From contig WQSZ01000002.1 of the NCBI GenBank assembly GCA_009787645.1, forward strand, positions 1 to 48,715: a stretch of DNA of 48,715 nucleotides, in the 5' to 3' direction. The notes beneath the pieces are model-generated. The model was given only the letters and a program-made list of their open reading frames with translations. It was not told where the DNA came from and did not search any database. Shown piece by piece: positions 1-48,715 of the stretch. This stretch comes from Candidatus Fibrimonadales bacterium. Lineage in GTDB: Bacteria > Fibrobacterota > Fibrobacteria > Fibrobacterales > Fibrobacteraceae. Position 1 is the stretch's first letter. Each line of letters begins with the position of its first letter. Both the position numbers and the translations under genes were made by a program.

Positions 1-1533
1 ACTTACGGCAAAGATATGATGCACGGAGCTGCGGCGATTGTAGGGGCAACTGTGTTTCCGCACAATATAGGCATGGGCGCAACCAGAGATTCTGCCCTTG
101 TTCGCAGAGCTTGCGAAGTGACAGCGAAGGAAAGCTGGGCTGGCAATGTGGATTTGATTTTCGGGCCTGCGATTTCTGTTCCGCAAGACGAGCGCTGGGG
201 CAGGGTTTATGAGGGCTTTGGAGAAACTGCGGAACTTGCAGTGATGATGGGTGCAGCGTGCGTGCGTGGATATCAGGGTGATAAATACGATGCGCCTTGG
301 CGTGTTATTGCAACCGCAAAGCATTATTTGGCAGATGGCTCAACAACTAATGGAGTGGACAGGGGCAATAATGCCACAATCACGGATACAGAATTGAGAG
401 AAATTCATTTTCCCGGATACGAAGCTGTTGTAGAACAGGGCGTTCTGAGTATTATGGCATCTTTTAATCAAATTAAGGGCGTTCATCAGCATGTTGATTC
501 CTTGCGTTTAACTGTGTGGCTAAAAGACTCACTCGGCTTTGACGGCTATATAATCAGTGATTGGCTTGGAATTGGCAATTCTCTTACTCCCGGCGCAACG
601 GATGCTGACGGTTATACCGGAGGCAGCACGACAACTGCTCAAAGCGCAATTAGAAATGCTATAAATGCGGGAATAGACTTGGCTATGGAACCGGATGCGC
701 ACACAACATTTATAAGTGGGCTTAGAACTCTGGTAAATAATAATTCCGTATCAATGGATCGCGTAAACGATGCCGTGCGCCGTATTTTAAGGGCTAAGTT
801 CAGGGCCGGCAGAATGGATAATCCTGCTGGCATTAGAACCGAAGTTATAAACAATTACGGAAACATTGGCAATTCAGACAACAGAGCTATTGCTAGGGAA
901 GCGGTTCGCAAAAGCTTGGTATTGTTGACAAATGACGGAGCTTTGCCGATTTCAAAAGATAAGAAAGTTTTTGTTACAGGCAGCCATGCAAACAACCACG
1001 GCTATCAATGCGGAGGCTGGACATCCGTTGGCAGCACTATGACGGGATGGCAAGGCGGAGGCGGTACCATGAGCGGAGCGACTTCCATTCAGCAAGGCGT
1101 AGATGCTGTTGCGCCGGGCGCAAGGGTTACAACCGCTGGGGCGGCAGATGTAATTATTTATGCAACGGGAGAAACTCCTTACGCTGAGTGGGAAGGGGAT
1201 AGAATTTTGACTCAACTGAATTTCTCCGATAATTTATCAAGCACATCGCTTGCCACATTGAGAAGCCAGAATCCCGGCAAACCAATAATTGTGGTATTTA
1301 TAAGCGGTCGTGCGATGGTGGTGGAAACCCTGATTTCAAACAGCAATGCTTTTGTCGCTGCGTGGCTCCCCGGCACTGAAGGCGCAGGCATTGCGGATGT
1401 CCTTTTTGGGGATAATAACTTTACCGGCAAGCTACCATTCACCTGGCCCAGAAACACAAGCGTGATTCCCATAAATAGCACGGCAGAAAGCCCGAACTGG
1501 TTCCCCTATGGCTTTGGACTCAGCTATCTGTGA
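1..1533 (+). CDS. Glycoside hydrolase family 3 (beta-glucosidase-like), 5' truncated by window edge
   Basis: Frame is open from base 1 (TYGKDMMHGA...). GH3 motifs include KHYLADG, GYIISDWLGI, and C-terminal domain PGTEGAGIADVLFGDNNFTGKLPFTWPR...YGFGLSY. Confidence 0.93.
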   Translation, partial: TYGKDMMHGAAAIVGATVFPHNIGMGATRDSALVRRACEVTAKESWAGNVDLIFGPAISVPQDERWGRVYEGFGETAELAVMMGAACVRGYQGDKYDAPWRVIATAKHYLADGSTTNGVDRGNNATITDTELREIHFPGYEAVVEQGVLSIMASFNQIKGVHQHVDSLRLTVWLKDSLGFDGYIISDWLGIGNSLTPGATDADGYTGGSTTTAQSAIRNAINAGIDLAMEPDAHTTFISGLRTLVNNNSVSMDRVNDAVRRILRAKFRAGRMDNPAGIRTEVINNYGNIGNSDNRAIAREAVRKSLVLLTNDGALPISKDKKVFVTGSHANNHGYQCGGWTSVGSTMTGWQGGGGTMSGATSIQQGVDAVAPGARVTTAGAADVIIYATGETPYAEWEGDRILTQLNFSDNLSSTSLATLRSQNPGKPIIVVFISGRAMVVETLISNSNAFVAAWLPGTEGAGIADVLFGDNNFTGKLPFTWPRNTSVIPINSTAESPNWFPYGFGLSYL

Positions 1534-1534
1534 T

Positions 1535-1726
1535 ATGGCTCAGGACTTCTACCTGGGCAACATTGGAAGTGCTAACTCTAAGTATTTCAGTGTTTTAGAT
1601 GAATTGAGCAAAAATGAGTGGTTTTTAAAAAACGCCCAAAACGTGCTAAAAATGCAGGAAAACGAGGATTGGGTGGGTTTAGGGGACTTTTTCTCCGAAT
1701 TTTTGCAAAAAAATAAAAAAATCTAA
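1535..1726 (+). CDS. Small hypothetical protein (63 aa)
   Basis: ATG at 1535 immediately after the GH3 stop (TGATATG). Short ORF without recognised domain. Confidence 0.4.
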   Translation: MAQDFYLGNIGSANSKYFSVLDELSKNEWFLKNAQNVLKMQENEDWVGLGDFFSEFLQKNKKI

Positions 1727-1788
1727 AAAAACCTGTAAAATGACATTTTATTTTACTATATTTGTATCAAGAATTTTTGGAGATTTCT

Positions 1789-3678
1789 ATGGAATGGAAT
1801 AAAGCATTCGACAGAAGATTGGATTTTATAGCCAAATACCGCAGTCTGGACAAAAGAGTGCCACTTGAAAAAAAGAAGGCGCTGCATTACTTGAATCAGC
1901 AAAAAGGCTGCTTTCATGCGTTTCAATATACAAATAAAATCCTGGAGCTTTTTATTTTTCTAGATGAGGAAAACAGCATAGAAACATCTCTCTCCTACTT
2001 GTCCTCAGACTTGAAAAACCTTGGCGACGTGCTTTTGCGCACCGCAAACCCCACAAACCCGTTCTTTTTGGCTATAAGAGAAGAAGTTCCAACCTGGCAC
2101 ATAGCGTCTGTAATAGACACAGATCCCGATGATATGGACGATATGGAAGACGATTGCCAGCAAAAACTGGAAATCACCGTTATGCGCACGGACGGCGGCA
2201 AAGACATCACAGATTACGAAATGCGCAGAACCCTGAAAGACCTGAGAAAAAGACTGAAATCCTGGAGAGAAGAACTGCACATAATAGCAGATATAAGCGC
2301 AGAATTCGATGACATGGACGATAACGAATCTGAAGACGCTATTTTAAAGCTATCTTTGGAAAACGCTCCGCTTCGCATAAAAAGCAAAAGAGGGGAGTTG
2401 TTCGTGGGTTTTGTGCCGATAATGGAAATTTACAACTATCATCTGGAACTTGGGCGCCGGCACAAGGCAAAACATAATATGATGATAGTCAGCTCAAACA
2501 TTCGCACATATTTAGGCAGCCAAACATATACCAACGCAAGTCTTTTAGATGCATTTGTGGGCATGAGAAAAAATGGGACAATAGAGGAATTCCCGTTTTT
2601 GCACAACGGCATGACCTTGACCGGCGATAATTTGCGTCCGGAACAGATAGACGGCAAATGGTTCCTCTCCATTGACCACCCGAAAATAATAAACGGAGCG
2701 CAGAGCCTTTTCACCTACGAGCAATATGCCAGCAGAGAAGACGAACCGGTAAACCCGCTTGTTTTGGTAAAAGTTGTTATACCATATCCTTCTGAAAATG
2801 AAGAGCATGAGTCCGGTAATTTTGTAAGGCTTGTCACTATGGCAAACAACCGCCAAAATCCGGTATTCAGCTATCATTTGCGTGCCGCAGACGATTTGCA
2901 GTTCTTTATCTGGCAAAAAATGCAGGCAGAAGGCTTCTATTACATATACAAAGAAGGCGTTCGTCCCAAAACACGCACTCGCAAACTTGAAGTTCGCATG
3001 CGCCCGGAACTCTCCAAAACCATGCTTCTATTAGATGCAAAAATAACGGAAAGCCGTGCAAGCGACCAGGTTTTTGATCAGGAAAGCTTCTATCAACGTT
3101 GCTTTGGCGCATTTTACAGGCAAACCACCGAGCACGAAAGCCCGTTTGTCCGTCTTTGCATAATTTACACAAAGGCATGGCAGCTTTTGGGCAGGCTTCC
3201 GCTGAAAATAAAGGCGGTAACTCCGGGGCAGGGCACTCGCATAGAACCCAACAAGGATAACCCCTTGACTTCTATTTCCTGGCACGGCAAACTGGAAGAT
3301 AAATTCGCATTCCGTTCCGCAATTCGCGACGTGGCAATAGCATTGGCTCTTCGCTACTGGTTGCATTACGGCAGGCCATTCAGAGATTTCCAAACCTTGC
3401 AAGACAACGAAAATGAGTTCAATAGCTCCATTGTCCGGTTTATAAAAAGAATATTGGACGGCGCACTTTCCAAAGTTATAGTTACGGAGTACAAAGATAA
3501 TTCCAAGTTCTTCGATGTTTTGAGAGTTATAGATAACGAAACCGGAGAAACTGTTGAAAGGCGTATTTGGAAAGGCTTCACGAACACCGATGTTTATAAT
3601 AATATCTTGAACATTATGAGCACCAGCGATCCTACTTGGGAAAAGTGCAAGGGCGGGCTGGACGATATTTGGGATTAG
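1789..3678 (+). CDS. AIPR-family (abortive infection phage resistance) protein
   Basis: Core motifs FLHNGMTLTG...HPKIINGAQSLFTY...LVKVVIP...VTMANNRQNPV match the AIPR pattern (NNGIT...IVNGAQT...TNSQNPV). ATG at 1789 has GGAG upstream; the ORF-track start at 1762 is a TTG inside the promoter-like TACTATATTTG. Confidence 0.75.
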   Translation: MEWNKAFDRRLDFIAKYRSLDKRVPLEKKKALHYLNQQKGCFHAFQYTNKILELFIFLDEENSIETSLSYLSSDLKNLGDVLLRTANPTNPFFLAIREEVPTWHIASVIDTDPDDMDDMEDDCQQKLEITVMRTDGGKDITDYEMRRTLKDLRKRLKSWREELHIIADISAEFDDMDDNESEDAILKLSLENAPLRIKSKRGELFVGFVPIMEIYNYHLELGRRHKAKHNMMIVSSNIRTYLGSQTYTNASLLDAFVGMRKNGTIEEFPFLHNGMTLTGDNLRPEQIDGKWFLSIDHPKIINGAQSLFTYEQYASREDEPVNPLVLVKVVIPYPSENEEHESGNFVRLVTMANNRQNPVFSYHLRAADDLQFFIWQKMQAEGFYYIYKEGVRPKTRTRKLEVRMRPELSKTMLLLDAKITESRASDQVFDQESFYQRCFGAFYRQTTEHESPFVRLCIIYTKAWQLLGRLPLKIKAVTPGQGTRIEPNKDNPLTSISWHGKLEDKFAFRSAIRDVAIALALRYWLHYGRPFRDFQTLQDNENEFNSSIVRFIKRILDGALSKVIVTEYKDNSKFFDVLRVIDNETGETVERRIWKGFTNTDVYNNILNIMSTSDPTWEKCKGGLDDIWD

Positions 3679-3679
3679 C

Positions 3680-3886
3680 ATGGCTTGGACTGTTATTGTA
3701 ATACTTTTGCCCCTTGTTGTTATTGTAGGTGGTATATTGTATTTTAATATTTATTTTCGCAAGCAGGTAAAAAAGGACATTGAGCCTGTGCCTATTATAG
3801 ACCAAGCTTATATTGAAGCGGAAAGAACAAGGCCAGATGATGAGGATTTGGGTGGTTCCGGCAAGTTGGAGGCGAGAAAGCAATGA
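3680..3886 (+). CDS. Small single-TM membrane protein
   Basis: 68 aa with an N-terminal TM helix; its stop overlaps the next start. Confidence 0.6.
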   Translation: MAWTVIVILLPLVVIVGGILYFNIYFRKQVKKDIEPVPIIDQAYIEAERTRPDDEDLGGSGKLEARKQ

Positions 3887-4776
3887 GTGATATGATCGGA
3901 ATGGCAAAAAAAGCCGAAGAGTATTTGGAATCTGCCGGTAAATTGACGGAAGATAGTTTGAGAAATTATATTCCTGCTGAAAACGAAATTCCGGAAAAAT
4001 TGCACAGCGCAATGCGTTATGCACTTTTAATAGGAGGCAAAAGGCTTCGCCCTGCGTTGGCTTTGGCTGCTTATGAGTTTTTTGGAGGAACACCGTCTGA
4101 GTCTATTCGCTTGGCGATGTGTTCTTTGGAAATGCTGCATACATTTTCTCTGATCCACGATGATTTGCCGTGCATGGACGATGATGATTTCCGGCGAGGA
4201 AAACCATCTACACACAAGGTTTATGGAGATGCGACCGCTGTTTTGGCCGGAGATGCTCTTTGCATTTTTGCCTTTGAATTGATAGCTCGCACGGGAAATG
4301 CGGCGGTTGTTGAGGAGCTTGCGCATTCGCTCGGTACAAAAGGTATGATTGGCGGGCAAATTATAGATATTGAATCTGAGGGAAAACACGTTGACTTGGC
4401 AACGGTGGATTATATTCATTATCATAAAACGGCAGCTTTGATAGAGGCTTCGCTGGTGATAGGCGCTTTGCTTGCAAATGCCAAAAAAGAAGATTTAACG
4501 TTGATAAGGGAATTCGGCAAGGGAATCGGGCTTGTTTTTCAAATTGTCGATGATATTTTAGATATAGAAAGTTCCACGGAAACTCTGGGCAAAAAAGTCG
4601 GCTCAGATATTAAAAAGGGAAAAGCTACTTATCCGGCTGTTTTAGGTTTGGATGTTTCAAAGCAAAAAGCTATGGAGCTTTACAACGAGTCCCTTTCGCA
4701 TTTGGAAAAACTTCAAGGCAAAAGCACCGATACTCTGCGCAACATAGCTGCGTTGATCATTGAACGCACGCACTGA
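3883..4776 (+). CDS. ispA: Polyprenyl (farnesyl/geranylgeranyl) diphosphate synthase
   Basis: FARM motif DDLPCMDDDDFRRGKPSTH and SARM motif DDILD. Confidence 0.93.
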   Translation: MSDMIGMAKKAEEYLESAGKLTEDSLRNYIPAENEIPEKLHSAMRYALLIGGKRLRPALALAAYEFFGGTPSESIRLAMCSLEMLHTFSLIHDDLPCMDDDDFRRGKPSTHKVYGDATAVLAGDALCIFAFELIARTGNAAVVEELAHSLGTKGMIGGQIIDIESEGKHVDLATVDYIHYHKTAALIEASLVIGALLANAKKEDLTLIREFGKGIGLVFQIVDDILDIESSTETLGKKVGSDIKKGKATYPAVLGLDVSKQKAMELYNESLSHLEKLQGKSTDTLRNIAALIIERTH

Positions 4777-5410
4777 TCCATTTTCCCAGCACCTTCAACT
4801 CTTCCAAGCATACTGAATGCTGCATGTGGTATGTGTGCCTTTCTACGGGATTTCCGTTTGACTTTAGGAATTCAAATGCTTTTTGGCTAAGGACTGCCGG
4901 CAAAACACTGTCAAGAGTTCCGTGCCCAAAGAATACGGGTATTTTTGAATTTACCGCATCTAAGGGCATTGTTTTTGACGTTGGAAAAAATGCGGAGAGG
5001 CTTGCGGCTCCAGCCAGTTTTTTCTCGTAGCGTGTTGCCGTGTGCAGGGCCATGACTCCGCCTTGGCTAAAACCTATAAGCAGAATTCGCTCGGATTTTA
5101 TGCCTTTTTCAATTTCTGCGTCTATAAGCTCAGTTACAAGTTTAGAACTATTTTCAATGCCTTCAATGTCGGGCTCTTGCTCTAAATCCATGTGTATAAT
5201 ATCAAACCAGGCCGGCATTTCATAACCATTATTTATAGTGACAGGCATTACCGGCGCATGGGGGAATATAAATCTTATAGCCGCTCCTTGCGGCAGCCCA
5301 AGTTCGGGAACAATATCTGCAAAGTCATAACCATTTGCGCCAAGCCCGTGCATCCAAATTACTGCGGCGTTTGGATTTTTTGCCGTTTCTTTTACAATAC
5401 AGTCCAACAT
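4757..5410 (-). CDS. Carboxylesterase/phospholipase, alpha/beta hydrolase
   Basis: WMHGLGANGYDF, GFSQGGVMALH nucleophile elbow, FGHGTLDSVLP. Confidence 0.88.
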   Translation of the reverse strand: MLDCIVKETAKNPNAAVIWMHGLGANGYDFADIVPELGLPQGAAIRFIFPHAPVMPVTINNGYEMPAWFDIIHMDLEQEPDIEGIENSSKLVTELIDAEIEKGIKSERILLIGFSQGGVMALHTATRYEKKLAGAASLSAFFPTSKTMPLDAVNSKIPVFFGHGTLDSVLPAVLSQKAFEFLKSNGNPVERHTYHMQHSVCLEELKVLGKWISACVQ

Positions 5411-5419
5411 TTCTATATT
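5411..5419 (+). promoter_or_regulatory. Extended -10-like TTCTATATT, 6 nt before ATG
   Basis: TTCTATATT-ACCTCT-ATG. Confidence 0.6.
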
Positions 5420-5425
5420 ACCTCT

Positions 5426-6103
5426 ATGACGAATTTAGTAAAAATTATCGCTTTTGATTTGGAAACCACCGGCTTGGATGTGAACAAAGACGAGATAATC
5501 GAAATAGGAGCAGTTCTTTTTGATGTCAAGGAAGTACGTGGCCGCTTGGAACCGAACAAGCTAGGCGAATTCCAGTCTTTTATAAAACCGCAAAAATCCA
5601 TTCCTCCCGGAGCCACAAAAACAAATAACATAACAAATGAAATGGTTGAGGGAGCGCCTTCCTGTGCTGAGGTTCTGCAAAAATTCAAAACCTTTTGCGA
5701 CAATTCAAATTGCCTTGTCGGGCACAATGCGGAATCTTTTGACAAAAGATTATTGAACGTGGCTTATGGAAAACATTCGCTTCCCTTCCCAACGCAACCC
5801 GTTTTAGATACCGTAAAAATGGCCCGTAACATGGTGCAGCTTCCGAATCATCGGCTGGAAACAGTGACTAAAGCATTTGCGACACGTAAAGAAATCACCT
5901 TGAAAATAGTTGACGATGCAATGCACCGTGCAATTTACGATAGCGAAATGGTTATGCATATTTTAATCGCCATGTTGCGGGGCAGGCTCTCCGCAGAAGA
6001 ATGGGGAGCACAGGAATTTATCCAAGCTTTAAAAAGAAAAGATATTCAGCAGGATGTTAGCCCTATAAAACCGGTAAGGCCAAAATCCACAGGTTTTTTT
6101 TAG
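5426..6103 (+). CDS. 3'-5' exonuclease, DNA polymerase III epsilon-like
   Basis: IIAFDLETTGLD (ExoI), GHNAESFDKRLL (ExoII), HRAIYDSEMV (ExoIII). ATG at 5426; the upstream 78 codons of the ORF lie antisense to the esterase. Confidence 0.9.
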   Translation: MTNLVKIIAFDLETTGLDVNKDEIIEIGAVLFDVKEVRGRLEPNKLGEFQSFIKPQKSIPPGATKTNNITNEMVEGAPSCAEVLQKFKTFCDNSNCLVGHNAESFDKRLLNVAYGKHSLPFPTQPVLDTVKMARNMVQLPNHRLETVTKAFATRKEITLKIVDDAMHRAIYDSEMVMHILIAMLRGRLSAEEWGAQEFIQALKRKDIQQDVSPIKPVRPKSTGFF

Positions 6104-8538
6104 ATATCAAAATTCAACCATTTAAACATGGGCTTTAAGACCGCATATTTTACACGATTTTCCTTGTACAGCAAATAGGCATCGTAGCTTCTGTTTTCCA
6201 GATGATATTTGTTTATATTCAAGCCAACCCAGTCTGCAATGGATATCAGTTCGGTTATTTTGACTATGAGTTTTTGCAGTTTGTCATTGTTGTCCACAAG
6301 CTGGTTTTGCATTTCTTGAACTCTTGAGATCAGCTTAACCAAACGCTCCACAAATAACCTGTCTAAAACTATGGATTTTAATGGAACATTTAATGCGATA
6401 AATTCATCTTTCATTTCTCTTATTTTCTCATAAGCGGTATTGGAGTCATTGTAAAGAGCCTCTATCGCCATTTGCCTGATTTTTATTGTCAGGTTGAGAA
6501 TCATGCTTTGCCTTAGCGGTGCGGCAAGTGAATCCGATTTGTCTGCTAGGCAGTCCAGGCTTATTCCGAATTTTTCGGAGAATTCCAGCAAACCTTTGCT
6601 AACTGCGGAGAGCTTTATCATGGAATGCATTTCGTTGATCTCCGCAAGAATATCTTGCGGAAGCTCGTGCATGCGAAACACAAAGGCATTTGGGTATAGC
6701 TTTTTGAAATCCGTTTGATCCAGCATATCTTTTTCCGAAAAAATAGGTATGCGCTTGGAACAGTGTGACGGTTGCAGAATAATTCTCACTCTGCCTATGG
6801 AATCCGTAGCAACCAAAACGCTTGCGCTCTTCTCTTCATAAGTATCCGGGCTTGTATAGGTAGCTTGCAAAATCAACTGGTTGTCTTTGCTTTTTACGGA
6901 ACTCGCTTTTATGTTTGAAGAAGATTGATGTGGCAATTTCAAATGCAGTTTTGCGGCTTCTGCGGCTATTAAAATATAGTGCATTGGTATTTTCGGGCGT
7001 ACCCATTCGGTCCATATTTCAGTTCCGGTTTTATCGTGCTCGTTGGATCTTATAGTGCTCAAAATGGTTAACACTTCGCTTTCCAAAGTGTCTCCATCCG
7101 GCAGAAATTTCTTTAAAAGTTCTATTGCCCGCAGGCAATAACGCATGTTTTGCACCGGTTCCAGTCCTTCAATATCGTTGAAAAACCAGCCGCAACTGGT
7201 ATATGAGAACAAACAGAATTTTTGCGCTTCCATTAGCGAGAACAAGTTTACTTTATCTTCTTTTTCCGCATACGAGCGAAGTATTCCTGCGGCAAAGTCA
7301 TCCTTGCGTTCGGGGTTTTCCGGCTCAAGCAAAACATCTATGTATTGATCACGTGCATCCCAGCAATTAACATCGCTTATAATTGGGAATTCTCTTTCAA
7401 AAACTTCATCTGCGGTTTGCTTTACCCTGTTGAAAGCCTGCCTTAGAGGCCCTCTCCATTTTTGGTTCCAATTTGGACCGCCGCCGGTTGAGCAACCGCA
7501 ATCCCTTATCCATCTGCCGACTCCGTGAGCACAACTCCAGGAAGAGCCTTCACCGTAAGCATTTTTAATTTGAACTTCATATTCAGGCGGATTCTTTTCC
7601 AGATACCAGCCGTAGTTCACAGGTACAACATTGTTTTGCGGGCAAAACTTTTCAAATAGCCATGCAGCGCACATATCGCCGAAGGATTCGTGATGGCCGT
7701 AAGACTCGCCGTCTGTGCCTATGGAAATCAACTGATTTCCCGCTTTGCTCTTATTTCTCGCATTTAAGATTTTATTCCCAAGGCTTTCACCGTTTTTCAG
7801 CAGGTGCTCAAAGCTAACTGCGGTTGATAGCCCGGCATCGTAAAAGAATACATCCAAATGGCCTTCGCAAATCCTTTCTCCCTTTGCATTCTTGGGGATT
7901 ATTCTGTAAGGCCTTGTTGTGTCTATGTTCCCGTTTGCGCAGTCGGTCCAAGGGGTATCATCCTTGCCTTTCATCACTCTAAACGCCTGAGCCTGCTTGG
8001 GCGACAGGATTGTGAATGTTATGCCTTCTTTAATAAGCGCAACAACGGTATCCATGTTTATGGCGGTTTCTGCGAGCCACATGGCTTCGGGTTTTCTGTT
8101 GAAATGGAATATAAAATCTTGAATGCCCCAGCGAATTTGCGTTAATTTGTCTCTTTCGTCGGCTAATGGCATGATTATGTGGTTGTATGCTTGCGCTATG
8201 GCATTTCCGTGACCGCCGAGCCGCTCTGCGGAGAGCATATCGCCTTCTTTTATGTTATTGTAAACATCGGGTCTTTGAACCCTAATCCAATTCATAAGTG
8301 TGGGGCCAATGTTAAAGCTCATGTAGCTATAGTTGTTCACTATGGACTCTATGCGCCCGTTAGAAGAAAGAATGCGAGATGCTCCGTTAGGGGAGTAGCA
8401 TTGTTCTGCTATTCGTGCGTTCCAATCGTGGTTTGGAGCTGCACTTTCTTGCAGTTCGACCGTTCCAGTCCAGGGGTTCTCCCTTGGCGGCTGGTAAAAG
8501 TGGCCGTGTATCGTGAGGTAAAGTGGATTTATTCCCAT
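6100..8538 (-). CDS. Glycoside hydrolase family 57-like protein with DUF3536
   Basis: YLTIHGHFYQPPRENPW...WNARIAEQCYSPN...; MWLAETAIN; IGTDGESYGHHESFGD. Confidence 0.88.
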   Translation of the reverse strand: MGINPLYLTIHGHFYQPPRENPWTGTVELQESAAPNHDWNARIAEQCYSPNGASRILSSNGRIESIVNNYSYMSFNIGPTLMNWIRVQRPDVYNNIKEGDMLSAERLGGHGNAIAQAYNHIIMPLADERDKLTQIRWGIQDFIFHFNRKPEAMWLAETAINMDTVVALIKEGITFTILSPKQAQAFRVMKGKDDTPWTDCANGNIDTTRPYRIIPKNAKGERICEGHLDVFFYDAGLSTAVSFEHLLKNGESLGNKILNARNKSKAGNQLISIGTDGESYGHHESFGDMCAAWLFEKFCPQNNVVPVNYGWYLEKNPPEYEVQIKNAYGEGSSWSCAHGVGRWIRDCGCSTGGGPNWNQKWRGPLRQAFNRVKQTADEVFEREFPIISDVNCWDARDQYIDVLLEPENPERKDDFAAGILRSYAEKEDKVNLFSLMEAQKFCLFSYTSCGWFFNDIEGLEPVQNMRYCLRAIELLKKFLPDGDTLESEVLTILSTIRSNEHDKTGTEIWTEWVRPKIPMHYILIAAEAAKLHLKLPHQSSSNIKASSVKSKDNQLILQATYTSPDTYEEKSASVLVATDSIGRVRIILQPSHCSKRIPIFSEKDMLDQTDFKKLYPNAFVFRMHELPQDILAEINEMHSMIKLSAVSKGLLEFSEKFGISLDCLADKSDSLAAPLRQSMILNLTIKIRQMAIEALYNDSNTAYEKIREMKDEFIALNVPLKSIVLDRLFVERLVKLISRVQEMQNQLVDNNDKLQKLIVKITELISIADWVGLNINKYHLENRSYDAYLLYKENRVKYAVLKPMFKWLNFDI

Positions 8539-8777
8539 TGAAAAGGTGTCCCATCTAAATTTAAAACTTCCGAACCTTGCAAGCGTTGATACAAGATTTG
8601 CATAGCTTCTTTCACAATCTCATCACGAGATTCAGAAATAGGCGTGAACCATAACTCAGGCTCCTGGTTTATGCGCACGTAACAGCGATCGGCTATGTGT
8701 TGCATGCCGACCATGATTTCCAGCGTGCATTTAACACCGTTTACAGTTACATATCTTATCCAACGAATGCTTGGCAT
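8529..8777 (-). CDS. Hypothetical protein (82 aa)
   Basis: Intact ORF overlapping the GH57 start; promoter-like motif 9 nt upstream. Confidence 0.6.
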   Translation of the reverse strand: MPSIRWIRYVTVNGVKCTLEIMVGMQHIADRCYVRINQEPELWFTPISESRDEIVKEAMQILYQRLQGSEVLNLDGTPFQWE

Positions 8778-8786
8778 ACTTTTAGG

Positions 8787-8795
8787 AATATAGAA
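8787..8795 (-). promoter_or_regulatory. Extended -10-like TTCTATATT, 9 nt before ATG
   Basis: Reverse complement TTCTATATT-CCTAAAAGT-ATG. Confidence 0.6.
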
Positions 8796-8822
8796 AAATA
8801 GCTTGGGGTATAGGCTTTTTCT

Positions 8823-9557
8823 TTACCATCTCCACATTCCCACTCCATAAACCCATTCCACAACAATGTTCCCGTCTAAATCCGTGCGGAAAAGCTGCGT
8901 TGAATCGGGTAGAACAAGGCGGAGTTTTGCCAGGGTTTCGGGGTGTGGGTGCCCGTAGGTGTTGTATCTGCCTACGCTTATTAGGGCAATTTTGGGCTGA
9001 ACCTGCGCTAAAAATTCCCAAGATGATGATGTTTTTGAGCCGTGATGCCCGATTTGCAGGGCGGTGGCGGTGAGCAAGGGGTCAAGCTCCAAAATGCGTT
9101 TTTCATGCTCTTTTTCCAAGTCTGCCATAAATAAAAAGCTGTTTTTCGAGTCGCTTATGCGCATTGCGCCTTCTTGAAACAGGATTCTGGCAGTCCAAGG
9201 CAAAAAGTCTGCGATGGTGTCGCCTCGGGAAAGGCTATCGCCGAAAATCACCCTTTTTATGCGAATTTCGCCGTTTTTTGCCATTTCTTCAAGCCGGGGC
9301 AACCCACCGGCATGGTCGTTGTGCCTGTGGCTTATTATAACGGAGCACAGGTTTTTAATGCCGCGGTTTTGGAGCATTGTGTCTATGCCGGAACTCGGCG
9401 TTCCGGTGTCGTAGAGCGAGTTGCAGTTTTTGCCTTTTATCAAAAAAGCAAGTCCCTGCCCGACGTTCAGCATTTCTATGTGGAGTTTGTCCTGTTTTTC
9501 CGGAGAGCCGGAGGTACAGGCAGAAAGTAGCACGAAAAGGAAAAAATATTTCTTCAT
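8823..9557 (-). CDS. ComEC-like MBL-fold metallohydrolase, predicted lipoprotein
   Basis: Lipobox LLSAC; MLNVGQGLAFLI; SHRHNDHAGG; QIGHHGSKTSSS. Confidence 0.85.
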   Translation of the reverse strand: MKKYFFLFVLLSACTSGSPEKQDKLHIEMLNVGQGLAFLIKGKNCNSLYDTGTPSSGIDTMLQNRGIKNLCSVIISHRHNDHAGGLPRLEEMAKNGEIRIKRVIFGDSLSRGDTIADFLPWTARILFQEGAMRISDSKNSFLFMADLEKEHEKRILELDPLLTATALQIGHHGSKTSSSWEFLAQVQPKIALISVGRYNTYGHPHPETLAKLRLVLPDSTQLFRTDLDGNIVVEWVYGVGMWRW

Positions 9558-9609
9558 ACTACTTAGACGCATTTTGCGGGAAATTTTTTTAAAAAAGTGA
9601 CAAAAAAAA

Positions 9610-10044
9610 TTAAAATTGGCAATTTTCGCACAATCCGGAGATTCTTATTGTGTATTTTATGTGCTTGAACTTGGCTTTTGTGGCGGCTGAATTTATGGTT
9701 TTTTCGAGGTTTTCAACCTGAATTTCGCAAACTTCCCCGCATTTTTCGCAACTTATATGCTCATGTTGAGCTTTTGTTTTGGGGGCTTCATAGTGTATAT
9801 GCCCGTGCCCAAAGTCAACGGAATTCAAAATCCCGGCTTCTTTCATGGAAGCGAGGGTTCTGTAAATGGTAGCCCGGCTTATATTTATCCCATGCTCGTG
9901 CATTTGCGTAGTAAGCTCGTCCGCTGAAAAATGCCAAGTAGCGGAGATTGCCTCCCTCAATACAATCTCACGTGGTTTAGTATATAGCAAACCCTTGGAT
10001 TTTAAAAAATCTTTATAGATTTTTACGGCATTATCCAATTTCAT
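9610..10044 (-). CDS. Fur/PerR-family metalloregulator
   Basis: Winged helix ISRATIYRTLASMKEAGIL, then HEHISCEKCGEV and C-terminal CENC. Confidence 0.92.
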   Translation of the reverse strand: MKLDNAVKIYKDFLKSKGLLYTKPREIVLREAISATWHFSADELTTQMHEHGINISRATIYRTLASMKEAGILNSVDFGHGHIHYEAPKTKAQHEHISCEKCGEVCEIQVENLEKTINSAATKAKFKHIKYTIRISGLCENCQF

Positions 10045-10050
10045 AGTAGG

Positions 10051-10059
10051 AATATAGAA
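10051..10059 (-). promoter_or_regulatory. Extended -10-like TTCTATATT, 6 nt before fur-family ATG
   Basis: Reverse complement TTCTATATT-CCTACT-ATG. Confidence 0.62.
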
Positions 10060-10134
10060 AAACGTCTGAACGACGATTTTTAGGGAACCTTTGCTGAGGG
10101 CTTTTCTTTTCTATTTTAACCCTCTGGAATAAAA

Positions 10135-11154
10135 ATGACTGCTACGGTTCTTCCAAAACTTATAATGACAGGGCTTGACCATAAAAGCGCAAGTCTTGAC
10201 ATTAGAGAACAATTTGCGCTCACAAAAGAAAAAACACGGCAAATTCTCGCTGCCATTAAAGAAAACAATGTTGTTGGCGGTTGCGTAATTGTGTCAACAT
10301 GCAACAGAACAGAATTGTACGCTTCCGTTTTGAACGGCAATGTTTTTGAACCGACAAAAATATTATGCAATCTTCTTGGCAAAAATATTTTCGATTTCAA
10401 AGATTCTTTTACCGAAAGAGTTGGCAATTTGGCTATGGAACATCTCTGCCGTGTAGCTTCCGGACTTGACTCGCAGATTTTGGGAGACGCTCAGATAATC
10501 ACACAAGTTCGGGAAGCATTGGAATTATCTCGTGCGCAAAACTGCACGGATAGCTATATGGAAACTATGTCCAGGTTGGCAATTCAGGCGGCTAAAGCTA
10601 TAAAAACCAATGTTGTGTTTAAATCGCCTGGGGCAGATTCCGTGCCAGGCAAAGCTGTGGATAAATTAAAAACGCTTTGCAAACTGGCAGGCAAAAACGC
10701 CGTTGTTATAGGCAATGGGTGGATGGGAAGGCTTGTTGCGAAATTGCTAATTGATGAAAATGCAAACGTGACGGTTACCCTGCGGGAACACAAAAAAGGA
10801 TTTGTGCAAATTCCTGACGGGGCAAATGCGATAAGCTATAATGAGAGGTATAAAGCGATTGAACAGGCAGATATGGTAATCAGCGCAACAACAAGCCCTC
10901 ATTTTACGCTTTGCCATAAAGAACTGACCGGTTTAACACAGCAGCCTAGTATCATTATGGATTTGGCCGTTCCCAGAGATGTTGAGCCTTCTGTTAAGGA
11001 AATTCCAGGTATTGCGTTATTGACTATAGATGATATATCAGACGAAAACCGCAGCCTGAGCGCTGAAAGTATTTTGATGATAGACAATATTATAGAAGAG
11101 CATATCAAAAAATATTATCACTGGCTTGAGTTTAAGAGAGTAAATGCCGCATGA
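10135..11154 (+). CDS. hemA: Glutamyl-tRNA reductase
   Basis: GLDHKSASLDIREQFAL, STCNRTELYA, SGLDSQILGDAQI, VIGNGWMGRL. Confidence 0.95.
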   Translation: MTATVLPKLIMTGLDHKSASLDIREQFALTKEKTRQILAAIKENNVVGGCVIVSTCNRTELYASVLNGNVFEPTKILCNLLGKNIFDFKDSFTERVGNLAMEHLCRVASGLDSQILGDAQIITQVREALELSRAQNCTDSYMETMSRLAIQAAKAIKTNVVFKSPGADSVPGKAVDKLKTLCKLAGKNAVVIGNGWMGRLVAKLLIDENANVTVTLREHKKGFVQIPDGANAISYNERYKAIEQADMVISATTSPHFTLCHKELTGLTQQPSIIMDLAVPRDVEPSVKEIPGIALLTIDDISDENRSLSAESILMIDNIIEEHIKKYYHWLEFKRVNAA

Positions 11155-11609
11155 AAACATTTTTTCCGCTTTTTATAGACATGAACGGCAGGCGTGTGCT
11201 GGTGGTAGGCGGTGGGAAAGTAGCAGAGCGGCGGATAAAAATTCTGATTGGCTTTGGAGCTGAAATCACAGTAATTTCACCAAGTGTTACCGAATACATA
11301 GAAAATGCAGCTTCAATGAATAGCATCCGCTTGATTAAGCGAAAATATAAAAAAGGCGATGTAGGCAGCTTGATTCCATTTCTAGTTATAGCCGCTACCG
11401 ATGAACGACAGGCAAACCACGAAGCTATGGCAGAAGCAAAAGAATTGAATATCAACGTATCGGTGGCAGATTGCCATGAAGAATGTTCGTGCTATTTTCC
11501 TGCCATTGCAGATAGCGATGCTTATATCACGGGACTTGTATCAAAAAACGGCAAGCACGCAGGCGTAAAAGAAATGATAAAAAAAATAAGAGAGGTTCTA
11601 AGCCAATGA
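11151..11609 (+). CDS. Precorrin-2 dehydrogenase / sirohydrochlorin ferrochelatase (siroheme synthesis)
   Basis: FFPLFIDMNGRRVLVVGGGKVAERR...; ATDERQAN; overlaps hemA stop. Confidence 0.9.
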   Translation: MKTFFPLFIDMNGRRVLVVGGGKVAERRIKILIGFGAEITVISPSVTEYIENAASMNSIRLIKRKYKKGDVGSLIPFLVIAATDERQANHEAMAEAKELNINVSVADCHEECSCYFPAIADSDAYITGLVSKNGKHAGVKEMIKKIREVLSQ

Positions 11610-11733
11610 ACAGAACGCATAATTTTTGAACTACCTGCAGGTGGGAAAAGGGGAAGCCTCCCCTTCGCTACAACCGCCCAGCGAACATCACGGCGAAATA
11701 AATTACTATATTAACGCAAAGAGAGGTAACACT

Positions 11734-12003
11734 ATGGCAACAGCGACAATGGAACCGAAAACAGCGGTAATGGCAAGCGAGACGGAGATAGATGTTCGGC
11801 AAGAAACGTTATTAGACGAAATAGAGATTAACCATCGCTTGAGTAAAAGCCTTGAACAATTCAAAAGAGGTGAAACCATGACTTTAGACGAAATGGAAAA
11901 ACGCACAACGGAAAGGCTAAGAAGCAAATATGGCATTAAAAAGATAGCTTGGCATAGGCACAAAGTATGTAATAAATGGAATGAGGCGTATATTGCTAGG
12001 TAA
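11734..12003 (+). CDS. Antitoxin-like protein of a degraded ParDE/RelBE-type module
   Basis: ATG at 11734 with GAGAGG upstream; followed by a truncated ParE-like reading frame. Confidence 0.5.
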   Translation: MATATMEPKTAVMASETEIDVRQETLLDEIEINHRLSKSLEQFKRGETMTLDEMEKRTTERLRSKYGIKKIAWHRHKVCNKWNEAYIAR

Positions 12004-12112
12004 ATTCCGCTACCAAATTTATTACACAGAGCTGGAAGATCATATTGAAATAGCAGGCATTCTGCACACAAGTCGTGGAGTAGAATTTGCGGATATATAT
12101 AACCCAAAATAA
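11948..12112 (+). pseudogene. ParE/RelE-type toxin remnant (C-terminal part only)
   Basis: Hand-translated frame not in the ORF track: LGIGTKYVINGMRRILLGKFRYQIYYTELEDHIEIAGILHTSRGVEFADIYNPK*. Matches the C-terminal ParE pattern; N-terminal half absent. Confidence 0.65.
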
Positions 12113-12504
12113 GAGCAAAACATTTTTCTACCTTCCTCCCTTATGCACACTTTCACCCTCCAAAGCAACCAACAGCCCCCAGCAACGGCTCGATTTTGCG
12201 ATGTAACAAATTTGTCATCGCCAACGAGCCCGTGTTTGTTATGCTAGCGAAGCAAGCGTAACAAACCGCCCATAGCGAAGTGAAACGGAGCAATATGTGA
12301 TAAAAAAAGAATTTGCACCACAGTGGTGCGAACCTTGCCAAGCCTTGTATTCCCCTGAATGTTTGGCAAAGGGCAAAAAAATAGGGAAAAAGAAGAATTA
12401 AATGCCTTATTTTTCCACAATTTCACCAAGCAGGAGCTCCCCAAATGGAGAAAACGCCAAAATCAGCAAAATGGCTCTTCCCAAAACGGAGAAAGCAACC
12501 GTAA

Positions 12505-12524
12505 GGGCTGAAAATTTTCAGCCC
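12505..12524. repeat. 20-bp perfect palindrome GGGCTGAAAATTTTCAGCCC
   Basis: Read directly from sequence; intergenic. Confidence 0.9.
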
Positions 12525-12663
12525 CAACCAAGAAACTCAGCAAACCCTGCAAATCCTAAAGGCATTCCGCTTTGCGTTGCAAAGCTCCCTCTCCATAGCC
12601 TGCGCTAGCTCGGCTACTAGGTTCAGACAATGAGAAGTTTCTATATTGCAACAGAGGTGTATT

Positions 12664-12906
12664 ATGCTAGCAGTTCAAGGCGTTTATGATGGCGTGGCTA
12701 TTAAGCCAAAAGAGGCAATTCCTTTCAACGAGGAATATGATGTTGTTATCACTTTTTTAAAACCCAAAGAAAAAAAAGCCATAGAGCATGATGATATTGC
12801 CGAAAGACTTGCAATAGCAGAATCTCTGTTTGGAATTTTGCCACAAACAATAACCGATGAAGAAGTTAGAGAAGAAAGGTTGAAAAGATATGAATGCAAT
12901 TATTGA
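12664..12906 (+). CDS. VapB-like antitoxin
   Basis: MLAVQGVYDGVAIKPKEAIPFNEEYDVVITFL; overlaps the downstream PIN-domain gene. Confidence 0.75.
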   Translation: MLAVQGVYDGVAIKPKEAIPFNEEYDVVITFLKPKEKKAIEHDDIAERLAIAESLFGILPQTITDEEVREERLKRYECNY

Positions 12907-13309
12907 TACAAACATAATCATTGATGCCATTACCGCAAGAGAACCGTTTAAAGAAAATGCTCAAAAGGTAATTCGTTCTGTTTCCAAAAGGGAATTTAAA
13001 GGAGCGATTACCGCCAGCACAATTACCGATATTTATTATATTGCAAATAAATTCTTCAAAGACAAAGAAAAAACTATAAATGAAATAAAAAAATTATTTA
13101 TTCTTTTTGATGTAATCGCCGTTACGAAAGAAGACTGCTTAAAAGCATTTGAAACTAAAATCCCAGATTACGAAGATTCTTTGCTTTCTATTTGCGCATT
13201 CAAATGGAATGCTGATTTCATAATAACACGCAATCCAGAGGATTTTTCAAATTCCGTTATCTCTATAATTTCGCCGAAAGATTTTTTGATTAAAGTAGCC
13301 ATCAACTAA
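12890..13309 (+). CDS. PIN-domain toxin (VapC-like)
   Basis: NAIIDTNIIIDAI...; C-terminal acidic ILS/ICAFKWNADFIITRNPEDF. Confidence 0.85.
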   Translation: MNAIIDTNIIIDAITAREPFKENAQKVIRSVSKREFKGAITASTITDIYYIANKFFKDKEKTINEIKKLFILFDVIAVTKEDCLKAFETKIPDYEDSLLSICAFKWNADFIITRNPEDFSNSVISIISPKDFLIKVAIN

Positions 13310-13730
13310 CCACCACCTCCAACCCCTGCTCGCTAACCTCACCTCCGGCAACGCCAAATGCCTTCAACGCAGGGGGGTCGTCCGCAAGCGTTAGAATTAG
13401 ATAACTCGCTTTGCTATCGTAAGCCAAACGGATATCCTCTTCGGAAAGCCTTGCTGGAGTTGCGGGATGTGAATGAAAATTGCCAAGCGGAACAATGCCG
13501 TTTGCTCTCATATCCTTAACCGCCGTCAACTGCTCTCTCGGATCTATGGAAAAATGCTCAGGGCTGCTGTCTGGGTTAGACAAAAGATAAACCTTCTCAA
13601 CGATTTTAACATCGCCATCGTTCTTTCCGGCTATCAATCCGCACGCCTCGTTGGGTAAGCCCTTTCTGGCGTGGGCTACTATCGCCTCATAATCTGTTTG
13701 CTTCATGCGGACGGTTATCATAATTTGCAT
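13302..13730 (-). CDS. JAMM/MPN metalloprotease (Mec+/HcyD/QbsD-like)
   Basis: ACGLIAG; NFHSHPATPARLSEEDIRLAYD (HxH-x7-10-S-x2-D type motif). Confidence 0.88.
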   Translation of the reverse strand: MQIMITVRMKQTDYEAIVAHARKGLPNEACGLIAGKNDGDVKIVEKVYLLSNPDSSPEHFSIDPREQLTAVKDMRANGIVPLGNFHSHPATPARLSEEDIRLAYDSKASYLILTLADDPPALKAFGVAGGEVSEQGLEVVVS

Positions 13731-14518
13731 GCCGCCTGCTCATAGTCAAAAGGCTTCAGTATTGAAGGATTATCTCCGCATACGGCACAGCTTGAAACTT
13801 TCGGAAGCTTGACTTTGCGAAAATCCATTTTCAGAGCATCGTAGGTCAAGAGGAATCCTGTAAGCAAATCACCCTTGCCTATAATGTACTTTATAGCCTC
13901 CATCGCCTGCAAAGAACCAATCACGCCACCCATCGCTCCGATTACCCCTGCCTGCCTGCAGGTGGGAACTGCCTCAGGAGGAGGAGGCTCGCGGAAAACG
14001 CAGCGATAGCACGGGCCTTTGCCTGGCACATAAGTCATCAACTGACCCTTGAAGCGGATTATTCCCGCATGGGAAAAAGGTTTTTTCGCCAGAACGCACG
14101 CATCGTTTATCAGAAACTTAGCAGGAAAGTTATCGGTTCCGTCAAGGATAAAATCGTAACCTGCGATTAAATCCATTATATTGCTCGCTTCAACAAACTC
14201 GTGATATGTGTTAACCGTTATATGCGGATTTACAGCGTTCATCGTTTCCTGAGCGGAAAGCACCTTTGCCTTGCCAACATCAGGCGTAGTGTGGATAATC
14301 TGTCGCTGAAGATTTGAAAGATCAACATTATCCGCATCCACAATGCCAATAGTGCCAACCCCTGCAGCCGCAAGATACAGAGCAGCAGGTGCGCCAAGAC
14401 CGCCTGCGCCTATAATCAGCACCTTGGCATCTATAATTTTTTTCTGCCCCTTTGCGCCAACCTCAGAGAGTATTATATGGCGAGAGTAGCGTTCCATTTG
14501 CTCGTTTGAAAGTAACAT
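13718..14518 (-). CDS. E1-like adenylyltransferase (ThiF/MoeB/HcyF-like)
   Basis: RYSRHIILSEVGAKGQKKI, GAGGLGAPAALYLAAAGVGTIGIVDADNVDLSNLQRQI, CxxC zinc motifs. Confidence 0.93.
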   Translation of the reverse strand: MLLSNEQMERYSRHIILSEVGAKGQKKIIDAKVLIIGAGGLGAPAALYLAAAGVGTIGIVDADNVDLSNLQRQIIHTTPDVGKAKVLSAQETMNAVNPHITVNTYHEFVEASNIMDLIAGYDFILDGTDNFPAKFLINDACVLAKKPFSHAGIIRFKGQLMTYVPGKGPCYRCVFREPPPPEAVPTCRQAGVIGAMGGVIGSLQAMEAIKYIIGKGDLLTGFLLTYDALKMDFRKVKLPKVSSCAVCGDNPSILKPFDYEQAACKL

Positions 14519-14727
14519 TAGCGCTGCCCTCCACCCATAAAGTACAAGAACTCAATGCTATCGCCTTCTTTCAGCACAGTCTCTTCAAAAGTGCCGCTTG
14601 CTATGAATTCGTCGTTTACGGATACGGTGACATACATCGGCGTTTCCACCTTCTCCAGTTCTATAAGTTTTGCCACGGTTAACCCGTCAGCATACTCTTT
14701 GACATTTCCTGTTACAGTCAGTTTCAT
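14518..14727 (-). CDS. ThiS/MoaD-like sulfur carrier protein with C-terminal extension (...FLYFMGGGQR)
   Basis: Beta-grasp carrier-like sequence; its stop overlaps the E1 start (TAATG). Confidence 0.85.
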   Translation of the reverse strand: MKLTVTGNVKEYADGLTVAKLIELEKVETPMYVTVSVNDEFIASGTFEETVLKEGDSIEFLYFMGGGQR

Positions 14728-14981
14728 GTTTGATCCTCCAAAGTTATTTTTCGCACAATCAAGTTGTAAGTGCCGTCTTCGTTATCTATCAATTTGAGAA
14801 TTTGATGCCCTTCTTCCTTGATGCTGCGAGGAACATTCTGCACCGGTTCGCCATCGTTTAAGCGAATGGACAAAACTTTCCCATCATCAAGTTCTTCCAA
14901 TGCGACTTTTGCTTTCACAAAAGTCATCGGGCAAACCACATCGGTAATATCCGCTGTTTCATCAATAGTATAGTCAGCCAT
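14724..14981 (-). CDS. TusA/SirA-like sulfurtransferase
   Basis: DVVCPMTFVKAKVALEELDDGKVLSIRLNDGEPVQNVPRSIKEEGH; single Cys-Pro motif. Confidence 0.88.
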   Translation of the reverse strand: MADYTIDETADITDVVCPMTFVKAKVALEELDDGKVLSIRLNDGEPVQNVPRSIKEEGHQILKLIDNEDGTYNLIVRKITLEDQT

Positions 14982-17115
14982 TGTAAGCTACCTCCATTTC
15001 CTTTTTAAAATTGTCCCAACCGGAACGATCTATAGCCACACGGAATCGCTCGCTTGGCTTTGCATATTTGGCAAAGAAATTCAGAGCGGCATCAGTAACC
15101 CTGAACAGAACTTCCTTGCTGTGTATAATAGGCAAAAACTGCTCGCCTTTGGCAATCAGGTTGCCAAATGTTCCGCCAAAAGAGAGAATGTATCCTGATT
15201 CTCCTTTCCACGCATTAAAGGGGCAAGATTTTACGCAACGTCCGCAGTTATTGCATTTGGATTTATCAAGCGCAAGCCCGTCTTTGGTTTTGGTAATTGC
15301 GCCTTCACGGCAAGCCTTTGTGCACACTCCGCATAATGTGCAGCTTTCCTTAACCAACTCAATGCTATAACCGCCTTTTATGCCGAGATCGTTTTCCTCC
15401 GCTTTGAGGCAGTTGTTCATGCAGCCGGTAATTCCGAATTTGAATTTATGAGGCAGCTCTCGCCCAAAATAACGATCGGAAATTTCCACAGCCAAAGAAT
15501 AAGTATCTATGCAACCAGATGGGCATATTGCGTTGCCCTGGCAAGCAGTCACAGTACGCACTCTCGGGCCGCAAACCCCTGTATTCACGCCGTTCGCTTC
15601 CAGTTCGGCTTTTACCGCTTCCACATCCGCCAGCTTGATGAATGGAATTTCCACCCCTTGCCGTGAAGTTAGGTGAATATTCCCGTTCCCATACTTTTTG
15701 CCGATTTCAGCAATAGCTACCAACTGCTCTGTGGTTAAGTTTCCACCCACCACTTTGAGCCTCAGTGAAAAATGATTCTTCTGCACTTGCCGCATAAAAC
15801 CGCCGTTTTTCAGTGCCTTGTAATCCACTGGGCCTTTGTGTTGGCTAACGCTGTTGCCGCTCTTTTTACCAACCGCTTCAACAACTCCGCAAGCAGCAGT
15901 TGAATGGCTAAGTCTGTCTATCAGAATCAATTCGCCAAGCGTTTTGTGCAAACGGAACTCGTCTAATACCGTGGGTTCGGTCATCACTATTTCGCAGCGG
16001 ATTATTTCGTTTTTCGCAGCGGAGTTCACAGAAATGAGATTCCCGTTATTGACATCTACTTTATGGCAAATTTTTGAGACAATCGCAGATATTAGTCTTG
16101 TGCCAATTTTTATCCAATATTCTTTGCCTGGGCTAAGGCTGTTATTATCCATCCACAGCAATGTAGCTTCAAATTCCTTGGCTATTTTCAGTTCCGCATT
16201 TTGCATCAGCACACAGCCTCTGGACACATCAACTTCTCGGTCAAATTGAATGGTTACAGGTTTGCCTGCGGTAGCGGTTTCAACCGAAACATCTGCATCG
16301 TAAATGGATTTTACAACGACTTTTTCTCCGCTTGGCAAAGCGATGAGAGTATCGTTTAGCGACACCATTCCAGATTCTATTTGCCCTTGAAAACCTCTAA
16401 AAGTGTGGTCTGGGCGGCAAACTCGCTGCACAGGCATATAGAAACCTTGCTCAGGCTCGCTTCCGCTTATATCAACCATTTCCAAATAAGAAAGCAAAAC
16501 AGGACCGCCATACCAAGGCATATTTTTACTGGAGATAGTTACATTGTCTCCCTCTGTAGCTGAAACAGGAATTATAATAATATTCCCCAATTTCAATTCG
16601 TCTGCCAATTTTTCAATTTCTTTTGCTATACTCTCAAAACGCTCTTTGCTATAAGAAGCCAAATCCATTTTATTTACTGCAAACGCAAAATAACGTATGC
16701 CCATAAGTGAACAAATCCGTGCGTGGCGGCGTGTTTGAGACAAAACGCCTTGCGTGGCATCCACCAGAATTATAGACAAGTCGGCAAAAGAAGCACCTAC
16801 TGCCATATTACGAGTATATTCCTCGTGCCCTGGAGTGTCTGCCACTATAAAACTGCGTTGCTCGGTGGTAAAATAACGATATGCTACATCTATGGTAATG
16901 CCTTGCTCACGTTCCGCCATCAAGCCGTCCAAAAGAAGCGAGTAGTCAATTTTTCCGCTGCGGGAACCAACCTGGCTATCCAAAATCAAAGCCTGTTCCT
17001 GGTCTGCATATAGCAGTTTTGAGCTATACAAAATATGCCCGATTAAGGTTGATTTGCCATCGTCCACGCTACCGCAAGCGATGAATTTCAAAAGTCCGTT
17101 TTTTACATTATCCAT
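14974..17115 (-). CDS. Fusion: sulfate adenylyltransferase large subunit (CysN GTPase) + siroheme/4Fe-4S sulfite reductase-like module with ferredoxin domain
   Basis: N-term GSVDDGKSTLIGHIL, EREQGITIDVAYRYF, DTPGHEEYTRNM, NKMDL. C-term TACQGNAICPSGC...GITGCMNNCLKAEENDLG plus CTLCGVCTKAC and CNNCGRCVKSCPF. Confidence 0.93.
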   Translation of the reverse strand: MDNVKNGLLKFIACGSVDDGKSTLIGHILYSSKLLYADQEQALILDSQVGSRSGKIDYSLLLDGLMAEREQGITIDVAYRYFTTEQRSFIVADTPGHEEYTRNMAVGASFADLSIILVDATQGVLSQTRRHARICSLMGIRYFAFAVNKMDLASYSKERFESIAKEIEKLADELKLGNIIIIPVSATEGDNVTISSKNMPWYGGPVLLSYLEMVDISGSEPEQGFYMPVQRVCRPDHTFRGFQGQIESGMVSLNDTLIALPSGEKVVVKSIYDADVSVETATAGKPVTIQFDREVDVSRGCVLMQNAELKIAKEFEATLLWMDNNSLSPGKEYWIKIGTRLISAIVSKICHKVDVNNGNLISVNSAAKNEIIRCEIVMTEPTVLDEFRLHKTLGELILIDRLSHSTAACGVVEAVGKKSGNSVSQHKGPVDYKALKNGGFMRQVQKNHFSLRLKVVGGNLTTEQLVAIAEIGKKYGNGNIHLTSRQGVEIPFIKLADVEAVKAELEANGVNTGVCGPRVRTVTACQGNAICPSGCIDTYSLAVEISDRYFGRELPHKFKFGITGCMNNCLKAEENDLGIKGGYSIELVKESCTLCGVCTKACREGAITKTKDGLALDKSKCNNCGRCVKSCPFNAWKGESGYILSFGGTFGNLIAKGEQFLPIIHSKEVLFRVTDAALNFFAKYAKPSERFRVAIDRSGWDNFKKEMEVAYNG

Positions 17116-18011
17116 TAGAAATATCCCTCCCGCTTGCGACGTTCCATGCTGCCTGCCGCCTCCTTGTCTATCACACGGCTGGTGCGCTCGGATGTAGCGG
17201 CTCCCAAAATTTCATCAATCACCGTTTCAAGCGTATCTGCTTCCGATTCCACGCCACCTGTAAGAGGATAACAGCCAAGAGTGCGGAAGCGTACTTTTTT
17301 AATTTCCGGTTTTTCGCCCGGCAAAAGACGCATACGCTCATCGTCCACCATAATGATATTCTCATTGCGAAATACCACCGGGCGTGGGGCCGCAAAATAT
17401 AGCGGCACAATGGGAATATTCTCACTGCTTATATACTGCCAAATATCTTTTTCCGTCCAGTTGGAAATCGGGAAAACCCGAATACTCTCGCCTTTGTTGA
17501 TTTTAGTGTTGTAAAGTTTCCACATTTCCGGTCGCTGATTCTTTGGATCCCATGCGTGATGAACGTTGCGAAAGGAAAAAATTCTCTCTTTGGCACGGGA
17601 CTTCTCCTCGTCTCTGCGCCCACCGCCAAAAGCCGCCGTGAAGCCGTATTTTGAAAGCGCATCTTTAAGCGCCTGTGTTTTCATAATGTCCGTATAAGCC
17701 GCATCGTGGTCAAAGGGGTTTATTCCCTGCGCAATAGCCTCCTCATTGCGGTGAACCAGCATATTAATTCCCAATTCCTGAGCCACTCTGTCTCGGAAGG
17801 CAATCATCTCACGGAATTTCCAGCTTGTATCTATATGCAAAAAGGGAAAAGGAGGCTTCTCCGGGTAAAAAGCTTTCATAGCTATATGAAGCATAACCGA
17901 ACTATCTTTGCCAATGGAATACAGCATAACCGGCTTTTCACACTCGGCAGCCACTTCCCGAAAGATATAAATCGCTTCGGCTTCCAATTCTTTTAAATGA
18001 GTAAATGACAT
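17115..18011 (-). CDS. cysD: Sulfate adenylyltransferase small subunit
   Basis: [62 protein letters not shown]-terminal [10 protein letters not shown]. Start at 18011 preferred over 18053. Confidence 0.95.
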
Positions 18012-18084
18012 TACTTCTCTCTTTGCCTCTATTGTGGTTGATACGCCTAACACACATTAAACATACCTATTTACTATGTATTAA

Positions 18085-18113
18085 AATATAGAAAATTATT
18101 TTGGGTTTGTCAA
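18085..18113 (-). promoter_or_regulatory. Sigma-70-type promoter for cysD operon (TTGACA-N17-TATATT)
   Basis: Reverse complement reads TTGACAAACCCAAAATAATTTTCTATATT. Confidence 0.8.
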
Positions 18114-18139
18114 GGGGAGAAGTTTCTCTTAATTTATTC

Positions 18140-18156
18140 TGGCACGATTTTTGCAT
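18140..18156 (+). promoter_or_regulatory. Sigma-54 (-24/-12) promoter, TGGCACGATTTTTGCA
   Basis: Matches TGGCAC-N5-TTGCA; 28 nt from TGGCAC to the MotE-like ATG. Confidence 0.88.
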
Positions 18157-18167
18157 CTCTACCCGAT

Positions 18168-18767
18168 ATGGATATTAGGGCAAAAGATTTGATTGGCGTA
18201 GGCATTGCTTCATTGTTGCTTTTTCCTATAGTTTTCTTTGCCATTTTACTGGCAACAGGGACTGCAAAGTTGGAAGTTGGCGGCATGGATGAGGCAACCA
18301 AGAAGAAAATAGCGGGTTATTTGGAAAGGAGTACCCCCGAACAACAGGCTCAGGACCATGAGCAGAGCAAGCTTTTTGAGGCAAATCGTGAGTTAGAAGC
18401 TCGATTGGAGGAAGAAAAACGCCTCCTTCAAGAGGAAGCGGCCCGTTTGGAGCTTTTGAAGCTGGAAGTTAGCCAGAATTTGGCGCAAATCAACCGGAAT
18501 AGAGAAGAAATAGATAAGAGGGTAGGGGAGTCGCAGGTGCTTTCAGACCTAAAAGTTGAGGAACTTGCGCAAATATTTGCGGGCATGAAACCCCTTGAGG
18601 CTGCCCCAATTTTAATGAATTTGGACGATGTGTCCATTGCACGTATAATAAAAAGAGTTCCTGATACTAGAGTACAAGGCAAGCTTTTGGCTGCCATAGG
18701 AGCTTTAAACACTAAAAAAGCATCAGCCGTAACAAAAATTTTAGGCTGGAAGGAGAAAGGGCTATGA
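18168..18767 (+). CDS. MotE-like flagellar protein (TM + coiled coil + MgtE-N-like domain)
   Basis: N-terminal TM, EARLEEEKRLL coiled coil, LAQIFAGMKPLEAAPILMNLDDVSIARIIKRV; flagellar context. Confidence 0.75.
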   Translation: MDIRAKDLIGVGIASLLLFPIVFFAILLATGTAKLEVGGMDEATKKKIAGYLERSTPEQQAQDHEQSKLFEANRELEARLEEEKRLLQEEAARLELLKLEVSQNLAQINRNREEIDKRVGESQVLSDLKVEELAQIFAGMKPLEAAPILMNLDDVSIARIIKRVPDTRVQGKLLAAIGALNTKKASAVTKILGWKEKGL

Positions 18768-20710
18768 ATAGCGAAGTGTCAATATTGCCTGGGCCGGTGG
18801 CTGCCGAACTTTCGGGGGCTGGTTCTTTTTTTGGTTCTTGCCAAGTAGCATCAAGCAATTTCGGAGCTTTTTTGGCAGATGCCGAGACTGAGATAGGCGA
18901 GGCGAGCGTGGGAGTAGCAGATGCTACGCCCGAGGACAATGTAGGCTTGGTAGAACTTTTCCTGCGAAATATTTTTAAAACGGATGATGAAGCAGAAGAT
19001 GAAGGGGGAAACAAAGTGCTGAAGCGCTTGAAAGAAGTGCTGGGCGAAGAGGCTGGTGCGGAAGCTTTTAAAGTGATGCAGGATTTTTTTAATAATAATG
19101 AATTGCTCTCCGAATACTTTGGTCCTCAGATGGATCTTTCTAAGTTTCCTGAATTGGCTCAAGTTTTGAAAATATTGAAGGGAGAAGCCCCTGTTGAAGA
19201 TTTGAAAGCCTTGCTGGAATATTGCGTTAAAGAGATGAAGGAAATGATGAACGACAAGCCGATTGTTCCGAAATCCGAAGATTTGCCCGAGCAGGCAGAA
19301 GCAGGGTTTATTATACAACCTGAAAAAGCGCAGGAAACTCTTGTTGTTACAGAAGATTTAATTGAATCGAGCTTGTTTGTTATGGCCGAAAAGCTTGACA
19401 TTCCGCCGGAAGATCGTGAAAAATTTTACTGGTTCATGAATGATTTGCTGGAAAATGGTTTTATTACTCTTAAAGATTTGGACGATACCATTGCGGAGTT
19501 CGGTGAAGAAGGCACAGAGCCAGAGTTTGATTTTTTCTGGGTAACTTTGAAGAATCTTTGGGATAGCGTTAAAAACGAAGATGAACCGAAGAAAGAAGAA
19601 TTGCTTGCGATGCTCAAGGAAGTTGCCGATATAAAGGAGTCCACCAAGGAATTGGAAGAAACTTTGCGGGTAAATCCGGCAAGCCAGGAAAAGCCGGAGC
19701 AACAGATTCAGCAGGCTTTGCAACCTCAGCAAACAGTTCAACAGCCTCAACAGCTTCAGCCGTTTAAACCGCTTAGTAGGCGAATTCAGCGCCCACAGCA
19801 AGCTCAACAGGCGCAACAGCCACAGCAAGTTCAGCAGACTCAGCGTCCTCAACAAGCTCAACAGCCACAGCAAGTTCAACAGGTTCAGCAGCCTCAACAA
19901 GCTCAACAGGCACAACAGGAAGTTCAACAGGATCAGCGCCCTCAACAGGCGCAACAACCTCAGCAGCCTCAACAGGAGCAGCCGGCTCTGCAGGGACAGG
20001 AAGTTCAACCGGCTCAACCGGCTCAACAAACTCAGCAAGCCAAACCGACGCAGCCTGCCCAACCGGAGCTGCAAGCACAACAGCCTCAGCAGGCTCAACC
20101 GGTGCAGCAAGCACAGCCGGAGCAACAGGCGCAACCTGCCCAACAGCCTCAACCCGAAGTTCGGGCGGTTTGGGATGGTAGCGGCATGAAGATAGAAGTA
20201 TTTGACGCAAAAACAGGCGAAAAGCTGGAAAGCGTTCCTACGAGCTCAAATATGCAGGAACGTATCCATGAATTGGAGGTTATTCGCCAGGTTGTAGCAA
20301 AGGCAAAGTTTATCACAACGCCAACAGGCGAGCAGAAAATGACGCTCCAGCTTCGCCCCGAGCATTTGGGGCAATTGGATTTACGTGTTGTTTTGAACCG
20401 TGGAGAAATGCAGATTTTTGCCAAGGTTGAAAGCGCAACAGCACAACATGCTTTGGAAAATAATATAAACTTTTTGCGTGAAGGCCTGGAAAAACAGGGC
20501 ATACATCTGGATCGCTTGGAAGTTTCAATAGAACAAAGGGAAAAGCAAGACGCATGGTCTTTAGCGCAAGAGAGGCGCGAGCAAAAAGGCCACCACAATA
20601 GGCAGCATAAGCATGGCAGAGAAACTCGCTTGGCGGTTTCCGTTAATGGCGATGCAAAGGCAGATACCGGAAGGCGGCTTGGTTACAACACAATGGAATA
20701 TTTAGCATAG
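18764..20710 (+). CDS. fliK: Flagellar hook-length control protein FliK-like, with Q/P/A-rich linker
   Basis: C-terminal MTLQLRPEHLGQLDLRVVLNRGEMQIFAKVESATAQHALENNINFLREGLEKQGI; long QPQQAQQ low-complexity stretch; ATGA overlap with upstream gene. Confidence 0.88.
   Translation: MNSEVSILPGPVAAELSGAGSFFGSCQVASSNFGAFLADAETEIGEASVGVADATPEDNVGLVELFLRNIFKTDDEAEDEGGNKVLKRLKEVLGEEAGAEAFKVMQDFFNNNELLSEYFGPQMDLSKFPELAQVLKILKGEAPVEDLKALLEYCVKEMKEMMNDKPIVPKSEDLPEQAEAGFIIQPEKAQETLVVTEDLIESSLFVMAEKLDIPPEDREKFYWFMNDLLENGFITLKDLDDTIAEFGEEGTEPEFDFFWVTLKNLWDSVKNEDEPKKEELLAMLKEVADIKESTKELEETLRVNPASQEKPEQQIQQALQPQQTVQQPQQLQPFKPLSRRIQRPQQAQQAQQPQQVQQTQRPQQAQQPQQVQQVQQPQQAQQAQQEVQQDQRPQQAQQPQQPQQEQPALQGQEVQPAQPAQQTQQAKPTQPAQPELQAQQPQQAQPVQQAQPEQQAQPAQQPQPEVRAVWDGSGMKIEVFDAKTGEKLESVPTSSNMQERIHELEVIRQVVAKAKFITTPTGEQKMTLQLRPEHLGQLDLRVVLNRGEMQIFAKVESATAQHALENNINFLREGLEKQGIHLDRLEVSIEQREKQDAWSLAQERREQKGHHNRQHKHGRETRLAVSVNGDAKADTGRRLGYNTMEYLA
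19675..20160 (+). repeat. Low-complexity CAA/CAG/CCT-rich tract encoding Gln/Pro/Ala repeats
   Basis: Repeated CAGCCTCAACAG-like units; produces spurious antisense ORFs. Confidence 0.9.
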
Positions 20711-20722
20711 GGAGGACATATC

Positions 20723-21787
20723 ATGTCTAGCGTAGAAGGTACATCATCAAATTCAAGTTTGGCAGATTACACAAAGAAGGCCGAGCCTCGCAAGGTATCA
20801 ACCGGCGGTGTTGTAAACGAAGGCGATACCAGAGCTTTTTCCACCCCAGGTGGTGAAATGGGCAAAGATCAGTTTTTAAATTTGCTCGTGGCTCAGTTGC
20901 GATATCAAGATCCGCTTAAGCCGGCAGAAGACACTCAATTTATCACGCAGCTTGCTCAGTTCTCGCAGCTCGAATTTACGCAAAATTCAACAGCGGCCAT
21001 TTCTACGCTTGCAAGCAATATGCAGGCATTTATGGATATGCAGAATATGCAGGCCCAGAGCATAACAAATGCCAGCGCAACTCCGCTTTTGGGCAAAGAA
21101 GTCCGTGTTATGGAGGCTTCCTTTAAGTACGGTGGCTTGGGCGGCAAGGATTTAAATATATTCCTGGCCGAAGGTCATAAAAACGGAGTGGCCGTGATTA
21201 AAAATTCGGAAGGAAAGGTTGTCGCAGAGATAGAAGTTAGCGTTGATAGCATTAAAGGCGGAGAAACCACTATAAAATGGAATGGAAAGGATAGCAATGA
21301 TGGAAAGGATGGACAGACTATTTGCTTGGGTGGCACATATACTGTTGAAGTAATGGATGTCAACCAAGCGAAAAGCGTTGGTTATGCCTATCAAGACGGT
21401 ATGGTGTCTGGAGTCAGTTTCCACTCAGGCGGCGCATCTTTGACCATAAACGGCACTCAATTTGGGCTTGGATATTTGGTAAATGTTCAGGAAGTGGCTT
21501 CTCGCATTATGGAATCGTCTTTCAAGTATAGCGGATCGGACGGCAAGGAATTTAATATATTCTTGTCTGAAGGCAATAAAGAAGGCTTGGCAGTGATTAA
21601 AGATTCAAACGGAAACATTGTAGCAGAGCTTGATGTTAGCGCCGATAGCAACAAAGGTGGCGATGCTAAGGTTAAGTGGGATGGCAAGAAAGACGGCATA
21701 ATTGTTTCGGAAGGCACATATACGATTGAGGTTATGGATGTTTCAGGCTCAAAAAGCGTTGGTTATGCCTACAGGACTGTAGCGTAG
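20723..21787 (+). CDS. flgD: Flagellar hook capping protein FlgD, with internally duplicated Ig-like domain
   Basis: GKDQFLNLLVAQLRYQDPLKPAEDTQFITQLAQFSQLE; two tandem SSFKY...GTYTIEVMDV...KSVGYAY units. Confidence 0.92.
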   Translation: MSSVEGTSSNSSLADYTKKAEPRKVSTGGVVNEGDTRAFSTPGGEMGKDQFLNLLVAQLRYQDPLKPAEDTQFITQLAQFSQLEFTQNSTAAISTLASNMQAFMDMQNMQAQSITNASATPLLGKEVRVMEASFKYGGLGGKDLNIFLAEGHKNGVAVIKNSEGKVVAEIEVSVDSIKGGETTIKWNGKDSNDGKDGQTICLGGTYTVEVMDVNQAKSVGYAYQDGMVSGVSFHSGGASLTINGTQFGLGYLVNVQEVASRIMESSFKYSGSDGKEFNIFLSEGNKEGLAVIKDSNGNIVAELDVSADSNKGGDAKVKWDGKKDGIIVSEGTYTIEVMDVSGSKSVGYAYRTVA

Positions 21788-21795
21788 TGTTATTA

Positions 21796-21811
21796 TGGCA
21801 CGATTTTTGCA
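21796..21811 (+). promoter_or_regulatory. Sigma-54 (-24/-12) promoter, TGGCACGATTTTTGCA
   Basis: Identical 16-mer to the element at 18140; again 28 nt to ATG (21824). Confidence 0.88.
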
Positions 21812-21823
21812 AGGAGTATAAGT

Positions 21824-23188
21824 ATGGCTAGAGTTACTTTTACAACGACGTATGATACGACGATGCGCTACTTGCAGCGCAACGCCAACAATCAGCTTAA
21901 GCTGCAAGAACAGATTGCCAGCGAAAAGATGATCAACCGTCCTTCCGACAATCCGATCGGTTTTGCTAATGCGATGAACTACAGGAATATCCTCAGTTCA
22001 CTGTCTCAGCAGAAGATCAACATGGATGATGGTGAAATCTACATGACCATTCTGGAAGCAACCCATCAGAGCATAAACAATATTTTTACGCGTTGCCAGG
22101 AGCTTGCGGTCCAGGCTTCAAACGATACTCAGAATCATCAGAACAGATTGTTCACAAATATGGAAGTGCGTCAGCTTTTGGAGCAGATGGTTTCGGAGGC
22201 GCAAAGCAAGCACAAAGACAACTATATTTTCAGCGGCAAATGGGCAAACATGCCTCCTTATGAAATTAAAGGCGGCCAAGCTGAACTTAGATTAAATTCA
22301 GATAACTCTAACAGGACTATTCCGATAAATGCGGCTTACGATCCTCTTGATCCGAATTCTCTCATGTTTGATCCGGGAACTGTAACTATTAATATTTTCG
22401 ATTCGGAATTCTGGGATACAAATGCGAATCCTCCCGGAAATCAGCTTGCTCAACGTATTATACCGGGCTCTTTCCATTTAGATGGGCTTATGGAAAAACC
22501 GAACAGATATACTGATCTCGCCGAAGATGATCCGAATTATCTTCCTATAAGCCACCCCGATCATTACAACTCGGACTATGAAGTTGACTATGTGAATGGC
22601 ACAATAACTCTTATAAGTGATGCGGCAAAAGCTCGCTTTTATGATCCCGCCACAGGAGATGCTATAACAACAACAAGGATAGATGCTGCCGGTAACGCTA
22701 TTGAGATACTTGATAATATGCCAACGGTTTCTTTTGAGTACATTTACCGCAATTCAATAGATATGAGCGGCGAAATTTACCGGGAAATAGATTCCGGCAT
22801 AACTATGAAAATAAATACCAATCCGGATGACTTGTTTGGGAAAAAAGGTTTGAATGATTGGGATTCTTTCAAGGAAATAATAAGCTTGATGCAAGGTCTT
22901 TGGCACAATGAACAGTCGGAGATAAACGCAAGCATAAAGAATTTGAATACCGGGCGTGAGAGAAATTTGGAGCAGCAGGCGGTTGAAGGTGCCAGGCTGA
23001 ACAGAGTTGCGCTGGTTTTTAATCGCAACACGGATTTAACCGAATCGAACACCGATGCCCAGAGCAGAATAGAAGATGTAGATTTAGCAGATGCTCTTAC
23101 CAAGTTCGCTTTGGCAGATACGATTTATAATGTTAGTTTGCAGGCTGCATCAAGGATTATGCGGCGGTCTTTACTGGATTATTTATAG
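21824..23188 (+). CDS. flgL: Flagellar hook-associated protein FlgL-like
   Basis: N-term ...LQEQIASEKMINRPSDNPIGFANAMNYRN, QELAVQASNDTQNHQNR; C-term IEDVDLADALTKFALADTIYNVSLQAASRIMRRSLLDYL. Confidence 0.85.
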   Translation: MARVTFTTTYDTTMRYLQRNANNQLKLQEQIASEKMINRPSDNPIGFANAMNYRNILSSLSQQKINMDDGEIYMTILEATHQSINNIFTRCQELAVQASNDTQNHQNRLFTNMEVRQLLEQMVSEAQSKHKDNYIFSGKWANMPPYEIKGGQAELRLNSDNSNRTIPINAAYDPLDPNSLMFDPGTVTINIFDSEFWDTNANPPGNQLAQRIIPGSFHLDGLMEKPNRYTDLAEDDPNYLPISHPDHYNSDYEVDYVNGTITLISDAAKARFYDPATGDAITTTRIDAAGNAIEILDNMPTVSFEYIYRNSIDMSGEIYREIDSGITMKINTNPDDLFGKKGLNDWDSFKEIISLMQGLWHNEQSEINASIKNLNTGRERNLEQQAVEGARLNRVALVFNRNTDLTESNTDAQSRIEDVDLADALTKFALADTIYNVSLQAASRIMRRSLLDYL

Positions 23189-23198
23189 CGAGGTGACT

Positions 23199-24149
23199 AT
23201 GCCAAACACACTGTTCAATGTATCGTCAATGATGTATCAAAACAAGCTTCGTATGCATAACGAAGTTTTGCAGCGTGCAACTGAAAGACTTGCCACAGGC
23301 AGTCGCATAAACAATGCGAAAGATGATCCTTTCAGAAATTACGAGGCAGAAAATGCCAGAAGCGAAATTAAAAATGCTGAAAAGGCTAAGCAAAATTCAG
23401 CCGACGGCGCAGCCCTTTTGCAGGTTGCCGAAGGAACATGCGGTGAGGTGCAAAGCATTCTGCAACGAGTTAGAGAGCTTGCCGTTCAAGCGGCAAACGA
23501 CACTTTGTCAAGCACGGAGCGCCGTTATTTGAACGAAGAAGTCGGCGGGCTTTTGAACGAGATAGATCGCATAACAGCCGTCACTACATTCAACACAAAA
23601 ACTATTTTTGGCAATGAAGGAGATTCGTTTTCCAAATCTGATGTGAACACAGCAGGCGGCAGAGAGTTGAAGGACTGGGCAAAGAATCCGTATATGAGAG
23701 CCGAAGGAATAAGAGCCGGAGTTTTACATGTAGGCCCCGAGGCCAATCCCGGTACGCTTTACGATGCAAATCAGGTCAGAGTGTCAATTCCGGAGCTTTC
23801 TTCAAGAACTCTCTTTGGTCCGGACGATCCTAATGGCCGCCCGGCTATTGATCTCTCCGATAATGCAGGAGCCACCAGTGCCATAGACAAGCTGGATTCG
23901 GCGATAAATTCTTTGGGCACTGTTCGTTCTTACATGGGTTCTTTGGTGAACAGGATGGACAGGCAATATGAAGATATAGAGAGCCGAAACATAACCAGAA
24001 ATGATCATGTGAGCAAAATTAAGGATACGGACTTTGCAAAGGAATCCACAGAATTGATGAGTGCGCAAATTAAACAGCAAGCTGCGATTTCAATACTGGC
24101 TCAGAGCAATTCAAAAATCGGCAGGGTTTTAGAAATATTAGGTGGTTAA
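23199..24149 (+). CDS. Flagellin
   Basis: RLATGSRINNAKDDP, VRELAVQAANDTLSSTERRYLNEE; C-term DTDFAKESTELMSAQIKQQAAISILAQSN. ATG at 23199 with GAGGTG. Confidence 0.92.
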   Translation: MPNTLFNVSSMMYQNKLRMHNEVLQRATERLATGSRINNAKDDPFRNYEAENARSEIKNAEKAKQNSADGAALLQVAEGTCGEVQSILQRVRELAVQAANDTLSSTERRYLNEEVGGLLNEIDRITAVTTFNTKTIFGNEGDSFSKSDVNTAGGRELKDWAKNPYMRAEGIRAGVLHVGPEANPGTLYDANQVRVSIPELSSRTLFGPDDPNGRPAIDLSDNAGATSAIDKLDSAINSLGTVRSYMGSLVNRMDRQYEDIESRNITRNDHVSKIKDTDFAKESTELMSAQIKQQAAISILAQSNSKIGRVLEILGG

Positions 24150-24893
24150 CAGTTTAGTGGCCATTTCGCCGAATATTCTTGCGCCGGCACAGTTGGGGTT
24201 TGCAAGCACTGCGGGCATGCCCTTTTCGCCGCCTTCCATTAAAGGAGCATCAATGGGAATTTGCCCCAAAAGCTCTAGCCCCATTTTTTGAGCAAAAGTT
24301 TTTGCTCCGTCTTTGCCGAATATAAAGTGCTCTTTTGAGCATCCGTCGCAAACAAAGCCGCTCATGTTCTCTACCAATCCGATAATAGGCACATTCATTT
24401 CCCTGAAAAGGTCTATGCCCTTTAAGCAATCGGCTAGAGCCACGGACTGAGGGGTGCAGACCATAATAACGCCGTGCAATTTGCAATTTTGAACAATGGA
24501 GAGCTGGACATCGCCGGTTCCGGGCGGTAAATCTATGAACAGTATGTCCATATCCCCCCAATTCACAAAGTTCAGCAGATTGTTTATAAGAGCTGCGGCT
24601 CGTGGTCCTCTCCAGGCATTTGCCTTTTCCGCAGGAAACAACTGCGCAAGGGTCACAACGTGCACTCCGTGCGAGAATGTGGGGATTATATGCCGTTTTT
24701 CATCCATTTCGGGGGCATCTTTCAGGTCGAACATTATGCCCATGCTGGGGCCATATAGATCGGCGTCTAGAATGCCAACTGATTTTCCTTCCAAAGCAAC
24801 AGCCATGGCGAGATTCGCCGTAACGGTTGATTTCCCGACTCCGCCTTTGCCGCTGGCAATGGCGATGATGCTTTTAATATCTTTTAATGCCAT
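24138..24893 (-). CDS. mrp: Mrp/NBP35-family Fe-S carrier P-loop ATPase
   Basis: IASGKGGVGKSTVTANLAMA, DADLYGPSMGIMF, DLPPGTGDVQLS, VENMSGFVCDGC. Confidence 0.94.
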   Translation of the reverse strand: MALKDIKSIIAIASGKGGVGKSTVTANLAMAVALEGKSVGILDADLYGPSMGIMFDLKDAPEMDEKRHIIPTFSHGVHVVTLAQLFPAEKANAWRGPRAAALINNLLNFVNWGDMDILFIDLPPGTGDVQLSIVQNCKLHGVIMVCTPQSVALADCLKGIDLFREMNVPIIGLVENMSGFVCDGCSKEHFIFGKDGAKTFAQKMGLELLGQIPIDAPLMEGGEKGMPAVLANPNCAGARIFGEMATKLLTT

Positions 24894-24905
24894 ATTTTTA
24901 TCAAC

Positions 24906-24979
24906 TCGGAATAGCGAGATTCGAACTCACGACCTTCTGCTCCCGAAGCAGACGCTCTACCAGGCTGAGCTATATTCCG
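24906..24979 (-). tRNA. tRNA-Pro (anticodon CGG)
   Basis: Reverse complement CGGAATATAGCTCAGCCTGGTAGAGCGTCTGCTTCGGGAGCAGAAGGTCGTGAGTTCGAATCTCGCTATTCCGA folds as a cloverleaf: acceptor CGGAATA/TATTCCG, anticodon loop TTCGGGA, T-loop TTCGAAT. CCA not encoded. Confidence 0.95.
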
Positions 24980-25117
24980 AAACTGGTTTTTTGCTTGAAT
25001 TTTGGCGTTTTTACTCATATTTTTGCGTTATGACAATTAGTAAAAACCTCTGTCACTGCAATTTACATGCACTAAAAACTCTTACTCCAAGCGATTTTGC
25101 CATAATATAGCAAAAAA

Positions 25118-25588
25118 TTACTTAGCATCCCAGGTGAAACTCATATAAAATTCGGCTCCAGCGTATTCTCCGGTATTTTCACACTCATAAGCCGAATTCC
25201 CGAACATTCGTAAGGACCTATACATCAAAGCTCTCTGTATAGTATTGAGGGTGCCGCTTACTCTAGCCATTTCGCACAGGAGTTGATCAGCAAGAAGCCT
25301 GGACAAAAAATGTCCACCTTTGCAATTTTTAGTGTAATTTGCATCATGAACGATGATCGCCCAGTTATAATCATTGCTATCGGTAAATTTCGGAATGATC
25401 GGATCTATCACATGCGAGCCGCTGCGCATGTTCGTGGGAAAGCCCGGAAGTAAAGTATATCGCAAAACGCCATCAACTGTATGTATTGCGCAATCGGCTT
25501 TTTCAGTGAGCCGCCACAATCCTTCGCCGGCGAATCTTACTGCAATTGGCGAGCCTGTGTATTTAAGCACTTTCATTTTTTGCCTCAT
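25118..25588 (-). CDS. DUF1353-family phage protein
   Basis: Recognised pattern: RLTEKADCAIHTVDGVLRYTLLPGFPTNMRS...DYNWAIIVHDANY. Confidence 0.65.
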   Translation of the reverse strand: MRQKMKVLKYTGSPIAVRFAGEGLWRLTEKADCAIHTVDGVLRYTLLPGFPTNMRSGSHVIDPIIPKFTDSNDYNWAIIVHDANYTKNCKGGHFLSRLLADQLLCEMARVSGTLNTIQRALMYRSLRMFGNSAYECENTGEYAGAEFYMSFTWDAK

Positions 25589-26007
25589 GGGTTGAATATG
25601 TAAGGTTTGGTTTTATCCAGCCATTTTACCGGGTTGGGCTCTCCAATATCGATGTGTATCTAGGTTTGGGTTACATCAATATTCTCCACCCGTTTTATGC
25701 ATAATGCCAAAGCTTCAGCTGATGTGCAAAAAGCGTACAGTAGCATTATCTTTTTTTGAGTTATATGCAAATCTATAGCCATGCCTTTTTTGTGGTAGCT
25801 GTTTTTTGCGCCGATTGAGCATGCCGGGCTTCTAAGGCCGCACCAGTTGTGCATGCGCCGGCCATCAATGGCGTTAACCCAAACATCAGGATAGCGCTCT
25901 TTTATGGCGCCATAAATCTCTAGGATTTTAGGATCTATGGATTTATCCAGGCTGTAGCCATAATGCTGCCAGTCTGGCGGGAGCAGGTCGTTTGGATCAG
26001 TAATCAT
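25585..26007 (-). pseudogene. Phage M15-type peptidase (endolysin) interrupted by an in-frame TAG at 25660-25662
   Basis: SYHKKGMAIDLH matches the M15 SxHxxGxAxD motif. Past the TAG the same frame continues IHIDIGEPNPVKWLDKTKPYIFNP* and its TGA overlaps the DUF1353 ATG. Confidence 0.75.
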
Positions 26008-26009
26008 CT

Positions 26010-26507
26010 CTACTTTCCTCCGTTGAGTTTGTTTTTATTCTGCAGGATAACCTCAAGAAATAAATTTTTGAAGTCGTCTAATTTGTCATTCATTTTATCC
26101 ACCTTCTGAAAAACTTCTTTCCCGTCAGCTTTGGTAAAATTCTGTTCTCGCATATCCGATATGGTTACGCTTAAAGCTTTGTAGTCATTCTCAATTTCTT
26201 TCAAATCTTTCTGTGTCGCAAATTCTGCAAGCCTCTGTTTTATTTTGCTGACTTCTTCTTTCGTTTCTTTTATATCAGCATTTTGGATCATTTGCTCTTT
26301 ATCCCTGGCATCTGTTCTGAGCTTCGTGTTTTCATCTATTATCTTGGCCTGCTCCTTGTCTTTGTTGCGCAGGTATATAATGCCAGCTATTATAGCCGCA
26401 ATGAGCAGCATCACGATAACAACAAACGCCTCGCCGCTTGTCAGCTTATGCGCAAGCACCGTTAGAAACCCATCGCTCGATATAGCTGTGTTCGCTATTT
26501 TGTCCAT
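26010..26507 (-). CDS. TM + coiled-coil protein, possibly phage lysis accessory
   Basis: TM segment FVVIVMLLIAAIIAGIIYL followed by charged coiled coil; adjacent to M15 peptidase. Confidence 0.5.
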   Translation of the reverse strand: MDKIANTAISSDGFLTVLAHKLTSGEAFVVIVMLLIAAIIAGIIYLRNKDKEQAKIIDENTKLRTDARDKEQMIQNADIKETKEEVSKIKQRLAEFATQKDLKEIENDYKALSVTISDMREQNFTKADGKEVFQKVDKMNDKLDDFKNLFLEVILQNKNKLNGGK

Positions 26508-26515
26508 TTGAAAAA

Positions 26516-27055
26516 ATGAATAAAGAAATGGAAAGTAAAATTTTAGACATAAACGATTTTACTTTTAAATCGTCTGTAGAAATATTTTTATATAGATTTA
26601 AATTTATTTGGGATATAAATCTATCCCTTGAAGCATGGAATTTTAAAAATCTTTACACTTTTCCGTATAAAAAGATTGCAAATTTATTTTATAGAGTGGT
26701 AATTGAATTATCTCAAGAAGATATTGAGGGAATAAAATCAAAAGAAAATAATGGAAAAATATATCATGAATGCGTTAATAGATGGTATGGAAATAGCTAC
26801 AAAGAGAAAATGGCAAATGAAATTATATATGAAGTCGCAGATGTCACTGAAATCACTCCGCCTATAAATATAGAAGAAATAAAAATTATCTTCTACGAAA
26901 ATCTTTACAATTTCATAGAAAAAGATTTAAAGAAAAAAGAATATTTTATAGAAAAACTTTCGGATAAAATACATGGAGAAATAGCTTTTATTGTAAATGG
27001 AAAAGAATTCGAAAATGAGAATAATGAAGCTGTTTTGAATGTGAAGGAGAAATGA
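26516..27055 (+). CDS. Hypothetical AT-rich island protein
   Basis: 179 aa intact ORF, AT-rich, divergent from the preceding gene with only 8 bp between starts. Confidence 0.55.
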   Translation: MNKEMESKILDINDFTFKSSVEIFLYRFKFIWDINLSLEAWNFKNLYTFPYKKIANLFYRVVIELSQEDIEGIKSKENNGKIYHECVNRWYGNSYKEKMANEIIYEVADVTEITPPINIEEIKIIFYENLYNFIEKDLKKKEYFIEKLSDKIHGEIAFIVNGKEFENENNEAVLNVKEK

Positions 27056-27058
27056 AAT

Positions 27059-27343
27059 ATGGAAATACTTAATGTAATAGGAAAATTTGTAGAAAAAATA
27101 CCCAAACCATTATATGTAGTTTATTTATTTTTTCATTATTATTTATGCTTCTTCCCGAAAGTTTTATAGAAAAATTAAAAGGATTTGAATATGAAATTGG
27201 ATATATTTTTGTTGACAGCATCGTTTATTATAGTAGAGTTATGTGTAAGAGGGATAGATAAAATAGAAAAAAGTAGAGCAGACAATAGAGCAAAATCCGA
27301 AATGATAAAAATTATAGATACACTTTTCACACTACGAAAATGA
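27059..27343 (+). pseudogene. Small two-TM membrane protein, possibly superinfection-exclusion (SieB)-like, split by two compensating frameshifts
   Basis: Three-frame reading: MEILNVIGKFVEKIPKPLYVVYLFF / SLLFMLLPESFIEKLKGFEYEIGYIF / LLTASFIIVELCVRGIDKIEKSRADNRAKSEMIKIIDTLFTLRK*. Confidence 0.4.
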
Positions 27344-27495
27344 AATTAAAAAGAAATTTAGAGCAATACAATAGCATTGATTTGTGATAAATAAGCATTT
27401 TATGGAATTAATTTCTCCACATTGCTATTTGCCGCACCGCCCCAGGCGTGAAGCCGGTGCAACCGCATCTTGAAGAATGGAAAGTTTGGAGGGCA

Positions 27496-27774
27496 TTACA
27501 TTTTCAATAAATTTGAATGCGAGCCTGTACGCGAAGCTGTTAAGATAAGCTTATCATTATCTATGCCATATATAAACAGCCAATCGGGCTCTATATGGCA
27601 TTCACGAAACCGAACGTAATTACCTCGCAGCGGATGATCGTGATACTTAGCATCTAAAGTTTCGTGGTTTTGTAATTTTTCAATAACTTCATCAAGTAAT
27701 GATAAATTTTTACCTTGTTTTTTCATCAGCTTTCTGTCTTTTTTGTACTTTTTAGTTGGCCTAAGCTTGAGCAT
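27496..27774 (-). CDS. YafQ/RelE-family toxin
   Basis: LRPTKKYKKDRKLMKKQGKNLSLLDEVI...HPLRGNYVRFRECHIEPDWLFIYGID...LTASRTGSHSNLL. Confidence 0.88.
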   Translation of the reverse strand: MLKLRPTKKYKKDRKLMKKQGKNLSLLDEVIEKLQNHETLDAKYHDHPLRGNYVRFRECHIEPDWLFIYGIDNDKLILTASRTGSHSNLLKM

Positions 27775-28037
27775 TAGTCATCCTCAGAGTCAATATCAGC
27801 ATTCATCTCTTCAACGGTAGAATAAGTTTTAACTTGGATTTTTCCATCCATAATATCCATCGCCTCTTGTAGTGCTTCCAAAGTCTCTTCATTATATTCA
27901 GGTTCATCATATTGAGGGAAAACTATAACCTCAAGCCTTTGTCCAATATATTCTCTAGGAATAGAAGCTATAATCCTGCTATCAGTCGGAATACAGGTAG
28001 TTCGATAAGCTTGTGGATACGTCTGTGTCGCATTCAT
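27774..28037 (-). CDS. Cognate antitoxin of the YafQ-like toxin
   Basis: Directly upstream, coupled; homologous to the protein at 30057-30338. Confidence 0.75.
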   Translation of the reverse strand: MNATQTYPQAYRTTCIPTDSRIIASIPREYIGQRLEVIVFPQYDEPEYNEETLEALQEAMDIMDGKIQVKTYSTVEEMNADIDSEDD

Positions 28038-28064
28038 AAATGCCTCCGATTCAAATATAGAAAT

Positions 28065-29276
28065 TTACCCGGCAAAGTACCCACTCTCCAACCACTCCAC
28101 CAATTCCCGCCGCTCCTTAATAGCCTCCTCAAAACCCACCTTAAAATGCTCAGGAACGAATTTCCCATAAAGATTGGCCGTTGTGCCTATATCAGAATGC
28201 CCCAACTGGTAGCTCACCATCTGCAATGTAGCAGCCTGTGATAGCAGCTTGTTAACCGCAAAAGTATGTCTGAATCTATGGGGATGGATGCCAGGAAAAG
28301 CTTTCGCAAAGCCGTATCGCTTGAGTCCCAGCTTAATATTATTGACTCCGATTTTAAAAACCATGCCACGCTTGAATATTTCCGCAATGGTAGGACAAAC
28401 GGGCAAAGTTCTTGCGGCGGCAGCAGTCTTTCCGCTAATAGGCTTATTGCGGCCAACCGCTTCGCCGTGCAAAACAATTCCATTACCTCTTATGCTTTCC
28501 GGCGTTATATTATCCAGTTCTCCGATGCGGATTCCAGTCAAAAGCAAAAATAAAACAGAATCGTGCAGGTCGCTCCTTTCTCTTCTTAAAAATTCCAAAA
28601 TCCTCTTTTGTAAATCAACGGGCAGCGGCTCAACGACTTTGGTATTAACACCGGCGATGATTTTAACTTCCACATCATCCCAAAGAGTAGCATTATGCAG
28701 CCACCCATTCCGGGCCGCAACTTTAGCCATCCGCTTCAATGTTTGCAAATTATGCTTCATTGTGCTTGCGCTAATTCGCGTTTGCCGGTTGTTGTAATTT
28801 GCCGTGCTTCGCCAGGCTAAAAAATCATAAGCTGTATCCGGTTTCAAATCGGCGGTCGTTTGCAATCCCAAAGCCTTGAAAAAGTCAAGGATAAGAGTCT
28901 TTTCGTGCAGCATAGCTTCACGATGCTTATCGGTTGCTCCTTGAGTCATTTTCTGCTTAAACCAAGCTTCAGCAAGCAGCTCAAGAGAGACTTCCGGCTT
29001 TTCGTCGTTTTCGCCATAGCCGGACAAAGCTATTTTCTCAAGCAGTTCTTTTCTCCCGGAATCGCTGAATGCCAAATATGCCTGCACCGCAGACTTCATT
29101 TCTTCCGCAGTTATCATTCTGCGAGCTTTGGGCGTAAGCACTCCCATGATAGTTTCATGGGCTTTTAGGGCTGATTGCAGGTATTTTGTAGATTTTTTGT
29201 CTAAACAATAATGAATAGGCTTATAGCCAGAAGTGCGGTCCTGTATTTGCCCTATACGAAAAATCATCGTTGCCAT
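28065..29276 (-). CDS. Tyrosine recombinase/phage integrase
   Basis: LTGIRIGELDNITPESI, HPHRFRHTFAVNKLL, LGHSDIGTTANLYGKF. Confidence 0.92.
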   Translation of the reverse strand: MATMIFRIGQIQDRTSGYKPIHYCLDKKSTKYLQSALKAHETIMGVLTPKARRMITAEEMKSAVQAYLAFSDSGRKELLEKIALSGYGENDEKPEVSLELLAEAWFKQKMTQGATDKHREAMLHEKTLILDFFKALGLQTTADLKPDTAYDFLAWRSTANYNNRQTRISASTMKHNLQTLKRMAKVAARNGWLHNATLWDDVEVKIIAGVNTKVVEPLPVDLQKRILEFLRRERSDLHDSVLFLLLTGIRIGELDNITPESIRGNGIVLHGEAVGRNKPISGKTAAAARTLPVCPTIAEIFKRGMVFKIGVNNIKLGLKRYGFAKAFPGIHPHRFRHTFAVNKLLSQAATLQMVSYQLGHSDIGTTANLYGKFVPEHFKVGFEEAIKERRELVEWLESGYFAG

Positions 29277-29323
29277 AAAATTCCATTAACTGTTACTGCC
29301 ATGTTACTGCAAAAAAATAGAAA

Positions 29324-29369
29324 AAAAGTGAAATTTGAGTGACTGAAAACGGCATTATCTTTCACTTTT
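29324..29369. repeat. 10-bp inverted repeat AAAAGTGAAA...TTTCACTTTT upstream of integrase
   Basis: Arms 29324-29333 and 29360-29369; direct repeats TGTTACTGC at 29291 and 29302 lie closer to the gene. Confidence 0.7.
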
Positions 29370-29772
29370 GAAAATTCAGCCATTCCGATAGTTTAGGGGT
29401 TTGTGGCTAAGAGGCTGATAAAATCCGAGCTTGTTAAAAAATCGCCTTAGCATTTCAATTAGCTTTTTGGTTCTCTTTTTCTCCAAATGTTCGTCTAGCG
29501 CATAAAGCAACGCAGCCATTGATAATAACATGACAGCTTCGAACATTTTCAATACCTCTATCCATAATATACATTATTTTTTTGCAAATTAAGCCATTTC
29601 GGAAAAGAAAATTTGGATTAAAACTGAATTGGAAGAGACCTTCCCCCCTAAGGGTGAATTTGAGAAACGAGCTTGCGAAATACTTGCAAAACATTTGACT
29701 GGACTTATGAAACAAATTAAGCAGGAGGTTTTGAAAATGATTATCTTGAAGAATGGAAAGCTTGGAGGGTAT

Positions 29773-30060
29773 TTACTTTTTCAGCAAATTAGAATGTGAA
29801 CCAGTACGCACGGCGGTCAAGATAAGTTCCTTTTCGCTAACTCTATAGATAAGCAGCCAATCAGGCTCTATATGGCATTCACGATGCCCTACATAATTCC
29901 CGTGTAACGGATGGTCGCGATATTTAGGCTCTAATGATTCCTGCTTGCATAATTTATCAACAACTGCATCCAGCAAAGAGACATCTTTACCTTGTCTTAC
30001 CATTAAACTCAAATCTTTTTTATATTTATTGGTTGGTTTAAATTCTAATTCAGGTTTCAA
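29773..30060 (-). CDS. YafQ/RelE-family toxin (second, diverged copy)
   Basis: Clearly similar to the 27496-27774 protein, including HPLHGNYVGHRECHIEPDWLLIYRV and RTGSHSNLLKK. Confidence 0.88.
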   Translation of the reverse strand: MKPELEFKPTNKYKKDLSLMVRQGKDVSLLDAVVDKLCKQESLEPKYRDHPLHGNYVGHRECHIEPDWLLIYRVSEKELILTAVRTGSHSNLLKK

Positions 30061-30338
30061 TTGTTACCCTCGGCAGCAATCTCAGCTTCAATTTCCGCCA
30101 CTAGCTCCCTGTGGTTGCTATAACTTTTCGCTTTAATTTTTCCAGACGCTATATCATCAGCCTCCTGCATCGCCGCTAAAGTCTCCTCATTATAATCAGG
30201 TTCCTCATATTGAGGAAAAACTATAACCTCAAGCTTTTGTCCGATATATTCATTAGGAATAAATGCCTCCTTAAGACTATTGCTGTGAGGAGTGCAAATA
30301 GTCCGAAATGCCTGTTGATATGTCTGTGTCGCATTCAT
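30057..30338 (-). CDS. Cognate antitoxin (second copy)
   Basis: MNATQTYQQAFRTICTP...EYIGQKLEVIVFPQYEEPDYNEETL, similar to 27774-28037. Confidence 0.75.
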   Translation of the reverse strand: MNATQTYQQAFRTICTPHSNSLKEAFIPNEYIGQKLEVIVFPQYEEPDYNEETLAAMQEADDIASGKIKAKSYSNHRELVAEIEAEIAAEGNN

Positions 30339-30364
30339 AAATACCTCTTTACAAAAAATACAAA

Positions 30365-30436
30365 TTTTCCAGCCACTCTACCAATTCCCGCCGCTCCTTA
30401 ATAGCCTCCTATATCGGAATGCCCCAACTGGTAGCT
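30365..30436 (-). pseudogene. Internally deleted remnant of an integrase 3' end
   Basis: CCAATTCCCGCCGCTCCTTAATAGCCTCCT and ATATC(G/A)GAATGCCCCAACTGGTAGCT match two separated parts of the integrase 3' end (about 28100-28132 and 28189-28214). Confidence 0.85.
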
Positions 30437-30443
30437 TGCCGTT

Positions 30444-30452
30444 TTCTATATT
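30444..30452 (+). promoter_or_regulatory. Extended -10-like TTCTATATT, 8 nt before nuoH ATG
   Basis: TTCTATATT-ACCTTCAA-ATG. Confidence 0.6.
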
Positions 30453-30460
30453 ACCTTCAA

Positions 30461-31807
30461 ATGCTGGAATCCTTATTTATTTTTTTCTCGCAAAAACCCA
30501 TAATTGAATGGTGCATAATCATCGCTAAATTCGGGTTTATCTTTGTTCCCGTTATATTTATCCTGTTTATGATAACCCTGGAACGCCGAGGCGCAGCCTT
30601 TATACAAGACAGGCAGGGACCTAACAGGACAGGCATCCCGCTTTTTTCGTTTTTAAGCCACATTCGTCTGTTCGGCATTGTGCAGAACGGCGCAGACGGG
30701 TTGAAACTCTTTACAAAAGAACTCTTTGAACCTAGAGAAGCGCACGGCTTCTGGTTTAAGTTCGCTCCCGCAATTCCGTTTATGGTGGTGTTTTTATCAC
30801 CGGCAGTTATCCCGTGGTTTGGGCCAATGGTCTTTGACTGGAGCGGGCAAGTTGTGCAAATAAGCGGAGCTATTTTGAATTTGGATGTAGGAGTATTATG
30901 GCTTTTTGCATTCGGCTCGCTAAGTATCTATGGCACTGTGCTGGGCTCTTGGGCCTCTAACTCCAAGTATTCGCTTTTGGGCGGCATGCGTGCCGGCGCA
31001 ATGATGATAAGCTACGAAGTCTCTATGGGGCTTTCACTGCTGGGTATGTATTTATTAGTTGGCAGCTTCAATCTGCAAGACATGGTTGCCTGGCAAGAGG
31101 TCAATGGCTGGGGAATTCTGGTTCAGCCGATCGCATTCGTTGTTTTCTTAACTTCCCTTATCGCAGAGACTGGCCGTGCTCCCTTTGATGTCGCAGAAGG
31201 CGAATCCGAGCTTGTTTCCGGTTTTCACACCGAGTTCAGCGGCATGCGCTTTGCCATGTTCTATATGGGCGAGTATGCGCACATAGCCATCAACGCTGCT
31301 TTGCTGGCGACTTTGTTCCTTGGCGGTTACAGCGTTCCTTTTGTGAGCACGGAAATGCTGAGAGAAAATTCAGCTTTGGTTTTAGCTATTGTGTGCGGAG
31401 CGTTTGCTTTTGGCGCACTTGCGTTTTTGCATCTTATGCACCGCTATGCAAAATGGTATAAGAATTCAGAAGCCTCAGATAAAGCTATTCGTTTGAAGGA
31501 ATGGGGTTTGTATAAGGCGGTTGCCTGGCTTGCGGTGCCGGTGCTTATAGCTGTTGGCGTGGCTTCGTTTTTCTTTGCCGGTCTTATAGAGTCGAATTCA
31601 TTTGTTGCGGCGGCTATTGCAGCGGCTGTTCAGATTCTGGTGTTGCTCTTTAAGATGAGCATCTTCTGCTGGCTATGGATTTGGTTCCGCTGGACTTTGC
31701 CTCGTTTCCGCTATGACCATGTTATGCATTTGGGTTGGATTATTCTGCTGAATGTTGCTTTGGTAAATTTGGTTGTTACGGCGTTTTTGGCGAAGTTGCT
31801 GAGGTAA
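30461..31807 (+). CDS. nuoH: NADH-quinone oxidoreductase subunit H
   Basis: ERRGAAFIQDRQGPNRTG, AETGRAPFDVAEGESELVSGFHTEFSGMRFAMFYMGEYA. ATG at 30461 preferred over 30419, which lies in the integrase remnant. Confidence 0.92.
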   Translation: MLESLFIFFSQKPIIEWCIIIAKFGFIFVPVIFILFMITLERRGAAFIQDRQGPNRTGIPLFSFLSHIRLFGIVQNGADGLKLFTKELFEPREAHGFWFKFAPAIPFMVVFLSPAVIPWFGPMVFDWSGQVVQISGAILNLDVGVLWLFAFGSLSIYGTVLGSWASNSKYSLLGGMRAGAMMISYEVSMGLSLLGMYLLVGSFNLQDMVAWQEVNGWGILVQPIAFVVFLTSLIAETGRAPFDVAEGESELVSGFHTEFSGMRFAMFYMGEYAHIAINAALLATLFLGGYSVPFVSTEMLRENSALVLAIVCGAFAFGALAFLHLMHRYAKWYKNSEASDKAIRLKEWGLYKAVAWLAVPVLIAVGVASFFFAGLIESNSFVAAAIAAAVQILVLLFKMSIFCWLWIWFRWTLPRFRYDHVMHLGWIILLNVALVNLVVTAFLAKLLR

Positions 31808-31818
31808 TGGGAAAATAA

Positions 31819-32604
31819 ATGCAGGAAAGGCATAAAAATGATGCTCTATACTTTCAAGAATTGGCACAGGGCATAAATGACTATGTAATCCCTTATATAG
31901 AATCCGTAAAAGCAATTCCGAAAGATTCTGTTGTTATGGAAGTAGGTTGCGGCTTCGGTGGGAATTTGTACCCGTTTTTAGAGAGAGGGCATAAGGTTAT
32001 TGGTATTGATAAAAACGATTATAGCATAGGGTTTGCCAAGGAGTTATTTAAAGACAGCAAGTATATAGACAAGCTTACATTGCTCAACGAGGATTTTTAC
32101 AAAGTTGATCCCGGATCAATACCAAAGGCTAATATAGTTGTTATACGGGATGCGCTGGAACATATAGTTAACAGAGAGATGTTTTTTGAGCGTCTTAAGG
32201 AATTTTTGGCAGATGATGCAATTATATTCAATGCGTTTCCCCCGTGGAGAATGCCGTTCGGCGGACATCAACAGGGTTGCAAGAGCAAGCTGCTTTCCAA
32301 AATGCCATGGTTCCATTTGCTGCCGTGCGTTATTTTTGACACCATACTTAGAGTCTTTGGTGAAGATGAGAAATACATAAAAGGCCTGCGCAGTGAAGTT
32401 CGTGCTACAAAGTTGTCCATATGCAAATACAAACAGTTGCTTAAGAAAGTCGGGTTCAAGATAGAGAAGGAAACCTGGTATCTTATAAATCCCAGTTACA
32501 AAATAAAGTTTGGGTTAAACCCAAGGGTTTTGCCGTGCATCATGAGAATTCCGCATATATGCGATTTTTACACAACTACGCATTACAGCGTTATTTGCCG
32601 GTAA
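31819..32604 (+). CDS. Class I SAM-dependent methyltransferase
   Basis: VVMEVGCGFGGNLYPFLERGHKVIGIDKNDYSI; RDALEHI. Confidence 0.85.
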   Translation: MQERHKNDALYFQELAQGINDYVIPYIESVKAIPKDSVVMEVGCGFGGNLYPFLERGHKVIGIDKNDYSIGFAKELFKDSKYIDKLTLLNEDFYKVDPGSIPKANIVVIRDALEHIVNREMFFERLKEFLADDAIIFNAFPPWRMPFGGHQQGCKSKLLSKMPWFHLLPCVIFDTILRVFGEDEKYIKGLRSEVRATKLSICKYKQLLKKVGFKIEKETWYLINPSYKIKFGLNPRVLPCIMRIPHICDFYTTTHYSVICR

Positions 32605-32646
32605 AATTACTATATTACTATAGAACAATCAAACCGAGGAGTTTTT

Positions 32647-32754
32647 ATGAACAGGTTAGCTACCTATATTGTTATAGCTGCAACAGTCATCGTTTCAGTA
32701 GCAGTTACTCTTTTTATTTTGCACAACAAAAATAAGGCATTGCTTGAGGATTAA
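32647..32754 (+). CDS. Small single-TM protein (35 aa)
   Basis: GAGGAG-N6-ATG: MNRLATYIVIAATVIVSVAVTLFILHNKNKALLED; promoter-like TACTATATT upstream. Not in the ORF track. Confidence 0.5.
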   Translation: MNRLATYIVIAATVIVSVAVTLFILHNKNKALLED

Positions 32755-32760
32755 TAGCTT

Positions 32761-35112
32761 TTGAAACAAAATAATATCCTTTTAATAGCGGCGTTTGCTT
32801 TTCTTGCGTTGCTCTTGTTTGTGTTTAGCGAATTCGCTTTTAATGATTCAAAGCTCATGCTAAATAGCGATCAGCTTAATGGTATAGGTCCCAGATATAT
32901 CAGAGCTAATGATTTTATTTTACCCGAATGGGAAAACATGCGTTTGGGTGGCATCCCTACCATAGACGCTCTGTTTGGAGACATTTATCACCCGCTTACT
33001 ATGATTTACTTTGTGCCTGGGTTAGATCCCGATAGAGCTACAGGGTTTAAGTTTATTTTTACGATTTGGTGTGCGTTTATCGCTGCCTATATTTTAGCCA
33101 GATATTTAACGGGTAAGTGGCAATGGGCGGCATTGCTCGGATTTTTATACGCTTGCAGCCCTCAATACTTCTCATACATATATGGTGGGCACGATGGTAA
33201 AATGATAGTTTTTGCCGCAGCTCCGTTTGCAATGTATGCTTTAATGAGATTGCTGCGCGAGGGCTCCATAAAGCATGGGATTTATTTTGCGCTTTCTGTT
33301 GTTTGGATGGTGCTGTCTCCGCATTTGCAGGTGGTTTATTTCTTTTTATGGGGTGCAGCGCTTTATACATTATTTGAAGTTTTCTCCAATCCGCTTTCCG
33401 CAAAAATAAGATGCATTCGCATGGGGCTTGCAGTGTTGGCTGTATCTATTGGTCTTGCAATTTCCGCTTTCCAGATAATTCCTCCTTATTTATATACAAC
33501 AACGGAATCTATTAGAGGGAGCGCAGAAAAAACAACCGTAGAACATTCAGCAAGCTGGAGCTTGCATGGTGAAGAACTTGCCGCTATGATTTTACCCGGT
33601 TTTCTGGGAACAGATGTAGAAGAAAAGAATACTTATTGGGGGCAAAATTCCTTTAAGCTAAACGCAGACGGAGCAGGAACTCTTTTAACATTTTTGGCTC
33701 TTTGCGGTTGTTTGTTGCGGAGCAACAGAAAACAGGCTTTATTCTGGTTTTGCGGCTGCGTTTTAACTCTTTCTTATGCTGTGGGTTTACACTCGTTTTT
33801 ATTTTCCGTTTGGTATAATATAATACCCGGTGTTAAAAATTTCCGTGCGCCCAGCATGGCTATTTTCTGGATTCCTCTTGCTTGTTTATTTTTAGCAGCT
33901 CCTGTTCTTAAGAACTTTGAAGAAAATAAAGAAGTCTTTAAAAAAGGTACAATTTTATATGGAATATTACTGGTAGGAATTTTATTTTTCCGCTACGCAT
34001 GGGAAACATTGAACGGCATACCGGTAGCGATATTCATAGCCTTGTTCGGAGCGTATTTCATAAAATTGTCTGAACCGCGATTATCGGGATTAAAGAATTT
34101 CCATGATAAGCTGCGTATTGCGCTTTGGATTCTTCCCTTCTTGCTTCTCGCGAGTTTCTTTTTAAATCCTGTTAGCGGGAACTATTTTAAGCCTGTTAAT
34201 TTTGTAAAAGCTAATGATTTGGTTTCGTATTCGTTCACATCTTTTATAGTATGCGCTGCTGTTGTTGGTTCGGTGTTTTCCAAAAAAATATTGATCTTTG
34301 CGGCGGTTGCGGCATTGGACTTGGCTATAGTAAACCTTCCTTACGTTCAAACCGTTCAAAGAGCAGCTTACTACAACCCAAAGCATGCAGTTGTTCATGC
34401 CATTAAGCAGGATAATCCGAACGACCATGAACGTTCCCGTATTTTTTCTTTAACAAGAAATCCGGCGATTAGCGGCAATAATCTGGCTTCTTATGGGCTT
34501 AGAAATGCTCTTGGTTATCATGACAATGAAATAGCTACATACCGAATTTTCAAGGAATCTTTGCAAAATTCGGCCATGCTTGATTTGATGAATGTAGGTT
34601 ATATAGTTTTTGATGGTGAGCAAGGCACGGGAATTCAAAGAAATCCCGGTGATTTGGGCAGAGCGAAGCTGTATTACCAATGGGAAAACGAAAAAGACAT
34701 AATTACAAGATTGAAAGATGGCGAATTTGATTACAGAAATATTTTGTTATTGGAAAATGCAGCCGCCGTTGGGGCGTATGGCAATACACCCCAACAAGGC
34801 GAAGTTAAAATAATCCATGCAAAAGCGGATAAAATCAAGTTTGAAGTTGAAAGCCTCATTCCCGGCAAATTATTCGTTTCCGAAAATTATCATAAATACT
34901 GGAAAGCAAAAGTTAACGGGGAAAATGCGGAAGTCAGCAGAGCATTCAGCACATTCATGGCAATTGATGTGCCGCAGGGAAAATCCGTTGTGGAATTGCG
35001 TTATAAATCAGAGAGCGTAACGCTTTCGCTTTGGATTGGCGCAGTGGGCATGATTTTGCTTTGCGCAATGATTTTCTTTGCCTGGAAAGAGCAACGCAAT
35101 GTTTTACGATAG
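32761..35112 (+). CDS. Large polytopic membrane protein, YfhO-like
   Basis: Many TM segments; YIYGGHDGKMIVFAAAPFAMYALM; soluble C-terminal region. Confidence 0.65.
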   Translation: MKQNNILLIAAFAFLALLLFVFSEFAFNDSKLMLNSDQLNGIGPRYIRANDFILPEWENMRLGGIPTIDALFGDIYHPLTMIYFVPGLDPDRATGFKFIFTIWCAFIAAYILARYLTGKWQWAALLGFLYACSPQYFSYIYGGHDGKMIVFAAAPFAMYALMRLLREGSIKHGIYFALSVVWMVLSPHLQVVYFFLWGAALYTLFEVFSNPLSAKIRCIRMGLAVLAVSIGLAISAFQIIPPYLYTTTESIRGSAEKTTVEHSASWSLHGEELAAMILPGFLGTDVEEKNTYWGQNSFKLNADGAGTLLTFLALCGCLLRSNRKQALFWFCGCVLTLSYAVGLHSFLFSVWYNIIPGVKNFRAPSMAIFWIPLACLFLAAPVLKNFEENKEVFKKGTILYGILLVGILFFRYAWETLNGIPVAIFIALFGAYFIKLSEPRLSGLKNFHDKLRIALWILPFLLLASFFLNPVSGNYFKPVNFVKANDLVSYSFTSFIVCAAVVGSVFSKKILIFAAVAALDLAIVNLPYVQTVQRAAYYNPKHAVVHAIKQDNPNDHERSRIFSLTRNPAISGNNLASYGLRNALGYHDNEIATYRIFKESLQNSAMLDLMNVGYIVFDGEQGTGIQRNPGDLGRAKLYYQWENEKDIITRLKDGEFDYRNILLLENAAAVGAYGNTPQQGEVKIIHAKADKIKFEVESLIPGKLFVSENYHKYWKAKVNGENAEVSRAFSTFMAIDVPQGKSVVELRYKSESVTLSLWIGAVGMILLCAMIFFAWKEQRNVLR

Positions 35113-35770
35113 TTTTTCAAATCGCAAAAGGAACAGGCTTGGAAGTTTTTTGGTTGAAAAAACTTTTGAGGAATTGGCAAAAATTTCCGCCGAATATGCT
35201 CCCGTGAAAATTTTGGAAATAGGCGTTGGAAAAGGCGTCCTTTACGAAAAACTGAAAAAAGAACTTCCACAAATGGAATACACGGGAATAGAAGCCGGTG
35301 ATGCCATGTATGCAGAGGCAAGGAATAAAGGCATAAATGCAATAAAATGTTTTATTCCGCCGTTTCCGCAAGAACTCGAAAAAGGAAGTTTTGACCTGAT
35401 TATAATGAGCCATATTCTGGAACATTTCATAAATTACAGAGAAGTGCTGGAAGTTTTGAATGGGATAAATCCATTGTTAAAGCCACAAGGAAAACTTTTG
35501 ATTTTTTGCCCCTGCGCATTGGATTACGGCATGGATTTTTTTGATGGTGATTATTCACATTCGTATATAACAACGCAGAACAGAGTTGAAGAATTGCTTT
35601 TGGACTCGGGCTTTCAAGTGATACGGCGTGCTTCTTACAGGTCTTGTTTTAAGAGTTTTAAACTGTTTTTTTATGCGCTTTCCAAAATTATAGGTTGGTG
35701 CGCATTTCTAAATACAAGAACCAGAAGCACTTTCAGAAAAAATCTATTGACATTGGCGGAAAAGATATGA
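35099..35770 (+). CDS. SAM-dependent methyltransferase
   Basis: VKILEIGVGKGVLYEKLKKE, YTGIEAGDAMYAEA, DLIIMSHILEHF. Confidence 0.85.
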   Translation: MFYDSFSNRKRNRLGSFLVEKTFEELAKISAEYAPVKILEIGVGKGVLYEKLKKELPQMEYTGIEAGDAMYAEARNKGINAIKCFIPPFPQELEKGSFDLIIMSHILEHFINYREVLEVLNGINPLLKPQGKLLIFCPCALDYGMDFFDGDYSHSYITTQNRVEELLLDSGFQVIRRASYRSCFKSFKLFFYALSKIIGWCAFLNTRTRSTFRKNLLTLAEKI

Positions 35771-36780
35771 AAATAGCCATAGATGCCAGAATGATAAATA
35801 AAAGCGGCATTGGGATCTATATCAAGCATATAATGGAGAATATAGGTTATGATGTTGTTTTGGATAATTCCAATTTTCCGTACAAAAATTACAGCATAAA
35901 AGAGCAATTGTTTTTTCCGTATAGAAAACTGCGCAGGGAAAAAGTAGATGTTCTGCATGTTCCGCATTTGAATATTCCTATTTTTTATAAAGGCAAGCTT
36001 GTAGTAACCATACACGATTTAACGCATTTAAGGTATCCGCAATTTTTACCGAGCAAATTTCATTACTATTATTTCAAGTTCATGCTTGGAATGGCAACAA
36101 AAAAAGCTTCTAAAATCATAACGGTTTCACACAATACAAAAAAAGATATAATAGATTTTTTTAATACGGAACCGGATAAGATTAAAGTTATACATTCCGG
36201 AGTGGGAAAGGAATTTGTGATCAAGCCAAAAGATGAAGTTTCTTATCTGTACAAAAAATATAACATTTTGCCGGAGAAAAAGATTATTCTATACGTTGGC
36301 AACTTGTTGCCTCATAAAAATGTGAATAGTTTGCTAAAGGCATCTCATTTAATAAAAAAAGATCATGTTTTGGTTTTGGTTGGGAAAAGTTTTAAAGAAC
36401 GGACCGCAAAAGTAGAGACTGATAATTATCAGTCTCTACTTTATGTAGGCGAAGCCAGTCGAGATGAGCTTGTTGATCTTTACAATCTTGCGGATTTGTT
36501 TGTGCTGCCTTCGCTTTACGAGGGTTTTGGTTTTCCGGTTTTGGAAAGCTTTGCATGCGGAACGCCCGTAGCCTGTTCCAACACTTCAAGTTTGCCGGAA
36601 GTCGGAGGTAATTTCGCATTTTATTTTGATCCAAAGGATGAGGCGAATATTGCCGATGTGATAAACATGGCTTTTGAGAGCAAGAGTGATCCGATAGCTT
36701 TGAGAGAATATGCGCTAAAATTTTCCTGGGAAAAAACTGCCGGAGAAACGTTAAATGAAATCAATTCCCTGGCAAATTAA
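35767..36780 (+). CDS. GT4-type glycosyltransferase
   Basis: MKIAIDARMINKSGIGIYI; LYVGNLLPHKN; ADLFVLPSLYEGFGFPVLESFACGTPVACSNTSSLPEVGG. Confidence 0.92.
   Translation: MKIAIDARMINKSGIGIYIKHIMENIGYDVVLDNSNFPYKNYSIKEQLFFPYRKLRREKVDVLHVPHLNIPIFYKGKLVVTIHDLTHLRYPQFLPSKFHYYYFKFMLGMATKKASKIITVSHNTKKDIIDFFNTEPDKIKVIHSGVGKEFVIKPKDEVSYLYKKYNILPEKKIILYVGNLLPHKNVNSLLKASHLIKKDHVLVLVGKSFKERTAKVETDNYQSLLYVGEASRDELVDLYNLADLFVLPSLYEGFGFPVLESFACGTPVACSNTSSLPEVGGNFAFYFDPKDEANIADVINMAFESKSDPIALREYALKFSWEKTAGETLNEINSLAN
36409..36442. repeat. 34-bp perfect palindrome inside the glycosyltransferase ORF
   Basis: AAAGTAGAGACTGATAA|TTATCAGTCTCTACTTT, zero-loop. Confidence 0.97.
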
Positions 36781-37648
36781 ACTGGCTATCAGCATTTTGC
36801 TTTTGGCTTTGGTGGTTTGGAAGTTTCCTGTTTACGAAATTGTTCAACATATAAAAAACGCAAAGATAGGTTGGTTAATATTGGCTTTTGTATTTGGAGA
36901 GCTTATTATTTTAAATCAGGCATTCCGCTGGCATTATCTGTTGATTGTTCCAAAGGAACAAAAACCTAAATTCGGTTCGCTTTTAAAATATACTGCGGTT
37001 GGTTATCTGTTTAACCTGTTTGCACCTGGTGGTGTTGGCGGAGATGTTTATCGTTCCATTGCTTTGGGTAAGGCGCACAATGTTATTGCAAGCAGCGTGG
37101 CTTCTGTTTTGGTTGCCAGAATTTTGGGGCTTGTGGCTTTGTGCTTGTTGTTTTGGATTGCATTGCCGTATTCCGAGCATATTCCGCAGCAGGCAATTTG
37201 GTTTATGGCTGTAGGCACTTCATTTTTAATAATTTTTTGTTTTTGCGTTATTTTCAATCCTTTTAAAAAAGGAAAGCTTGGAGAATTTGCGGAAAAGTTA
37301 AGGGAGTACAAAAAATATCCTTTGCGTTTGGTAGCGGCTATGTTCGGCTCTCTTTTTATGCAGATTTTGGGTGTTTTAATGCAATGGTCCGTGTTCAAAG
37401 CCGTGGATATTTCCGTTCAATGGAGTTTGGTTTTTGTGGTTGTTCCGGTTACAATTATGCTGACAACTATTCCGATTTCCTTCAATGGCATAGGAGTTAG
37501 AGAATGGTCTTTGCTATCCTTAACCGCTTATGCTGTAAATTCCGAGCAATTGCTTGCCTCCGTGCTTTTGGGGTATGCAGTGGTTATTTTGCAAGCAGTA
37601 CAGGGGAGCATTTTTCTACATTTACCACATGATAGAATTCGTGTCTAA
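36755..37648 (+). CDS. Lysylphosphatidylglycerol synthase TM region / UPF0104-type flippase-like membrane protein
   Basis: FRWHYLL...LLKYTAVGYLFNLFAPGGVGGDVYRSIAL; IPISFNGIGVREWSLLSL. Confidence 0.85.
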   Translation: MKSIPWQIKLAISILLLALVVWKFPVYEIVQHIKNAKIGWLILAFVFGELIILNQAFRWHYLLIVPKEQKPKFGSLLKYTAVGYLFNLFAPGGVGGDVYRSIALGKAHNVIASSVASVLVARILGLVALCLLFWIALPYSEHIPQQAIWFMAVGTSFLIIFCFCVIFNPFKKGKLGEFAEKLREYKKYPLRLVAAMFGSLFMQILGVLMQWSVFKAVDISVQWSLVFVVVPVTIMLTTIPISFNGIGVREWSLLSLTAYAVNSEQLLASVLLGYAVVILQAVQGSIFLHLPHDRIRV

Positions 37649-38606
37649 CACAAATTTTGCCCCGTCCAGCCCAAAGGCGGAAAATGCGGGCGAGCCTTTG
37701 CACCTACAGCTTGGGCATAAAAGCGATGTAAACCAGCCGTCTTTTGAAGATATTTCTGCAAAATTGAGCGGAACCAAGGCTAGAATAGAAGAATTGCTTA
37801 AACAATATCCGGCCAAGCAGGGCGGGCTTTTAGAGGTTCTGTGGATAGCGCAGAGCGAACTTGGCTGGGTTCCGCAGGCTGCGGTTAAATGGGCGGCCAA
37901 AATTTGCGAGTGTTCTCCGGCGCATGCATGGGGAGTTGCAACTTTTTATACAATGTATAAACACGCCCCAACAGGTCGCTTTCTTTTGCAGTTCTGCCAA
38001 AATATATGCTGCCACACAGCCGGCGCAGAGAGCATAATCTCCATAGCGCAGAGAAAGCTGGGAATAAAAGCTGGAGAAACCACACAAGATAATTTGTTCA
38101 CAATAGTTAGAGTCGAATGCCTTGGAGCTTGCGGAAACGGCCCTGTTATGCTGGTAAATGACGATTTTGCAACGGACATAGTTAATGGTGCGCTCGCAAT
38201 GCCTTTGAATACAGGCTTAAACGAAGAAAGACTTGATAAAATTATAGACTGGTGCAAAGAACGAGCCGCAAAAATGCCGCAAGAGCCCAAAAGGGATCCT
38301 CTTGGCGGTGTCACCGGTGCTGTTCACGGAGAACCTCAAGCTGCGAATTTTGCGCCTGCGCCACCTGCGCTGGGTGTTAAGGCAACGGCAGGGGAGAGTG
38401 GAGTCAGCATTGTTTGGAAAATAGCTCCGGAAGTCACAGCCATTTCTGTTGAACGCAAGAATGGCAATAACTGGCAGTCCATTGGAAAGCCAGGAGTTAA
38501 AGATAAGGAATTCGTAGATGCCGGTGGTAAATCCGGCAATGAATACCGCGTGATTGCCACGAGCGGCGAGAGGGTTGCAAAACCCTCTGCTGCGTCTATT
38601 TCTTAA
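37629..38606 (+). CDS. nuoE: NADH dehydrogenase subunit E ([2Fe-2S] thioredoxin-like) with C-terminal Fn3-like extension
   Basis: GVATFYTMYKHAPTGRFLLQFCQNICCHTAGAESI...VECLGACGNGPVM. After about aa 225: ALGVKATAGESGVSIVWKIAPEVTAISVERKNGNNWQSIG...GNEYRVIATSG. Confidence 0.85.
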   Translation: MIEFVSNTNFAPSSPKAENAGEPLHLQLGHKSDVNQPSFEDISAKLSGTKARIEELLKQYPAKQGGLLEVLWIAQSELGWVPQAAVKWAAKICECSPAHAWGVATFYTMYKHAPTGRFLLQFCQNICCHTAGAESIISIAQRKLGIKAGETTQDNLFTIVRVECLGACGNGPVMLVNDDFATDIVNGALAMPLNTGLNEERLDKIIDWCKERAAKMPQEPKRDPLGGVTGAVHGEPQAANFAPAPPALGVKATAGESGVSIVWKIAPEVTAISVERKNGNNWQSIGKPGVKDKEFVDAGGKSGNEYRVIATSGERVAKPSAASIS

Positions 38607-41349
38607 ATCCTTTCAATACATTTTTAGCTTTATTTTCAGCCTCTTTTTTGAGTTTATCTTCTGCTTCTTTCTTTTTAGCGGCAGCTTCTGCTTCCAGCTT
38701 TTTCTTTTGAGCTTCTGCTTCTGCTTTTAGCTTGTCTGCTTGAGCTTTTGCCGCAGCTTCCAGCTTTGCCTTTTCTTCGTTTAACTTTGCTTTGGCTTGA
38801 TCTTTAGCTTCGTTTAATTTTGCGGTTGCAAGGTTTTTAAGATCATCCACGGGGTTGGCCATTTGGCTTGCATCTAGGGTGACTTTTGGGTCTGAGAATG
38901 AGCCGCCTATGTTAAAGAATAAAAGAGCATTGCCTTGAGAATCCTTTTTGTAAAGCGCAACCGGGCTTCTGCTTGTGAGGCTGTTCAAGCTGGAGCTTAT
39001 GGAAGAACTCATGGTGTTTTGCATTTTCAAATTCAATGCTCCGTCAAAACCAACGCCGCCGCTAAATGCGAACTGACCCAGTGCCTTTGCATTTATTTTG
39101 AAATCCTTAACCAAAAGCTGGCCGTTTTTTGCCTCGAACTCTGCTTTCAAATCATCAAAGCTCATATCGCCTTTATCGCTAACCGGAATTTTTCCGCGCA
39201 AAACTTTTTGGCCTGCAATTTCAAAATTCGAAAGGCTGCCGCCTACGGAACCCAGAATTTTTGAACCTCTCAAGCTTCCGTTTGTAATCTGCACAGAAAT
39301 CGGTCCGCTCAGATTGTCAACAAAATTTTGCGGCAAGCCTTTGGTGTTAACATCTAGTTTCATGCTGAATTTTCCAAAAAGCGTATTGTCTAAATTTCTC
39401 AACTGTTTTGAAATTTCAGAATCTCCCGAGATATTCTTTGTGCCGTTTGTTATAAAGTCATTAGCCTCTACTTTGTCAACATTCAATGCGAATTTCACAT
39501 TCGCAGATTTGCGGTTGGTCAAGTCCACAGCCACATTCGTATTGAAGCCACCGGTGTAGAGTCTGCCTTTTGCGGCAACATTGGCTTTGCTGTTTGCAAA
39601 ATTTATTCCCATGTTAAAGTCGGAAAGAGTTAAGAACCTGAACACCGTATTCGCCAAATTAATATTTACATTAGCAACTACATCCGGGAGCTCAGGATAT
39701 ATTTCCATAGGAGGGCTTTCTTCTACCGGTGCATTCGGATTGCTCGGTGGCAACAGGCGGTCAAGTTCAAGATTGGAAGAATACACATCTACATTCACAT
39801 TTGTTTTTTTGCCCATTGCAAGTCTTGGCATTACCATGGCGAGGTAGTCTTTTACAACAGCTTTTACCTTTACATCGGATTTTCCTATTTGCACTGCTGG
39901 CTCTGCGGTTATTTCTGTGTTTGAGAATCTTACTGCGCCGTTAAGTGTGACTGCGTCCGGGAGCATAGGAGTTTTTGCAACTATATTTTGCATGGTTACG
40001 CCACCGTTCACGGAAATGTTTTCGGGGCGAGCCGGGTCTATAACTCCTTTTGCGTTTACGCTGGCTTCTATTCTTCCGGCGAGGCTGCTGAGTTCCTGTA
40101 TGGTGATCAGTTTGTTGGCGAGCGCATATAAAGCTCCAAGATCCAAGTTTGTTGTTACGGAGAAATTGTTCAGCATGGGTTTTGGAGATAGCAAATCGCT
40201 TGCCTCAACTAAAACGTTTGTGGGCTGGCCGGCGAGCATAAAAGACAGAGGTTTAATGTTTACTGTATTTTCCGTGAAGGCTATATTTCCGGTTAAGGAT
40301 TGGACTCCGGCCGGAAGGTCGCTATGGCCAACGGCTATGTTGTTCAAAACAAGGTTTCCGCTTACCGGAGGAACTTTTTCAGGAATAATGGATCCTTTAA
40401 CCGCAGCGTTAAAAGATGCTGTTCCGCTTGCGCTGACCTTTGGTATTTCAGGGTTTATTCCAGCCGGGATTTCTTTTATAAGTTCCGCCAGATTTATTTG
40501 GTTGGATTCAACTTTCATATCTACAACCATTATTTCTTCCATGAACCTGTCAACTGTTCCGCTTGCACTTATATTTACGGATTGCAAGCCGGCTGAGAAT
40601 TGCTTAATATCTATGTGTTGGGTTCTCAAATTTGCATTGACTCCCGCATTCAAGAACACGCTTATGCCGCCTTTGCGTACTCCAAGCCCGCCATCTTCCA
40701 GAGATATTTCCTTTAATGTTAGAGCGGTTGATGTTCTTATATCTTCCAAAGTTTTATTTAGAGAAAGGTTTGTGCTCAAATTTATATCACCAAGAATGAC
40801 TTTTCTTTTTGCAGAACGATCGTTAAAAATAACCTTTGCATTTTTTATGCTAAATGAGTTCAGTGCGAGTGAGCCGGGTAATTCAATATTTGACAAGTCC
40901 AGCTTTGCCGTGTCTTTAACCGCCTCTTTTGCCGTAGAGTCAGATTCGCCGCCCAAGCCGTCTATTGAGGTTCTGCCGTCCGACATAATTTCGTAGAGCA
41001 GGCTCATGTTTTCAATAGAGATTTTGTCTATCGCAACTTGAAACATCAGAAGTTTAGCGAGGTCTATTTTAACTGCGGCATAAGGCAAGTCCAGCATGGG
41101 GTCTTTGCTAAAGCCGTTTCCGGGGTTGTTAGCGACCTTTATATTGTTCAGGCTAATTCCCAGTGGCCATAATTTAAAGCCAGCTCCGCCAACAGAGACC
41201 TCCCTGTGCAAGGCTTTCGTGGCTTGCTCCTCAACGAGGGCTTTTATTCTTTCGGGTGGAAACGCCTGTTTAATTGCAATAACTGCAGCGATAAGGGCGA
41301 CAACTAAAACTATGGCGATTATGCCTGCGATTTTCAAAAGTTTTTTCAT
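38596..41349 (-). CDS. AsmA-family protein with K/A/E-rich C-terminal coiled coil
   Basis: MKKLLKIAGIIAIVLVVALIAAVIAIKQAFPPERIKALVEEQATKALHREVSVGGAGFKLWPLGISLNNIKV; AsmA-C-like repeats. ATG at 41349 preferred over 41376. Confidence 0.87.
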   Translation of the reverse strand: MKKLLKIAGIIAIVLVVALIAAVIAIKQAFPPERIKALVEEQATKALHREVSVGGAGFKLWPLGISLNNIKVANNPGNGFSKDPMLDLPYAAVKIDLAKLLMFQVAIDKISIENMSLLYEIMSDGRTSIDGLGGESDSTAKEAVKDTAKLDLSNIELPGSLALNSFSIKNAKVIFNDRSAKRKVILGDINLSTNLSLNKTLEDIRTSTALTLKEISLEDGGLGVRKGGISVFLNAGVNANLRTQHIDIKQFSAGLQSVNISASGTVDRFMEEIMVVDMKVESNQINLAELIKEIPAGINPEIPKVSASGTASFNAAVKGSIIPEKVPPVSGNLVLNNIAVGHSDLPAGVQSLTGNIAFTENTVNIKPLSFMLAGQPTNVLVEASDLLSPKPMLNNFSVTTNLDLGALYALANKLITIQELSSLAGRIEASVNAKGVIDPARPENISVNGGVTMQNIVAKTPMLPDAVTLNGAVRFSNTEITAEPAVQIGKSDVKVKAVVKDYLAMVMPRLAMGKKTNVNVDVYSSNLELDRLLPPSNPNAPVEESPPMEIYPELPDVVANVNINLANTVFRFLTLSDFNMGINFANSKANVAAKGRLYTGGFNTNVAVDLTNRKSANVKFALNVDKVEANDFITNGTKNISGDSEISKQLRNLDNTLFGKFSMKLDVNTKGLPQNFVDNLSGPISVQITNGSLRGSKILGSVGGSLSNFEIAGQKVLRGKIPVSDKGDMSFDDLKAEFEAKNGQLLVKDFKINAKALGQFAFSGGVGFDGALNLKMQNTMSSSISSSLNSLTSRSPVALYKKDSQGNALLFFNIGGSFSDPKVTLDASQMANPVDDLKNLATAKLNEAKDQAKAKLNEEKAKLEAAAKAQADKLKAEAEAQKKKLEAEAAAKKKEAEDKLKKEAENKAKNVLKGFKK

Positions 41350-41356
41350 GGAAATT

Positions 41357-41365
41357 AATATAGTA
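41357..41365 (-). promoter_or_regulatory. -10-like TACTATATT, 7 nt before AsmA-like ATG
   Basis: Reverse complement TACTATATT-AATTTCC-ATG. Confidence 0.62.
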
Positions 41366-41383
41366 AATTTCCCCACAAAATTT

Positions 41384-43099
41384 TTATGGGCAATATACGG
41401 GCGGCGGCAAAGCTGACAGTTTGGTTGTATTGACAGTCCAAGACGTTGTGGTAACCGGAATATTGCTCTCCGACTTTATATACCATGATTCATCGGGTAA
41501 GCCAAAGCCAGCGAGATCATTATAGCCACCATCTTCTATGTCTTGGCCTCTTTTTACATTGAAAGACAGTGAATCGCCGGAATTTAGCATATACTGAGGG
41601 CCGCAATCGGTTTTGGTTTTGCACACTTCGCCTGTTGTGGCATAAATATAACCATTTGCGCCATCTGACCTGAGGAATTGGATTGTCAAAAGATTATATG
41701 CCCAAATATATGTTTCATAACTTCTTCGTATTATTATAGGATATTCCGAATTGGTATTCAAGAATTTTTCCATAGCTCCTAAACCTAATTTTGCAGTCAC
41801 CCAAATCAAAGTTTCGGCTTTACCATCTGCATATATAGATGTTTCGGCTTTCATGATACGCGGTGCGCCAAAACGAGCCGGAGTCAAGTCAGTAAGAGAC
41901 ACGCGAAGCATAATGTTACTTCCATATGTTTGCCTGTCTGTGTAAAAGAAATTAATTGAATGAGATGTGCCATCAGCCCAGCCTTTCATTACTGCAAGTT
42001 CATTGATATTTATTTTCACAGGAGCAGCTATATGAACACCGCCCAAATCCGCTACTAATTCCCCGTCTATAAATATCCACATATCATCATCACCTATGAA
42101 TTCAAATACATCATTGTTTCCTTGAAAATATTTGAAAGTAGCAGAACCAGACAGAGAAAATCCGTAGTTATGCAATTTATGTCTGACATTTTTATCGTTG
42201 GCAGCCCTTATACCGGCAGTAGGGTTTTTCGGCCCTCCATTGGCATACCAAGCGCCGCATACATCGCCATTACTATCTGGACACCAATAATTTAAACTTT
42301 GCCTGCCCCAAGTCATGTTATCATCGTATTTATCAAGCGGGAAAAAACCGTTGTCATTGCCATCGTTATTCCATCTTGTAGATGTGTTATAATCATAATT
42401 CATCAAATATTTACCATCAGGCTGCCTATACAGTTCTATTATATCATCAATAACCTTCGCTCCATGGCTATTGTTATGCCCTTGATACCCACTGAACCAA
42501 TTCTCTAAATTGCCAGCGCTACCACAATTGCCATTGCCCTGTTTGGGACGTGCGCAATAACGATATTTTATATGATCGCGAGGATTGTTTGGAAAATCAG
42601 GGTCATCTTGTATATATATTTCCGGACAACTTTTGTCGTAATACAAGTCGTTTTGCACCATTCCCATAGTTACCATTACTGGTTGATCCCAACTCCCTCT
42701 AGGACCAAGCGCATCAGGCCCATTAGTATAACCTCTTCTCGTTCCGCCGACAATCTCACCATACCTAAGTTGAGTGCCACCCTCTGTGCAAGGCATATAT
42801 CCATAAGAGTTAAAGCATATTTCGGTGGAATTATGGTTTCCTTCATAATCACAACCGAGAAACAATTCGAAACCCGGTGCTTCAACAGAGAAATCTCGGA
42901 TTATGACATCAAATTCAATTTTGTTGCCATTGCCGGATTGCATTACTATGTCAGGAGAATTTTTTGGAAGAAACTGCTCTAGAGCTACGCAGTTTTCATT
43001 AACGGTTGACTTCGGGTCAAAAATGTTATTGCGCTCCGGATCTGCGCAACCAAAAAGACCTAGAAAAAATAATAACGCAAAGCATAACTTTAAAACCAT
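41384..43099 (-). CDS. Fibro-slime-domain secreted lipoprotein
   Basis: Lipobox LFFLGLFGC; FIGDDDMWIFIDGELVADLGGVHIAAPVKININELAVMKGWADGTSHSINFFYTDRQTYGSNIMLRVSL. Confidence 0.85.
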   Translation of the reverse strand: MVLKLCFALLFFLGLFGCADPERNNIFDPKSTVNENCVALEQFLPKNSPDIVMQSGNGNKIEFDVIIRDFSVEAPGFELFLGCDYEGNHNSTEICFNSYGYMPCTEGGTQLRYGEIVGGTRRGYTNGPDALGPRGSWDQPVMVTMGMVQNDLYYDKSCPEIYIQDDPDFPNNPRDHIKYRYCARPKQGNGNCGSAGNLENWFSGYQGHNNSHGAKVIDDIIELYRQPDGKYLMNYDYNTSTRWNNDGNDNGFFPLDKYDDNMTWGRQSLNYWCPDSNGDVCGAWYANGGPKNPTAGIRAANDKNVRHKLHNYGFSLSGSATFKYFQGNNDVFEFIGDDDMWIFIDGELVADLGGVHIAAPVKININELAVMKGWADGTSHSINFFYTDRQTYGSNIMLRVSLTDLTPARFGAPRIMKAETSIYADGKAETLIWVTAKLGLGAMEKFLNTNSEYPIIIRRSYETYIWAYNLLTIQFLRSDGANGYIYATTGEVCKTKTDCGPQYMLNSGDSLSFNVKRGQDIEDGGYNDLAGFGLPDESWYIKSESNIPVTTTSWTVNTTKLSALPPPVYCP

Positions 43100-44217
43100 A
43101 TATGCACTCCTATTCCTGAAGCTAACAGAATACCACCCATAATAAAAGAAACATTTCTCGTCGTTTTGGCATCTTCCACTTTTTTCCAAGCATTGTCAAA
43201 TTCCGATTGAGAAGAATACATCAAAGCGTCATACTCATTAGCCCTTAGTTTCACATCCTCATTCTTTAAGAAACCATAACCAATCATCGCTGCACCAACT
43301 ACATCAAGCGTAATAGCTACCCAGAAACTTGCGTTACTCTTCTTTTCAACAGACCCTACTTGAGGATCTATAGTTGCAGAAGCAGCCAAATCTTGAGCAA
43401 GATCAATGCCTGCATCCATGCCGAGTTCTTTGAGCAAAGAGATTATTTCATTGGGCTTGATCGGCAATTGCTTTACACAACCGGCAGTCAAACCGACATC
43501 AGTTATTTTATCATCGGCAGGGCAAGTAAACTTTGTTTTGCAAGAAGCTTGCACCTTTGCAACAGAAATGCCTAAATCTTTTACAAAGCTTGATATGTTA
43601 AATCCTTTTTTTGCATTGGACAATTCAAAAATTTCCTTGTAGCATTTGTTGGAACCTGTGTAGCCTGTGGTAATGGTTGCAAGTTGAGGCTGAGCCGGTA
43701 CAAGCATAAGCTGTTGCTCTGTTGCAACCGGCTTGCGAGATGGGTTTTTAGTTATGCTGGAAAACAACTCCGGAGCCTTTTCCCGAATTGTATTTAGCAA
43801 ACCTATAACATCTTTGCTCTCTGTGACAAAACTGGCCAAAAGATAACCGCTTATGGATTCATAAAGCTCTACCGTCAAAGTTAACATGCCACCGAACTCT
43901 CCAACTAAACCCTGCGAAACATATTCTGCGCCAATCGCCCTGCCTATGTCTATGGCACAGCTCTCGGCTAAACACGCAGCTTCTTCGGCATCTGATGGCA
44001 GTAATGACAGTATGTTATCGCGAGTTAAAATGGCATAACCGTGTGGCAATACTGTTCGAGCTTGTCTTCGTAGCTCGTCTGTTAAATGGCGGTATTCAGA
44101 TTGCTTTAGTGTCATCTCAGCAGAAGGAATTATTTCCAGCACAGCAACAGTATTAGCGGCGTGGACTAAACCAACTAAGATGGGAATAATGGTAAAAAAC
44201 TTTTTTATACCTAACAT
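43090..44217 (-). CDS. Exported protein, possible CsgG-like domain, C-terminal TM segments
   Basis: Start MLGIKKFFTIIPILVGLVHAANTVAVLEIIP (signal peptide); GAEYVSQGLVGEFGGMLTLTVELYESISGYLLAS. Confidence 0.55.
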   Translation of the reverse strand: MLGIKKFFTIIPILVGLVHAANTVAVLEIIPSAEMTLKQSEYRHLTDELRRQARTVLPHGYAILTRDNILSLLPSDAEEAACLAESCAIDIGRAIGAEYVSQGLVGEFGGMLTLTVELYESISGYLLASFVTESKDVIGLLNTIREKAPELFSSITKNPSRKPVATEQQLMLVPAQPQLATITTGYTGSNKCYKEIFELSNAKKGFNISSFVKDLGISVAKVQASCKTKFTCPADDKITDVGLTAGCVKQLPIKPNEIISLLKELGMDAGIDLAQDLAASATIDPQVGSVEKKSNASFWVAITLDVVGAAMIGYGFLKNEDVKLRANEYDALMYSSQSEFDNAWKKVEDAKTTRNVSFIMGGILLASGIGVHIWF

Positions 44218-44224
44218 AAAGCCA

Positions 44225-44233
44225 AATATAGTA
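44225..44233 (-). promoter_or_regulatory. -10-like TACTATATT, 7 nt before exported-protein ATG
   Basis: Reverse complement TACTATATT-TGGCTTT-ATG. Confidence 0.62.
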
Positions 44234-44236
44234 ATT

Positions 44237-44560
44237 TCACTTACAGCATTCATTCCTGCTGAAAAATCCGAAAACCTTGCGTATAAACTTGCCAAAAGCA
44301 TAGGCCTCGTGCACGGCTTTTCCCCTGTAAGAATCCGGAAGCATCCAGAAAAATTCCTTTACTTTCGGAACCTCTTTCACCAACGCATCTATGGCCTCTT
44401 TGCCGTATAAAAATTCACCGCTTGAAAGTTCCAGCTTGAATTCTGAGATTAGCTCTCCCTCCGGTAACGAAATTGTTTCAACTTCGCCGCTTAAATGCTT
44501 TTGCAATAACTTGGCGTAAGAACGGCAAACAGGGCAGTTTGAATCAAAGTAGAGTTTCAA
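44237..44560 (-). CDS. DCC-family thiol-disulfide oxidoreductase (DUF393)
   Basis: LYFDSNCPVCRSYAKLL... Confidence 0.8.
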   Translation of the reverse strand: MKLYFDSNCPVCRSYAKLLQKHLSGEVETISLPEGELISEFKLELSSGEFLYGKEAIDALVKEVPKVKEFFWMLPDSYRGKAVHEAYAFGKFIRKVFGFFSRNECCK

Positions 44561-45480
44561 AATCCTGCCGCACGAACTAAATCATTGTAATATTTACCAT
44601 TGATCTCGTGTTTATCCCTTGGATGTTTAGCGAGTGTTTGTCCATATTTTTCTATGAAGTACTTGTTCTTGTTCACTCGTTTGCAAGATGGAGGATGCGT
44701 GCTGAATACTTGCAAAATGGATGACGATGAGTCTATGCATATTCCTTCTGCGTTTGTTTTCAAGCCTCTGGCAAAGAAGTCACTTAAACCTTCCGATGAA
44801 ATTCCAATTTTATTGGTATAGTAAGAGGCCAGCGAATCCGCTTCAAATTCATTATCCTGGCTGTGCCCCATAAGCCAAACACTTGTACCCAATGAGGCTA
44901 AGAGAGCGCCTATGCCATCTCCCAAAAGCGCATCTATAATTATAGAGGCTCCGGCCGCCTTGACCATTCTTTCTCTGCTGTGATGCATAACTATGTGCCC
45001 TACCTCGTGAGCTAAAACACAGGACAACTCAGACTCGCTTTTAAATTCCTTTAAGATTGGCGTGTAAAAATAAACATAGCCGCCCGGAACTGCAAAGGCA
45101 TTTACCTGCTTGCTTTTGATCAGCTTGAATTCAAAAAAATTGTCTTTGGTGCATCTCTTATTATCGCATTCGTAACCGGTGGGCAAAAGGGCTTTCAAAT
45201 CTTTTGGATCAATTACGTTTAAAATTTCTTTTGCTCTTTCCTGATAGAATTTATAAAAGTCCATTTGCGCTTGGTTATTCGGATCCGGAGTGAAAATTGA
45301 TTCTCCGGGTTCCATTACATCTTTATGTCCTATTTTTATAAGGCTGTCATATTCTCGGCCCATTTTTTTTTCATCGGCTTTGCTTATAATTGTCTCTTCC
45401 CAGCTATGCATTCCGCAAGCCTGAAACAACACAACAAACACTAACGAAATTGCCCAAAAAGCTTTCCATTTATTAGACAT
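44557..45480 (-). CDS. M48-family metalloprotease, lipoprotein
   Basis: LVFVVLFQACG lipobox; CVLAHEVGHIVMHHSRERM (HExxH); EFEADSLA. Confidence 0.9.
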   Translation of the reverse strand: MSNKWKAFWAISLVFVVLFQACGMHSWEETIISKADEKKMGREYDSLIKIGHKDVMEPGESIFTPDPNNQAQMDFYKFYQERAKEILNVIDPKDLKALLPTGYECDNKRCTKDNFFEFKLIKSKQVNAFAVPGGYVYFYTPILKEFKSESELSCVLAHEVGHIVMHHSRERMVKAAGASIIIDALLGDGIGALLASLGTSVWLMGHSQDNEFEADSLASYYTNKIGISSEGLSDFFARGLKTNAEGICIDSSSSILQVFSTHPPSCKRVNKNKYFIEKYGQTLAKHPRDKHEINGKYYNDLVRAAGF

Positions 45481-46321
45481 ATTTTACCTCTCGCGTTAAT
45501 TTAGAAATTACGGCCCACCATTCTTCGCAAACAAGTTCTTCACAAATTGCAAATCCGGCTTCTTTGAACCAGTCCAAAATAAAGTGCTTTTCGCATTCAA
45601 GCTGGCCGCTTAAAATAAACTCGCCATCAGGTGCCAAAAGCCGCTCAATATCGGCCTTCATGGGCAGAACTTCCGTGCGAATCATATTGCAAAGTATAAC
45701 ATTGAATTTTGCGTTTTCGTTAAAAGAGTTTAAAAATCCAAGAACCGCATTCGGAGGTCCCTCTCCGTTTTGTTCAAAGTTTTCTACAACGCAGGAAATA
45801 GTCAGCGGATCAATCTCGGTTTGAACTGCAAATTTAGCTCCTTTTTTCAAAGCGAACAGCGAAAGAATACCTGTGCCTGTGCCTATATCCAAAACGCTTT
45901 TATCTTTGAAATTTATCTTTTCCATTAAGCGTGCAACCAGTGCTGTGCTAGTATGTTCACCGGTGCCAAAAGCCGTTTTTGCTTCCAGTGCCAACACTAC
46001 GCTATTCGGTGCTTCAAAGTTTACCCAAGGAGGTCGCACCCAAAGGTTTTCGCTGACTTTAACAGGAGTTTGCCGCTCACGCCACCACAAATCCCAATCC
46101 TTAGCTTCTTCTTCGCCACATTCAAAATTCAAGTGCGGAAACTGCGCAACAATAGAGTCTCGTTCATCTTTTGAGTTTGTGTAAAATTTAAATTCAATGT
46201 CGCAATCATCTTCTGCTTCAAGCTCTTCCAAGCTTACAATACCAGCTTCAAAGAGTTTAAAACTCTCCAATTCGTAATCTTCAATTTTGCAGCAACCGAT
46301 TGCGTAATAATTATAACTCAA
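45473..46321 (-). CDS. prmA: Ribosomal protein L11 methyltransferase
   Basis: WWRERQTPVKVSENLWVRPPW, TAFGTGEHTSTAL, VLDIGTGTGILSLFALKKGA. Confidence 0.92.
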   Translation of the reverse strand: MSYNYYAIGCCKIEDYELESFKLFEAGIVSLEELEAEDDCDIEFKFYTNSKDERDSIVAQFPHLNFECGEEEAKDWDLWWRERQTPVKVSENLWVRPPWVNFEAPNSVVLALEAKTAFGTGEHTSTALVARLMEKINFKDKSVLDIGTGTGILSLFALKKGAKFAVQTEIDPLTISCVVENFEQNGEGPPNAVLGFLNSFNENAKFNVILCNMIRTEVLPMKADIERLLAPDGEFILSGQLECEKHFILDWFKEAGFAICEELVCEEWWAVISKLTREVKYV

Positions 46322-47422
46322 TTAATCAATTCCCGGCGTTTTCCAGAAATTCGGCAATTCGCGATCTTCCCAACGAAGCCTTCCCTGTCCAAGCCACTTT
46401 TTTATGGAAGCCAAATGCTCTGAGCTCGGATTGTCTGACTTTTCAATATCCTGGCGAGTTTTATCCATCACGTTCAAGTAATCATAAGCTTCTTTTGCTT
46501 TGCCAAAATAGAGGTGAAGATTGAATAACACATATAGAGTTTGACATTCAAGGTCTATTTTTGGGAAGTCAGACATATAATATGCGGTTTTGAAATGCTC
46601 GGTTGCGATTTGCAATGGCAGGTGATCATCCATGCCTGATTGTCTGCAAAGAAGCGCAATGCGAGTCCAGTAATTTCCACGCTTGAAATGCGCTCCCTGT
46701 ACTTTTGCGGCAGCTTCAATCTCAGCACGAATATCAGCGAACTGATAGCTTACTATTGCGGCAGCATGACATCTAGGAAGTTTAAACAATGCATCGCCAA
46801 TTCCGGTTTTTTCATAGAAAGCCTTTCTCTTTTCTGTGGTTTCTTTCAATTCTCTGATCACTTGCGGCACAAGCTGGCTCTCTTGGTTCTGCCTTGTGGT
46901 TCTGTTATAAAGCACAAAATCCTTGCGGTCCGGGCTTGCTAGCAAGCAACCTTCACATACGGTTACGCAAGAAAGCAGGTAGTTCACCTCTCGGAATTGC
47001 CCTGCCGATTTATATACCGGAGCCAAAAATGGATCGCTCAGAACGGCAAGAGATTTCGCTCTCAGCTCTTGGGAATTGAGTCCCCATTTCTGGCAAACCG
47101 GGCAATCTACTACTCTAGGATATAGTGGTGATTCTCTGGTTGGATCGCCCTCTGATGTTTCAAAGGCTTTATCGCTGAATTTGAAAACGATATCCATTAC
47201 ATTTTGCGGGAGAGCCTCCCCCTCAGGCTTTTCGGAATGTTCAGCATGCTCAGAATGCATGGAGTCTCCGGCTGCATCGGGAAATTCAGACCTTATGATC
47301 TGGATGTTCTTCATGTTTATATCAATACCAAACTTAGCGATGTAGGCATCTGCCATTTCGCTGTGGTTTTTGAAGAACACCATCAATCGGCGGTGAATTT
47401 CTTGCGTTTTATCGTCGCTCAT
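46322..47422 (-). CDS. DUF2225-family protein
   Basis: DCPVCQKWGLNSQELRAKSL...VNYLLSCVTVCEGCLLAS... Confidence 0.75.
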   Translation of the reverse strand: MSDDKTQEIHRRLMVFFKNHSEMADAYIAKFGIDINMKNIQIIRSEFPDAAGDSMHSEHAEHSEKPEGEALPQNVMDIVFKFSDKAFETSEGDPTRESPLYPRVVDCPVCQKWGLNSQELRAKSLAVLSDPFLAPVYKSAGQFREVNYLLSCVTVCEGCLLASPDRKDFVLYNRTTRQNQESQLVPQVIRELKETTEKRKAFYEKTGIGDALFKLPRCHAAAIVSYQFADIRAEIEAAAKVQGAHFKRGNYWTRIALLCRQSGMDDHLPLQIATEHFKTAYYMSDFPKIDLECQTLYVLFNLHLYFGKAKEAYDYLNVMDKTRQDIEKSDNPSSEHLASIKKWLGQGRLRWEDRELPNFWKTPGID

Positions 47423-47424
47423 GT

Positions 47425-48486
47425 TTAAGAATTTAGTAAAATTTTATCCAACCAAAGCCATCCTTCGCCATTTAAGGCTAGGGAGCCTCCATTGACAGCT
47501 AACCACCCGCTCTTTATAAAAGGCTCTACCTTGCTAATGTCAAATTCTCGCCCGAATTCCTTTTCATACTCTTTTAGCGACAGCCCTTCCTTTGTTCTCA
47601 GGGCAAGCCAAACGGCTTCAATCTCTTTGCCATAAGTATCTGGAATATCTTGAGTTAAGTCTCTTTTCTGGCATCCGTTCAGCACCCATTTTTTCCAAGG
47701 CAGGTATTTTCCCTCCACATAGCTGCGAACTCCATCCAAATAACTGTGCGCTGATGGCCCGACCCCCAGATAGGAGCCTCTTTTCCAATAAACCAGGTTA
47801 TGCTTGCTTTCGTGCCCAGGCTTTGCAAAGTTTGAGACTTCGTATCTATGAAGCCCTGCGGTTTGCAGGATTTCCGTAGCTTTCAGGTACATTTCGGGGT
47901 ATAGATCTTCGGGTTGCGTTGGTAGTTTAGAGTGTTTTTTGAGAGTCAATCCATAGAAGCTGATATGCTTTAAGTCCATATTTATGAGTGCTTTAACGTC
48001 ATTTAAAAAATCTTCCGTGCTTTGGTTGGGCAGGCAAAACATCAAGTCGCAGCTTCCGGTGCCAAAGGCTGCATTTAATTTATCCAGAGCGTTCAGAGCC
48101 ATTTTTGCCGAGTGATGTCGCCCAAGCATTTTGAGCAGGTTGTCGTTTAAGCTTTGAACGCCGAGGCTAAAGCGATTTACGCCGAAGTCCAGAGCGAGTT
48201 TTATTTTTTCATCGGTCACTTGCTCAGGGTTCCATTCCATTGTGAATTCACCGGTTGTTTTGAGGTTTGAGAGCAGGCTTTTCAAAAGGTTTGTGCTTAG
48301 GGCAGAGGGTGAGCCGCCTCCTATGTATATAGTGGGTGGGGGAGTTACAGTAGCCCTTACAGATACCTCTCGCAGCACTAGCTCTACGTACTCGCTGTGC
48401 AGTCTTTGCGGTGCCGGCATGGCGCAGAAGTCGCAGTAGTTGCATATTGATGTGCAGAAAGGGACGTGGATGTAGAGTGAGGGCAC
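47425..48486 (-). CDS. hemW: HemW-like radical SAM protein
   Basis: LYIHVPFCTSICNYCDFCA; IYIGGGSPSALS; SLGVQSLNDNLLKMLGRHHSA; YWKRGSYLGVGPSAHSY. GTG start. Confidence 0.93.
   Translation of the reverse strand: MPSLYIHVPFCTSICNYCDFCAMPAPQRLHSEYVELVLREVSVRATVTPPPTIYIGGGSPSALSTNLLKSLLSNLKTTGEFTMEWNPEQVTDEKIKLALDFGVNRFSLGVQSLNDNLLKMLGRHHSAKMALNALDKLNAAFGTGSCDLMFCLPNQSTEDFLNDVKALINMDLKHISFYGLTLKKHSKLPTQPEDLYPEMYLKATEILQTAGLHRYEVSNFAKPGHESKHNLVYWKRGSYLGVGPSAHSYLDGVRSYVEGKYLPWKKWVLNGCQKRDLTQDIPDTYGKEIEAVWLALRTKEGLSLKEYEKEFGREFDISKVEPFIKSGWLAVNGGSLALNGEGWLWLDKILLNS
47430..47438 (-). promoter_or_regulatory. -10-like TACTAAATT, 7 nt before DUF2225 ATG
   Basis: Reverse complement TACTAAATT-CTTAAAC-ATG. 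Confidence 0.58.
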
Positions 48487-48515
48487 ATGGCAAAATTACT
48501 AATTTCATATTCACA

Positions 48516-48715
48516 ATGAATATTCTAGTAACAAATGATGACGGCATATCAGCATCTAATATCCTTGCCCTTGCCAAAGCGGTTATGGAGTGCGCAGATG
48601 TTAAGGTGGTGGCTCCTCAACGTGAGCAAAGCGGTGTGGGGCATAGTTTTTCTTATTATCGTTCCCTGCATTTTGCCCCTGCGGAAAATTTTCCATGCGA
48701 GGCTTTTTGGGTGGA
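48516..48715 (+). CDS. surE: 5'/3'-nucleotidase SurE, 3' truncated by window edge
   Basis: Hand translation MNILVTNDDGISASNILALAKAVMECADVKVVAPQREQSGVGHSFSYYRSLHF; absent from the ORF track because the frame runs off the window. Confidence 0.93.
   Translation, partial: MNILVTNDDGISASNILALAKAVMECADVKVVAPQREQSGVGHSFSYYRSLHFAPAENFPCEAFWV

Follow-up and report, generated by a model that had tools for sequence, protein, structure and literature searches.

We found that a 34-bp palindrome within a glycosyltransferase gene of Candidatus Fibrimonadales is very probably a mobile double-foot REP copy, mobilised by a RAYT transposase, that entered a loop of the encoded protein with partial loss of the resident sequence and was retained in its sole open reading frame. 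The palindrome was identified in a 48,715-nucleotide stretch of contig WQSZ01000002.1 (positions 1 to 48,715, here called the window), and the evidence comes from this window, its own genome assembly, related genomes and orthologous genes.

A perfect palindrome within a glycosyltransferase gene

The palindrome occupies positions 36409-36442; its sequence, AAAGTAGAGACTGATAATTATCAGTCTCTACTTT, equals its own reverse complement without a loop between the arms. As the initial annotation had stated, it lies in frame within a glycosyltransferase open reading frame. No other zero-loop palindrome in the window is as long, the runner-up being a perfect 20-bp palindrome, GGGCTGAAAATTTTCAGCCC, at 12505-12524. 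The same annotation had judged chance occurrence very unlikely, and our calculations agree: from base composition, a 34-bp palindrome is expected 4e-6 times per window and 1.6e-4 times per 1.88 Mb, and the longest palindrome in 200 first-order Markov shuffles measured 24 bp. It had also remarked that the peptide KVETDNYQSL is read from both strands. This is true but trivial, since a perfect palindrome necessarily reads alike on each strand.

The 34 bp comprise a 28-bp double-foot REP core at 36412-36439, GTAGAGACTGATAATTATCAGTCTCTAC, and three outer AAA/TTT pairs. The outer pairs are absent from other copies of the element, whose biological unit is the core of 28 bp, with the layout GTAGAGAC-N12-GTCTCTAC. 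On the forward strand, the core opens with a 5' foot, GTAG (36412-36415), and closes with a second, 3' foot, CTAC (36436-36439), the reverse complement of the first. In known REPs, GTAG is the RAYT guide tetranucleotide (PMC6006769).

The palindrome belongs to a dispersed family

The GTAGAGAC and GTCTCTAC ends had been likened to dispersed palindromic repeats of other bacterial genomes, and we found that they mark such a family both in the same genome and in relatives. Perfect cores of this layout occur 13 times in the 1.88-Mb, 62%-complete assembly, compared with none for the reversed control pattern; 18 copies were found when up to two mismatches were allowed. Among the 60 relatives searched, the family is present in 7 of 11 congeners, with 2-35 copies each (the maximum, 35, in G007), and occurs sporadically outside the genus. 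Copies occupy intergenic sites as well as unrelated genes. Nearly all are 28 bp long, and 68 of the 98 distinct copies are perfectly palindromic. The target-site logo of family copies was weak, being A-rich at +1 and +2 (0.25 and 0.13 bits), and contained no clear target motif. Matches to TIGR02145 (Fib_succ_major) number 52 in this genome and 40-111 in same-genus and same-family relatives, which points to a Fibrobacterota lineage.

The inner 12-mer defines subfamilies. GCAATGCATTGC accounts for the majority of copies in the window's own genome; GGATAATTATCC is found in G001, G002, G003, G007, G008 and G018 and is multi-copy in congeners; and GCGATGCATCGC and AAGGCATGCCTT define further subfamilies. 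The window core belongs to the GGATAATTATCC subfamily, with the paired G-C at core positions 9 and 20 changed to T-A, giving TGATAATTATCA. Of its 28 bases, 26 agree with the family consensus, which is multi-copy and present in several species. We found no second copy of this exact T/A variant in the same genome, in the relatives or in 84,980 species genomes. A paired A/T variant, AGATAATTATCT, is present once in the same genome (contig C162) and also, among the 84,980 species genomes, in Bacteroidetes-type MAGs. Over all copies, departures from the consensus are more often unpaired single changes (37) than paired ones (19), the pattern that copies decaying once inserted should show. The absence of unpaired changes from the window copy suggests that it may be young.

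Two further observations concern the surroundings of the copies. A minority of palindromes (L094, L013, L099, L165 and others) have extra flanking inverted repeats or lie within terminator-like hairpins, which hints that they inserted into hairpins already present or extended them. We rejected the idea of inverted flanks as an invariable product of insertion: three or more extra pairs were found in 13 of 90, a minority only, versus about 4.5 expected. In addition, a virus-classified contig (IMGVR_UViG_3300010882_000159, L291:3775-3802) has an open frame of 470 aa (VETDNYVETDNYPSL) that includes one complete GGATAATTATCC palindrome and half of another; a phage could carry the element between hosts.

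RAYT genes are physically linked to the palindromes

The initial annotation had suggested a mobile element, and this suggestion is strengthened by the physical linkage of a transposase family, RAYT, to the palindromes, which both flank and enter RAYT genes. In the same genome, a RAYT gene (G000:C125, matched region 3724-4266) has one palindrome some 3 bp before and another 32 bp after its matched region; the two, located on the contig at C125:3665-3692 and 4269-4296, are of the GCAATGCATTGC subfamily, unlike the window palindrome. This gene matches NF047646 (REP_Tyr_transpos) with 58.5 bits (E 6.6e-16), under the NCBIfam curated cut-off, and contains the motifs NHFH, WQ and YIFENP, the last departing from YIxNNP by an E where the first N would be. 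It was missed by a PF01797 search and recovered using its own sequence. A first Y1_Tnp search gave 30 loci, mostly ordinary IS200-type, and family palindromes were absent from the vicinity of all of them.

RAYT genes often carry a palindrome in frame within their own open reading frame. In relatives, in-frame REPs lie inside tnpA_REP between HuH and Y (e.g. G010:C67, G007:C110 and G007:C274). The subfamily varies with the gene: GGATAATTATCC in G007:C202, where it is upstream of HuH, AAGGCATGCCTT in G007:C274 and GCAATGCATTGC in G010:C67. RAYTs of other families contain GTAGGGGC-type palindromes. A RAYT matching the window's subfamily was not found in the 62%-complete assembly of its own genome.

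The closest known family is that of double-foot GTAG REPs of the RAYT/TnpA_REP subclass 2.4 type. For this subclass, both double-foot REPs and in-frame REPs within the transposase gene have been described (PMC6006769). Like those elements (RAYT subclass 2.4, or RAYT group 4), the window element has a 5' GTAG, a 3' CTAC and a long hairpin; in both systems, REPs flank tnpA_REP and also interrupt it in frame, in the stretch from HuH to Y; and the RAYTs have the motifs NH[FVI]H, WQ and YIxxNP in common. The present family combines GTAG/CTAC feet, multi-copy dispersal, a RAYT in the genome with flanking cognate REPs and, in relatives, in-frame REPs. It differs from the published double-foot REPs in that many housekeeping genes are also occupied, with empty sites revealed by orthologue alignment. 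In the 24 families of canonical GTAG REPs (PMC3733652), the foot is unpaired and present at one end only, whereas in the window element both feet are fully paired and the DNA has no loop. Intragenic GTAG REPs have been described by Di Nocera et al. 2013 (PMC3733652) and, as here, are kept in frame inside tRNA synthetases, helicases and repair genes. With both intragenic REPs and this type of element already published (PMC6006769, PMC3733652), the window palindrome is not a new kind of element. We found no prior description of double-foot REPs in Fibrobacterota in the literature, and a literature search by sequence letters returned no relevant paper.

The palindrome occupies a variable loop of the glycosyltransferase

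The host gene encodes a GT4-type glycosyltransferase of 337 aa (35767-36780, forward strand; ATG at 35767, stop ending at 36780) with Pfam domains PF13439 and PF00534 (residues 163-317). The palindrome encodes residues 215-224, KVETDNYQSL. On the same strand, the stop of the upstream gene, which has a SAM methyltransferase domain (35078-35770), overlaps the glycosyltransferase start, and the downstream gene, for an LPG_synthase_TM (PF03706) membrane protein (36755-37648), overlaps its 3' end; a frame-breaking insertion would therefore probably be costly. The GGATAATTATCC subfamily has one open frame only, VETDNYxSL, with stops in the other two, and this is the frame of every listed in-gene copy of the subfamily. 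As 28 is not divisible by three, a retained copy would need a compensating change.

No glycosyltransferase orthologue examined contains the palindrome, and the closest has no proto-palindrome at the site. Relative to the three nearest orthologues (G001, 78% protein identity; G003, 75%; G017, 71%), the window gene has a net gain of only 2 residues (+6 nt). At this position, which varies in length across the orthologues, the majority of family-level homologues exceed the window gene by 3 residues. Thus, the kind of event that had been proposed, a mobile palindrome retained as a peptide, stands, but the predicted 9-11 extra residues do not hold for this gene. Given that the closest orthologues are just 2 residues shorter and most homologues 3 longer, the palindrome appears to have displaced, and by alignment replaced, most of the resident loop sequence. 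With a net change of +6 nt rather than +28, no clean insertion is directly readable, the nearest empty-site relatives being about 71-78% identical in protein sequence. Alignment to solved GT4 proteins (5d00) places the site at a helix and loop joining two strands of the C-terminal domain; we relied on this alignment because the single-sequence AlphaFold model had a pLDDT of 35. The site varies in length anyway and is most likely a tolerant surface loop.

In-frame copies occur in conserved genes

The proposal that such palindromes are tolerated as peptide inserts was borne out by in-frame copies in many genes of related species, including essential ones. In the window's own genome, in-frame copies are present in valS, a DUF3516 helicase and a DUF2344 gene (C162). 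Others lie in mnmG and dus of G008, pheT of G010, miaA, priA, nuoG and several Por_Secre-tail proteins of G007, a PHP-like protein of G002 (without a Pfam match and named from sequence), a lipoprotein gene of G001 and G003, and an alpha-mannosidase gene of a Bacteroidetes MAG. A Pfam domain spans the insert in mnmG, dus, miaA, priA, valS, DUF3516 and DUF2344. In the lipoprotein gene, G002 has a shortened remnant where G001 and G003 hold the palindrome. Among paralogous G007 proteins (L137, L139, L140 and L154), the palindrome lies at about the same place within the Por_Secre_tail C-terminal sorting domain.

Empty sites were seen in same-genus orthologues lacking the palindrome. The occupied dus gene has exactly 9 additional residues (+27 nt) compared with four species; priA has 14 more than most orthologues, nuoG and mnmG have 7 and 5 more than palindrome-free orthologues, and DUF2344 has 8 more than a second copy in the same genome. 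For valS, miaA and the helicase, the length change is small or mixed. The comparison shows real insertions, as in dus, alongside cases with compensating loss. The two DUF2344 open reading frames, one with the palindrome and one without (G000:C162 and G000:C118, with 83% identity to the query across the stretch that was searched), may represent a paralogue or a mixed bin.

In pheT, the linker is occupied by a GTAGAGAC palindrome in G010 (L124/L198, C31) and by GTAGGGGC palindromes in G007 (L246, C322) and G008 (L248, C95). Two families have therefore struck this site, and the linker appears to be occupied recurrently and independently. In other species, the variable loops of valS, miaA, priA and pheT contain short tandem repeats, a second type of in-frame insert: (AACTCTC)n coding NSQLSTLNSQLS, and a AATAATGAAGAATTA type in G004 (L211, L254, L243, L242, L244, L222 and L226).

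Origin of the window palindrome

As is assumed for elements of its double-foot type, the palindrome would be mobilised in trans by a RAYT/TnpA_REP (HUH-Y1) transposase, probably via a folded single-stranded hairpin. Folded single-strand transposition is established for IS200/IS605-type enzymes and has been proposed for REPs (PMC6006769, PMC3733652). The window copy would have entered the variable-length helix and loop linking two strands of the C-terminal Rossmann-like domain, and part of the resident sequence would have been lost, the order of insertion and deletion being presumptive. Purifying selection would then leave just the in-frame copies in tolerant loops, where they may be selectively neutral. 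The window copy was presumably kept because it is in the sole open frame (VETDNYxSL) and the site tolerates change in length and sequence, leaving both this gene and the downstream gene that overlaps it readable. Weighing against this explanation are the unique T/A variant, the failure to find a RAYT of the matching subfamily, the below-cut-off score of the RAYT that was found and a net change of 6 rather than 28 nt.

The palindrome might instead be a selected element, such as a hairpin in the mRNA that acts by slowing translation, shielding the message or tuning expression of the overlapping downstream gene. Folded as RNA, it is predicted to form a very stable hairpin (-20.5 kcal/mol, z -8.2), the genes next to the glycosyltransferase overlap it, and the window copy is still perfectly paired when most other diverged copies are unpaired somewhere. 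However, recent insertion accounts equally well for the intact pairing, the identical element type sits in unrelated genes and intergenic sites, and none of the glycosyltransferase orthologues examined has it. A regulatory hairpin is possible but improbable. Still less probable, and strongly disfavoured, is an origin at the site itself without a mobile element, an imperfect inverted repeat having been perfected by hairpin-templated (quasipalindrome) correction. A paired G-C to T-A change like the one that separates the window core from its subfamily consensus is what such correction would yield, and the site has changed little in net length; yet correction would have had to arrive at 26 of the 28 core bases of a consensus that is multi-copy in several species, from a site that in the closest orthologue has no proto-palindrome.

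The initial annotation had also drawn a comparison with Rickettsia palindromic elements (RPEs), selfish inserts without a known transposase. The comparison is apt as an analogy, since these too are palindromic, dispersed and accepted in frame as peptide inserts in proteins. RPE-1 is longer than the 28-bp element. As a family assignment, RPE membership is refuted by the GTAG/CTAC feet and the RAYT linkage, and the length of only 28 bp also speaks against it, so that this reading has very little probability; the intragenic RPE-4 and RPE-6 belong to the CGTC superfamily, which has the CGTC tag rather than GTAG feet and no RAYTs (PMC3733652).

Implications

The mobile double-foot REP reading ties an oddity of one glycosyltransferase gene to a known transposase family. 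REPs were named as extragenic, and here they are common within conserved genes. The added value lies in the occupied and empty orthologous sites in housekeeping genes of a single genus: with orthologues that have and lack the insert, it becomes measurable which protein sites accept a 9-residue insert and how rapidly loops turn over, as well as by what route an element of 28 bp, a length not divisible by three, comes into frame. We tentatively raise the further idea, for which we hold the odds to be rather low, that RAYT-driven palindromes serve in this lineage as recurrent in-frame diversifiers of loops in conserved, even essential proteins, with the same loops struck repeatedly and independently by different families, as in pheT. 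If this is true, the element, besides being junk, would continually supply variation in protein length.
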